Part shown: piece by piece, positions 1 through 45,330 of the stretch | Position numbering within the stretch: the stretch's first letter is position 1 | How the letters are laid out: each line of letters starts with the position of its first letter | Virus record (IMG/VR): IMGVR_UViG_3300042562_000926 | Coordinates: 1 to 45,330 of that record | Source of the DNA: a virus | Reading direction: 5' to 3' (one strand) | DNA length: 45,330 nucleotides | The notes under the pieces: model-generated | Told to the model about the DNA's origin: nothing | The model's input: only the letters and a program-made list of their open reading frames with translations | Databases searched by the model: none | Program-made: the position numbers and the translations under genes

Positions 1-25
1 ATCTGATAGAGAGTTATTAATATTG

Positions 26-211
26 ATGAATCATCAGTTAACTTATCATTCTGAAAAACACGATGAATTGAAAAACACTTTAAAGTCAGTACAAGAAGAT
101 GTACATAAACTGCAACAGGATTTGTATGCAAGAAAAGGAATTTCAAAAGCGTGGGCTTTGATAGTAAGTTTATTTTCATTGATAGGAGTAGTACTAGCTT
201 ACAACAAATGA
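26..211 (+). CDS. XhlA-like small membrane protein (possibly 5' partial)
   Basis: This 61-residue protein has a charged, coiled-coil-like N-terminal half (about residues 10-37) and one C-terminal transmembrane helix (about residues 41-58) ending in a short Lys tail. That architecture is the one of XhlA-type haemolysin or holin-accessory proteins, which sit in the inner membrane and assist lysis; this is inference from layout and from the lysis genes that follow. The reading frame stays open to the window edge, so the true start may lie outside; ATG at 26 is the first ATG. Its TGA overlaps the ATG of the next gene (ATGA), which suggests translational coupling. Confidence 0.6.
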   Translation: MNHQLTYHSEKHDELKNTLKSVQEDVHKLQQDLYARKGISKAWALIVSLFSLIGVVLAYNK

Positions 212-645
212 GAAAGCACCTAGAAGTAGCATTGTTACAATTAGGAGTTGAAGAAGCTCCACGAGGCTCTAATTGGGGTAATGACATCGCTAAGTACTTA
301 CATAGTGTTGGCATTGACTTTCCAGCCTCTTGGTGTATGGCTTATGTCTATTGGTGTATGCAAGAAGCCTATGCAGAAGGTAATCCATTGTTTCGCACTG
401 GTGGAGTATTAAACCAATGGAATAAGACACCACTAGCAGCACGAAGTAAGACACCTGAAGTGGGTGATGTATTTATCATGGACTTTGGTAAAGGGCTAGG
501 TCATACTGGCTTTGTCTATGAGATAATAGGTGAACACATCATGACCATTGAGGGCAATAGTAATGATGAAGGGAGCAGAGAAGGATATGAGGTATGTATT
601 CGTTCACGTAAAATATCAACATGTAAAGGATTTATAAAAGTATAA
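208..645 (+). CDS. CHAP-type peptidoglycan hydrolase (endolysin), TIGR02594-like
   Basis: This is a 145-residue single-domain cysteine hydrolase that probably cleaves peptide bonds of the cell wall at lysis. The catalytic Cys is Cys43 in WCMAYV, the His is His99 in GLGHTGFV, and a polar third residue is offered by Glu115/Asn117 in IEGNSN. The N-terminal stretch around LGVEEAPRGSN matches the TIGR02594 family pattern. There is no signal peptide, so export must depend on the holin. A longer frame opens at 151, but ATG 208 overlaps the previous stop as ATGA and gives the family's normal N-terminus. It sits between two small membrane proteins, as expected for a lysis cassette. Confidence 0.85.
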   Translation: MRKHLEVALLQLGVEEAPRGSNWGNDIAKYLHSVGIDFPASWCMAYVYWCMQEAYAEGNPLFRTGGVLNQWNKTPLAARSKTPEVGDVFIMDFGKGLGHTGFVYEIIGEHIMTIEGNSNDEGSREGYEVCIRSRKISTCKGFIKV

Positions 646-647
646 AA

Positions 648-878
648 ATGGCTAAACTACAAATCGGTTGGAGTGAGTACATGAAACCTACTCCCAACAA
701 TGTTAAACTAATATTCGATAGTGCTGCAATCACTTTAGTAGCATTGACAACTACATTCGCTGAATCAGTTATGTCAGTTAAATTAATGATGGTAGGTGTG
801 GGCATTATGCAGATGGTAAGCAGATATATTGGATCAAAGGAAGTTGTTGAAACTCCAACAGAAGAAAACCATGATTAG
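648..878 (+). CDS. Putative holin
   Basis: A 76-residue protein with hydrophobic segments at about residues 24-40 and 43-60, followed by an acidic, polar tail rich in Glu and Thr. Small size, membrane segments, a charged tail and position directly behind the hydrolase and before the spanin make holin the best call. The holin would make the inner-membrane lesion that lets the hydrolase out. No family-specific motif was recognised, so the function rests on context. It starts two bases after the upstream stop and its end overlaps the next gene by eight bases. Confidence 0.6.
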   Translation: MAKLQIGWSEYMKPTPNNVKLIFDSAAITLVALTTTFAESVMSVKLMMVGVGIMQMVSRYIGSKEVVETPTEENHD

Positions 879-1395
879 TAGGAATCAAATTGATAGGCTT
901 TTTGTAGCCGGATTATTAATCTTGATGCTTTTATTCTTTTTGACTTCTTGTTGCCCAAAGATTACAGAGTCAATCACGACAAAGGTTGATACATTATACG
1001 TTTATAAAACTGACACAGTAATAGTACATGAGGTTGATACCTTTAGAACAGAGTTTAATGTGGATAGCCTGCTTGATATTTTAAATGGTCCAATACCGGC
1101 TAATCAAACATTATCTACAAATACACATAAAGGAGTTACAACAAAACTATCAGTAAAGAATGGCAAGTTAGTTTGTGAATCCACAATAGATAGTCTGCAA
1201 CACGTCATTGATAGCGTGCGTTCATCAGTAATAACAGTTACCAATGATGTTGTAAAGGTTAAGGAGATCAAAAAGCCTGATACATGGTTTGAGAAACTAC
1301 AAAAATGGTTTTTTTGGGTAGTCATTGCGTTATTTGTAGGTTATATAGTAGCCAAAACACAAACCTACTGGACAAGGTTTATACCTATTAGGTAG
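871..1395 (+). CDS. One-component spanin candidate (lipoprotein with C-terminal transmembrane helix)
   Basis: The 174-residue protein begins with a lipoprotein signal: a hydrophobic run at residues 11-24 and a lipobox LTSC with Cys27 as the predicted lipidation site. A long periplasmic middle rich in Val, Thr and Asp follows. The C-terminus has a transmembrane helix at about residues 147-165 flanked by Trp/Lys. One end in the outer membrane and the other in the inner membrane is the definition of a u-spanin (type example T1 gp11), which fuses the two membranes in the last lysis step. ATG 871 is preferred over the frame opening at 829 because it places the signal peptide at the N-terminus. No separate Rz/Rz1 pair is present nearby. 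Confidence 0.7.
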   Translation: MISRNQIDRLFVAGLLILMLLFFLTSCCPKITESITTKVDTLYVYKTDTVIVHEVDTFRTEFNVDSLLDILNGPIPANQTLSTNTHKGVTTKLSVKNGKLVCESTIDSLQHVIDSVRSSVITVTNDVVKVKEIKKPDTWFEKLQKWFFWVVIALFVGYIVAKTQTYWTRFIPIR

Positions 1396-1406
1396 TATTT
1401 TTCATC

Positions 1407-1670
1407 ATGAAGCCTCATACCAAACTCTATTTAGAGTCTTTCGGGTACACAACGGAAGACTTTATTGCTTGTGAGGTATGCGGAATGAAGGCAGTAGACA
1501 TACATCATATTGAAAGTCGAGGAATGGGAGGCACAAAACAAGCAGATACTATCGAAAATTTAATGGCTGTTTGTAGGCCATGCCATGTAAAGTACGGCGA
1601 CAAGAAGCAATACTTGGATTTTTTGAAGGATTTACATAACAAATCAATGAATTACGGAGGCGTCAAATAA
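1407..1670 (+). CDS. HNH endonuclease-like protein
   Basis: An 87-residue protein with the core of an HNH nuclease. Two CxxC zinc knuckles are visible (Cys22/Cys25 and Cys56/Cys59), with the HH pair His33-His34 in between, an Asn at NLM (residue 51) and a His after the second knuckle (His60). This fits the His-Me finger fold that cuts DNA with one metal ion. In phages such stand-alone HNH proteins act in packaging or as homing nucleases; here it stands between lysis and recombination genes and far from the terminase, so a specific role is not decided. Confidence 0.8.
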   Translation: MKPHTKLYLESFGYTTEDFIACEVCGMKAVDIHHIESRGMGGTKQADTIENLMAVCRPCHVKYGDKKQYLDFLKDLHNKSMNYGGVK

Positions 1671-1707
1671 TAGTTATTAACAATGCTCCAAAGTAATGTA
1701 AATAGTC

Positions 1708-1715
1708 TATATTTG
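1708..1715 (+). promoter_or_regulatory. Possible promoter -7 box TATATTTG before the exonuclease gene
   Basis: TATATTTG followed by C matches the Bacteroidota -7 consensus TAnnTTTG. It lies only nine bases before ATG 1725, so a transcript from it would have almost no leader. No good TTG element was found at the normal distance, so this is a weak call. Confidence 0.3.
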
Positions 1716-1724
1716 CATCACGAA

Positions 1725-2609
1725 ATGGATTCACCACCTATTACACAATCTTTAATTAAGGCACTCAGCGACTACGCATTTGACAGAGAGTGCGGAAAAC
1801 GCATTGAGGCTCAATACTTAGAAGGCATTGAATTTTCTCCAAGCGATGCTATGCTTGTCGGCATCTATTTTGAGTATAGCGCCTTTGGGACATTCCCTAA
1901 GAATGGTAAACGCCCTATACCTAAGACAACGAAAAGCAAGAAAGGGCAGTCGGATAAGCAAGGCACATTAACTAAACCCTATGAGATAGCGGTAGCCCAA
2001 GCAGAGAAGATAAAGGCAGGACTTAAACACCATGGCCTTAAAATAATCGGCAAAGGGGAAAAGTTACGGCATGTGATGGACGATGGAACCGTTGTAGAGG
2101 GAACTACCGATTTGCGATTAGAGACTACTAAGCCTTTAGTCATATATAATCATGAAACAGGACATGTAGCAAAAACAATTCCTGCAGGAGTAATGATTAT
2201 AGGGGATGCTAAAAGTACTGGCTTGTTAGGGGATAGAGGCAAATGGTCCGAGATGGGTTGGCACATTGACTTTGTAGATCAAAAGCCAAGGCTATTAATA
2301 CAAGCAGTCCATTATACTTATCTAGCAAGAAATATTTATGGATTAGACGAAGTTCCTTTTATATTCTTTGTCTACTCGCAGTCGAATGATATCTCGGCGA
2401 TGATGCTACACGTCACTATTGATCCCGAGAGATACCCAATACATGAAGAAACAATAGTAACAACAAGAAGGTTACTAGAATTAGAAATAAGACTAGGCTC
2501 CGATGGTTTTAGGGCAAAGCCCGAATTGGAGCGATGTGGAAGTTGCGACTTATTTGCTCATTGTAAAGATCGAATGGAATACCCTAAAATATTTAACATA
2601 AATTACTAA
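1725..2609 (+). CDS. PD-(D/E)XK superfamily exonuclease (Cas4/RecB-nuclease-like)
   Basis: A 294-residue protein with the features of a RecB-like nuclease: an acidic residue in GTTDLRLE (Asp129), the D-x-K signature GDAKSTG (Asp161, Lys163), a QAVHYTYL helix in the position of the conserved Q-x3-Y motif, and a C-terminal cysteine group RCGSCDLFAHC (Cys271, 274, 280) like the metal-cluster region of Cas4/AddB-type nucleases. It would resect DNA for the annealing protein encoded downstream. The frame also opens at ATG 1683, but the ITQSLIKALSDY beginning of the fold fits ATG 1725. The next gene starts in its stop (TAATG). Confidence 0.75.
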   Translation: MDSPPITQSLIKALSDYAFDRECGKRIEAQYLEGIEFSPSDAMLVGIYFEYSAFGTFPKNGKRPIPKTTKSKKGQSDKQGTLTKPYEIAVAQAEKIKAGLKHHGLKIIGKGEKLRHVMDDGTVVEGTTDLRLETTKPLVIYNHETGHVAKTIPAGVMIIGDAKSTGLLGDRGKWSEMGWHIDFVDQKPRLLIQAVHYTYLARNIYGLDEVPFIFFVYSQSNDISAMMLHVTIDPERYPIHEETIVTTRRLLELEIRLGSDGFRAKPELERCGSCDLFAHCKDRMEYPKIFNINY

Positions 2610-2863
2610 TGGAATTTGAATTAAAAGACTGGAAGCCTAAAATGGCTAAGGTTTATGCTGCCAAATTTAAAAACAAAGATTGCGAAGTCTGTAATAAAAA
2701 AAAGAGAATTATGGACATTCAGTTCATGAAAGAACTAAAAAACTATCAAGAAAGATTCTCTTCTCAAAATTTAATTTTATTGTGCAAAAAATGCACGTTA
2801 CAATTTCATGGAAAGGATTTGTATATAGGGATGCTTAAATTAAAACACCAACAAACAATATGA
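2609..2863 (+). CDS. Small zinc-finger protein, degenerate HNH-like
   Basis: An 84-residue, Lys-rich protein with two CxxC knuckles (CEVC and CKKC) separated by about 40 residues, then a histidine in LQFHGKD. The spacing is that of a small HNH or treble-clef fold and is similar to the HNH protein at 1407, but the His-His dyad between the knuckles is missing, so it may bind DNA without cutting. It begins inside the stop of the exonuclease gene and ends in an ATGA overlap with the small gene that follows, so it is part of a coupled operon. Confidence 0.6.
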   Translation: MEFELKDWKPKMAKVYAAKFKNKDCEVCNKKKRIMDIQFMKELKNYQERFSSQNLILLCKKCTLQFHGKDLYIGMLKLKHQQTI

Positions 2864-3006
2864 AGTGCGGAATATTGTTTAGGCCTTTGAGCCTATGGAT
2901 TGGATTTCATTATAGCATATATAACAGAAGGTTATGTATTAATATAATACCATGCATAACTATTTGGATAACATTAAAACAAGGCAATTGCCCATATAAA
3001 CACTAA
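2860..3006 (+). CDS. Small conserved-type phage protein (48 residues)
   Basis: This short frame starts with an ATGA overlap with the upstream stop and ends five bases before the next ATG, filling an otherwise empty 147-base gap exactly. The product is rich in aromatic, Cys, Ile and Arg residues, with a central stretch WIGFHYSIYNRRLCINIIPC. From memory, proteins with the pattern W-I-G-x-H-Y-S-x-Y-N-x-R-x-C-I-N recur as tiny unnamed proteins in Bacteroidota phages, but I could not check this. The function is unknown. Confidence 0.6.
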   Translation: MKCGILFRPLSLWIGFHYSIYNRRLCINIIPCITIWITLKQGNCPYKH

Positions 3007-3010
3007 AATA

Positions 3011-3904
3011 ATGACAAACGAAGACGAATTTATCCACCCAGCAGTAGAGGTACTGCCTAACGACACTATCAGACAGCAAGAGGCTGCCATGATTGACATT
3101 CAAATAGCTACGGCTAACAAGTACCCAAGAAACTTAACTAAGACATTATCCAATGTGCTTGCAGAGGTAAAGATGTCAAAGGAGGTTGCGGAGGCGTGTT
3201 CTTATTCTCTAAAGAGAGGAGGCAAAACAATTTCAGGACCTTCGGTACACTTAGCGAAGATTGTAGCCCGACACTTTAAAAATTGCAGAATAGCATCACG
3301 AGTAATTGATGTTGGCGAAACTTATGTAACAACGCAAGGAGTATTCCATGATATTGAGAATAACATAGCATGGTCAGTAGAGGTATTGCGTAGGATTACA
3401 GATAGAGATGGTAAACGCTTTAATGACGATATGATTGTTGTTACTGCCAATGCAGGGTTAAGTATTGCAACACGCCAAGCAATATTTGCAGGAGTATCGC
3501 CAGGAATTGTAGATCAGGCATTAAAGGCAGCACAAAACAAGGTATTAGGCATCGCCGATGGTGCAGACTTTGTAGCAACAAGGACTGATTGGTTTAAGAG
3601 AGTATCTGAAGCTTTTGATGGGGTAAAAGAGTCTGACATTCTTCGAGCATTAGGGAAACAAGCAATAAGCCATGTTACGGCCAACGATTTACAAATATTA
3701 GTAGGCATGGTGCAAGCCATTAAAGATGGGGACTCTACCGTTGATCTTACTTTTAAAACAATTGAAAACTCTGGTGGCGCAGCGAATAATACCAACGCTA
3801 ACATTAAGGCTGCGCTTGATGAAGCAGAAAAAAAGATTAAAGAAAAAGACAAGAGTTCAAAAACAAACGATCAAGCAGGAGACTTGTCAAAACTAAAAGA
3901 CTAA
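3011..3904 (+). CDS. Conserved phage protein, candidate single-strand annealing recombinase
   Basis: A 297-residue protein without a signal or membrane segment. The central part has the ordered blocks LKRGGKTISGPSVHLAKI, TQGVFHDIENNIAWSVEV, RRITDRDGKRFNDDMI and TANAGLSIATRQAIF; I recall these blocks from a widespread phage family usually found next to RecB-like nucleases. The C-terminal 50 residues are a charged, disordered tail rich in Lys, Asn and Asp, as in proteins that bind partners such as SSB. Nuclease upstream and SMC-like ATPase plus an ssDNA-binding protein downstream support a role in recombination. The annealing function itself is inferred, not shown by a catalytic motif. Confidence 0.55.
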   Translation: MTNEDEFIHPAVEVLPNDTIRQQEAAMIDIQIATANKYPRNLTKTLSNVLAEVKMSKEVAEACSYSLKRGGKTISGPSVHLAKIVARHFKNCRIASRVIDVGETYVTTQGVFHDIENNIAWSVEVLRRITDRDGKRFNDDMIVVTANAGLSIATRQAIFAGVSPGIVDQALKAAQNKVLGIADGADFVATRTDWFKRVSEAFDGVKESDILRALGKQAISHVTANDLQILVGMVQAIKDGDSTVDLTFKTIENSGGAANNTNANIKAALDEAEKKIKEKDKSSKTNDQAGDLSKLKD

Positions 3905-4159
3905 ATGGACATAAAAATATCAACAAGGGCTTCTATCCTATATGGAACTAAGAGGTCGGAGGTAAGCGAACAGTTGTCAAAGCTATTTCATCTAAACATT
4001 CTTGTAAAAACAGGAATAGCAGAGCAACTAGGGATGGGTAGAACTACCCTTGACAGAAAACTATCTCTTCATACGTGGACTATTGAAGAAATACAGACAC
4101 TTATTACAATGGGTGTGTTAGACATAAAGACGAATCACCAAACACAAGCAAATGATTAA
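3905..4159 (+). CDS. Small helix-turn-helix-like protein
   Basis: An 84-residue protein that follows the previous stop directly. Residues 37-60 (GIAEQLGMGRTTLDRKLS) look like a helix-turn-helix of the Cro/XRE or resolvase kind, where LGMGRTTLDRKL would be the recognition helix. The rest is mainly helical. It overlaps the ATPase gene by eight bases, so it belongs to the recombination operon and may set its expression; this role is inference. Confidence 0.5.
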   Translation: MDIKISTRASILYGTKRSEVSEQLSKLFHLNILVKTGIAEQLGMGRTTLDRKLSLHTWTIEEIQTLITMGVLDIKTNHQTQAND

Positions 4160-5753
4160 ACAACTATTAGTGCTAACCGAAGAGGAGAAAATGCGCCTCT
4201 TCGCAGCGAAAAAAGAAAATGCTTCTAGTGGCGTGTGGGTTGCTATCGCTAAGGCAAGAGACTTTGAAGTAACCTCTTTGGAGGAGACAGAAACAAAAGG
4301 GCATTATTTAGTGTCGTATAACTCCAAAGAAGTGGTGCAAGAAGAACCTAAAGGAACAAAAGATTTAGAGTTTATCCATGAAAAAGGAGTTGATATTGCA
4401 GTACAAGAAGTAGACTCATCTTTATCTCCCATCAAGCTAAAGTCTTTAGTATCTGAAAACTTTAAAAAGCTAAACATAACCATTGAGGCTGAAGGACGAG
4501 GGTTTATGTTACGAGGAGACAATGCAGTTGGCAAATCCTCGGTATTGGATGCTATATGGACAACCCTTCAAGGGATGAAAGGCAACGACACTCCAGAACC
4601 TATTCAGCAAGGTAAGGAGTCTGCACAGAATACTGTTGAACTTATTATTCAACAAGAGCTAGAGATAAATGGCGATATTCTAAAGGAAGGAACTATCATC
4701 AAGGCTACAAGGACGTTTACACAAGGAGGTAGCACATTAAACGTAAAAATTGATGGCAAAACCGCTAAGTCTCCTGCAACACTTTTGACATGGATTATTG
4801 GAGAGTCTACGATTACAGATCCTTCTGATTTATGGTCGATGAAAAACATTGACCTTAAAAAATATCTTACCCGACTATCGGGAATTGAGCATAAGCTTGA
4901 TGATGTTGAAGGAAGAAAGAAAATTGTTTATGACAAAAAGTTTGCCGTAGAACAAGAGATATTGCGCTTTGAGAAGGATCTTGCAGAGTTTAGTGAGATA
5001 GACGCCCACATGGAGCCGGTAGACTTGACACAAATACAAAAAGACATTCAGCACAGAATGGATTTAGCGGAGGAGTTGAAGTTAAAGCAAAAGGCTTTAC
5101 AAGATGTAAATATAGACTATACCATCAAGCGTCAGAACATAGAGGTAACAATGGAAGATATCGCAACTACAAAAAGAAAGCTACAAGCCCTTGAAGAGTC
5201 GCTTGCAGGTCAACAAGAAGCCTATAACGACAAAACACGCCATCAAGAATCATTGGCAATAGTTGAACAAGCAGAAAAGGCCTACAATGAATGTGAGGAC
5301 AAGGGAGATCAGCTAAAAACATTGGAAGCGGACCAAAAGAAATATTTTCAAGCGCAAGAAAAGAAAAAGTTAATTGAGCGAGTAAATGTACAGAAAGACA
5401 TACAATCCAATGTGATGTTAGAAGTCGGGGCTATTGAGCGAGAACGCAAGCAGTTGTTTGCTTCCGCAAAGATGCCAATAGAATTTTTGACTATCACAGA
5501 AGATGGGGTGCAGTACAAAGGAGTGCCATTAGCTAAAGATCAGATTAGCGAAGCAGAAGGATTAGAGTTATGCATGGATATCTTAATTGCCGAAAAGCCT
5601 AACTTAAGATTAATAAGTTGCAAGTACGGACATGCATTAAGCACCAAGACATTAGAAAGGGTATTGCGTAAAGCTAAGTACCAAGACTATCAAATTATCA
5701 TCGAGCGAGTAGCCGACAATCAAACATTAGAAGTAGAATTCTTAGAAAAATAA
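4152..5753 (+). CDS. SMC/SbcC-like AAA ATPase with coiled coil
   Basis: The 533-residue protein has a Walker A motif GDNAVGKSS at residues 122-130, then a long Glu/Lys/Gln-rich coiled coil from about residue 255 to 450. A C-terminal lobe contains LISCKYGHALSTKTLERVL, where the second ATPase half would be. This is the split-ATPase, coiled-coil layout of RecF/SbcC/Rad50-type enzymes, which hold and process DNA ends. The first 100 residues form an extra N-terminal region not typical of the family. A classic acidic Walker B is not obvious, so the C-terminal half is either divergent or reduced. It lies in the recombination operon. Confidence 0.7.
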   Translation: MIKQLLVLTEEEKMRLFAAKKENASSGVWVAIAKARDFEVTSLEETETKGHYLVSYNSKEVVQEEPKGTKDLEFIHEKGVDIAVQEVDSSLSPIKLKSLVSENFKKLNITIEAEGRGFMLRGDNAVGKSSVLDAIWTTLQGMKGNDTPEPIQQGKESAQNTVELIIQQELEINGDILKEGTIIKATRTFTQGGSTLNVKIDGKTAKSPATLLTWIIGESTITDPSDLWSMKNIDLKKYLTRLSGIEHKLDDVEGRKKIVYDKKFAVEQEILRFEKDLAEFSEIDAHMEPVDLTQIQKDIQHRMDLAEELKLKQKALQDVNIDYTIKRQNIEVTMEDIATTKRKLQALEESLAGQQEAYNDKTRHQESLAIVEQAEKAYNECEDKGDQLKTLEADQKKYFQAQEKKKLIERVNVQKDIQSNVMLEVGAIERERKQLFASAKMPIEFLTITEDGVQYKGVPLAKDQISEAEGLELCMDILIAEKPNLRLISCKYGHALSTKTLERVLRKAKYQDYQIIIERVADNQTLEVEFLEK

Positions 5754-5760
5754 AAAAAAC

Positions 5761-6072
5761 ATGAAAACATTTAACAATTGTAAGGTAATAAAGAAATTAC
5801 CAGCAGAGTCGATAAGCGACAAGCATCAAAAGGCAGCCTTAATATTATTGTCTCAAGAAGAATACGAGAAGGAGTTTAGGGTAGACTTCTGGAACGCAGC
5901 CATTAAGCAGATGGACGCTATAAAAGTTGGCGATGTTGTAAGTGGGACTATGTCTGTTTCATCAAGAGAGCATAATGGAAGATGGTATTCTGACATTAAG
6001 GCTAACAAGATCCAAGTGGATTCTGCCAAACAAGTAGATTCTTATCCTCCGCACTCTAGCTTTCCTGTTTAG
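5761..6072 (+). CDS. DUF3127-like OB-fold ssDNA-binding protein
   Basis: A 103-residue protein with the pattern of DUF3127: a beta-rich core ending in VGDVVSGTMSVSSREHNGRWYSDIKANKI. The R-E-x-N-G-R-W-Y-x-D-I-K-A block is the diagnostic part, and the Trp/Tyr are probably ssDNA contacts. DUF3127 proteins are regarded as single-stranded DNA-binding proteins in Bacteroidota phages. The tail ends with Pro and Phe residues, reminiscent of SSB interaction tips. It sits directly after the SMC-like ATPase, which fits a role protecting the strands made by the exonuclease. Confidence 0.7.
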   Translation: MKTFNNCKVIKKLPAESISDKHQKAALILLSQEEYEKEFRVDFWNAAIKQMDAIKVGDVVSGTMSVSSREHNGRWYSDIKANKIQVDSAKQVDSYPPHSSFPV

Positions 6073-6078
6073 GCTAAG

Positions 6079-6378
6079 ATGCACTATCAACACATAGACG
6101 AGATTAAGCGCAGAAGGGTATATCTTGAAGAGACCTACTTTTTAGTGGTAGACTTTATCGAGATATACTCTGAGGCGTTAAATAGCTCACTTGGATATAG
6201 AAAAGGTCAACTACAATCAATACTAAAAAATCTTGTATTAAGAAAGGAAGTCCTTGTACGTGAGTTACACGAAGTAGACACTATGATTAGTGATAGGATT
6301 CCATTTCAAGAAATAACCCTTCAAGACTATATGTTTGGAGACATAAAAGTAACTACAATAACAACCATTAATAAATGA
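6079..6378 (+). CDS. Hypothetical protein
   Basis: A 99-residue, mainly helical protein with alternating basic and acidic residues (for example LKNLVLRKEVLVRELHEVD), which could form a short coiled coil at residues 43-70. No known family was recognised. It follows the ssDNA-binding protein after six bases and ends in an ATGA overlap with the next gene, so it is translated with the recombination genes. Confidence 0.6.
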   Translation: MHYQHIDEIKRRRVYLEETYFLVVDFIEIYSEALNSSLGYRKGQLQSILKNLVLRKEVLVRELHEVDTMISDRIPFQEITLQDYMFGDIKVTTITTINK

Positions 6379-6905
6379 CCAACTACATCATTAAAAAAGG
6401 CTCAAGAACGAGCAGTCCAAGTATCAGTAAATGGTGCGTCAACCAAAACACACTTACTGCTAGATTCAAACTAGGAGAATCATTTAGTCAGCTCTATGAG
6501 GTTGCTGATAACTCCACCCATAAGATAATAGGCTTAGCTGATCTACTAGGTAGAAACAGCATAAGGATGGGATTTAGGCGAAAGCCAACAGATACCTTTA
6601 AAGATGAATTTGTGCCGGTGGCATATCTGCATATTGATGGTAAGATTCAATATCCTAAGATTGAAGGTATCATTCTAAAGACTGGTAAGACTTATGAAGT
6701 AACTATCTACAAAAATGCGTTTGGATATTATGACATCAAGCTTGATGCTTTAGATGACTATGGATATGTCATTCATTCTACACAATACTTATCCCTAGTG
6801 CAGTTACCAAGTAGTTGCAAGAGATTGCAAGGCATCTATATAGAGTTTGGTAGTAAACCAAGTCTGTTCAACTTGGATATGGAAGTAGAATATGTTTTAG
6901 GGTAA
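6375..6905 (+). CDS. Hypothetical protein, paralogue of the gene at 17661-18221
   Basis: A 176-residue, beta-rich soluble protein of unknown function. Its core HKIIGLADLLGRNSIRMG is clearly related to HKVAGISDLFGRNSVRLG in the leftward gene at 17661-18221, and the order of flanking hydrophobic blocks (an N-terminal IIxxG region, an x-YLHIDGK / x-YIHRKGN block, a YYDIKLD / YYLDICR block) is kept too. Two diverged copies in opposite arms of one phage suggest a useful building block, for example a jelly-roll or sensor domain, but nothing specific can be claimed. The start overlaps the previous stop as ATGA. Confidence 0.65.
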   Translation: MTNYIIKKGSRTSSPSISKWCVNQNTLTARFKLGESFSQLYEVADNSTHKIIGLADLLGRNSIRMGFRRKPTDTFKDEFVPVAYLHIDGKIQYPKIEGIILKTGKTYEVTIYKNAFGYYDIKLDALDDYGYVIHSTQYLSLVQLPSSCKRLQGIYIEFGSKPSLFNLDMEVEYVLG

Positions 6906-6983
6906 CGCATAACGTTCCCGTGCTTGGCGATGTGCGGGACAAAAATATACTAAACTTTCGATTAATCACAAAACATAACAAAA
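6906..6983 (+). repeat. attC-like / cassette-border sequence upstream of methyltransferase
   Basis: Directly after the upstream stop comes GCATAACGTTCCCGTGCTTG, followed by GCGATGTGCGGGAC. GTTCCCG and CGGGAC can pair imperfectly, so the segment can fold back. A similar GCCTAACG stretch lies just behind the methyltransferase at about 7701. Borders of this TAACG type resemble the ends of integron-like gene cassettes and intergenic repeats seen in Bacteroidota genomes. Only this one gene is enclosed. Confidence 0.4.
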
Positions 6984-7694
6984 ATGAGTGAACTTAAAAT
7001 TAAACACCAAACCCCGCATATTGCCAAACACGTGTTAGGCGATTGTGCTTCTTCGGAAGTTTATCTTATGGATTGTATCGAGGGAATGAAACATTATCCT
7101 GATAAATATTTTGATTTGGCAGTAGTTGACCCTCCGTATGGAATTTCTTATGCAAGAGGTAAAAATGGTTGGGGCGTAAATAATAATAGACCAGAATTAA
7201 AAGATGTAAAATGGGATAAGGAAACACCGCAACAAGAATATTTTGATGAACTTTTAAGGGTTTCTAAAAATCAATTAATATGGGGCGGAAATTATTTTAC
7301 AGATAAAATACCAGTTAGCAAATGTTGGATAGTTTGGAATAAAATAAACAATACAGATAATAAAAGTGTTTTTGCTGATGCAGAATTGTGTTGGACTTCT
7401 TTTACTAAAGTTGTAAAAATGTTTACATTGAGAACTATGGGTTTTATTTCAGATACAAACGATGAATTTAGAATACACCCAACGCAAAAACCTACTGAAT
7501 TATACGATTGGATTTTTAAAAATTACGCTACTGAAGGAATGAAAGTTTTAGATACTCATTTAGGTTCAGGTTCAAGTAGAATAAGTGCCAATAAATCAAA
7601 ATTACACTTTGTTGGTTTTGAAATTGACGAGGAATATTTTAACAAATCGTGCAAAAGATACGATGATTTCGTGTCGCAAGTGCGGTTGTTTTAG
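6984..7694 (+). CDS. DNA adenine-N6 or cytosine-N4 methyltransferase (beta class)
   Basis: A 236-residue SAM-dependent DNA methyltransferase. The catalytic motif IV is DPPY at residues 49-52, preceded by hydrophobic strand FDLAVV; HPTQKP lies at 165-170 and the SAM-binding FxGxG-equivalent is DTHLGSGSS at 190-198. Catalytic motif before SAM motif is the beta order. It may protect phage DNA from host restriction or alter gene expression; no cognate nuclease is adjacent. The wider gaps on both sides carry cassette-border-like TAACG sequences, and the codon use looks more AT-rich than in the operon before it, which suggests a separate acquisition. Confidence 0.9.
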   Translation: MSELKIKHQTPHIAKHVLGDCASSEVYLMDCIEGMKHYPDKYFDLAVVDPPYGISYARGKNGWGVNNNRPELKDVKWDKETPQQEYFDELLRVSKNQLIWGGNYFTDKIPVSKCWIVWNKINNTDNKSVFADAELCWTSFTKVVKMFTLRTMGFISDTNDEFRIHPTQKPTELYDWIFKNYATEGMKVLDTHLGSGSSRISANKSKLHFVGFEIDEEYFNKSCKRYDDFVSQVRLF

Positions 7695-7771
7695 CATATC
7701 GCCTAACGTATTATCTACGCCACAATCATTCGCATATCACACAATATTAACAGTATAAACGAAACACGACA
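7695..7771 (+). repeat. Cassette-border-like sequence downstream of methyltransferase
   Basis: The gap carries GCCTAACGTATTATCTACGCC-like sequence (about 7701-7721), where GGC-type arms can pair across a short loop. It has the same GCxTAACGT core and orientation as the upstream border at 6906-6920. GCCTAAC is also the outer core of classical attC sites, though the matching GTTAGGC end is not seen. Confidence 0.35.
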
Positions 7772-8011
7772 ATGAAAGATCCACAGATAGAATGGTTGTT
7801 AGACCAAATGGAAATGAAGAATGAGCAAGAATCGTTTTCTCATTATGATGCTTACCTAAAAAGAATTAAATCTCAAGAGAAAGAGGTATGGATACCTACT
7901 GATGAAGAGATTGAGAACTGGGCTTCTTATGATTCACAATCAGAACTAGAAAGACTAGGCATGATAAGAGGAGCAAAATGGATAAAAAGAATTTTAACTA
8001 AAAACAAATAA
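7772..8011 (+). CDS. Hypothetical acidic small protein
   Basis: A 79-residue acidic, Glu/Ser/Trp-rich protein with the stretch WIPTDEEIENWASYDSQSELERLGMIRGAKWIK. The DEEIENWA...GAKW pattern is common in small phage proteins whose role is unknown. It lies directly behind the methyltransferase cassette and three bases before the secreted-protein gene. Confidence 0.6.
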   Translation: MKDPQIEWLLDQMEMKNEQESFSHYDAYLKRIKSQEKEVWIPTDEEIENWASYDSQSELERLGMIRGAKWIKRILTKNK

Positions 8012-8014
8012 AAC

Positions 8015-8563
8015 ATGAAAAAAATCACAACTTTATTGATGAGCATACTAGTGATGACATCTGCTTTTGGACAAGCGCAACAAGATACAACCAAAATTAT
8101 TGGACCTCCAGTAGATTTTAATGATTGTTCCAATTGGATTACAACTACAACAGACAAAGTAGATGGGACCACTTATACTGCTGGAAAAAATGATTTAATA
8201 ATTTCAGCTGATGGTGGCAAGAAAGGAATTTCTATTTATATGTTTATTCCTAAAGATAACGCATTAATCTTATCAATTAAAGCCGTAGGAGCTAGTAGTT
8301 GTATTGATGATGAAAATAAGATAAATTTTCTTTTTACTGATGGAAGTAGATTGGCTATGGTTAATAATGCACAATTTAACTGTAAAGGAAATGCATCATT
8401 ATTCTTTGGTGGTATTTTAGGAAAGAAAAGAGAGCTTGAGCAACTAAAGACCAAGAAGATACAAACTATGAGAGTTTGGACAACTGATGGGTATGTAGAA
8501 GAAGATTTTACAGTTGAACAACAAGAAGAGTTTTTTAATGTTATTAACTGCTTGAGTAATTAA
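8015..8563 (+). CDS. Secreted or periplasmic protein of unknown function
   Basis: The 182-residue protein starts with a clear type I signal peptide (MKKITTLLMSILVMTSAFGQ, cleavage probably after Gly19 before QAQQD). The mature part is beta-rich with four Cys residues (in DFNDCSN, SSCIDD, FNCKG and NCLSN), which could form two disulphides after export. No cysteine follows the signal as a lipobox, so it is not a lipoprotein. Exported proteins in phages are often morons acting in superinfection exclusion or host-surface change; this is inference. It is in the rightward block between accessory genes and the RuvC-like gene. Confidence 0.65.
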   Translation: MKKITTLLMSILVMTSAFGQAQQDTTKIIGPPVDFNDCSNWITTTTDKVDGTTYTAGKNDLIISADGGKKGISIYMFIPKDNALILSIKAVGASSCIDDENKINFLFTDGSRLAMVNNAQFNCKGNASLFFGGILGKKRELEQLKTKKIQTMRVWTTDGYVEEDFTVEQQEEFFNVINCLSN

Positions 8564-8571
8564 CTTTGCTT

Positions 8572-8985
8572 ATGAAATATGCATACGTAATAGGAATAGA
8601 TTGTGGGGTTAACACCGGATTAGCGATTTGGAGTTGTCAAAATAAAGATTTTGATTTGTTTGGGACTTACAAAATCCATCAAGCTTTTGAAATTGTGAAG
8701 GACTACTTTTTAAAAGGACATATTTTTTTAAGGGTTGAAGATGCTCGTAAACGTGGCAACTCCTCTAAAAACTCAAGTGCAATGGCTCAAGGCGTAGGAT
8801 CTGTTAAAAGAGATGCTAAAATTTGGGAGGATTTTCTAATGGATCATGGCATACCCTTTGAAATGTTGGCTCCTAAAAACACAAAGGTTGATGTGGCCTT
8901 CTTTGAAAAGGCTACAAAGATAAAAGCCAGGACTAGCAACCATTGTAGAGATGCTTGTATGATGGTATTAAATTATAATGGATAA
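8572..8985 (+). CDS. RuvC-like Holliday junction resolvase
   Basis: A 137-residue RNase H-fold nuclease. The first strand IGIDCGVNTG carries the catalytic Asp10, RVEDARK gives Glu56, and the C-terminal NHCRDACMM offers His124 and Asp127, the last acidic pair of RuvC-type active sites. A central region GNSSKNSSAMAQGVGSVKRDAK corresponds to the helical part that faces DNA. The enzyme would resolve branched phage DNA before packaging. The frame opens at a TTG at 8566, but ATG 8572 gives the normal family start. It is the last gene of the rightward block. Confidence 0.8.
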   Translation: MKYAYVIGIDCGVNTGLAIWSCQNKDFDLFGTYKIHQAFEIVKDYFLKGHIFLRVEDARKRGNSSKNSSAMAQGVGSVKRDAKIWEDFLMDHGIPFEMLAPKNTKVDVAFFEKATKIKARTSNHCRDACMMVLNYNG

Positions 8986-8991
8986 GAAAAG

Positions 8992-9040
8992 TTATTACCT
9001 AGAGTTACCTTGAATTGCCAAAGGTAATTCTAGGTAATAA
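8992..9040 (+). terminator. Long perfect hairpin after the RuvC-like gene
   Basis: Arms TTATTACCTAGA (8992-9003) plus TTACCTT (9005-9011) pair with AAGGTAA (9021-9027) plus TCTAGGTAATAA (9029-9040); the single non-Watson-Crick position is a G-T wobble. The stem is 20 pairs with a nine-base loop. It ends seven bases past the resolvase stop. It could terminate rightward transcription or be a 3'-protecting structure. Confidence 0.7.
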
Positions 9041-9042
9041 AA

Positions 9043-9068
9043 AAAGCCCCACATTGAAGTAGGGCTTT
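9043..9068 (-). terminator. Rho-independent terminator for the leftward block
   Basis: AAAGCCC (9043-9049) pairs with GGGCTTT (9062-9068), with AC/GT inside adding two more pairs. Read leftward, the stem is followed by a run of T (from AAAAAA at 9039-9045), which makes a standard intrinsic terminator for the block that ends at 9106. Together with the hairpin at 8992 it insulates two convergent transcripts. Confidence 0.75.
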
Positions 9069-9105
9069 AAAATTGATTTCAGAATATTGCTATCTGTTGT
9101 TTTTG

Positions 9106-9336
9106 TTATATTGATATAGTTTCAAATTCGCTATATTGCTTAACTGTTATATTAGGAAATGCCGTCCTTAAAGCACTACATAATAAGTCGTTGTCGTATT
9201 CCTCTCCTCCCTCGCGTTCTAATAGAACAATAGGTTCAATTACTGATATAACCTCCTCTATTGTTAAGTATGTCTTAATGTAGAAGTCCTCCTCGTGATA
9301 GGCTGTCGTGTTGATTTTAAAGATGTTCATATTCAT
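9106..9336 (-). CDS. Hypothetical protein, last gene of the leftward small-gene operon
   Basis: A 76-residue acidic protein with no recognised domain. It is mainly charged and aromatic, with a Glu-Arg-Glu-Gly-Gly-Glu-Glu patch in the middle. It is the promoter-distal gene of the leftward block and is followed by the terminator at 9043-9068. The function is unknown. Confidence 0.55.
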   Translation of the reverse strand: MNMNIFKINTTAYHEEDFYIKTYLTIEEVISVIEPIVLLEREGGEEYDNDLLCSALRTAFPNITVKQYSEFETISI

Positions 9337-9353
9337 AGTTCATGTTGTTAGTG

Positions 9354-9584
9354 TTATTTAGTATCAGTAGATAAATAATCGGTAGGCTTAACCTTATCAT
9401 CCAACGTATCATCATACGTGAACACTCCGGTTCTAAGATATTGGATTACCTCTTCCTTGTATGCGTATTGTATGCCATCTCTTGGTATTTCGTAAATGAC
9501 TTTACCATTAAACTCAATGCTTGGTACAATGATGCCCGATTTTAGTTGAAGTGCGAATAATATTTTTGCGAGGACTAATTTCAT
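9354..9584 (-). CDS. Hypothetical protein
   Basis: A 76-residue protein whose first 12 residues (KLVLAKILFALQL) are hydrophobic, followed by a polar C-terminal half rich in Asp, Thr and Tyr. The hydrophobic start is too short and lacks a cleavage site for a confident signal peptide. No family was recognised. Confidence 0.5.
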   Translation of the reverse strand: MKLVLAKILFALQLKSGIIVPSIEFNGKVIYEIPRDGIQYAYKEEVIQYLRTGVFTYDDTLDDKVKPTDYLSTDTK

Positions 9585-9597
9585 GTGGTTGTTTTTT

Positions 9598-9978
9598 TTA
9601 GATTAAATGAATGTTGATGGATTTTTGTATGTTAATCAGCGAATAGAAATCAAGGTCTTGCATGGCGCTTTTAAGGATTTGTAAGCATCTAACATCGTGC
9701 GTTGTGGTCTTACCTTCTCCAATCTTTAAATTATGGTAGGATGCCAAAAAATCAATGCTCAATGGTCGTTGATAGCTTGGTAGTTGCTTCACTCCATCAT
9801 GAGTGTCGTTGTACCAATGAGCCATCTCTTGCAGTTGTTCTTTAGAAGTAAAAAACCCAGTAATTACATCGTTGTTTACCTCGTAGTCTAGTTCGTAGCG
9901 ATCTATGAGGATTTTATTAGCGAGGGCTATATTACCCTCGCTTTGATCTATCAGCTTTATTACTATCTCTTGTTTCAT
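9598..9978 (-). CDS. Hypothetical protein
   Basis: A 126-residue soluble protein, mixed helix and strand, with no recognised motif. The segment GEGKTTTHDV looks like a P-loop but lacks the GxxxxGK spacing, so it is not counted as a nucleotide-binding site. Its start overlaps the previous stop by four bases (ATGA), so it is coupled to the gene at 9975. Confidence 0.55.
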   Translation of the reverse strand: MKQEIVIKLIDQSEGNIALANKILIDRYELDYEVNNDVITGFFTSKEQLQEMAHWYNDTHDGVKQLPSYQRPLSIDFLASYHNLKIGEGKTTTHDVRCLQILKSAMQDLDFYSLINIQKSINIHLI

Positions 9979-10385
9979 AGATACGTCTTTAAATATTTAT
10001 TGATTGCATCTATCCAATTCAAATCCTTTTCTGAACCCCAAATAACACCTTTGTTTTGGGCTTCAAAACAATCTGTTAAATCTATCGCAAAACGTTTTAA
10101 CCCTCCGCTTCCTTCCTTTTCATTAACGTCTAATAGTCGTTGAGGAATGGCGTCTAAATCGTCCTTGTTATTTTCAAAAAGGTATTCCATTTCGGCTACT
10201 ATTTCATAATGGGTTTCTGCCCAATCCTCAAAGCCATTAGGAAATTGTTTTTCGTAAGCCTCTTTGAGTCGTAAAATACGCTCTAGTGTGTGTTTGCCTA
10301 GTACTCTGTCTTGAATATTAGGGGCTGATAAGAACATTCGAGCTGAATGTTCTTCCTCTTGTAATAGTTGTTCAAATGGTGTCAT
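9975..10385 (-). CDS. Hypothetical acidic protein
   Basis: A 136-residue acidic, helical protein. The frame is open further upstream to 10430, but ATG 10385 (MTPFEQLLQEEEHS) gives a compact start and avoids overlap with the upstream gene at 10397. No known domain was identified. It is translationally coupled with the next gene through ATGA. Confidence 0.55.
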   Translation of the reverse strand: MTPFEQLLQEEEHSARMFLSAPNIQDRVLGKHTLERILRLKEAYEKQFPNGFEDWAETHYEIVAEMEYLFENNKDDLDAIPQRLLDVNEKEGSGGLKRFAIDLTDCFEAQNKGVIWGSEKDLNWIDAINKYLKTYL

Positions 10386-10396
10386 GATATATAAGA

Positions 10397-10591
10397 TTAG
10401 TAGGTTAATTTGCTTCCATCGGGAAAACACGTAGAAGTGATAGATTTGTTAATTGGTAGTATGAAGCCTTTAAAATGCCTTCCAATAGGAAATAGTTTCT
10501 CTTGCATTTCTTTGGCTCTTTTGATTTTGGATAGGAGACTTTCTTCTGTAAAGTATCTATCCCACTTTGTTGTGCTTTCTAGTCTAGTCAT
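10397..10591 (-). CDS. Hypothetical small basic protein
   Basis: A 64-residue protein rich in Lys and Arg, starting at ATG 10591 (MTRLESTTKWDRY). A longer open frame reaches 10642, but the ATG at 10591 overlaps the stop of the upstream gene at 10584 by only eight bases, which fits the packing of this operon. Nothing in it was recognised. Confidence 0.5.
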   Translation of the reverse strand: MTRLESTTKWDRYFTEESLLSKIKRAKEMQEKLFPIGRHFKGFILPINKSITSTCFPDGSKLTY

Positions 10592-10805
10592 TTTTAGGTT
10601 TATTTGAGGGTGTAATCGCCATTGGATCGTTGTTCGGGCCAAGAGCAGTATATTCTAAATAAAAGGAAAGGTTCCCTACGGTGTATGTTTTAAAATGAAC
10701 ATGGCCGTATTGGATATTGAACAAGTCAATAATTTCTAGGATTTTGGATATGGAAAAGTACTGCGTCCTATACGTGTTCAGTACTTTTCCTTCTTTCTTC
10801 TCCAT
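10584..10805 (-). CDS. Hypothetical protein
   Basis: A 73-residue protein that starts at ATG 10805 inside the stop of the gene before it (TAATG), so the longer frame up to 10862 is not needed. It contains alternating hydrophobic and polar residues with several Tyr and Phe, likely a small alpha/beta fold. No family was recognised. Confidence 0.55.
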   Translation of the reverse strand: MEKKEGKVLNTYRTQYFSISKILEIIDLFNIQYGHVHFKTYTVGNLSFYLEYTALGPNNDPMAITPSNKPKND

Positions 10806-11011
10806 TAGACAAGGTTTAAAGCTTGTTTTACTTTGTCCTCTTTGGTCTTGGGAAATATCCAAGCTCCAAACTTATCTTCTGTCAATGGATGGGTTAACCT
10901 TCCGTTCCACTTTCCGCCAAGTTCTTTTAACTTGTCCTTTACCGGCTTTGTATCTCCGGTTACTACAATAGCCTTGTCGCTATATCGTAGGATTTCGATT
11001 TTGTTTTCCAT
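10805..11011 (-). CDS. Small protein with GDTKPxKDxLKxLGGxWN motif
   Basis: A 68-residue protein with the arrangement VVTGDTKPVKDKLKELGGKWN followed by GAWIFPKTKEDKV. I recall this pattern (GDTxxxKxxLKxLGGxWNxxLxGWIFPKxK) as a small recurring domain in Bacteroidota proteins and some large DNA viruses, often tied to DNA-related proteins, but I know of no proven activity. It is a complete single domain here. Its stop overlaps the start of the next gene. Confidence 0.6.
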   Translation of the reverse strand: MENKIEILRYSDKAIVVTGDTKPVKDKLKELGGKWNGRLTHPLTEDKFGAWIFPKTKEDKVKQALNLV

Positions 11012-11024
11012 GATGGGTATGATA

Positions 11025-11516
11025 TTATAACATTTTTTTTCTTAAATCTTCAGTAAAGGCGCGAGAAGAAATCGCATCTTCAATAGTATAATATCGCAGA
11101 CTATTGTAGGAGTAATACAATTTAAGTCCAAACTTAAGAGAGGCTTCTTCTTCAAACTTCTTTATATATTCAGTTTCATAATAAACGCCTAAACACATTC
11201 TGTGTTCGTAGTTTTTTTCTTTACCATATTTGCATATCACAATTTCGCTACTTTCATAACAACTATGTAATTTCCCCATTTGTTCGATAGATAAGTGAGG
11301 TAAATCATCTCGCAATATATCAATTATGCGATTCATTTCAAGGAGTGCTTTGGCGCTCCAAAACTTCTTATCTTCCTCTTGTGAAGCTTTCCATTCGTTA
11401 ATTTTTAGTGTTTTCTCCAATAAAGGCGCAGTATCAATTAATGACTTTTTTGGGTTAGATCTGCTGAACTCTTCTTTTAGAAGGTTTATAATTTCATTCT
11501 GATTTTCTGTAAGCAT
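11025..11516 (-). CDS. Hypothetical protein
   Basis: A 163-residue, helix-rich, charged protein with a Tyr-rich C-terminal section (KLYYSYNSLRYYTIEDA). No signal, membrane segment or known motif was seen. It begins one base after the stop of the membrane protein encoded at 11518-11766. Confidence 0.55.
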   Translation of the reverse strand: MLTENQNEIINLLKEEFSRSNPKKSLIDTAPLLEKTLKINEWKASQEEDKKFWSAKALLEMNRIIDILRDDLPHLSIEQMGKLHSCYESSEIVICKYGKEKNYEHRMCLGVYYETEYIKKFEEEASLKFGLKLYYSYNSLRYYTIEDAISSRAFTEDLRKKML

Positions 11517-11517
11517 C

Positions 11518-11766
11518 TTATTTGATTTTTAGGTTGTAATATTTTTTGATGTCCTCCACTTCAGAAGGTGTTAGTTTATAGGTTTGTTGCGCTTCTTGAA
11601 TGGTTTTAAGCAGTTCTTTATCTGTTATCCAATTACCACGCTCGTTAATGAATTTAATCGCTTGTAGCTTGTTAAATTGCCTTCCCGAATATACTACTAG
11701 GAGCAAGATAACCCCTAGTAGTATAAATAGCCTCGAGAATACTTTATAGGTTTCCTTCGTCTGCAT
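11518..11766 (-). CDS. Small single-pass membrane protein
   Basis: An 82-residue protein with one transmembrane helix at about residues 11-26 (LFILLGVILLLVVYSG) after a short cytoplasmic-like N-terminus, then a charged helical domain. It overlaps the end of the RadC gene by 23 bases. A small single-pass protein in an early operon could act at the host envelope, but no family was recognised. Confidence 0.55.
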   Translation of the reverse strand: MQTKETYKVFSRLFILLGVILLLVVYSGRQFNKLQAIKFINERGNWITDKELLKTIQEAQQTYKLTPSEVEDIKKYYNLKIK

Positions 11767-12364
11767 AAGAATAATAACTCTCTTGTGTTATGATTAGATG
11801 GTCGATTAGTTGCACGTCGATTAGCTTTAACGCCTCTTTAATACGTTTAGTTAATACATTATCTGCCTCCGATGGTTTTAGATTTCCGCTTGGATGGTTA
11901 TGTGCTAAAACGACTGCTGATGCATTGTTCAAGGAAGCAAGTTTTAATATCTGTCCAAGATTTACAACCGTTCCACTTATACTGCCTTTGCCGATACATT
12001 CAACTTTAATAACATGGTTAGCCCTATTGCATAGAACAACATAAAACTGCTCATGGTCGAGGTCAGCTAGAAAGGGACTCACTAATTGGCTAATGTCCAT
12101 TGAACACGTAATCTTCTTTTTGTAGACCGATTCTTTACGACTAGACAACGCAAGGGATGACAAAAGCTTTGTTGCTTGGGTGTCTGTGATGGCTCCCTTC
12201 ACGCTTAACTCTTTAATGCTCATTCGTGCAATGTCGCAAAGGTTTAATTTGTTCAACTCCTTCGACTCAACGCCAATGATTATCTGTATCAGTTCAGCAG
12301 AAGATAAAGCCCCTAATCCATTGTTAAGGGCTTTGTACTTTGGTTGGTTTTCTTGTGCTATCAT
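11744..12364 (-). CDS. radC: RadC-like JAB-domain protein
   Basis: A 206-residue RadC family protein. The C-terminal half holds the JAMM/MPN+ metal site: HNHPSG at residues 155-160 followed by Asp168 in KPSEAD, which is the complete His-x-His-x(10)-Asp zinc motif. The N-terminal half keeps the helix-hairpin-helix-like start (LGALSSAELIQIIIG) of full RadC. Biochemical function of RadC is still unclear; it is common on phages, plasmids and islands. Start ATG 12364 overlaps the upstream stop as ATGA, so the two further upstream codons are not used. Confidence 0.9.
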   Translation of the reverse strand: MIAQENQPKYKALNNGLGALSSAELIQIIIGVESKELNKLNLCDIARMSIKELSVKGAITDTQATKLLSSLALSSRKESVYKKKITCSMDISQLVSPFLADLDHEQFYVVLCNRANHVIKVECIGKGSISGTVVNLGQILKLASLNNASAVVLAHNHPSGNLKPSEADNVLTKRIKEALKLIDVQLIDHLIITQESYYSYADEGNL

Positions 12365-12837
12365 GACCAAACAGATTTTAAAGGGATTTCAGATTCCATG
12401 ATTCTATGCTCCGCAACTTTTAACGCCTCAAGTTCTTCTTTTGTGTATAGTCGCTCGTATGCTTGGCTAGTGCCATACATTACACGCTCGTACTCGTCGA
12501 ACTCGGGATTGATGTTAGTTGCAATAATCTCCTTTAACTCTTCCTTAGTGATGTTGTTTTGAAAGTTAAATTTGAAGTCTCCTATCATTGCGCCAAATAC
12601 ACAAGACTCTGTTTGTAGTTTTGGTTGTGTACCACGAAACAACAAAATACCCTTTCTCCCTCGCTCCTCACTCGGTAGTAGGCTATAAAGTTTCTTGTGC
12701 CTTGTGCTTTCTTTCTTTGCGGGGATGGTTCCATTGTGCCAAACAAATACGTACTGGCTCTTGTAGGTCATTCCAATACCTCCGTTGCCTACTATGGTAA
12801 GGCTTTCTCCTTGCTTTAAATCTTGAATTGTGTTCAT
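12361..12837 (-). CDS. Hypothetical protein
   Basis: A 158-residue soluble protein of unknown function. The N-terminal half is beta-rich with several Gly (GESLTIVGNGGIGMTYKS) and the C-terminal half is helical and acidic. It is coupled to radC through the ATGA overlap. No motif allows a function call. Confidence 0.55.
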   Translation of the reverse strand: MNTIQDLKQGESLTIVGNGGIGMTYKSQYVFVWHNGTIPAKKESTRHKKLYSLLPSEERGRKGILLFRGTQPKLQTESCVFGAMIGDFKFNFQNNITKEELKEIIATNINPEFDEYERVMYGTSQAYERLYTKEELEALKVAEHRIMESEIPLKSVWS

Positions 12838-12858
12838 GTTGTATATAGGGTTTAAATG

Positions 12859-13242
12859 TTAGTATAAATCGGGCATATCACATATCTCCATGTTTACTTG
12901 GCAATGAGGACAAGTTAATGTTGTTGCTCCAAGAAAATGCAGTACTACTTTACCGCAGTTGCCACAAGTAACAATATTGATTTTAGAGGTTTTTACAATC
13001 TCCATGAATAACGCCTTTTGGCTTAGTATATTCATATCCTCCTCTTCTTCGTCCAACTCCTCCCACTCTGTATAGTAGTAGGCTTCATCGTCGTAGGCTT
13101 CTTGGAGTGTATTGTAGCCAATACTTTGTGCATAGTTCAATGCATCTGCTTCGTGTTTGAAGTAGGCTTCGCCATCTCCAAAACAATAGCCTTCGTTCAT
13201 TCCTTCGTTTGTGGCATCACAAACCCTTGCAAATCCTTTCAT
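12859..13242 (-). CDS. Zinc-ribbon protein
   Basis: A 127-residue protein whose C-terminal part has two CxxC knuckles (CGNC and CPHC) about 17 residues apart, a typical zinc ribbon of the DNA-, RNA- or protein-binding type. The N-terminal part (GMNEGYCFGDGEAYFKHEADALNYA) resembles small proteins from plasmids and phages of Bacteroidota, and the middle is a very acidic run of Glu/Asp. Binding partner is unknown. Confidence 0.6.
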   Translation of the reverse strand: MKGFARVCDATNEGMNEGYCFGDGEAYFKHEADALNYAQSIGYNTLQEAYDDEAYYYTEWEELDEEEEDMNILSQKALFMEIVKTSKINIVTCGNCGKVVLHFLGATTLTCPHCQVNMEICDMPDLY

Positions 13243-13275
13243 AATCTCTAGTTTTTAGGGTGTACCAATCTGTTA

Positions 13276-13503
13276 TTAATCTCTATCGGGATACATATCC
13301 TCCCAACCATCAATAGCTTTGTTGTTATAGTGTCGCTCCACCTTCTCTACATACTCTACTAAATCTACATAGTAATCATAGTCGGGGAACATTTCGTTTA
13401 ACTCATTAGCTCGCTTTTCAGCCTCTTCTTTGGTTAAATCTGACGTGTGAATTTCGGAATAGCCATTCACAATGACCATTACATTAAAAGTGTGTTGTTC
13501 CAT
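13276..13503 (-). CDS. Hypothetical protein, first gene of the leftward small-gene operon
   Basis: A 75-residue acidic protein starting at ATG 13503 (MEQHTFNVMVIVNGYSE), which is the first gene after the leftward promoter at 13536-13565. The frame is open to 13581 but that extension would run through the promoter, so it is rejected. The fold looks alpha/beta with many Glu and Tyr. No family was recognised. Confidence 0.55.
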   Translation of the reverse strand: MEQHTFNVMVIVNGYSEIHTSDLTKEEAEKRANELNEMFPDYDYYVDLVEYVEKVERHYNNKAIDGWEDMYPDRD

Positions 13504-13535
13504 GTTGTTATTTATATAATAGTGTTTGATGAGTG

Positions 13536-13565
13536 CAATGATAAGCATGTAAGTAATAAAAACAA
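13536..13565 (-). promoter_or_regulatory. Leftward promoter of the small-gene operon
   Basis: Read leftward, TTG (13565-13563), a 19-base spacer and TATCATTG (13543-13536) match the Bacteroidota TTG/TAnnTTTG promoter with one mismatch in the -7 box. The first ATG follows 32 bases downstream. It is back to back with the stronger rightward promoter at 13628-13659. Confidence 0.5.
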
Positions 13566-13627
13566 TACGATAGTGTAACATTCATGGTATATTTATAGTA
13601 TATATTAGTATTGTACAAGAAACACTA

Positions 13628-13659
13628 TTGTTTTACATATAATACATATACTATCTTTG
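13628..13659 (+). promoter_or_regulatory. Rightward promoter, strong Bacteroidota consensus
   Basis: TTG at 13628-13630, a 21-base spacer and TATCTTTG at 13652-13659 form a full match to the Bacteroidota housekeeping promoter (-33 TTG, -7 TAnnTTTG). The first ATG is at 13693, giving a leader of about 27 bases rich in A and C. It drives the three genes up to 14696. Confidence 0.75.
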
Positions 13660-13692
13660 CTTTATTAATTTAAACAACTAAAAAACAACAAC

Positions 13693-14085
13693 ATGACAAT
13701 TACATTCACAGAATCAGAGGCTATGGAATACTTCCATACTGCACTATGTAACGGCCTATTCTATTATGAAGGATACGGCATAGAAATTATCTACAACCCT
13801 AGCGACTACAAAGAAGCAAGGGCAAGACTACAAGCAAAGAAGCCAAACGAGGCAATTTGCTATGAGGATATCTATTGTGAAATATTGGAAGGAGGCGGAG
13901 CGCTGACAACCGTTGACAACGAGAACGGAGAAGAAGACAAGGTAATCACGAAAGCCGATGTTGTTACGCGCATGAGCCTTGTACCAACAAGACATTTAAC
14001 AGACATGATATTGGAGAACGATGACGCAGAAACGGCCGACGTTGTTCTTCAGACAATATTCTTTGAGGACGTAATATTCGGGTAA
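13693..14085 (+). CDS. Hypothetical acidic protein
   Basis: A 130-residue protein, strongly acidic, starting behind a consensus promoter. It contains a compact beta/alpha N-terminal half and a helical C-terminal half with several Asp-Asp and Glu-Asp pairs. Acidic small proteins from strongly expressed early phage operons often inhibit host DNA-binding proteins, but there is no motif to support that here. No family was recognised. Confidence 0.6.
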   Translation: MTITFTESEAMEYFHTALCNGLFYYEGYGIEIIYNPSDYKEARARLQAKKPNEAICYEDIYCEILEGGGALTTVDNENGEEDKVITKADVVTRMSLVPTRHLTDMILENDDAETADVVLQTIFFEDVIFG

Positions 14086-14088
14086 GCC

Positions 14089-14424
14089 ATGATACTCAAC
14101 CCCGAACTTTTTGGGACTATCATAATAACCCCGAGCGCAACAAAGAAGAATCAAGCAACAGAAGAAGGGAGAAAGGCATTGGAGGAGTTGACCAATGCCC
14201 AACCCTCCACCATCTATCGAGGAGCGATAGCCCTAAGCAACAACATACAAGCAGAATGTAAGGACTGCAAAGGGATGAAAGAAGCAAGAGTACTACACCT
14301 TACCTACAAAAAAAACAACTACACCACATTAACCCCTATATGCTTATGCAAGTTTCAAACACAAAAACCTACACCAACCCTTCAACCCTTGCAGACTTCA
14401 AGAGAAGAATTAAAAGAGGAGTAA
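14089..14424 (+). CDS. Hypothetical protein with CxxC pair
   Basis: A 111-residue protein. The centre has a cysteine pair CKDC and a further pair CLC near the end of the folded part, which could bind a zinc ion as a ribbon. The last 25 residues are Pro, Thr, Gln-rich and overlap the start of the next gene by 85 bases in another frame. It starts three bases after the preceding stop. Confidence 0.5.
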   Translation: MILNPELFGTIIITPSATKKNQATEEGRKALEELTNAQPSTIYRGAIALSNNIQAECKDCKGMKEARVLHLTYKKNNYTTLTPICLCKFQTQKPTPTLQPLQTSREELKEE

Positions 14425-14696
14425 TCCTACGCGGATGGAGATACGACCAACAAGGCAACCCACTTGATCTAGGGATCAGACCGATTGAGCTAGTTCAGAG
14501 CGATAGCTTTGCACTAGAAAGCAATATCGACGGAACAAGGAAGTTATCTTATTGCCACTACCCGAAGGCACACCTCATTGAATGGATTGACAAAAATAGT
14601 GTTCACATCTACCAAGAAGAAGCAGTAGGAAGATTCCCGACCATTGAAAAGCCTACCAAGAGAAAGATACTCACGTATCAGTTTTTGAATGGCTAA
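14340..14696 (+). CDS. Hypothetical protein, last gene of short rightward operon
   Basis: A 118-residue protein, possibly starting at the second ATG at 14346. The part LADFKRRIKRGVILRGWRYDQQGNPLDLG is basic and could contact nucleic acid. No better start codon is found after the upstream stop, so the long 79-85 base overlap with the previous gene seems real. A terminator follows at 14742. Confidence 0.5.
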   Translation: MLMQVSNTKTYTNPSTLADFKRRIKRGVILRGWRYDQQGNPLDLGIRPIELVQSDSFALESNIDGTRKLSYCHYPKAHLIEWIDKNSVHIYQEEAVGRFPTIEKPTKRKILTYQFLNG

Positions 14697-14741
14697 ATCA
14701 TGATTTCTTCATGTTCAAGCTAGACAAAGCTATTGCACATT

Positions 14742-14768
14742 GGCAGACTAATCCTCTGCCTTTTTTTT
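14742..14768 (+). terminator. Rho-independent terminator of the short rightward operon
   Basis: GGCAGA (14742-14747), a seven-base loop and TCTGCC (14755-14760) are followed directly by eight T. The stop codon of the convergent leftward gene (14748-14750) lies in the loop, so the two convergent genes share this element. Confidence 0.85.
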
Positions 14769-15629
14769 GCGCTTTACCATTTCATCATCCAACATACTAA
14801 CGCCAGAACCCCTCATGGTAGCCTCATCGTATGTGCCTGAAGCATACACTTTGCCACGTTGTCGAGCCTTTTTGTACATCTCTTGTAGGTCAAGTTCAGC
14901 AGATAAATGCTCCTCCCCTTTTATACGATAGAAGGAGCCACGCTCAAGTTTGCCACGTTCCAATGGAGACAAAGCCTCAACTACTTTTTGCGAGACCAAG
15001 TACAACACCATTTCCCCACGTTCATTAATATAGTAATCTTTAAGAACCCCCTTACGTATAATAACAGAGACAAAAGAGCCGAAGGACTTAGTCTTGCTTT
15101 TTGCGTTAGCATTACTAACCTTATCGACGTCGACGATTGAAGACTCCTTAATTAGTTTCAACGTGAACAACCCCGAACCTCCATTCACTTGTATCGACGT
15201 TCCTATCCTAGAACCAAAGCATCGTACCAACAAACCCACATACTCCCACTCCCCACTCTTTACAGCATCATCAAACCAAGACTTGTAGTCAGCAGAAGGA
15301 CTCATAAGCCGGTACAATGGTATTCGTAGCCTCTGACTAATCAATACCAAGTACATCATGTTTGGCATTGGTACATCCTCACGTTTCAAAGCCTCCTCAT
15401 AGTAAATAGCTGACAATCGAACACCATCACACGAGGTAATCCTAGACCAATTAGCGAATGATAGACCTATTTTGGATAACGTGTACCTTAAGTTAAAAAT
15501 AAACCATCTAAACTGCCCTCTGCACGTTATAATAGCCTCTTGGTAGTACTTGTTCTGATGAAAGCCTAACCTTTGCATCGTTACCATTGATTTATTATTT
15601 ACCCTATTTGCGACTAGTGAAACGCCCAT
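14748..15629 (-). CDS. Hypothetical protein, candidate replication or control protein
   Basis: A 293-residue basic protein with no known family recognised. The N-terminal 90 residues are rich in Arg, Tyr and aromatic residues; the middle is mixed alpha/beta; the last 60 residues contain a helix and end in the basic, acidic tail MVKRKKKAED. It is transcribed leftward from its own promoter, which is overlapped by an inverted repeat, and directly upstream lies a 747-base non-coding region full of G-runs. That setting is typical of an initiator or autoregulated DNA-binding protein, so such a role is proposed from context only. Confidence 0.6.
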   Translation of the reverse strand: MGVSLVANRVNNKSMVTMQRLGFHQNKYYQEAIITCRGQFRWFIFNLRYTLSKIGLSFANWSRITSCDGVRLSAIYYEEALKREDVPMPNMMYLVLISQRLRIPLYRLMSPSADYKSWFDDAVKSGEWEYVGLLVRCFGSRIGTSIQVNGGSGLFTLKLIKESSIVDVDKVSNANAKSKTKSFGSFVSVIIRKGVLKDYYINERGEMVLYLVSQKVVEALSPLERGKLERGSFYRIKGEEHLSAELDLQEMYKKARQRGKVYASGTYDEATMRGSGVSMLDDEMVKRKKKAED

Positions 15630-15657
15630 TTGTTACCATATTTAAGAGAATGAACGC

Positions 15658-15689
15658 CAAAATTAGCCATTCTGCCGTATAACTGCCAA
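15658..15689 (-). promoter_or_regulatory. Leftward promoter for the gene at 14748-15629
   Basis: Read leftward, TTG (15689-15687), a 21-base spacer and TAATTTTG (15665-15658) match TTG/TAnnTTTG. The start codon follows 28 bases downstream. The -33 part lies within the inverted repeat at 15684-15710. Confidence 0.55.
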
Positions 15690-15710
15690 TCAGACTGACC
15701 GATATTGGCA
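15684..15710. promoter_or_regulatory. Inverted repeat, probable operator
   Basis: TGCCAAT (15684-15690) and ATTGGCA (15704-15710) form a perfect seven-base inverted repeat with a 13-base spacer, 20 bases centre to centre (about two helical turns). It covers the -33 element of the leftward promoter, so a dimeric protein bound here would block it. Confidence 0.5.
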
Positions 15711-16376
15711 AGAAACCGAGTTATGAGGGTAAAATAGTTGTCCTATAATCTACATTATGTTAAATAGAGGGTAAACCACCATGTTTTGTATCAACTGACT
15801 TAATGACTCCTCCCCTACTCCACCTGCTACTAACCATTGCAGGAAAACAGGGCGCACAATTCCACAATTCAAAGTTGATGAAGCCTTACATACGAACATG
15901 GCGCATGATTAAAGGACTGCAACCCAACACATTGAACCTAGTTGCATCGACTTTCTGCCCTTGCGTATTTTTTATGTACGTAGTAGGTGCAATCATGCCG
16001 GGGGGACTTTGTAAATTTTATCGTGATGGTGTAGATCGATAATATGATAACCTGTTTAAGCCCCTTATATGGTAGAGGCTATAAAAAAAGAGGGTATGGG
16101 GGTATAATTAGGCCAGGGGGTATTGTAAAAAACTTGGATTATGGGGGTACAAAATAACGGTATGCTATTTTATGTTCTAAAAGGGGTGTTTTCTCGGGTA
16201 TTTGGAGACTTAATTTTGTAAAGTGCTGATAATCAATGGTAGTGTTTAGGTTAAAAAAGGGGTATTATTGGGGTTGGAAGAAAAGCTAAAGCATTGATAC
16301 TCTAGGGTTGTGATAATACAAGTAAATTAAGGGGGTAGATTTTCAAAAATCGACTAGGAAGTTTCGGGTTTGGGGA

Positions 16377-16703
16377 TTAGATTGGTGTTTCTATATTGAA
16401 GAGTTCTTTGGTGATAATATTTTGTGCTTGGTAAAGTTTGGCGTCGGCGATCATCTGTTTATGATGGTTATAAATATCTTTGGTATGTAGAGTTAGGAGA
16501 AAGGGTATAGCAGGATGGACGTTCATTGCTTTACATATTTTGTTGTATAGGGGCAATTGGAGGTATCTACACTTATCTTTTTCTAGTTTGCATAGGTAAG
16601 CCTGGGTAATTTCTGCTGCTAGTGCTACATCGCATTGTTTGAGGTTTCGTTGTTTTCTGATGTAGATAATAGCTTGTCCAAGCGTGTTGATGGTATCTTG
16701 CAT
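16377..16703 (-). CDS. Cro/cI-type HTH regulator
   Basis: A 108-residue protein with an XRE-type helix-turn-helix at about residues 10-60: IRKQRNLKQCDVALAAEI, then TQAYLCKLEKDK as the recognition helix region. The C-terminal part is helical and short, with no peptidase domain, so it is not a LexA-like repressor. It lies directly downstream (in transcription) of a KilA-N gene and beside the G-run control region, so it probably regulates the lytic program. It overlaps the upstream gene by 79 bases in another frame. Confidence 0.75.
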   Translation of the reverse strand: MQDTINTLGQAIIYIRKQRNLKQCDVALAAEITQAYLCKLEKDKCRYLQLPLYNKICKAMNVHPAIPFLLTLHTKDIYNHHKQMIADAKLYQAQNIITKELFNIETPI

Positions 16704-16924
16704 AGGTAAGGTGTTACTTTTTTAGGTAGGGGTAGTTTAGCGTCTATTCTTCTTGCTGTAAACTGCAGGATTCTAATTTGGGATTGTAGCTCTTGTATTT
16801 GTAGTAGGATTTGGTGTTTAGCTTCTACTGATACTGGGGAGTAGTTGATGGCAAAGTAGAGTCCTAAGATAGCTTCGTCTTTAGCAAAGATCTTGTCGGT
16901 AACATTTTCATAGTCTGCTCTCAT
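16625..16924 (-). CDS. Hypothetical helical protein
   Basis: A 99-residue protein with a helical, Gln/Leu/Ile-rich centre (residues 38-66) that could form a coiled coil. It starts in an ATGA overlap with the KilA-N gene and its last 26 residues are read through the start of the HTH gene. No family was recognised. The overlapped end is rich in Ser, Asn and Thr and may be unfolded. Confidence 0.5.
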   Translation of the reverse strand: MRADYENVTDKIFAKDEAILGLYFAINYSPVSVEAKHQILLQIQELQSQIRILQFTARRIDAKLPLPKKVTPYLCKIPSTRLDKLLSTSENNETSNNAM

Positions 16925-17532
16925 TTTATCCTTCCTCCTTCGGCAATTCCTATTCTTACTGCATCACTAGTATTTCTCAGTACATTGCAAAGAAGGGATA
17001 TTGCATTGTGGATCTGATTACGTTGGCTAAGTTGCTCTTCTGTAGCTTGTTGCCAGTCTTCTACGTTGCATTTTAGTCTTATTGCATCAGCCACCTTTGA
17101 GATAAACGATGGAAAGGCTGCTTTGTTTGAGTGGAGCGCATATAACGATCCTGCCATCTTCTTGTAAGTGTCTCCACTATCGTTTCTGTTCTTAATCAAA
17201 TGGTCAAATAGCCATTCGTAAACCTCAATCTTTAATTCTGGACTCATTGCTAACGCCATGTCAATAAACAATAAAGGATGCGCCCATGTATGTTGACCTC
17301 TGCCCCTAGCACTAATTTTTGCTTTTCCATGTTTCTTTTCTAGGGCTGCTATAAATTCTAGCGTATTTTTATTTTTAAGCCATTGAGTCGTATCAAAGGA
17401 TTGTAGCCCATTAGCCATTCTCCACTTATTGCCTGCCCTGCCTAAGTCAGTCAGCGATAAGAATTCCGTTTTTGATTGTTGGTGAACTACTGTTCCTAAT
17501 AATTCACGCTTCATTAATACTTCTGTTTTCAT
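16921..17532 (-). CDS. KilA-N domain protein
   Basis: A 203-residue phage regulator-like protein. Residues 5-110 match the KilA-N fold: LTDLGRAGNKWR, then TTQWLKNKNTLEFIAALEKK, the RGRGQHTWAHPLLFIDMALAMSPE block, and EVYEWLFDHLI. KilA-N domains bind DNA and are found in many large DNA viruses and phage antirepressor-like proteins. The C-terminal 90 residues are a separate helical domain. ATG 17532 is chosen over the frame opening at 17565, since a -7 box ends only 20 bases upstream. It is followed by the 99-residue protein and the HTH regulator in one operon. Confidence 0.8.
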   Translation of the reverse strand: MKTEVLMKRELLGTVVHQQSKTEFLSLTDLGRAGNKWRMANGLQSFDTTQWLKNKNTLEFIAALEKKHGKAKISARGRGQHTWAHPLLFIDMALAMSPELKIEVYEWLFDHLIKNRNDSGDTYKKMAGSLYALHSNKAAFPSFISKVADAIRLKCNVEDWQQATEEQLSQRNQIHNAISLLCNVLRNTSDAVRIGIAEGGRIK

Positions 17533-17552
17533 AAAGGTAGTTGTTTTATTTG

Positions 17553-17579
17553 CAAATATAAACAACCTTTAAATAGGTT
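17553..17579 (-). promoter_or_regulatory. Promoter -7 box and palindromic operator of the KilA-N operon
   Basis: Read leftward, TATATTTG (17560-17553) followed by C is a perfect -7 box, 20 bases before ATG 17532. Just upstream, AACCT (17564-17568) and AGGTT (17575-17579) form an inverted repeat with six bases between, covering the spacer of the promoter. A regulator bound there would shut the promoter. Confidence 0.55.
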
Positions 17580-17660
17580 CCTAATATTTTCTAATAATTT
17601 AATACCCTTTTTTAGTATAAAGCAATTTTTATATAAAAACCAAGGATTTTATGGTAATGC

Positions 17661-18221
17661 CTATTTTATAATCGTGATCTCTGTTGTCAGATCAAAGGAA
17701 GGGCCTTCTTCATCTTTTGTTTCAAACCATGGACTAGCTAATCGAGGAAACAAACAAATTTTGGTAGCTTGATCTTCAACAATTCTAACATAGTCTAATG
17801 AATTAAATCCGTTCCATATATTGGGCATCGACACTCGACATATATCTAAATAATACATTCCGTTGTCTAACCCTATATTGCACCTGTATTCTACTCCAGG
17901 GATAATTATAAAGTTGTAAATAGGCAACATGATCGTATTGCCCTTGCGATGGATATACATAAAAGGCTTATACATAAATTCAGGGGTTTGGCTGATCATA
18001 TTTTTTACAGGAGCCTTTCTGATTCCTAGCCTTACGGAGTTTCTTCCAAACAAATCCGATATTCCTGCTACCTTATGGGTATAAGAGTCTTTGTCATCTA
18101 ACGCCAATTGCTTGTCCCACCCATCCATCAAGGTAAAGGTAAATGACAATAAGTTTTTATTGGCTTTTTTTATTATTGGAGGGATGCTGCAATTGTTACC
18201 TTCGTAGATGATTGTTTTCAT
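17661..18221 (-). CDS. Hypothetical protein, paralogue of the gene at 6375-6905
   Basis: A 186-residue soluble, beta-rich protein. The block HKVAGISDLFGRNSVRLG and the surrounding order of strands correspond to the rightward gene at 6375-6905. It is the last gene of the replication operon and starts in an ATGA overlap with the one before. No known family was recognised; the copy is ten residues longer with a longer acidic C-terminal turn (TKDEEGPS). Confidence 0.65.
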   Translation of the reverse strand: MKTIIYEGNNCSIPPIIKKANKNLLSFTFTLMDGWDKQLALDDKDSYTHKVAGISDLFGRNSVRLGIRKAPVKNMISQTPEFMYKPFMYIHRKGNTIMLPIYNFIIIPGVEYRCNIGLDNGMYYLDICRVSMPNIWNGFNSLDYVRIVEDQATKICLFPRLASPWFETKDEEGPSFDLTTEITIIK

Positions 18222-18523
18222 GTATGAGTTATATAATAGTTTATATTATTTACGGTATTTACGGTTTCGTTCGGAGGATTCATCAATTCAAAAGCCTCTT
18301 TTTCAAGCCTTTGTCTATGTAATACATCAACAAGTATTTCAAAGTCGTGTACATTTATCTTTTCTAACAAATGGTTATAAGCTGATAACGCACGTTGATA
18401 GCCTACTTCGTTTGTTGTTTTGCTGTTGTCTAATACTATACATAGCGCAGCTATGCAGGTAAAGGCATAATCAATCCCCATCTCTACGATAGGGAGTGAT
18501 TCGTTGTCATCTAGCTCATCCAT
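18218..18523 (-). CDS. Hypothetical acidic protein
   Basis: A 101-residue, mostly helical protein, very acidic at its N-terminus (MDELDDNES) and with Asn-rich C-terminal residues. The middle (residues 18-75) could be a helical bundle. It starts inside the stop of the preceding gene (TAATG) and ends in ATGA with the next one. Nothing in it was recognised. Confidence 0.55.
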   Translation of the reverse strand: MDELDDNESLPIVEMGIDYAFTCIAALCIVLDNSKTTNEVGYQRALSAYNHLLEKINVHDFEILVDVLHRQRLEKEAFELMNPPNETVNTVNNINYYITHT

Positions 18524-19062
18524 TATAGGGCTACTTGTTTTAGTTCAAATTCCTTAACTATCTCAATCAATGGAAAGCCTTGTCTGTCATCTACAAATGT
18601 GTCTAAAAAAGCATCTGTAATTTTCGGCAATGGCTCTCCTGCTAATTTACATAAATTAATTGCATAATACTGCTTCCAATAGAAGAACTGGCGTGTAGAA
18701 TTCCTTCCACCCATCTTTTGATGATATACTGCCGTTGACTTTAGCTTTGCCTGCCAAGCGTTAATTTCTTCTTTAACTCCTGCAAGAGATGGCTTTTTCA
18801 TAAAATCAATAAAGCCTTTTTCAGAAAGATAGGTCCCTAGATCAATGTCATCACAATTTGGGACGTCAGGGTTTTGATTGCCTAATGTCTTGATTAGCAT
18901 GTCGGTTGTTGGTTTGCTTAAGTCTTTCCACCATCGTTGTAGTGAGGGCATTAATTGTTTTTCGTCCATTGTTTCTAGCGTAGGCAGAAACCATTCAGGC
19001 ACTTGGTTTGGTGCTTCTAACAAGGCTTTCTTGTAGAAATCGTAGTTTGGTGTTTGTTCCAT
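18523..19062 (-). CDS. Hypothetical protein of the replication operon
   Basis: A 179-residue helical protein rich in Trp, Lys and Pro. It has no recognised domain. It lies two genes downstream of DnaB with stop-start overlaps on both sides, so it is translated together with the replication proteins and could be a helicase partner or loader; that is inference from position only. Confidence 0.55.
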   Translation of the reverse strand: MEQTPNYDFYKKALLEAPNQVPEWFLPTLETMDEKQLMPSLQRWWKDLSKPTTDMLIKTLGNQNPDVPNCDDIDLGTYLSEKGFIDFMKKPSLAGVKEEINAWQAKLKSTAVYHQKMGGRNSTRQFFYWKQYYAINLCKLAGEPLPKITDAFLDTFVDDRQGFPLIEIVKEFELKQVAL

Positions 19063-19436
19063 TACATTAATTGTGTTATAGTTTTATTATTAAATTTTTC
19101 GCTTATTCCAATCCAATTAGATACGTCCTCTGCATTTGCCAATGTTACTAGCTCATACGCTGAAACATCTAGTTTGTTAGCACGAATATACTGCATTACT
19201 GCCATAATATTAGCAGCCTCCCCTTGCCTATATGTTCCCACAATAGCCTCATGGATAGCTTGTAGCTTAGGATATTTGCTAAATTTCTCGTTGTCAATCA
19301 ACTCCACCATCTTCCGGCAAAGGTCAGCATCAAACATGCAGTTGTATAATACCCATCTTGCAGGATTACCTTTGATAGATGTCTTTTGTAACGTAAACTG
19401 CGGAGATAAAGTCTCCCAATATTGATTAGGTGTCAT
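19062..19436 (-). CDS. Solitary DnaB N-terminal-domain-like protein
   Basis: A 124-residue protein with no ATPase part. The segment LYNCMFDADLCRKMVELID, then YPKLQAIHEAIVGTYRQG, NIMAVMQYIRANKLD and AYELVTLAN follows the helical order of the DnaB N-terminal domain (first helix pair, HxxIxxAIxxLYxxG-like helix, VxxxLxxxG helix). In DnaB this domain mediates hexamer dimerisation and contact with primase. Being encoded three bases downstream of dnaB, it may be a helicase modulator or loader; the assignment is by pattern and needs structure comparison. Confidence 0.5.
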   Translation of the reverse strand: MTPNQYWETLSPQFTLQKTSIKGNPARWVLYNCMFDADLCRKMVELIDNEKFSKYPKLQAIHEAIVGTYRQGEAANIMAVMQYIRANKLDVSAYELVTLANAEDVSNWIGISEKFNNKTITQLM

Positions 19437-19438
19437 AA

Positions 19439-20794
19439 TTAAAATATGTCGTCTTTAGCAAACCCATGAGACATGTTAATACCTGGATCTGAATTGTAAA
19501 ATTGGTTAGTTCCCATATTGCAATATCCATAAACTACAATCTGAGCATCGCCATCCCTATTCTTCTCAATGTGATACCCAATTCTATTTCTAAAAGATAC
19601 TCCATTCTCGTCCCTTGCCTCACTATCGTACACTTCTGGTCGATGCAGTAATATTACCGTATCTGCAGCCTCTTCAATACTCCCCGAATCTTTCAGATGG
19701 TAGATCTTGGGTTCTTTGTTGTCTGTTTTTACCGACTCTCTGTTTATCTGACACAAAAGAACGATGCAGATGTCTAGTCTTACTGCCAATGCTTTAAGTT
19801 CATTCACAATCTCGCCTAGCGCATTTGCCTTGCTCCCTTTACTCTCGTCAGTCTTCATAATTTGCAGGTAATCAATCACTACCAACTCACATTCAGACTC
19901 AAAACGCATCTTTGACAATACCCCTCGAAGCCTAAATAAGTCAATTGCTCCTGTATATTCCCTCACAAAACTATTATTCTCTATCTTATAGGCTGCATTA
20001 ACAAGCAAATCCCTTTCCTTATCGTTAATATGTCCGCTTTTAAGACGCTGATAATGAATGTCAGTCTCTATCGACAATTCTCTTCTATTCATTTGCGCCC
20101 TAGTCATCTCCATTGAAACAAACCCACATTTAGTCCCTCTCTTTTGAAGAGTAGCAGCTACCCACATAGCAAAAGCTGTCTTTCCTTGTCCACTACGTGC
20201 GCCAATAATGTTTAATGTACCCTTCTCATATCCTCCGTTCAAATGTTTGTCTAAGTTTACTAACCCTAATGGAATTGCATTTGTCGACTTGCCATCTGCA
20301 GCAGCAAAAACTTCACTAATAGTAGAATGGATCTCATGTTCCTTTGTAGTAATAGAAACCCCAATTGTGTTGATGCGTTCTAGCTGCGTTATCGCCATTG
20401 AACAAGCTCCTCTGCTGTCTGCCGTTAAGTCCATTGAGTTTTCAGAGATCATACTTGCTATCCTGCCTAATTCTCGATGTCTGTAAAGCTCCACCAATGC
20501 ATCATATTGATGCTCAAAGCTTCCAGTAGTTTGCGCAACTATCTTAAACTTATTGATAGTAGCAGAATTTACGTTAAATCCTTTCTTTTTTAACTCAATA
20601 GATAGATAAATAGCCTCCGGAACAGAAGTAATATCCTCAAATTTCTTGCAGATGCTCCATATAGCCTTGGACAATGGACTAGTAAAGATATTATCATCAA
20701 TTGCACCTAAAGCCTTGTTAAACAATGTTCTTGAAGATAATAAATGTCCTATTAATACTGTTTCTACCTCCTCGGAGTTTAGTTGATTATTCAT
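19439..20794 (-). CDS. dnaB: DnaB-type replicative helicase
   Basis: A 451-residue hexameric helicase. The N-terminal domain (residues 5-105) matches DnaB_N, the linker follows, then the RecA-like motor: Walker A GARSGQGKT at 198-206, a VSMEM block (226-230, the H1a region), Walker B ELVVIDYLQIM with Asp308, and LLCQINR with KDSGSIEEAADTVILLHR as the downstream sensor and arginine-finger region. All key residues are present, so it should be active. It unwinds phage DNA at the fork. It overlaps the end of the upstream initiator gene by eight bases. No separate primase was seen in the window. Confidence 0.92.
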   Translation of the reverse strand: MNNQLNSEEVETVLIGHLLSSRTLFNKALGAIDDNIFTSPLSKAIWSICKKFEDITSVPEAIYLSIELKKKGFNVNSATINKFKIVAQTTGSFEHQYDALVELYRHRELGRIASMISENSMDLTADSRGACSMAITQLERINTIGVSITTKEHEIHSTISEVFAAADGKSTNAIPLGLVNLDKHLNGGYEKGTLNIIGARSGQGKTAFAMWVAATLQKRGTKCGFVSMEMTRAQMNRRELSIETDIHYQRLKSGHINDKERDLLVNAAYKIENNSFVREYTGAIDLFRLRGVLSKMRFESECELVVIDYLQIMKTDESKGSKANALGEIVNELKALAVRLDICIVLLCQINRESVKTDNKEPKIYHLKDSGSIEEAADTVILLHRPEVYDSEARDENGVSFRNRIGYHIEKNRDGDAQIVVYGYCNMGTNQFYNSDPGINMSHGFAKDDIF

Positions 20795-21518
20795 AGACTC
20801 TTCTTTTTGGTTCTGATGTTGCAGGTTTATTTTTTAACAAATGCATTGGTAGCCACGCTCTAAAATGTTGGCGCATGTCTGTTTCGTTTGCCCAAGTTTT
20901 ATGCATGCCCGAATTATCAAAAACAAATTTGTCAAGTAAAATATAAATATCCCTATTTTGTTTATAGTTATTTTTTGCTAATACGTCAATAAATGTTTCA
21001 TCGTTCTTTAATTTTTTTAAAACTTCATTACAGTTTTTAGAATCTATTAAAGTATTGATAAGTGTCGACGTTGGCGTACTCTCTTCTTCTTCTCCTCTCT
21101 TCTCTTCTCTTCTCTTCTCTTCTATATTGCTTTCATTCGCTTTCATTTCGCTAACCGAAAGTAAAGCGGTCGGTTTTTGTCGCTGAGTATCAGCATGTTT
21201 AGACTTTGGCCTTCCCCCTAATTTGCCATTATCTGCATTTGTCTTACTAAGTTTATCCCTTTCTTCAAGTTGCTCGTCTAAAAATTTAATTCTAATTAAA
21301 CCATCGTCGTTTACCAAAATAAACCGTTCGGTTAAATTCGCTAACCGTTCGCTTTTATATCGTTTCTTTATATCATCAATAGTCAAAGCGCCTTGACGAT
21401 GCCAATACGTAGCGCATATATTTATAAATAACCCTTGGGTTTCCAAATCTTCATAAACAATATCGCCTGTAAGCCATTCTGCTGAATAAAATTTAAAATA
21501 AGGTAAATTTTTAGCCAT
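20787..21518 (-). CDS. Replication initiator-like protein (DUF4373/Lin1244-type N-terminal domain)
   Basis: A 243-residue protein. Residues 1-95 (MAKNLPYFKFYSAEWLTGDI, then EDLETQGLFINICATYW) are the typical start of Lin1244/Lin1753-type winged-helix proteins that precede helicases in phage replication modules. A low-complexity linker rich in Glu, Lys and Arg follows (residues 133-147), then a C-terminal domain with HFRAWLPMHL like DnaD/DnaT-type helicase-interaction ends. ATG 21518 matches the family start; the frame is open further to 21656, but that start lies in a promoter box. It lies directly before dnaB and probably delivers it to DNA. Confidence 0.75.
   Translation of the reverse strand: MAKNLPYFKFYSAEWLTGDIVYEDLETQGLFINICATYWHRQGALTIDDIKKRYKSERLANLTERFILVNDDGLIRIKFLDEQLEERDKLSKTNADNGKLGGRPKSKHADTQRQKPTALLSVSEMKANESNIEEKRREEKRGEEEESTPTSTLINTLIDSKNCNEVLKKLKNDETFIDVLAKNNYKQNRDIYILLDKFVFDNSGMHKTWANETDMRQHFRAWLPMHLLKNKPATSEPKRRVYE
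21096..21120 (-). repeat. Pentanucleotide microsatellite in the initiator gene
   Basis: Five perfect head-to-tail copies of TCTCT on the + strand encode the Glu/Lys/Arg linker of the initiator protein. The unit is not a multiple of three, so gain or loss of one unit would shift the frame and cut off the C-terminal helicase-interaction domain. Confidence 0.85.
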
Positions 21519-21535
21519 AATACATTTAATAACAA

Positions 21536-21608
21536 AGCCTTGAAAAACAGAGTTAGGATTATCAGTCCCTAGAAACGTGTAGTTCGTTTCGCTCTGCCTT
21601 TCAAGGCT
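21536..21608 (-). ncRNA. Structured leader element: 17-pair stem capped by a three-way junction
   Basis: The arms 21536-21552 and 21592-21608 pair over all 17 positions (15 Watson-Crick and two adjacent G-U pairs when read leftward). Inside lie two hairpins: 21572-21577 with 21585-21590 (GAAACG/CGTTTC, loop of seven) and 21554-21558 with 21567-21571 (loop of eight, one G-U). Only positions 21553 and 21591 are unpaired at the junction. It lies between the promoter at 21654 and the initiator start codon, so it would be part of the mRNA leader. No match to a known riboswitch or ribozyme was recognised. Confidence 0.65.
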
Positions 21609-21653
21609 CTTAATTTCTTTACTACATTTTAAGCAGTTGATTAGTCTGCTTGG

Positions 21654-21683
21654 CAAACATAATTAAAAATGACAACCATCCAA
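21654..21683 (-). promoter_or_regulatory. Promoter of the replication operon
   Basis: Read leftward, TTG (21683-21681), a 19-base spacer and TATGTTTG (21661-21654) fully match the Bacteroidota consensus. Transcripts would start about 21647 and carry a leader of about 130 bases before ATG 21518. A small hairpin AAGCAG/CTGCTT (21631-21651) lies at the predicted 5' end. Confidence 0.65.
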
Positions 21684-21700
21684 ATAATTGTTAATAAAAT

Positions 21701-23566
21701 TTATGTCCGAACATTAATTTCCACATCTTCATAATAAACCCTTCCATCACGTCCTCTTTTTAAAACCCTGGTAGTCAATACTTGTTGCGACTCTGTTACT
21801 TTTTCTCTTGCTCTGCGTAAGTCTTCCTCATAAAGCTCACAACCAATCATAGCATCTGCAACGTCGGTATTTAACTGCAAAAAGTTCTCTAAATCACGCA
21901 TAATTAGCTCAAAGTCCTGCCGATCTACATGACTTAATAAGAACTTAAAGAAAATATCATTAGCCCTAGCGCCAGTTTTGTTTTTGTACCAACCATATTT
22001 CCTAGAAGTCTCATATTTAATTCCAAGGTTAATCGGTTTTTTGGCAAGTAGGTGCAAAGCTCCTGCATCTTTGTATTTAGTAAAGGCTACCTCTCCTCTG
22101 TTCATCTCAAGCATACTTGGTGCGCCAAAATAAAAGTTTTGTAACATCGTTTTTTGTTGATAGGCAAAGTCAGCATCCATTGTTCGATCAAGATAGATGG
22201 CTACATATTTTTGCTCCACCCTATTTTTGATGACAAGGCAATCACTAGAACCTTCGTCAATATCGGCATCTCCATAAGGTATTGGATCATTACCTGCTAT
22301 GTACGGATAAGTCAATTGTCCTTTTAGTCCCCCTTTTGGAAGTTGGGTAATAAAAAAATTACCTTTATTGTTAGGCGTAGCCACAATGTCGCCATGCATA
22401 CCATACTCTAAGTCATAAGTAAAGCATGGCAAGACACTTTCAGCCCTGTTAAATATCTCACGAGAACGCACCTCCACCTTTTTCATGATGTTTTCAGGCA
22501 ACTTGCCTTTACCGGAAGAAGAAACTACCTCTTCAATGGTCAATGGGTAGTTCTTGATACGAGCCTCTAACCTACTTTTGTCCTCTAGCTTTTCTAATAA
22601 GTCTCTTTCACGTAATATAACCTCGGTAGCAAACTTCTCATTGTTCCATCCGTTTTGTGTACCTGGGATCTGCGTTATCTGACCTTCTTCATTTTCATAT
22701 TGTGTCATCGCCATCCATGCAGGAACCATAATTACTACGGTCCTACTTGCATCTTCCCCTACCTTGATAATATCACGAAGTGCATTTAGACTAGCTTGCG
22801 GAATGTCCTTTTCTACCGTTCCTCCCCACAAAAGATTACCAACCCTCAACATACCTTTCTCTAAAGTAGGATATAAAGAATCAAGTAAGGCAACCCTATT
22901 AGTATGCAAAGGAAACTCATCAAGAAAAACATACAGCATCCTTGCTACTGAGAAAGAGCTAGGATTTTTTACAGTCTCGGTACAGAAAATATCAGGAAAC
23001 ACAGCCTTTTCGTCCCCATCTTTAGTGACTATATTCTGTATTACTTGCAGGTAAGAATGGTTTTTAGTTTGCGACAACGATTTCTTAGTGAGCGCAATAT
23101 CAGGATCTAAGCCATCCCAAAAAGGAAGCGTCTTCTCTTTAAACATCTTACTAATACGATCAAGGTCGCAACTAGTCATCCCTGTATGGCAACCAGGATT
23201 AGTCTGTATAAAGTAAAAAGGAAGACAGCCTGCCCCAATAGACGTTAATCCAAACTCTCGTCGTTTAACAACCCCCACATCATACCTTTTGTCAAATCCA
23301 TACTTAATCTGCTCAAATACTATCTCATCAGCCTCTCGCCAATGCGGACGAATAGGAGATCCATAGTTATCTTGAATCCAACCCTCTTGAATGTAAAAAT
23401 AGTGCATGCCCGATAGTCCTGCATAACCCTCTATCCACCTTTTTTCTTGAATATCCCAATATTTGCGCCTTTCAGCACCAGTATTAAAAGTAGGCTTAGG
23501 CACTCTGACATATTTGGCCGGCCTTTCGTTAATGTGATTATGTATATGGAAAGGAGTTTCTATCAT
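21701..23566 (-). CDS. terL: Terminase large subunit
   Basis: A 621-residue packaging motor. The ATPase half has a divergent Walker A, KRREFGLTS at residues 101-109, and a clear Walker B MLYVFLDEF with Asp216 and Glu217. The C-terminal nuclease half has acidic positions in AGNDPIPYGDAD, AIYLDRTMD and DVADAMIGCEL, as expected for the RNase H-like fold that cuts concatemers. The length is within the usual range of phage terminases. It is encoded leftward, upstream of the initiator and dnaB genes and opposite to the portal, which is an unusual place. The small subunit is not identified with certainty. Confidence 0.88.
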   Translation of the reverse strand: MIETPFHIHNHINERPAKYVRVPKPTFNTGAERRKYWDIQEKRWIEGYAGLSGMHYFYIQEGWIQDNYGSPIRPHWREADEIVFEQIKYGFDKRYDVGVVKRREFGLTSIGAGCLPFYFIQTNPGCHTGMTSCDLDRISKMFKEKTLPFWDGLDPDIALTKKSLSQTKNHSYLQVIQNIVTKDGDEKAVFPDIFCTETVKNPSSFSVARMLYVFLDEFPLHTNRVALLDSLYPTLEKGMLRVGNLLWGGTVEKDIPQASLNALRDIIKVGEDASRTVVIMVPAWMAMTQYENEEGQITQIPGTQNGWNNEKFATEVILRERDLLEKLEDKSRLEARIKNYPLTIEEVVSSSGKGKLPENIMKKVEVRSREIFNRAESVLPCFTYDLEYGMHGDIVATPNNKGNFFITQLPKGGLKGQLTYPYIAGNDPIPYGDADIDEGSSDCLVIKNRVEQKYVAIYLDRTMDADFAYQQKTMLQNFYFGAPSMLEMNRGEVAFTKYKDAGALHLLAKKPINLGIKYETSRKYGWYKNKTGARANDIFFKFLLSHVDRQDFELIMRDLENFLQLNTDVADAMIGCELYEEDLRRAREKVTESQQVLTTRVLKRGRDGRVYYEDVEINVRT

Positions 23567-23594
23567 ATATTAATAGACTAAATTAAGTTTATCT

Positions 23595-23897
23595 TCATAA
23601 TATCTTCCATACTACAATGCCATTATCACTCGCATTAGTACTTTTAATTGTAAAACTTACACCATTCACTATCTCGTCAATGTCAACGTATAAATGTCCT
23701 ATCGCTGTTGCCGTTGATTGCTTACGTGATAACACTACATTCTTACCTGCATTGGTGTTTGTTACTGTTGCACGACCAAGAGCAAGTTGTATTTCTCCTT
23801 CTAATGCATCATTGACGATTACATCTTCAAAGTAAACTGATGAAACTAACTCTAATGTCCCATCTTCATTCTGTTGCCACGTTTCGTTATATCCCAT
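23595..23897 (-). CDS. Small beta-rich structural-type protein
   Basis: A 100-residue protein rich in Val, Thr, Asn and Ser with alternating strands and the end GVSFTIKSTNASDNGIVVWKIL, a typical end of phage head-fibre or fibre-tip domains. It lies two bases after the large fibre gene, so it may be a fibre partner or decoration protein. No named family was recognised. Confidence 0.5.
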   Translation of the reverse strand: MGYNETWQQNEDGTLELVSSVYFEDVIVNDALEGEIQLALGRATVTNTNAGKNVVLSRKQSTATAIGHLYVDIDEIVNGVSFTIKSTNASDNGIVVWKIL

Positions 23898-23899
23898 CT

Positions 23900-24718
23900 T
23901 TATGAATTTTTAAACCAAACGAATGGAACGTTGGCTTGGTTAGTTGTTGAGTATGCACCAAATGGATTTGGCAATGCTGTAAATGTTAAGCCTTTTAGAA
24001 TTGCAGTTACCGTTGTTGCTACCAATGTTGCGTTACCGATACCAGCCAATGATGATATACCTGAACTTGTTACGCTGATCGTTGCACTACTGAATATAGC
24101 GAACCAATACTTACCCACTGGCAATACTACTGGACTTCCAAGAGTAACGCTCTTAGATCCACTTGAAGTGATGTTGATGTTAGATGCTGATGCTACTAAG
24201 TTGTTAGGCTCACCAAGTGAATTGCTATCGTAGATGCCTATGTTAGCCAATGCACCAGGTACGCCCGATGTAGCAATAAATCCTATATCTGTGATTGTTG
24301 TTGCCTCTGTAAATCGTACTGCTAAAGCATAGATGTTATTCAATACCAATGAACCAGTAGCTAATGAGAAACCCAACTCTGATGGTATGTGCCATCTGTT
24401 CTTGATTCTTAATGGTGATAATGAGCTATCTTGTTTTAAATTTAAAGCAGTCTGTTGAGCAGTACTTACAGGCTTGTTAACATCGCTAGTGTTGTTAACG
24501 TCTCCTAATCCAACTTGTAACTTAGTGACTGAATGGGGATTAGATAAATTGGCAACGTGTGTACTTAAGGCGCTAGATGAAGCAGAATCCCCTTCAGTAA
24601 TAGCCGTTTGCAATGAAGCGGATGTTTTTAACAACAAAGCCTGCAGCGCATTATCATTCTCTAAGCGAATGTTTGCCTCTTTTTTAATGTTTATTCGTAA
24701 TACATCAAGGTCTCTCAT
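23900..24718 (-). CDS. Tail or head fibre protein
   Basis: A 272-residue protein. The N-terminal 60 residues are helical, probably a trimer coiled coil; then comes the fibre repeat motif NPHSVTKLQVGLGDVNNTSD followed by VNKPVSTAQQTAL, known from many phage fibres. The C-terminal 160 residues are Ser, Thr, Gly, Ala-rich beta strands, like receptor-binding domains. It likely makes contact with the host surface. It is read leftward in the same direction as terminase and replication genes, away from the other virion genes. Confidence 0.8.
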   Translation of the reverse strand: MRDLDVLRINIKKEANIRLENDNALQALLLKTSASLQTAITEGDSASSSALSTHVANLSNPHSVTKLQVGLGDVNNTSDVNKPVSTAQQTALNLKQDSSLSPLRIKNRWHIPSELGFSLATGSLVLNNIYALAVRFTEATTITDIGFIATSGVPGALANIGIYDSNSLGEPNNLVASASNINITSSGSKSVTLGSPVVLPVGKYWFAIFSSATISVTSSGISSLAGIGNATLVATTVTAILKGLTFTALPNPFGAYSTTNQANVPFVWFKNS

Positions 24719-24719
24719 G

Positions 24720-25121
24720 TTAATTTCTTTCAGGCATTTTTCTAGTCATAGCGCCTTCTATCTTGTTATCTGAAGCAAAAATGTCGCTTTTTGAAACTAC
24801 ATTTTTTGATTTTTCTAACATTTCAAATAGCTTAGGCGATTTTTCAATAAGAGTTATAAACCTGCCAAAGATAACGTCATCTTTCTTGTTATTTAAAAGT
24901 AGCGTACAATCAGCATTTCCACTTAAAAACAAATTAATGTCGTTTCCAACAGCTATTGCAGCCTTGGTAATTTGATTTTTTAAATGGGAAGAAGCGTCTA
25001 TTTTAGCCTCTAGCATAAGACCTTCGGTAATTGACAAAAGCTTTTGTATGGTCGGATTTTCTTCGCAAACAAGACTAATGTCCTCCATTTCTTGTGGAGT
25101 AAACATTGATTCAATAGCCAT
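24720..25121 (-). CDS. Hypothetical protein, first gene of the leftward operon
   Basis: A 133-residue, mainly helical protein starting at ATG 25121 (MAIESMFTPQEMEDIS). The open frame runs up to 25208 but would cross the promoter, so it is cut. Size and helical content would suit a small terminase subunit, and terL is in the same operon, but no HTH motif is visible, so this remains open. Confidence 0.55.
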   Translation of the reverse strand: MAIESMFTPQEMEDISLVCEENPTIQKLLSITEGLMLEAKIDASSHLKNQITKAAIAVGNDINLFLSGNADCTLLLNNKKDDVIFGRFITLIEKSPKLFEMLEKSKNVVSKSDIFASDNKIEGAMTRKMPERN

Positions 25122-25150
25122 TTTGTGTTGATAATTAGTTTGGTGTATTG

Positions 25151-25158
25151 CAAAGATA
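25151..25158 (-). promoter_or_regulatory. Leftward promoter -7 box of the fibre/terminase operon
   Basis: Read leftward, TATCTTTG (25158-25151) followed by C is a perfect -7 box, 29 bases before ATG 25121. A -33 TTG at the normal distance is not clear. It faces away from the portal promoter 22 bases to the right. Confidence 0.5.
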
Positions 25159-25180
25159 AAATAGTTTTGTGTTAATTTCA

Positions 25181-25188
25181 TAGATTTG
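25181..25188 (+). promoter_or_regulatory. Rightward promoter -7 box of the portal gene
   Basis: TAGATTTG lies 23 bases before the portal ATG at 25212. The same octamer, at nearly the same distance from the ATG, stands before the gene at 27513, which suggests a shared late-gene promoter form. No good -33 TTG is visible, as might be for phage-controlled late promoters. Confidence 0.5.
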
Positions 25189-25211
25189 TAAACAATTGTA
25201 AAACACATACC

Positions 25212-27419
25212 ATGGACTCTAATAGTACCTTAATGCCAGACTTGTTCGACTGCTCAATGCCGGATCTTACAGGACCACCATCACAAAGGGACGATAATTT
25301 TTATAAAAAAGCTATTAGACACTTTAGCAAGTTTTACAATCCAAGGCTGCAATCTTTTGAGTCCGACGAGACTCCTTATTACATGACCGATCTTGAACAG
25401 ATAAAAGAGAACTTCTCTTATATGTATGCAAGACAAAGCAATAAAGACTATGCTTATATGGCAACCGATGGCGTTACTAGAAAGCAAGATAGTCTAGGTA
25501 TTGTGCCCGGAGGAAAGGTTTCACAGATTGTCGAATGGATGCGTGGTAAGTTCCAAGAGATGATTAACAACATGGAGTTGGAGGCCATATCTATTTCGCA
25601 GGATGCCAAAACAAGAGAGACCAACATGTTTGACAAGGTTATGCTATCTTATCTGTTAAAGCCTGAATTATCACAGTTAGCACAAGAAGGCGTAGACTTC
25701 ATGCCTGCAGGACCAGACTTTAAGCCTGAAATATCAGAAGACGTTTATCGATGGATGGATCGTTCATTTTCAGCTAAGATGCAGATAACATCAAAGTATA
25801 TCGCGGACGATATTTTATACAACAACCATTACAAACAACTTTTCTTACGTGCAGCAACACACGTTTTAGTGGCAGGAAGGGCAGGAATAGAGGCTATTGC
25901 AGAAAAGGGAAAGATGAAGCTTAACCAAATTCCTGCATGGCAGCTAATTACAGATACTAGCGTAGATGATGACTTTAACAGAAAGGCAAGGTTTGCAGGA
26001 TATGTAACATACATGACTCCTGTAGAAATCTTTAGCCGATGGGACGACTTTTCAGTAGCCGACAAAGAGACTATTAAAAAACTTGCTAATGGAGACACGT
26101 TAAGCGACCAAGGCGAGATCACATATACCTCGTTTAACTCAAGTCACTCCAACTTTAACTGGTGGAACAGACACAAGGGAGGAGATATGGAAATTGCCGT
26201 TGTTAAGATGTACTTTAAGTGTACAGAAGATGCCAACTACAAAAAAAGATACGATAGATACGGCAACCCTCATATTAAAAAGCAAGACTATCAAACTAAG
26301 ACAAGCTCTTACACCTACCAAGGATGGAGACAAGGCGTGCTTATTGGCAATATGTTCTTACGTGATGCAGGCGAAGTGCCAAATAGAGTTGGAAGCGTCG
26401 GCTGTTTTGATGAAAGCGACTGCCCACTAAAGATATTCATGCCAAATATGAACCTTGGCGAAAACAGAAGTGTAACTGACAAGCTAAAAAAACACCAAGA
26501 TAGAATAGACGCCTTCAGAAGAAAGCTAACAGACAACGCAGCAAAGCTTGGAGGCAAGGGAATTGTAATTAACGGATCTGTTTTTGGAATTAGAGAAAAC
26601 GACAAGGTAGTTGCTGATTTAAAAAGAGATGGCGTTTCAGTAATCAATGCTGAATCAGGCGAACCAGGAGAGGCTTCTCCATTTCAAGGTGCAATCATGC
26701 CTATTGACATGTCGGGAGATCCTAACATGCGTTATTATATTGACCTTATACGAGAAGAGGAGCGTAACATGGAAGAAATATCCAACATTCCTAAGATAGC
26801 ACAAGGAACACAAAGCGGATATATAGGCGCAGGAGTGCAAGACAGGACATTAGCACAATCAGCCCTTGGCACAGCAACGCTATACTATGGATTTATAGAA
26901 TGGGTAAATTATTTAATGCAATATAGCGTAAATGTGGCCAAGTATGCGATGACAGCAAGTAATGACGACTACCATGCACGACTTAAAATAGGAGACATAG
27001 GCTATAAGTACGTACATATTACACGAGAGCTAAGGCTAGAAGAGGTAAGTGTATGGTTTAAGGTGCAAGACGTAATCGACGAAAGCGCAAAAGGAAGAAT
27101 ACGAGCATACGCACAAGCCTTTAGTCAAAACCCTGAATGGGGAATAGATCCACTTGACATATTGGAATTGGAGCGAGCTAGAACGTGGACAGAGATGATT
27201 AACAACTTGGAATACAGCCTTAAACGAAAAAAACGAGAGATGGCGCAGCAAAAGGTATATAATGATATGTTGGCGCAAATTCAAAATGAGCGAGCGCAAT
27301 CAGCTCAAGCAGAACAAGCTCAGTTGCAATCAGAAACAAGCAGGGCAAATACACAAGACAAAATACAGGGAGACATTACTAAAGAGGCTATAAAGCAAAA
27401 TCCCGAACTTGTTAATTAA
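25212..27419 (+). CDS. Portal protein
   Basis: A 735-residue protein with the features of podovirus-type portals: a charged N-terminal part, a long mixed core with helices KMQITSKYIADDILYNNHYK, repeated Asp/Tyr-rich strands, and a C-terminal helical and Gln/Ala/Glu-rich crown and barrel (residues 670-730, AQSAQAEQAQLQSETSR) that is typical of portals with long barrels, as in P22. The portal is the 12-subunit ring through which DNA enters. It is the first gene of the structural block, followed by a scaffold candidate and the capsid gene, which is the usual order. I know no sequence motif that proves it; length, composition and order do. Confidence 0.75.
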   Translation: MDSNSTLMPDLFDCSMPDLTGPPSQRDDNFYKKAIRHFSKFYNPRLQSFESDETPYYMTDLEQIKENFSYMYARQSNKDYAYMATDGVTRKQDSLGIVPGGKVSQIVEWMRGKFQEMINNMELEAISISQDAKTRETNMFDKVMLSYLLKPELSQLAQEGVDFMPAGPDFKPEISEDVYRWMDRSFSAKMQITSKYIADDILYNNHYKQLFLRAATHVLVAGRAGIEAIAEKGKMKLNQIPAWQLITDTSVDDDFNRKARFAGYVTYMTPVEIFSRWDDFSVADKETIKKLANGDTLSDQGEITYTSFNSSHSNFNWWNRHKGGDMEIAVVKMYFKCTEDANYKKRYDRYGNPHIKKQDYQTKTSSYTYQGWRQGVLIGNMFLRDAGEVPNRVGSVGCFDESDCPLKIFMPNMNLGENRSVTDKLKKHQDRIDAFRRKLTDNAAKLGGKGIVINGSVFGIRENDKVVADLKRDGVSVINAESGEPGEASPFQGAIMPIDMSGDPNMRYYIDLIREEERNMEEISNIPKIAQGTQSGYIGAGVQDRTLAQSALGTATLYYGFIEWVNYLMQYSVNVAKYAMTASNDDYHARLKIGDIGYKYVHITRELRLEEVSVWFKVQDVIDESAKGRIRAYAQAFSQNPEWGIDPLDILELERARTWTEMINNLEYSLKRKKREMAQQKVYNDMLAQIQNERAQSAQAEQAQLQSETSRANTQDKIQGDITKEAIKQNPELVN

Positions 27420-27480
27420 CTATACGAATAATATACAAAATATTTATTAAAAACATAAGTACGCACATCTCAATCGTTTA

Positions 27481-27488
27481 TAGATTTG
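27481..27488 (+). promoter_or_regulatory. Promoter -7 box TAGATTTG before the scaffold candidate
   Basis: TAGATTTG stands 24 bases before ATG 27513 in a 93-base gap. It repeats the box before the portal gene. A classical -33 element is not clear. Confidence 0.45.
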
Positions 27489-27512
27489 AGGACATAACGA
27501 ACACCACCAACC

Positions 27513-28634
27513 ATGAACATTAAAATTAACAAACAATTATCCCCTGGAGTAGAAGGCGATATTACAGACGTTCTTGATAACTATGGAGAGTCTTTAATAC
27601 AAGGAGACAATAGCCCTGCAACTGAACGACAACAGCAAGCCCCCTTTAACATTACCGAAGAAGGTCCTGTTAAAAAGGACATGCCAATACAGCCTCAAAG
27701 AGCCGAAGTACTTAACTTAGAAAATGTCAATAATGAGCCGTTAGGCATTGAGACAGAATTTGAGACACAACAGTACAACCCACAAAACTTCGACTCTTTA
27801 GATGATTTAGAAAATGGAATCGACGTTACTATTGACAGCCACAACCTAACACCCGAAGAAGTAGAGGCTAAGAAAAAGACTGCGGAGCGAGAGGCAAAGA
27901 TTAAAGCATGGGAAGAGTTTCAGCCATTTATAGAAACGGATCCGTTTGTACAGTCTTATATAGAATGGAAAAAGGCAGGAGGAACATCATTTTCAGAGTT
28001 TGTAGAAAGTGTAACTGGCGACGACCTATCAAAACTATCAGAGGAAGATATATTTTCATTTGCAGTAAGGAATATTGATGGTATCACAGACGACGACGAG
28101 GCAGAAATGGCACTTAATGACTATTTGATGATGCCCGACAACCTTCGTGCAAAGACTAAAAAGCAAATCTTACAAGCAGCAGACAGCGTTCGTGTAGAAC
28201 GAGTAAAGCAACTTGGATTAGACATAAGAAAAACAGAAGAAATTAAAAGAGAACACCAACAAAAAGGACATGTAGAGCTTGGGAGCTTCTTAAAAAAAGT
28301 GGAGGGGAAATCGTACAATGGATTGGTTATTACGCCAGAAATGAATGCGAAGATCAAAGACAAAGTGGTAAAAGACTTTGCCTATTATGACACCCGAGAA
28401 GGTTACAAGGTTAAAGAATCTTGGGACTACCATTTTTGGAAGATGTATGCAAAAGACGTTATCAACGTTAATGCTAGCCAAAAACTAAATGCCGGAAGAG
28501 AGGAAGTTCTCGAATCAGTGATTAGACCTAGCGCAGACACAATACCACGAAACAATTCAATGGCTTCAAGATCGCAAGACGACGAGGAGTACAGAAGAGC
28601 ATCGTCAGACTTTGCCAACGAGCGATTAGGTTAA
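27513..28634 (+). CDS. Putative scaffold or internal capsid-assembly protein
   Basis: A 373-residue, very acidic and Lys/Glu-rich protein without membrane segments. The first 120 residues are unfolded in character, then helices follow (EVEAKKKTAEREAKIKAWEEF and later EEIKREHQQKGHVELG), and the last 40 residues are Arg, Asp, Ser-rich. Charged helical proteins between portal and capsid genes are usually scaffolds that shape the procapsid and leave before packaging. No sequence family was recognised, so the call rests on place and composition. Confidence 0.55.
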   Translation: MNIKINKQLSPGVEGDITDVLDNYGESLIQGDNSPATERQQQAPFNITEEGPVKKDMPIQPQRAEVLNLENVNNEPLGIETEFETQQYNPQNFDSLDDLENGIDVTIDSHNLTPEEVEAKKKTAEREAKIKAWEEFQPFIETDPFVQSYIEWKKAGGTSFSEFVESVTGDDLSKLSEEDIFSFAVRNIDGITDDDEAEMALNDYLMMPDNLRAKTKKQILQAADSVRVERVKQLGLDIRKTEEIKREHQQKGHVELGSFLKKVEGKSYNGLVITPEMNAKIKDKVVKDFAYYDTREGYKVKESWDYHFWKMYAKDVINVNASQKLNAGREEVLESVIRPSADTIPRNNSMASRSQDDEEYRRASSDFANERLG

Positions 28635-28667
28635 TCTATAAAATTAACCAACTAAAAACTAAAAAAA

Positions 28668-30032
28668 ATGGGTGCAGTAAGTAATCTATCCTTAGCCGAC
28701 AACCTTGTGTTGAAGATGCTAAATGATCCGGAGCGCAGCGATGTCGTTTGGGGATCTGACCTTGGATATAATAAAATCCAACAATTAACCGACCTTATGA
28801 ACAAAAAGGCAGGCGGTTCAAAAAGAGTTTACCAACAAAAGTTTGAGATGTACAAACTTGGTAGCTTAGAAATTACACAGGCTATTGGAGCAGCAGCTAC
28901 AACTTCCGGTGCAGCATCAGGTAACATCATCGTTACTTTGGCACAACCAAACAATAACTTTCGTGAGAGAGATATTATCGCAGATACAAACATGGTTCAA
29001 GGTAAAATTGAGCGTGTGTTGAGTGCTACGCAGTTTGAATTATCGCCATCTACAACAACTTGGAACACATCATTACACTTTACTAATGGCTCTTATGCTA
29101 AGGTATTGTATGATGCTTCTCCAAACAGAGGAAGTAGAGGTAAGTCAAGCCTTACGGTAACTCCGGATTCTGATTTCAACTATACAGGTGTTTCTCGTGA
29201 GAGCAATCACATGTATATTGCTGATGGAATTAAGACTTATCCTAAATATAAAGGTAAATATTGGTACACTTCGCATCAGACAATGACGCTTCAACGTTTT
29301 GCAAAGAACGAAGAGAAGAGATCATTATTCTCTGAAAGACGTATCTTAAATGCAGGAACTCCACAAGAGACCTACACAACTGGAGCATTACGTTGGAACA
29401 TCATCAACAATGGTGGTACTTACTTGCCGTTAACAGGAAAGATCACTCGTGATGAGTGGCATGACTTCTTAAACAGCATGATGCAAAAGACTACAAACAA
29501 TGGTCGTAGAATTGTAGCGTTAATGGGCCAGCAGTTTATGTCTGACTTACAAGACCTTAATCGTGATGCTATCACATACGCAGGTAACCAAAGCACTTTC
29601 GGTGGATTATCGGTAAAAGGATTTGACACACGCATGTATGCTTCTGCAGGCATGGAGGTTGAGTTTGACCGTTACCCATTATTTGATGATCCTGAGTTCT
29701 TCCCTGAAATCAGTAACATCACAGGAAAACGTCGTTGGTCAACATCTTGTTTATTGCTAGACTTAACTCCAATTGAGTCAGCAGATGGACCAGGAGAAAT
29801 GGTTGCTCCAATTCAAAAGCGTCACTTCGGATCAGTAGAGACTCGTATGAAATACCTTCCGGGTATGATGAGCCTTGAAGAGATGAACGATGATCGTGCT
29901 GCAGAAGTAATGAAGTCAGGAGATTTCTCTTTAGCGGTAAGTGATTTGGATGCTTGTCAATTCGAGCTTTATCGTAATTCTGGTTGGTACATTATACCTA
30001 AGAAGTTAGGTTTAATTGAATTAATCGACTAA
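28668..30032 (+). CDS. Major capsid protein (HK97-fold candidate)
   Basis: A 454-residue protein without signal or membrane segment, in the place of the capsid gene. The composition is even, with rich beta content; an inserted Thr/Ala/Ser module at about residues 60-120 has the form of a surface-exposed small beta domain. The central TYPKYKGKYWYTSHQTMTLQ and the C-terminal GPGEMVAPIQKRHFGSVETRMKYLPGMMS blocks look like those of crAss-like and related podoviral capsid proteins as I remember them. It follows a poly-A leader and comes before a secondary head protein. Confidence 0.7.
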   Translation: MGAVSNLSLADNLVLKMLNDPERSDVVWGSDLGYNKIQQLTDLMNKKAGGSKRVYQQKFEMYKLGSLEITQAIGAAATTSGAASGNIIVTLAQPNNNFRERDIIADTNMVQGKIERVLSATQFELSPSTTTWNTSLHFTNGSYAKVLYDASPNRGSRGKSSLTVTPDSDFNYTGVSRESNHMYIADGIKTYPKYKGKYWYTSHQTMTLQRFAKNEEKRSLFSERRILNAGTPQETYTTGALRWNIINNGGTYLPLTGKITRDEWHDFLNSMMQKTTNNGRRIVALMGQQFMSDLQDLNRDAITYAGNQSTFGGLSVKGFDTRMYASAGMEVEFDRYPLFDDPEFFPEISNITGKRRWSTSCLLLDLTPIESADGPGEMVAPIQKRHFGSVETRMKYLPGMMSLEEMNDDRAAEVMKSGDFSLAVSDLDACQFELYRNSGWYIIPKKLGLIELID

Positions 30033-30054
30033 TCAATTTAAAATCTAAAAAAAT

Positions 30055-30060
30055 AGGAGG
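30055..30060 (+). promoter_or_regulatory. Perfect Shine-Dalgarno sequence AGGAGG
   Basis: AGGAGG ends nine bases before ATG 30070. It is one of the very few strong ribosome-binding sites in this window; nearly all other genes have only A-rich leaders. Confidence 0.7.
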
Positions 30061-30069
30061 AAAATAATA

Positions 30070-30807
30070 ATGGAACAAAAAACTTATGTTCTTAATAGTG
30101 TTGCGGCATCAGCAGCCGACATCACATTAGCGGGAGGTATTCTTACCTTCACAGGAAATGACGCTGGATTAAAAGTAGCTGTAGATTATCTATCGCTTGA
30201 CCGTCCGGTAATTGCTCGTGTAGCGCCAGTAGCGGAGACGTTACAGGTATCTACATTTACCTACACGTTTGCGGTAAATAAAGTTTTTTCTTTTAATATC
30301 ATGCAACGTGTGGATGATGAAAACTTGCAAGCTACAATATCTGTAGATTCCACTAACCCTGGATTATCAACAGATGCTCTAGTGCAGGCAGCTTTCATCA
30401 AAAAAGCAACAGCATTTGGCTTTAAAATTACCCCAACTTCAGCAGCAGGGGTAATAACGTTAACAGCGCAAGCAGGATATCCGAAGTTTAAGATAGTAGC
30501 AATCAGCAATGGTGTAGCTGCTACAACAACTGCAGGGGTAAATGCTATCGGCGACTTCGCTGACGTTGTTGCGCAAGGCGGAACGCCAACAGTTGGAAAT
30601 ACGTACTCAAAGTATGAGTTTGTATCAAGACGCCTTGGCGGAGAGATGTTTGGAAAACAAGCATCAGCAGACACAAGAAAAGACATTTGGTTTATTAACA
30701 ATGGAGATGCCGACGCAGCAGCGTTGTACACTCGTGTTAACAACTACATTGCAGGTCTTGACAATGCAGGTACAGCTCCAAATCAAGAAGGATTTAGCGG
30801 TAACTAA
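30070..30807 (+). CDS. Head auxiliary or decoration protein
   Basis: A 245-residue protein very rich in Ala, Val, Thr and Gly with regular strands, typical of virion surface or decoration proteins. It directly follows the capsid gene and carries a perfect AGGAGG, which suggests high expression. A terminator follows at 30816-30852, so the capsid and this gene form the highly expressed end of a transcript. Its family was not recognised. Confidence 0.6.
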   Translation: MEQKTYVLNSVAASAADITLAGGILTFTGNDAGLKVAVDYLSLDRPVIARVAPVAETLQVSTFTYTFAVNKVFSFNIMQRVDDENLQATISVDSTNPGLSTDALVQAAFIKKATAFGFKITPTSAAGVITLTAQAGYPKFKIVAISNGVAATTTAGVNAIGDFADVVAQGGTPTVGNTYSKYEFVSRRLGGEMFGKQASADTRKDIWFINNGDADAAALYTRVNNYIAGLDNAGTAPNQEGFSGN

Positions 30808-30815
30808 AAAGAGTG

Positions 30816-30852
30816 AAAAGGGATGGGGGATAATATCCCCTTTCCTTTTTTT
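30816..30852 (+). terminator. Rho-independent terminator behind the capsid genes
   Basis: GGGGAT (30826-30831) and ATCCCC (30835-30840) form the upper stem, and AAAAGG upstream can pair with CCTTTT downstream to make a longer stem, followed by a run of T up to 30852. It lies nine bases after the stop of the auxiliary head gene. Confidence 0.75.
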
Positions 30853-30885
30853 AATTAAGCACAACAAACAAAAACACCAATAACC

Positions 30886-31992
30886 ATGAAACTACAAGAT
30901 TGTATTATTAAGCCAATCAACGAAAGTGACGCTACCGTTCCGGGCAGATACTTTGACCTTAAAGAAAGGCAAGCTGTTTTTTTAACGACAAGCTTTAAGA
31001 TTAGAAAAGGAGAGCTTTTGCCAGGAGAACACATGTGGAACTTATTTCTTCCACACAAGCAAAAAGCAGGGCATAGATTCCAATGGGATCAGTCAAACCC
31101 TGAACACGAAGGGTCGATATTAAGAACCTTTCTCATGCGCCATACGCTTATTAAGGTAGAAGGCTATGATAACCCTAACTTAAGGTCAGAAACGTTCTCA
31201 CTTGTCGATCAGTTGTCGGTAAATGAAGATATGTACGACAGGGTAAAAGAAGTTAACCGCATGGTCAACATCATCAACTCTATGTCGTGGGAAGAACAGA
31301 AAGACGTTTGCTATTCATTTGGAGGAAACCCTACCAAGCTTACAAAAAGAGAGCTGTACCTTGACTTAATACATCCTATTTCGGGACGATTAATATTTCA
31401 AGACCTTGCTGCAAGTCCTATTATTGATAAATGTGTAGACTTCTTAAATAAGTTTGGAAAAGACAACTTAAATGAAGCTACTCGCATTGAGACAATTTGC
31501 AAAAAAGCAATTATACTTGGCATTATTGTTAGAAAGGCTAGCGAGTCAAGTACTATCTATTTGCTTGATGGAGAGACCATTGCTAACTCAGAAGAGGGCG
31601 TTATTGCGTACATGCAAACCAACAAAAGTAAATACGAGAACCAAGTAAAGAAAGTTGTTGAGATGAAAGATTTGTATTCTGAACCGGAAGACTTAGATAG
31701 TCAGCCATCACTAGGCACGTTTGCGGATGCTGCAAAAAAACTAGATAAGGGCAAAACTCCTCCTGCAATAAGAACAGGAAATACAGAGCCCCCTGCTGAC
31801 AATGTTTGGACCGTAGAGCAACACGAAGCGCTAGTAGCACAATACGAAAAGACAAAAAGAACGCCAAAAGCTAAAGAAGAAAAGGCGCTACTGCTTGATA
31901 AGATGTCGGATCTAATAACAACAGCCGAAGAAAGCCTTGAAAAGCAAGGGATAAAGTTTGATATATCAGGATTCGCCAAAATTCCTGCATAG
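30886..31992 (+). CDS. Structural-region protein of unknown function
   Basis: A 368-residue soluble protein. The first 110 residues are mixed alpha/beta (GRYFDLKERQAVFLTTSF, then LPGEHMWNLFLPHKQ), the middle is helical, and residues 260-345 are a Lys, Glu, Pro-rich linker followed by a small helical end. It lies between the capsid and connector genes and is closed by a terminator, so it is likely a virion or assembly protein. No family was recognised. Confidence 0.5.
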   Translation: MKLQDCIIKPINESDATVPGRYFDLKERQAVFLTTSFKIRKGELLPGEHMWNLFLPHKQKAGHRFQWDQSNPEHEGSILRTFLMRHTLIKVEGYDNPNLRSETFSLVDQLSVNEDMYDRVKEVNRMVNIINSMSWEEQKDVCYSFGGNPTKLTKRELYLDLIHPISGRLIFQDLAASPIIDKCVDFLNKFGKDNLNEATRIETICKKAIILGIIVRKASESSTIYLLDGETIANSEEGVIAYMQTNKSKYENQVKKVVEMKDLYSEPEDLDSQPSLGTFADAAKKLDKGKTPPAIRTGNTEPPADNVWTVEQHEALVAQYEKTKRTPKAKEEKALLLDKMSDLITTAEESLEKQGIKFDISGFAKIPA

Positions 31993-32048
31993 TAAGTAAG
32001 AGTGTATTGGCATATTCGGGTTTGGTGATCCGTTCGTGCTTGGTAATT

Positions 32049-32084
32049 TGCAGGACTTAGTTCCTGCATTTTACTTTTTATTTA
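32049..32084 (+). terminator. Terminator hairpin before the gene at 32107
   Basis: TGCAGGA (32049-32055) and TCCTGCA (32062-32068) form a seven-pair stem with a six-base loop, followed by a T-rich tract (TTTTACTTTTTATTT). It closes the preceding transcript just before the next promoter. Confidence 0.7.
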
Positions 32085-32092
32085 TATCTTTG
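32085..32092 (+). promoter_or_regulatory. Promoter -7 box TATCTTTG before the gene at 32107
   Basis: TATCTTTG ends 14 bases before ATG 32107 and directly follows the terminator. A TTG at the -33 position is not clear; TTC at 32061-32063 is at a suitable distance. Confidence 0.45.
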
Positions 32093-32106
32093 AACAAACA
32101 AGCGAG

Positions 32107-32967
32107 ATGTTAACAGGAGACGAAATACTACGAATCTTTAAGCTTAAGATTGACAGATCCTACACAGGCTACATTGATACGCCTAAGTTAAATAGACTAT
32201 TAAATATTGTTGTCACAAAGCTTATTGACGACAAGGTTTCTTTGTATCGGCAGAACCAAAAAATAGCGGATGAAATACAGCCATTAGTAGTTTATAAAAA
32301 GCCTATAAACATTAATAACAACAAAGTTCCAGTAAAAAACATGTCTATCAAGGCAGTTAGTATTGCAGGACTAAACGTTACGCTAACAGTAGAGAACGAA
32401 GAGCATAACTTAAATGTTGCTGATACAATTACACTAAGCAATATTGCCTTATCAGGGCTTACAGGGCTTAACGCCACAGGAACAATAACTATTAAGACTA
32501 CAAACTCTTTAACATTTGTCAATACAGGAGCAGTAGCAGGAACGTATATTGCCAATTCTTTAGAGATGTCCTCTCCAAAATTTTTAGGAGACTATTATAG
32601 ACTATTAAACTTAAAGTGTAACTTTTCATCGGTAGGAGCAGTAAATTTTATTACAGGAATAAGCAGAATAGCTGAACTTGGCAATGCTTTTGGGAAGGCT
32701 ACGACAAGATTTCCAAAGGCTGAATTATCAAACAACTTTATCTATATTGAGCCATCAACGGTAACGTGTACAAGCGCAGAAGCGTATTACATTAGAAAGA
32801 TGCCAAAAGATATCGATACGTCAAATAGCGTATATGATTATAGCTTATTTTTGAATGACAAGATGATAGATAAAATTACAGATGACGCAGCCCTATTTTG
32901 GGCAGGGTACGTAAAAGATCCTGAAAGCTTTAAAATACAAGAGTCAATTATAATTGATAACCCTTAA
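32107..32967 (+). CDS. Virion protein with inserted beta domain, probable connector or ring component
   Basis: A 286-residue protein. The helical start (residues 1-50, EILRIFKLKIDRSYTGY) and the C-terminal helix-rich part form one fold, into which a Thr, Asn, Ile-rich beta module of about 70 residues is inserted at about residues 80-150. That module, with IAGLNVTLTVENEEHNL and later GTITIKTTNSLTF, resembles the FCCH-like beta domains common in phage structural proteins, and a similar one occurs in the giant tail protein. The outer helical parts fit small connector or tail-ring proteins of podoviruses. Confidence 0.5.
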   Translation: MLTGDEILRIFKLKIDRSYTGYIDTPKLNRLLNIVVTKLIDDKVSLYRQNQKIADEIQPLVVYKKPININNNKVPVKNMSIKAVSIAGLNVTLTVENEEHNLNVADTITLSNIALSGLTGLNATGTITIKTTNSLTFVNTGAVAGTYIANSLEMSSPKFLGDYYRLLNLKCNFSSVGAVNFITGISRIAELGNAFGKATTRFPKAELSNNFIYIEPSTVTCTSAEAYYIRKMPKDIDTSNSVYDYSLFLNDKMIDKITDDAALFWAGYVKDPESFKIQESIIIDNP

Positions 32968-32977
32968 ACATTAAAAA

Positions 32978-34120
32978 ATGAATTCTTTACCACAAACACA
33001 AAAGACGTTAAGCGAAAGAATGCGAAGTAATGCAGGAGCGCATATTACAAATTCAGACCTAAATATGCTTTGTCAAGAGATTGAGGCTTTAAGTGGAGAT
33101 TATACTACAACGTTTGTTAATTTATCGGCACAAGGAACCACATCAGCTACAACGGCAATTACAAGATATGGCGTAAACGTATTTACAACAGTAAATTCTA
33201 CAAATTACGCTGCCATTTTACCGCAGCCAATAACAGGAAAAACCGTAAAGATTGTTAATAGAGGAACAACAACACTTGCATTGTACCCATCAAATCCAGG
33301 AGGGCAAATAAACATGTCGTCAGTTAATGCTCCTGCACAAATACCTCCAGATGGAAAGCTATATGAATTTATCTGCATAGAAAACCCTTTGCCAGGGGCG
33401 TGGACATGGAATCCTCCTGCAACGGCACAATACGATAGCGGAGATGTAACATCTAATATTACATTAGGCTCAAATGCCGTAATTAGTGCAATAGACACAA
33501 CAACAAAGATTGAAAATCTAGGATTTTACGGAACAACAGGATGGGCTTTTAATGGCAAAAACCAACCTCCTATCTTTTTTGGAGGCACATCTCCAACTGC
33601 TGCTGCTGCATTTAAGCCTGCAATTGGATGGAATGCTATTTCAAAAGTAAAGGTTTATACTAATATGAGTGCAACTAATCAAAATGTTACATTTGGATTA
33701 AGTTCAGGTGCAGGGTTCAATTATTATGATCCTGCTAACGGAAATTTTGTAACTAGCGGACCATCAGGAGGCGGTAATTATGGCAACCCTTCAACTCCAG
33801 GTAATGCAGGTCTTTATGGTTACTGCAACCAAGCGGTTACAGGAGCGACACTTGCACAAAATCAACTTACAACAAATGTAGGCGACCCAGGAACTTGCTT
33901 TGGGGAGTTAACATTTTTTGGAGGAGGCACATCTATTGGAGGCGGAATAGATTCTCGTTTAGGAGATTTCTATAACGGACCAATCGCTAACCCATTTTTA
34001 ATATCATACCCAACAATACCAATTGTTGATTCATGGTTCACTGGCTATATAAACTTTCAAATTCAGCCAAGAGTAAATTTAACAGGGTTTAAATTCAGAT
34101 TTTTTTTAGAATATTATTAA
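32978..34120 (+). CDS. Fibre-like virion protein
   Basis: A 380-residue protein with a short helical start (residues 1-40, LSERMRSNAGAHITNSDL) and then Gly, Thr, Asn, Ser and Pro-rich beta strands to the end. The pattern TGKTVKIVNRGTTTLALYPSNPGGQINM is a beta-sandwich form often seen in head fibres or tail appendages. It likely forms trimers on the virion. It is encoded between a connector candidate and the small basic proteins. Confidence 0.6.
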   Translation: MNSLPQTQKTLSERMRSNAGAHITNSDLNMLCQEIEALSGDYTTTFVNLSAQGTTSATTAITRYGVNVFTTVNSTNYAAILPQPITGKTVKIVNRGTTTLALYPSNPGGQINMSSVNAPAQIPPDGKLYEFICIENPLPGAWTWNPPATAQYDSGDVTSNITLGSNAVISAIDTTTKIENLGFYGTTGWAFNGKNQPPIFFGGTSPTAAAAFKPAIGWNAISKVKVYTNMSATNQNVTFGLSSGAGFNYYDPANGNFVTSGPSGGGNYGNPSTPGNAGLYGYCNQAVTGATLAQNQLTTNVGDPGTCFGELTFFGGGTSIGGGIDSRLGDFYNGPIANPFLISYPTIPIVDSWFTGYINFQIQPRVNLTGFKFRFFLEYY

Positions 34121-34175
34121 ACAATATTATTGGGAAAAATAAAACTATATAAATAAAACCTTAAAACTTAAAATC

Positions 34176-34466
34176 ATGCCATACAAACAAACAAAAGTAG
34201 CAGCTAAAAAGACTGTAAAATCTGCTCCAAAAAAATCAGCACCAGTAAAAAAGCTTGCAATCAAAAAGACTGTAAAGCCAATGGATAGCTTTAAAAAAGA
34301 CAGTACAAACTTTGCTAATCAAACAGATAGCATTATTTCCCCTATGCTAAGACAACTTAGAAGCGGAAACTCATCTTCGATAGATTCAGCAAGAACATCA
34401 GCTAAAAATCTTGAAGAAAAAATGAAGGAAATGAAAAAAAAATATCCTAATAAAAAATTTTATTAA
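34176..34466 (+). CDS. Histone-H1-like Lys/Ala/Pro-rich basic protein
   Basis: A 96-residue protein whose first 35 residues are a Lys, Ala, Pro, Val run with repeats of KKTVK (residues 10-35), as in histone H1 tails and bacterial HU/H1-like proteins. The second half is helical and amphipathic. It is likely a DNA- or RNA-binding or virion-DNA condensing protein. It starts behind the leader TTAAAACTTAAAATCATG, which also precedes the gene at 35092. Confidence 0.6.
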   Translation: MPYKQTKVAAKKTVKSAPKKSAPVKKLAIKKTVKPMDSFKKDSTNFANQTDSIISPMLRQLRSGNSSSIDSARTSAKNLEEKMKEMKKKYPNKKFY

Positions 34467-34486
34467 TACTTAAAAAAATAAAAATC

Positions 34487-34786
34487 ATGGGACAAGACTC
34501 AAAAACCACTATTGTAAAGCAAAAGCAAGGTAAGAAGAGAAGTATGGTGCAAACTCAAACAGAAATACCTGTAAAAAGAGGTTCTGGATGGGAAAACATT
34601 CCTGAAAATGCTACATCAAAGTATGTTAAGAATGTTGTTAAAACAAAAAAAGACGGAAAGATAATTAAGTATAAACGAAAATCAGAAGAATATACTCCAT
34701 TACTACCTGGAATGTCTCAAAATAAAACTAAGAGTGTAGTAAAAATTAACAGAGTTACAGGTAAGGTAAAAGCTAGAACAAAATAA
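34487..34786 (+). CDS. Small basic virion-region protein, copy A
   Basis: A 99-residue, Lys-rich protein beginning MGQDSKTTIVKQKQGKKRS. The gene at 35092 starts almost the same (MGQDPKTTILKQKQGKRKS), and both have a VKTKK/VKVKK plus YKRK block in the middle and end with KTKS-V-K-I-like residues. About a quarter of the residues are Lys or Arg and there is no Cys. A DNA-condensing or internal virion role is suggested from charge and place. Confidence 0.6.
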   Translation: MGQDSKTTIVKQKQGKKRSMVQTQTEIPVKRGSGWENIPENATSKYVKNVVKTKKDGKIIKYKRKSEEYTPLLPGMSQNKTKSVVKINRVTGKVKARTK

Positions 34787-34787
34787 C

Positions 34788-35072
34788 ATGGGAACTACTA
34801 AAACTGTAAAAAGGATGGATGCTAACGGCAACTTTCAAGATACAAAACAGACAAAAGTAGCTACAGTAGGTAAAAGAAAGCTATATGAAGAAACACCTAT
34901 CTATGGAAAAAGAAAAGCAGGAAAATCGCCTGTTGGTATGGGTGGCACAGGAGGCGGAGGAAAGTCTGTAACAGGAACATCAAAAGGTAAAAAAACAGAT
35001 AGCATTGGTAATGGTGCAGGATGCGCATTAACAGGAGATTGTAAAAAACCAAAAAGAAAAAGAATAAGATAA
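34788..35072 (+). CDS. Small basic virion-region protein
   Basis: A 94-residue, Gly, Lys, Thr-rich protein with about 23 Lys/Arg and only six acidic residues, giving a strong net positive charge. It has a Gly-rich stretch at residues 50-70 and ends in KKPKRKRIR, with two Cys near the end. It starts one base after the stop of copy A. It is not clearly similar to the copies around it, but has the same composition. Confidence 0.55.
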   Translation: MGTTKTVKRMDANGNFQDTKQTKVATVGKRKLYEETPIYGKRKAGKSPVGMGGTGGGGKSVTGTSKGKKTDSIGNGAGCALTGDCKKPKRKRIR

Positions 35073-35091
35073 CTTTTTAAAACTTAAAATC

Positions 35092-35361
35092 ATGGGACAA
35101 GATCCGAAAACTACTATTTTAAAGCAGAAACAAGGTAAGAGAAAAAGTAAAGTGCAAACTTTAACAGAAATACCAACCTCAAAAAACTCTCCTTATCCAG
35201 TACAAGATTCTTTAAGTAGAGTTACTACAAATGTGGTTAAAGTAAAAAAGGGTGGAGCTGAGGTTAAGTATAAAAGAAAGACTAGAGATATTACTCCAAG
35301 TCCATTTTCAGGAGGAGCGCAGAAGAAGACAAAAAGTACAGTTACTATTAAAAGAAAATAA
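35092..35361 (+). CDS. Small basic virion-region protein, copy B
   Basis: An 89-residue Lys/Arg-rich protein, a diverged duplicate of the gene at 34487 with shared start MGQDxKTTIxKQKQGK and shared internal and end blocks. It is ten residues shorter. About 23 of 89 residues are basic. The next gene begins inside its stop (TAATG), so this cluster is read with the connector genes. Confidence 0.6.
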   Translation: MGQDPKTTILKQKQGKRKSKVQTLTEIPTSKNSPYPVQDSLSRVTTNVVKVKKGGAEVKYKRKTRDITPSPFSGGAQKKTKSTVTIKRK

Positions 35362-36056
35362 TGGGCTACGATTCAGCAATGTCAAGAGCCGAAGACTTAG
35401 TAAGGTCGGTAAGCGGAGGTGTAACAGATATAAGCAATAAATATGAGCCTGACTACATGCTCTATTTATTAGACTTGTTTCGTGCAGCAGCCATATCCGA
35501 ACTTTTTAACAGCAAGGGCAGAACCTTTAGCCTTCATTATTCGCTGATGCAAGAATACGTTTCTGACAAAGATGATAGTATTCAAGTTGTAGATCCAATA
35601 AAACAAACATATTGCGCAGTAAGATTTGATGTTCCACAAATATTAATGATTAATGAGTTAATAAATGGAGTTGGTTATGTAGGCGGAACAGACGGACTAA
35701 GCCCATACAGGGTAGTAAGATCAAGGCAAGAGTTAAGCGAACAATATATGCACCCTATAATGAAGCCTAGCTCAGAAAGGGTATATGTATTAACAGATGC
35801 TAACGGCAACTTTGAGGTCCATGGCAACGATGCTATAAACCAACTATTAATTAATGCTGCGTTTTCACAACCAACGCAAGTGCCAGGTTTCAATGTAGAC
35901 CTTGACAGATATCCAGTTGATGATGCTGTTATGGCCCGAATGAAGGAAATTGCAAGAAAGCTATCTTTAGATTATATAGCAGGAACACCGGAAGATAGAA
36001 TTCAAGACTTCCAAGTACAACTATCAAGACTTAAACAGCAAATTGTAATTAAGTAA
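35361..36056 (+). CDS. Connector or tail-ring protein
   Basis: A 231-residue protein, mainly helical at both ends. It starts with SRAEDLVRSVSGGVTDISN and has a beta-hairpin-rich middle (YGPYRV-like SPYRVVRSRQEL). Size and place right before the P22 gp4-like protein and the giant tail gene suggest a ring protein of the head-tail interface as in crAss-like podoviruses. It is coupled by TAATG overlaps on both sides. Confidence 0.5.
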   Translation: MGYDSAMSRAEDLVRSVSGGVTDISNKYEPDYMLYLLDLFRAAAISELFNSKGRTFSLHYSLMQEYVSDKDDSIQVVDPIKQTYCAVRFDVPQILMINELINGVGYVGGTDGLSPYRVVRSRQELSEQYMHPIMKPSSERVYVLTDANGNFEVHGNDAINQLLINAAFSQPTQVPGFNVDLDRYPVDDAVMARMKEIARKLSLDYIAGTPEDRIQDFQVQLSRLKQQIVIK

Positions 36057-36808
36057 TGTCACAAGGAATATACGATACTATCACATACGATCAGGTTCTT
36101 GCTTTTACCAAGAGAACGCTGCTTATTAGTGGAACTACGGAGCATGATGCTTTGTTAGAAACGCTACTTAATGAAGCAGTAGGACAAATTAACAATCTAA
36201 GGATGGTAATTCCTCGATCATGCGTGAAAGACATTACCAATGGAAATCTTATTAAGCTACCAAACGGATTTAACAAACTAATAGGATTACGTTTTATCAA
36301 AGAGACAGCAGGCCAATCAGAACAAGAGGGCAATAATGCACAAATGATAAAAGGACACGATTATTTATTTGAAGACTTGGTATATTTGAATTATAAGTGG
36401 ATGCTTGATTGTCAAGTAGATACCACATCTATACACAACAACCTAGATTATAAAGGTTTTTTTGATATTAAAGATGGATATATTGTATTTCAGTCTACCG
36501 TAGCAGACGTATATTCACAAGCTCAAATAGCCTTTAGCGGAACAAATGTAGATGAAGATGGTAAGTTTATCATCTATTCTGATTATGAAAGAGCAATACG
36601 CAACTATGCAGCAGCAGAGTTTGCAGAGTTGTTTCCTGATAAATATACGCCATCATTTGTAGGTACTAGACGTGCTACATGGACTGCGCAAAAGAAATTC
36701 TTAAAAGGAAAGGACCAAGAACGCCATTGGGAAAATAACAAATTCCAAATTCAAAAGATAATACATAGCTTTTTTATTGATGAGTACGTAGCACCCGGTA
36801 TGCCATAA
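36056..36808 (+). CDS. Head-tail adaptor (P22 gp4-like or tail-ring protein)
   Basis: A 250-residue protein. The helical start (ITYDQVLAFTKRTLLISGTT, then LLNEAVGQINNLRMVIPRS) is the typical four-helix start of tail-accessory or adaptor proteins of podoviruses, which bind below the portal. The middle is beta strands and the end is helical (YERAIRNYAAAEFAELFPDKY). It precedes the giant tail gene with one shared base in stop and start. Together with the preceding ring protein it would link portal and tail. Confidence 0.65.
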   Translation: MSQGIYDTITYDQVLAFTKRTLLISGTTEHDALLETLLNEAVGQINNLRMVIPRSCVKDITNGNLIKLPNGFNKLIGLRFIKETAGQSEQEGNNAQMIKGHDYLFEDLVYLNYKWMLDCQVDTTSIHNNLDYKGFFDIKDGYIVFQSTVADVYSQAQIAFSGTNVDEDGKFIIYSDYERAIRNYAAAEFAELFPDKYTPSFVGTRRATWTAQKKFLKGKDQERHWENNKFQIQKIIHSFFIDEYVAPGMP

Positions 36809-39800
36809 TGAGATCTCAGTCAGTACGCCTCAATCCATTGGGAGGAATGGATAGCGATTCGGAAATACTTAAAGTTAATAACGGAAAGTATATATCAGCA
36901 GAAAATATTCGCCAATTAACTGACGAAGGACAATCTACTTTTAGCGTACAGAATATCAAGGGTAACAAGCTGATATTTTCGTTTCCTGAAGTGTTGCCAT
37001 CGCAAAAAGGCTACCGAGTAAATATAGACATCTCAAAGATGGATCCTGCTCGTACAGAAACGTGGAGGGTAGAGCTATATGACAATTACGCTAACTTAAT
37101 AGACTTTCAAACATTTGTTGTTAATCAGGCAAGTATAGCGACAAGTGCAACAAACCTGCAAACGGCAGTACAGGCAGCGTTAGCAACAGCAGCATGGACC
37201 TTTTCAGACGTTATAACTCCAATATCAAGTACAGAGAGAAGTTATTCTGTTTCTGTAGCTCCTGGGTATTTGTATGCAGAATATCAGATATACATAATTC
37301 CGCCAACAACTAACGATGAACAAGCAATTTTAGAAATTAACGTTTATCAAGAGGCTGTTGACTTAGGGATAGCAGGTTTTTTACGACCTATGAGTGGGTA
37401 TGAATTAGGCGAAGATATTTTTTTGTGGAGTACGACGCAAGACAACCTACCAACACCAATACCTTCTGTTGTGATTACTGGAGCAACAAACGCAAACCCA
37501 ATAGTCCTTACTACCAACATCGCACATACGATTTCTTTTGCGCAAGAAATAGTAGTGGAGGGAGTGTTAGGCAATACGGCAGCCAACGGAACTTTTATCG
37601 CCATTCCAACATCTGCTACTCAACTACAACTAGTCCAATCAAGAGGAGCTGCATCAGGAGCCTTTGTCGCAAGCCCAAACTCTGTCATTACATTACACCC
37701 AAAGGGATTAGGGGAGATTGGTGTGTTGACTTACAATATCAACACAGAAGTTTATGATTATACTGCGCTATTAACAAGCAAGCAACTAAATTTTATAGCG
37801 CCAAAGCAAATCAAGATCCATGGAGAGGACAACTACGTTTATAAGTCTTTTTATTTTACAGATGGGTTTAACCCTATGCGAGTTTTTTACTACAAAGGAG
37901 CATATCTAAATGATGGAGCAATTAAATTATTAAATGATGAAGGTTATTATCAGTATGAAACGCTATCTAAAGAAACGCTTTTAATACTTAGTACAGCAAC
38001 ATCAAGACTAACATTAAGTAGGGTAATTCAGCAAGGGGGTAAGGTTAAGACAGGTAATATAATCTACTTCCATCGATTTTTAACAGACACTTTATCTACC
38101 ACAGATTGGATAGCGCCATGCAACCCAATTAATATTTATGAATCTGTATATACGGATGCCAACAATGCGGAGCAGGCACGAACTTTATTTGGTTCAGAGG
38201 CCGACAAAGAAACGTCAAAGATTGTAGAGCTAAATATTGAAAATATAGTGCCTATATTCAAATATCTCGAGGTAGCCTATGTAATATATGGAGGCAAAGG
38301 CGTGTCTAATTCGGCAAGTATTTTACCAAGAATAGCACTAAACGAGGACACTAATATCATTGTTCAGCATACAGGCAATGAGGCTACGTCAGAAACAGAG
38401 ATTGACATAGGTACATTAAATAAAATTACAGCAGGATATATTACAGCAGGATATATTGATTCTTTAGACAATAGGTTAATAATTGCAGATCTTACTACGG
38501 CAGCCAACTATGATTTTACTGAGTTCTTTGCTACGTTTCAGCACGACTTGTCGTATGATAAAATTTTATCGGTAGACAATCTAAACAACAATGGAATAAA
38601 TGTTGAGGAGTTTAAAGTTGCAGAATATCAACTAGAACAAAATGTAAATAGCAAAGTTGGCTACATGCTTTACGAGACTTATCGTTTCTTTGGAGTCGTG
38701 GAGTTTAACAATGGCTCAATGTCGCAAGGATTTTTTATTGACGATATCCGCTTTGACTGCAATCCAAGAGCAAGAAGAGGAGTTGCATTGCCAAACTACA
38801 ATTTATCAGAATTGGTAGGGCAAGATATTTATTTAAGAATCCCAAGAGTAGAATTCTACGGATTTAATATTGACACGAAAGTTGGCGGAACTCCAATAAG
38901 AGATATAATAAAAAGAATACATATTTATCGAGCAGAAGTAGACAATCCTACGGTATTAGCGTCAGGATATGTTATACCATGCGTGACAGGAGAAATTGCT
39001 ACATATAAGCCAACGCAAGGGGTGTTTTTTAAGATGCATGGCAGTGATGGAATACTAGATACAAACATAACCCCAATAATGGAATATCCTTTTGCTTATG
39101 GTAATAGGTGGGGCTATCTTAGCGCTCCAGGTATGATAAATCCTACATATCCAGGACCTGCAGTTGATGTTCTAAACAACATTAATACAACATTTACGTC
39201 TAAGAAAAGATATGCCGCATTTTATAGTAGTGATTTAAGGTTGGGTGTAACAGCAATAACCCCTAGGGCAAATGATAAAATCTTAAATTTTGGGCAAGAT
39301 ATTCCTGATGTTTTGACGGATATTACAATAGGAGACCCATTAATTTCTGTTAGGTGGGGCAAAATGCTTTCTTATGGTAAATACAGATGGAATTCAGGAA
39401 GAACTTTTGCAAACCCGTTTGTAGAAGAAAACATATTAGAAGGAGCGTCAATGGCCAAAAATACCATTGTAAAAATGAATGGCGGTGCAGATATTATAAC
39501 AAAAAGAATTGTAAAAGTTTTTGATACAGGAACGCCTGACTATATTAATGGGTGGCGCGACAATGGGTTGATGGTTAGACTAAGTACCGATATAAGTCAG
39601 CCAAATACTACAGCTCCAAATGATTATGGTTTTTATAATGCGCTATATTATAGGGCTGCGGTTAATCAATACGGCAACCCTGAAAATAATAAGATAATAC
39701 CTACCAATAATTTTATTGATTTATCGATTTATAGAACTAATATTATCCCAAAGGGGACGCTATATGTTTATGGAGGAGATTCATTTACGCAAATGTGTTT

Positions 39801-41451
39801 TAAAAAGACAGCACTTCAAACTCCGAATCAAGGACCAGGAGGTCCAGATGCAAATTTTACTGAATTACAATTGTATCAAGGCATAAGATATGTTGCGCAA
39901 AACAAAGGCAATTTCTCCATGAGATACAACTTTGGAGATGGAACATTTGTTAATTACCCCAATACAAAATTTACGCATCTAACTTTAGGCTTTGGGGCAA
40001 ACCCTGCAAACTTAACAGGAATATCAGCTTGGCTTATAGCAAATAAAGAAGATGAGCCTTTAGGCTACAACACAGGGTACAATATAAAAGGTATATATAA
40101 CTTATACTCTAAGCCTGTCTATGACGTAAATAAAGACTATACTAACGAAGAGCCTACGACGATAGCCTATTCTCCCAAGAAAGTGTTAGGCAGCCAAACT
40201 GATACTTACAGGCAGTTTTTACCACTAGACATTAAGATATTAGACTATGCTTATGGTAGAATATCAGGAATAAAAACTGCAAATGGAGAGCTTTATTCAT
40301 GGCAACCGAGAATGTTTAAAAAGCACTATTTTAATTCTGATGGCGCATTTACAACACAAGATGGCGCAGAAGTAATAATAGGATCAGGCGGAGTGATGGC
40401 ACGACAAGAGCTGGACTTATCCATATTTGGGACTTACAACTACTTTGGTATTGTAAAAGGAGTGTCAGATGGTGGCAAGTCGATTCTTTATTGGTTTAAC
40501 GCAAGGCACAATAAATTTATTAGACATGGAGCAGATGGAACGCAGGTTATCAGCGACAGAGCTTTTATGTCTAGCTTCTTCAGAAATAATGCTAAATGGG
40601 TAATACTATACGATCAGCCATTGTATAATGGAGGAATTATAGGCGTATGGAATCAAAAGTTTTCGGAGGCTATATTTACCTTTTTAGCACAACGACAAGT
40701 TGCTAAGTATAATCCTGCAACAACATATAGTATTGGGCAGGCTGTATCATATACTCCAACTAGCTTTTCAACATTTCAACAGACTGGAGAGATATTTATA
40801 TCTAAAACAAATGGTAATATTGGCAACACACCATCCAATGCAAGCGTATCAAATGCTAATTGGGAGATTGTGCCACATACAAACCCTGAATACTACAGTG
40901 AGTTTACAATCGTATGGAACGAAAAGGTAAATTCTTTTAATACCTACCATACCTACAAATCAATAATGATGGTTCCATATAAAGATACCTTCATATCAGC
41001 AAGCAGAAATCTAAGTAATAGAACAGAGTTGTACAAGCACGACGAAGGAGATTACGGCGAGTGGTACAATAATGACGAGGTAAGCATATTTGTAGATTCA
41101 TATATTGAACTAGTTGTTAATATTTATCCCGACGACATAAAGAAATTTCAAGCAATAGAGATTACAAGCTTATTACGTCCTTATGGAGTAACATTTAGAA
41201 CAGATGGGCAACAATCCTTTTTAGAAGAGGCGGATTGGGAGTTGATGGACGATAAGCAAACATGGAGATCTGAAATCAAGAATGATTCAACAATTACATT
41301 ACAGAACCCTACTGGCAGAAATGATATTGACACTAGCGGACTTTTTGGGAAATGGCTAACGGTTAGAATAGCTTTTGAAAAAGGGGTAAAGCAAGTTGTT
41401 AAAGATACGATAGTAAAATTTCAGGTATTGAATAGAACTAACAAACAATAA
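36808..41451 (+). CDS. Giant tail protein (muzzle/nozzle or stabilisation-type)
   Basis: A 1,547-residue protein, the largest in the window. It is beta-rich without signal or membrane segment and begins with a short ordered part (MRSQSVRLNPLGGMDSDSEI) like the tail-nozzle or muzzle proteins of podoviruses and crAss-like phages, which form the tail barrel. Residues about 220-295 contain an FCCH-like module (TGATNANPIVLTTN to TSATQLQLVQ). Residues about 1300-1355 contain a sequence like a carbohydrate-binding module of the chitin-binding type 3 fold (YNPATTYSIGQAVSY, then NWEIVP). It probably delivers tail stability and surface contacts. A -7 box for the next genes lies just behind its end. Confidence 0.65.
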   Translation: MRSQSVRLNPLGGMDSDSEILKVNNGKYISAENIRQLTDEGQSTFSVQNIKGNKLIFSFPEVLPSQKGYRVNIDISKMDPARTETWRVELYDNYANLIDFQTFVVNQASIATSATNLQTAVQAALATAAWTFSDVITPISSTERSYSVSVAPGYLYAEYQIYIIPPTTNDEQAILEINVYQEAVDLGIAGFLRPMSGYELGEDIFLWSTTQDNLPTPIPSVVITGATNANPIVLTTNIAHTISFAQEIVVEGVLGNTAANGTFIAIPTSATQLQLVQSRGAASGAFVASPNSVITLHPKGLGEIGVLTYNINTEVYDYTALLTSKQLNFIAPKQIKIHGEDNYVYKSFYFTDGFNPMRVFYYKGAYLNDGAIKLLNDEGYYQYETLSKETLLILSTATSRLTLSRVIQQGGKVKTGNIIYFHRFLTDTLSTTDWIAPCNPINIYESVYTDANNAEQARTLFGSEADKETSKIVELNIENIVPIFKYLEVAYVIYGGKGVSNSASILPRIALNEDTNIIVQHTGNEATSETEIDIGTLNKITAGYITAGYIDSLDNRLIIADLTTAANYDFTEFFATFQHDLSYDKILSVDNLNNNGINVEEFKVAEYQLEQNVNSKVGYMLYETYRFFGVVEFNNGSMSQGFFIDDIRFDCNPRARRGVALPNYNLSELVGQDIYLRIPRVEFYGFNIDTKVGGTPIRDIIKRIHIYRAEVDNPTVLASGYVIPCVTGEIATYKPTQGVFFKMHGSDGILDTNITPIMEYPFAYGNRWGYLSAPGMINPTYPGPAVDVLNNINTTFTSKKRYAAFYSSDLRLGVTAITPRANDKILNFGQDIPDVLTDITIGDPLISVRWGKMLSYGKYRWNSGRTFANPFVEENILEGASMAKNTIVKMNGGADIITKRIVKVFDTGTPDYINGWRDNGLMVRLSTDISQPNTTAPNDYGFYNALYYRAAVNQYGNPENNKIIPTNNFIDLSIYRTNIIPKGTLYVYGGDSFTQMCFKKTALQTPNQGPGGPDANFTELQLYQGIRYVAQNKGNFSMRYNFGDGTFVNYPNTKFTHLTLGFGANPANLTGISAWLIANKEDEPLGYNTGYNIKGIYNLYSKPVYDVNKDYTNEEPTTIAYSPKKVLGSQTDTYRQFLPLDIKILDYAYGRISGIKTANGELYSWQPRMFKKHYFNSDGAFTTQDGAEVIIGSGGVMARQELDLSIFGTYNYFGIVKGVSDGGKSILYWFNARHNKFIRHGADGTQVISDRAFMSSFFRNNAKWVILYDQPLYNGGIIGVWNQKFSEAIFTFLAQRQVAKYNPATTYSIGQAVSYTPTSFSTFQQTGEIFISKTNGNIGNTPSNASVSNANWEIVPHTNPEYYSEFTIVWNEKVNSFNTYHTYKSIMMVPYKDTFISASRNLSNRTELYKHDEGDYGEWYNNDEVSIFVDSYIELVVNIYPDDIKKFQAIEITSLLRPYGVTFRTDGQQSFLEEADWELMDDKQTWRSEIKNDSTITLQNPTGRNDIDTSGLFGKWLTVRIAFEKGVKQVVKDTIVKFQVLNRTNKQ

Positions 41452-41454
41452 TTG

Positions 41455-41462
41455 TAAATTTG
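41455..41462 (+). promoter_or_regulatory. Promoter -7 box TAAATTTG before the internal proteins
   Basis: TAAATTTG lies 20 bases before ATG 41483, just after the stop of the giant tail gene. TTG at 41428-41430 is 24 bases upstream, slightly far. The position relative to ATG is like those before 25212 and 27513. Confidence 0.45.
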
Positions 41463-41482
41463 GAGTATTAATAATAAAAGAC

Positions 41483-42349
41483 ATGGCACTAGAAGGAGAT
41501 GACTTTTTATCGCAATTGCAAGCAATGATGGGAGGCGGTGGAATAGCAGGAGCAGCTTCCACAGCACTTAAATTCAATCCATATACGGCAGCAGCAACAA
41601 CGGCCCTTGGCGTTATTCAGTCGGCCGTAGGCTTTAGCAAACTTAATAAGCTAAAGAACGAAAACCCACAGTATGAGTTAACGGCAGGGATGAAGGGTAG
41701 TATATCAGATGCGGACGCAAGAAGAGGGATGGGATTTACGCCCGAACAAACGCAAGCTTATCAAAATAGAATAGCAAGAGGAAACAATACAGGCTACCAA
41801 CGTGCAGTTGACATGGCTCCAAGTATGGCAGGCGCGATTACGGCAGGTATTAACTACAACAACGCACAATACCAACTAGACTTTGCAGTAAAGGACGCAG
41901 AGATGCAGGCTAGAAACATTCAAAGGTCAGACTCACTTCGCAAAGAAGGGCAGAATATTTCTAATATGAATACGAATGTGAAGATTAATAACCTCGCGCG
42001 AGCAAGACAGTCTTTTGGGCAGGCAGCACAAACAGGCATTAACAATGCTATTACAGGAATGACTATGTTAGGTAGTGGTGCAGGAAAAGGAAACAAGACA
42101 ACCGCAGGTACGCCACAAGCAGAAAACACCAACGCCATGGGACTAGGAGAAGCAGGGGCTAAGATGTTTGACACGAACTACGGAGCAACAAAAGGCGGAA
42201 CACGAGGCTTTGGAGGGATGGGTAAGACAAATAAAAGCTTTAATGTTCCTACGCCTACTGTAAATATGCAAACCCCTAATATGGATAGCGAAGAGGACTT
42301 TTCATTACAAGGTATTGACACAAGATTCCGACCATACGAAAATTTCTAA
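41483..42349 (+). CDS. Internal virion (ejection/cargo) protein candidate
   Basis: A 288-residue, Ala, Gly, Asn, Met-rich protein. The N-terminal 55 residues are hydrophobic with Gly and Ala (GGGGIAGAASTALKF, TAAATTALGVIQSAVGF), as in T7 gp14- and P22-type ejection proteins that enter membranes. The rest is helical and then Gly, Asn, Thr-rich. It lies directly after the tail gene and before two larger helical proteins, which is the usual order for internal proteins. Confidence 0.55.
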   Translation: MALEGDDFLSQLQAMMGGGGIAGAASTALKFNPYTAAATTALGVIQSAVGFSKLNKLKNENPQYELTAGMKGSISDADARRGMGFTPEQTQAYQNRIARGNNTGYQRAVDMAPSMAGAITAGINYNNAQYQLDFAVKDAEMQARNIQRSDSLRKEGQNISNMNTNVKINNLARARQSFGQAAQTGINNAITGMTMLGSGAGKGNKTTAGTPQAENTNAMGLGEAGAKMFDTNYGATKGGTRGFGGMGKTNKSFNVPTPTVNMQTPNMDSEEDFSLQGIDTRFRPYENF

Positions 42350-42355
42350 GATAAC

Positions 42356-43888
42356 ATGGCAGAAGCAGGAAATTATGGATTAGGAATAGCACTCTCAGGA
42401 GAGCCTAGACAAGCATTGCGTATTGCAGAGATGCAGGCGCAGAATGATGTAGCACAAGGGGCAGCAGCACAAAAAGCAGCAGCCTTAAAGGCAAGGCAAG
42501 AGGCAGCCGACCTTAATAAAATATCAACACAGGACTTTAAGATTGACCCTTCTAAATATCATAAGAAACTAGCTCCGTTAGTATCAAGCGACGCAAAGGA
42601 CACATTTCAAAAAATCGTAGATCTTAGCAAGACAGGAAGCCCTAACTGGCAAACATCGATGTACCCATTATTAATGGATTACAGAGAGAGGCTTAAAACA
42701 TATCAAGACCAATCCAAAGTATTTTTTGACTATGAAGCGCAAGACCCTATTAAGTTTAACATAGATCCTGAATTCAGAAAAAGATTAAATGCTAATCCTG
42801 GCGATTTAACTGATATAACAGAATACGTCAATGCCACAAGAGGGCTAAAAGGAGTTGATGTAGGCGAGAATGGCTTTGTCGTATTTAACCCTGCACCAAA
42901 AGGAGACTTTAACAAAGAGTGGGGAACTTATTTAAGTACAAAAGGAGCATTTAACCAAACTACAGGAAAGCCACGATCAATAGGGGATGGGTTATTAGGG
43001 ATTGACAAGATGTTCAGCTTAGATCCAGTAGCAGCACAAGCCTTCCTTGATGATAAGCGTAAAGATCCTGCAATATTACAACAGTTAATTTGGGAGGCTG
43101 ACCCAGCAACAATACCTGCTGATGTAGACACAAGAAACCCTGCTAAGTTAGCGGAATATGGACAGAAGTTATTTGATGAGAAGGCTGCGATATTAAAAAA
43201 GGCTGCCAATTATAGTGAGAATGATATTAGAAATGCTCCTGAAGATAGTAAAGCTACTATACCTTCAAAATATGTTGGCAATGGCAGAGGAGGATTTAAC
43301 TACCAAACGCAGCAAGGAATATGGTCCGCTAGTTACGATGAGCCACAAGGCAAGTATTGGATTTCTGTACAGATGCCACAAGCAAAAGGAGAGAAGATGG
43401 GGCAGAAAGAGCTAGAGTTTACTAGAACAAACGAGACTACCGGCAAGCAAGAGGTTGTCAAAGGAACACTACAAGGCTTTATATATGACCCATCGAAAAA
43501 AACATTTAAAACTATCATCTCGCGTAAGCAAGGAGGCGATGGGTTTAACTTTATCATGCCAGACGCAAATGGCGCATTTCCATCACAGCCTGCAACATCA
43601 TACGAGACACTAGATATTGGATGGGATCCTAAGATTAGAGATATGTTACAAGCGGAGTTTGGAAATAACAACCCACTTGATGTAGCTGCCGATTTGTTAA
43701 AGAGAAATTATGGAGTAGATGTAGGCATTGTAAATGAGGAATATGTACCTATTTATGACAAAGCAGTAAAAACACAGAAGCCAGGTGCAGCAGGCGCTCC
43801 ATCACAAACGGTAACAAGAGGGCAGAGTAAAGCATTAAAAGCTAAGGCAGACAGCCTAGCTAAAAACGATTCAAATTATCCATTCTAA
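42356..43888 (+). CDS. Internal virion (ejection/cargo) protein candidate
   Basis: A 510-residue protein. Residues 1-60 are an Ala, Gln-rich amphipathic helix (EMQAQNDVAQGAAAQKAAALKARQ-like), then a large mixed domain follows, with a Lys, Ala, Ser-rich end. Ala/Gln-rich helices are common in ejected virion proteins. It is six bases behind the previous gene and five bases before the next. The function is inferred from position; no enzyme motif was seen. Confidence 0.5.
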   Translation: MAEAGNYGLGIALSGEPRQALRIAEMQAQNDVAQGAAAQKAAALKARQEAADLNKISTQDFKIDPSKYHKKLAPLVSSDAKDTFQKIVDLSKTGSPNWQTSMYPLLMDYRERLKTYQDQSKVFFDYEAQDPIKFNIDPEFRKRLNANPGDLTDITEYVNATRGLKGVDVGENGFVVFNPAPKGDFNKEWGTYLSTKGAFNQTTGKPRSIGDGLLGIDKMFSLDPVAAQAFLDDKRKDPAILQQLIWEADPATIPADVDTRNPAKLAEYGQKLFDEKAAILKKAANYSENDIRNAPEDSKATIPSKYVGNGRGGFNYQTQQGIWSASYDEPQGKYWISVQMPQAKGEKMGQKELEFTRTNETTGKQEVVKGTLQGFIYDPSKKTFKTIISRKQGGDGFNFIMPDANGAFPSQPATSYETLDIGWDPKIRDMLQAEFGNNNPLDVAADLLKRNYGVDVGIVNEEYVPIYDKAVKTQKPGAAGAPSQTVTRGQSKALKAKADSLAKNDSNYPF

Positions 43889-43893
43889 TAGGT

Positions 43894-45330
43894 ATGGCAG
43901 AGATAGCAGAAGAAACCCCATTGGCGGTACAGCAAAATACAAACCAAGCATTAAAATCATTTCATAATGCGTGGAAGGATGATTTAAAGCTACCTCAAGA
44001 TATAAATGAGTTTAAGAATGGGCTATCGAACGAGCAAGGAAGGATGGCGTTTTGGAAGGCTTGGAAAGATGATATTTCCCTGCCAGACTTTGAAACTTTT
44101 AGTAGTAAGTTAGGATTTGATAAAGGTACAGCACAACCTAAAGCAACGACTCCTGCAGTACAGGAAGAAATGCCGATGGAGACAACGCCTACCCAACAAG
44201 CTATAAAGCCCGGCATGGAAGGTTTGGCTGCTTTTACCAACAAGCAACAGAAGGAACAAGGCAGAATGTACTTTGACGATAAGATTAAGCCATTAAAGCT
44301 TAATCCAAATACAGAAGAAGACAATAAGCTTATTGAAGCCACTATCAAAGATGCTCAATACCAAGCACCATTACTAAAGGAAATAGAGAAGGACGATGTA
44401 AGCTTAGAAACCTTTCGAAAAGGGATGGACGCAAGGTACAATCAAATAGCACTGAATACCGATGTTTGGACCTTGCAGCACAGCACACAAGTTGAAGGGG
44501 AGATACAAGAGAAGAAAAATGCTGATCCTGCCTACGTCGCTCTTAGAGGAAGTATTGAGGCGAAGACCATAGAATACCAACAAGGACTAGTTCAACAGGC
44601 ACAACAAGCAATTGCAGGACAACCGATAAGCAAGGAACAACAAGCGCAGATTACCCAAGAGATAAATAAGAAGACGCAAGAATTTCAAGAGGGAGAGTTT
44701 TTAAAGAATAAAGAAGCGTTCGATAAGATTGAGGCTCCGTACATTAAAGATGGAGAGGATAAGCTAAAGGCAGAGTGGAAAAATTATCAACTTGAGGTAA
44801 TGAAGCCTAATACGGCTATCATCCCCCAAAAGATGCTTGACAATGCATTAAAGCTTGTTACAAGTCCTCAATTTGATGGACTTGGATATGAAGCCAAGAA
44901 AAGCACAGTAGCGAACTTTTGGAAGAGACAAGAGGCTGCATTGCAAGGCAAGGGACTTTCTATTGACAAGATACAATCTATCAAGGAAGAGTATTACTAT
45001 GCAGTAATGGATAAGATGGTTGTTAATGAAGAAGACCAAATAGCGCCATTTGCTATTCGATCATTTGCAGGAGACCAGATAGAGGTATTAACCCAACAAA
45101 TTTCAGAAGCACAGAAAGCAGTACAAGTAGCAGATGCAGAGCAGGCGACATCACAAAGATTTTCTTCTAAGAACGACCTTGTAGTCCCAACTGTTACATC
45201 AAATAGAGCAGCAGACAAAGCAAAAGAAAACGTCTATAATTTAATACAAGCTAAAAAACATCTTGAAAACATTTTAGAACTATCAGATAATGAGTTCGCA
45301 GGTTTTTGGGCAGGCTTTGCAGCGCATGGC
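43894..45330 (+). CDS. Large internal virion protein, 3' partial
   Basis: The frame is open for 479 codons and runs off the window, so the protein is longer. The N-terminus holds two related repeats of 19 residues, AWKDDLKLPQDINEF at residues 26-40 and AWKDDISLPDFETF at 56-69, thirty residues apart. After a Pro, Thr, Gln linker come long helical, Gln, Glu, Lys-rich parts. Large helical proteins at this place in podoviruses and crAss-like phages are ejected or carried as cargo, sometimes with enzyme domains further on. No catalytic motif is in the visible part. Confidence 0.6.
   Translation, partial: MAEIAEETPLAVQQNTNQALKSFHNAWKDDLKLPQDINEFKNGLSNEQGRMAFWKAWKDDISLPDFETFSSKLGFDKGTAQPKATTPAVQEEMPMETTPTQQAIKPGMEGLAAFTNKQQKEQGRMYFDDKIKPLKLNPNTEEDNKLIEATIKDAQYQAPLLKEIEKDDVSLETFRKGMDARYNQIALNTDVWTLQHSTQVEGEIQEKKNADPAYVALRGSIEAKTIEYQQGLVQQAQQAIAGQPISKEQQAQITQEINKKTQEFQEGEFLKNKEAFDKIEAPYIKDGEDKLKAEWKNYQLEVMKPNTAIIPQKMLDNALKLVTSPQFDGLGYEAKKSTVANFWKRQEAALQGKGLSIDKIQSIKEEYYYAVMDKMVVNEEDQIAPFAIRSFAGDQIEVLTQQISEAQKAVQVADAEQATSQRFSSKNDLVVPTVTSNRAADKAKENVYNLIQAKKHLENILELSDNEFAGFWAGFAAHG

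Follow-up and report, generated by a model that had tools for sequence, protein, structure and literature searches.

The branched hairpin upstream of the replication initiator gene in the window, by which we mean the whole 45,330-nt stretch of viral DNA analyzed here (IMG/VR record IMGVR_UViG_3300042562_000926), is best read as part of the 5′ leader of a replication operon. This leader would be a divergent member of a family of structured leader RNAs and may act as a transcription attenuator gated by a kissing contact within the RNA; judging from sequence, we place this reading as a whole at a probability of about 0.5. The family is large, multicopy, found in flavobacterial phages, absent from Rfam 15, and apparently undescribed. 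A regulatory RNA in the noncoding transcribed leader of the replication operon, belonging to no Rfam family, remains the best class of explanation, as proposed in the preliminary description of this DNA. The leader and the operon behind it comprise the following features.

21681..21684, minus strand: −33 promoter element TTTG, from sequence, with a 19-nt spacer to the −7 box
21654..21661, minus strand: −7 box TATGTTTG (consensus TAnnTTTG), from sequence
21631..21651, minus strand: hairpin A, AAGCAG-ACTAATCAA-CTGCTT, at the transcript 5′ end, 2 nt past the −7 box
21621..21626, minus strand: TGTAGT, candidate 5′ contact partner of the loop ACTACA at 21583-21578
21612..21620, minus strand: linker AAAGAAATT, resembling by eye the AAGAAATTTTA linker of many family members
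21534..21610, minus strand: hairpin B, branched, a 19-bp stem closing on two hairpins, from folding
21608-21592 paired with 21552-21536, minus strand: the 17-bp core of the hairpin B stem as first described, from folding
21572..21590, minus strand: inner hairpin 1, GAAACG-AACTACA-CGTTTC, from folding
21554..21571, minus strand: inner hairpin 2, TAGGG-ACTGATAA-TCCTA, from folding
21528..21536, minus strand: U-rich tract TTTGTTATT, preceded by GGC and resembling a terminator except for an interruption, from comparison of the sequence with the family profile
20787..21518, minus strand: replication initiator or primosomal-type protein, 243 aa (PHROG 29280 and 9327, weak DUF7833)
19439..20794, minus strand: DnaB-like replicative helicase, the next operon gene (Pfam DnaB_C, 5e-56; PHROG 19)

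The window promoter (TTTG, 19 nt, TATGTTTG) matches the flavobacterial consensus. Since the flavobacterial sigma-A box lies at −12 to −5 (PMC9723704), the transcript is predicted to start at about 21649, inside or just before hairpin A. Upstream, a terminase-like ORF (PHROG 6681) ends at 21701. The element had been placed between a consensus promoter and the initiator ATG, within the transcribed leader, and this position was confirmed, the promoter being of the Bacteroidetes type. Seven initiator homologues align from the Met of 21518 without an upstream extension, and MAK.LPYF.F is the N-terminus common to initiators of Cellulophaga, Flavobacterium, and Leeuwenhoekiella phages. The frame that stays open back to 21656 is therefore not coding, and an N-terminal extension of the initiator through the element, which the preliminary description had considered, was ruled out. 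Nearby, a separate 124-aa gene (19062-19436) matching the DnaB N-terminal domain lies beside the DnaB-like helicase, whose own match to that domain is only weak, and a tail-fibre-like repeat protein (23900-24718, minus strand) is encoded directly beside the terminase-type gene.

The minus-strand segment 21608-21536 folds with a minimum free energy of −32.7 kcal/mol (z −7.3), compared to −29.2 on the opposite strand; none of 200 dinucleotide shuffles was as stable, and among all 75-mers of the window the element ranks second in stability. Refolding exactly reproduced the 17-bp stem reported earlier (15 Watson-Crick and two adjacent G-U pairs), its 6- and 5-bp hairpins, and its two unpaired junction bases, and folding of a longer leader RNA added two pairs to the stem, out to 21610/21534. 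The core stem ends 17 nt before the ATG (11-25 nt in relatives), and the U-tract TTTGTTATT carries T at 7 of 9 positions, with one G interrupting. Hairpin A was absent from the first description; its 6-bp stem arises at that place in 1.8% of shuffles (p = 0.018). The 6-bp TGTAGT/ACTACA duplex is worth −6.4 kcal, and its complementarity has p = 0.22 within an 85-nt flank and p = 0.042 within the 44-nt 5′ part. TGTAGT sits approximately where other family members make their contact, but not clearly in a hairpin loop. Between the loops of inner hairpin 2 and hairpin A there is a weak ATCA/TGAT match (4 bp, only −2.5 kcal).

Two further repeats in the window were noted in passing. The most stable 75-mer contains a 20-nt inverted repeat (8992-9040, 95% complementary) between converging gene sets; it adjoins another hairpin with a T-run and is likely a bidirectional terminator. 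A minus-strand reading frame holds a perfect 12-bp inverted repeat with a 12-nt loop at 11690-11725.

At the gathering score, Rfam 15 gave no match in the window or over the leaders of 38 family loci; a permissive Rfam scan of the window site returned chance matches only, and ARAGORN predicted no tRNA or tmRNA gene in the window. These results agree with the earlier failure to recognize a riboswitch or tRNA. Similar DNA in annotated phages did not rise above chance, and single-sequence protein scans returned one near-identical relative only, IMGVR_UViG_3300020044_008671. This sister phage is identical to the window phage over the leader, so there are no paired changes to count in the window leader itself; the longest mismatch-free run between the two is 776 nt. 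As the leader identity may come from recent recombination, it was kept out of the evidence. A pattern search of viral contigs for window-like 19-bp stems found the known sister only, and a search of open-access papers found no description of a kissing-hairpin leader. As a separate observation, the DUF805b RNA motif (RF02914) occurs in flavobacterial phage DNA (L008:800-834, L079:601-635).

The family emerged from relatives of the initiator in viral contigs: upstream DNA was readable at about 230 loci, and its sequence was distinct at 120. In 47 of these 120 the initiator follows a gap of at least 60 nt, which in most cases contains a strong hairpin whose end lies 11-25 nt from the ATG of the initiator. 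With hairpin B held fixed and the 5′ flank shuffled, complementarity between the loop and the 5′ flank reached p ≤ 0.05 in 35 of the 47 gap loci compared to 3 of 72 loci without a gap. Toward the 5′ end, the partner of the B loop is usually the loop of a small hairpin, hairpin A, and the two loops are complementary over 6-11 bp. About 64 distinct members follow one plan: TAnnTTTG, hairpin A at approximately +1, a short linker, hairpin B, a U-tract, and the ATG. Where an initiator abuts another gene, the RNA often lies 170-650 nt upstream, before the preceding small gene. Initiator loci totalling 1.08 Mb were scanned, with strand taken into account, for pairs of kissing hairpins. At scores of at least 28, 46 matches lay directly before an initiator, 75 at other sense-strand positions, and 6 on the antisense strand. 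Many of the other sense-strand matches are this same RNA before an upstream small gene, which identifies it as an operon leader. The descriptor itself requires complementarity, making counts of complementary loops among its own matches circular, whereas the shuffle, strand, and position controls are independent of it.

The promoter and the 3′ edge of the RNA are equally regular. TAnnTTTG lies at most 60 nt upstream of hairpin A in 55 of 68 descriptor members (chance, 7%), mostly at a distance of 3-7 nt and within about 9 nt in 43 of the 55. Counting from the final G or C of hairpin B, positions +1 to +6 are T in 70, 87, 97, 89, 92, and 70% of 63 members, a profile by which the U-tract is terminator-like. 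A stable stem with a GC-rich base followed by a T run, as expected of a terminator, is present across the family and in part in the window; in hairpin B, some of the U-tract is paired with As at the foot of the stem, and not every member has its U-tract directly after the hairpin. Internal loops in hairpin B recur, about 20 members having TGAA/GGAT-like loops (tandem G-A), 9 having AGTA/GAA (loop-E-like), and the rest other forms. Among the 64 retained members there are 56 distinct kissing sequences, with a mean of 7.9 bp, and in L027, L062, and L161 both 7-nt loops pair completely. With internal loops differing between subclasses and kissing sequences this diverse, a conserved ligand core of the riboswitch type is absent.

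Covariation was counted within one subclass only, because MAFFT does not line up the loops across subclasses. In an alignment of 13 members, 91.3% of cells were paired in four helices, kissing helix included; double-sided changes occurred in 27 of 29 pairs, again including kissing pairs, and the covariation score was 0.648, compared to at most 0.18 for slid partners. As these members came from the complementarity-requiring descriptor, the pair counts mainly document variation. The kissing helix alone was 74.5% paired, because in some rows of the sequence alignment it is displaced by one column. The paired changes in relatives that had been named as a check on the fold are thus present at the family level. 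Counts of G-U against A-C in B stems are unusable, as the descriptor admits only G-U.

The RNA occurs in the cultured phages phi19:1, phi10:1, and morran9-1, and whole phage contigs carry one to three copies, each with a different kissing sequence. Downstream genes include the initiator, an SNF2-type helicase, an ERF recombinase, a DNA methyltransferase, DUF6378, and RNase H, and HNH and GIY-YIG homing-endonuclease genes are also preceded by the RNA. Judged by these neighbors, the leader RNA is not tied to replication initiators. Because it precedes so many unrelated genes, autoregulation by the initiator, one role suggested earlier, is not supported as its specific function. Homing-endonuclease genes with their own leader copy lie at L279:9342, L289:14011 (minus strand), L296:13242, and L300:5836 (minus strand), and these copies look as though each gene travelled together with its promoter and leader. 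In bacteria, 4 of 400 genomes of one flavobacterial family matched, two of them strongly, and a host chromosomal element was rejected on this count.

An alternative hypothesis is that the element acts as DNA, serving as an initiator binding site, a single-strand origin, or a bidirectional terminator for the upstream terminase gene. It is palindromic and adjoins the initiator gene, as such a site might, but the same element stands before helicase, methyltransferase, recombinase, and homing-endonuclease genes, and its strand bias, the promoter at +1, the recurrent RNA-type internal loops, and the poorer fold of the plus strand make a DNA-level site highly improbable. The single-strand DNA replication signal considered in the preliminary description is likewise not supported, since the element starts where transcription does, has a U-tract behind it, and scores much more frequently on the sense strand.

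Whether the window leader belongs to this family was judged by position and architecture, and on those grounds it is probably a divergent, branched member. It keeps the promoter, the +1 hairpin, the linker motif AAAGAAATT, and a strong hairpin B before a homologous gene. It is longer than its relatives (133 nt compared to 91-114), its hairpin B is a three-way junction, and its 6-bp contact is with the linker instead of the A loop. Relatives usually bear an internal loop in hairpin B; the three-way junction, central to the earlier account, is therefore not essential, and the hallmark is instead the loop contact with the transcript 5′ end together with the terminator-like U-tract. Branching does exist elsewhere in the family, as hairpin B of L024 is also branched and has an A-loop partner (ATCGCAC/GTGCGA). 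A covariance model (R1), built for the internal-loop subclass without kissing pairs, recovered members beyond its training set, among them L094, L028, L017, L040, and L020. It gave no match in G000 or G001 and did not detect the window leader, which the kissing descriptor likewise misses. Both misses, and a hairpin B that is branched and not of the internal-loop type, would fit an unrelated hairpin merely occupying the same place; we regard this as improbable given the same order of promoter, hairpin, linker, hairpin, and ATG before a homologous gene and the several matching details.

By sequence comparison, transcription in the family is set to begin at hairpin A, with the linker, hairpin B, and its U-tract following, close before the start codon. 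We propose that hairpin B acts as an intrinsic terminator in the 5′ untranslated region, so that some transcripts end before the gene. Contact between the 5′ end and the B loop could then set the frequency of termination by speeding, holding, or delaying hairpin B while the polymerase is in the U-tract. On paper the contact leaves the B stem intact, such that faster folding would mean more termination and delay would mean less. Alternatively, the kissing contact may hold the RNA 5′ end for a protein. Candidate tuners of the contact are a phage protein, a host factor, or none, in which case the setting would be a fixed gain. Granted that the window leader is a family member, we consider attenuation at even odds or slightly better.

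Several members point to a second kind of output. In L020, L040, L185, L186, L141, and L086-type leaders the A-loop sequence appears once more, as a third copy, between hairpin B and the ATG, so the B loop could pair with either hairpin A or the start region; in such small subclasses, pairing of the B loop with the start-codon copy instead would act on translation. This suggests that the kissing contact works as a switch whose output can take two forms. Complementarity between the loop and the start codon reached p ≤ 0.05 in 5 of 63 members, and start-codon occlusion was rejected on this count as a general mechanism and retained for subclasses. Separately, L086, L089-L091, and L131 carry a 9-nt CGTGCAACA at the leader 5′ end and again directly before the initiator ATG, with its complement in a hairpin loop, an arrangement that clearly qualifies as a candidate start-codon switch.

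Another reading is an element for translation or mRNA stability, with hairpin A capping the 5′ end and hairpin B bordering the ribosome footprint, so that the mRNA is protected or initiation is limited. Hairpin B does lie 11-25 nt before the ATG in all 27 members placed directly before an initiator, the subclasses with start-codon complementarity fit, and phage T4 provides a precedent in homing-endonuclease and late genes that are restrained by ribosome-site hairpins (PMC2988022). However, that complementarity is not general, hairpin B lies 41-53 nt from the ATG in one large subclass, and the U-tract is left unexplained, such that we consider this explanation unlikely.

The kissing-gated attenuator was also weighed against processive antitermination, in which the leader would bind RNA polymerase and cause it to ignore downstream terminators, as do the put RNAs of HK022. 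The position at the very 5′ end of early-type operons, the several copies per phage before different genes, and a conserved shape with a different loop sequence in each copy would all be compatible with this role. Yet right in front of the gene hairpin B runs into a canonical terminator U-tract, a feature not known from put elements, and single homing-endonuclease genes with their own copy would gain little; we therefore consider antitermination quite unlikely. Still harder to credit is a stand-alone small RNA, in which the terminated leader, made up of the 5′ hairpin and the terminator and locked by the kissing contact, would itself be the product and act elsewhere. Promoter and terminator do frame about 90-110 nt, and the terminated transcript would be compact with protected ends, but the RNA in every case directly precedes a gene read in its own direction, its seed-like loops are tied up in the contact, and, as every copy has its own loop sequence, there is no shared target.

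More broadly, we tentatively suggest, at somewhat less than even odds, that flavobacterial phages control many early genes at once through a single RNA architecture, which would work as a modular expression valve linked to the promoter. A loop formed by the first nucleotides of the transcript would gate a terminator about 90 nt downstream or, in subclasses, the start codon; the kissing sequence would drift yet stay complementary, and the cassette would spread with genes, homing endonucleases included. If true, the 5′ end of an RNA would gate a terminator in that same molecule with no competing antiterminator helix involved. The hosts of flavobacterial phages lack Shine-Dalgarno sites, and such a valve would explain how early-gene expression is set in them. 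Structured cis-regulatory RNAs have rarely been described in Bacteroidota phages, and the presence of this family in cultured phages makes it directly testable. It also offers a handle for locating promoters and operon starts in uncultured phages.

Among known systems, the attenuators of pT181 repC, riboswitches, and ribosomal-protein leaders likewise place a terminator-like hairpin and U-tract between promoter and first gene, with an upstream RNA segment able to contact the terminator hairpin. In contrast to these, the contact here is loop to loop, the terminator stem stays intact, there is no usual alternative antiterminator helix, no ligand pocket is conserved across subclasses, and no antisense RNA was identified. 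The pseudoknots of IncI/IncB rep leaders and the kissing loops of ColE1 likewise involve, by general knowledge, a loop-loop or pseudoknot contact in a replication-gene leader, and complete pairing of two 7-nt loops, as in the three members named above, is also found in ColE1 RNAI/RNAII. The present contact differs in lying within one RNA, and the element in not being confined to replication initiators. Like HK022 put RNA, as generally known, the family consists of structured RNAs at the 5′ end of phage early transcripts, present in several copies; to our knowledge, put has neither a terminator U-tract nor a kissing contact to a +1 hairpin. Leader hairpins immediately before the homing-endonuclease genes of T4 are placed as they are here, but those hairpins occlude the Shine-Dalgarno site on longer transcripts (PMC2988022), whereas the RNA described here starts at its own promoter.
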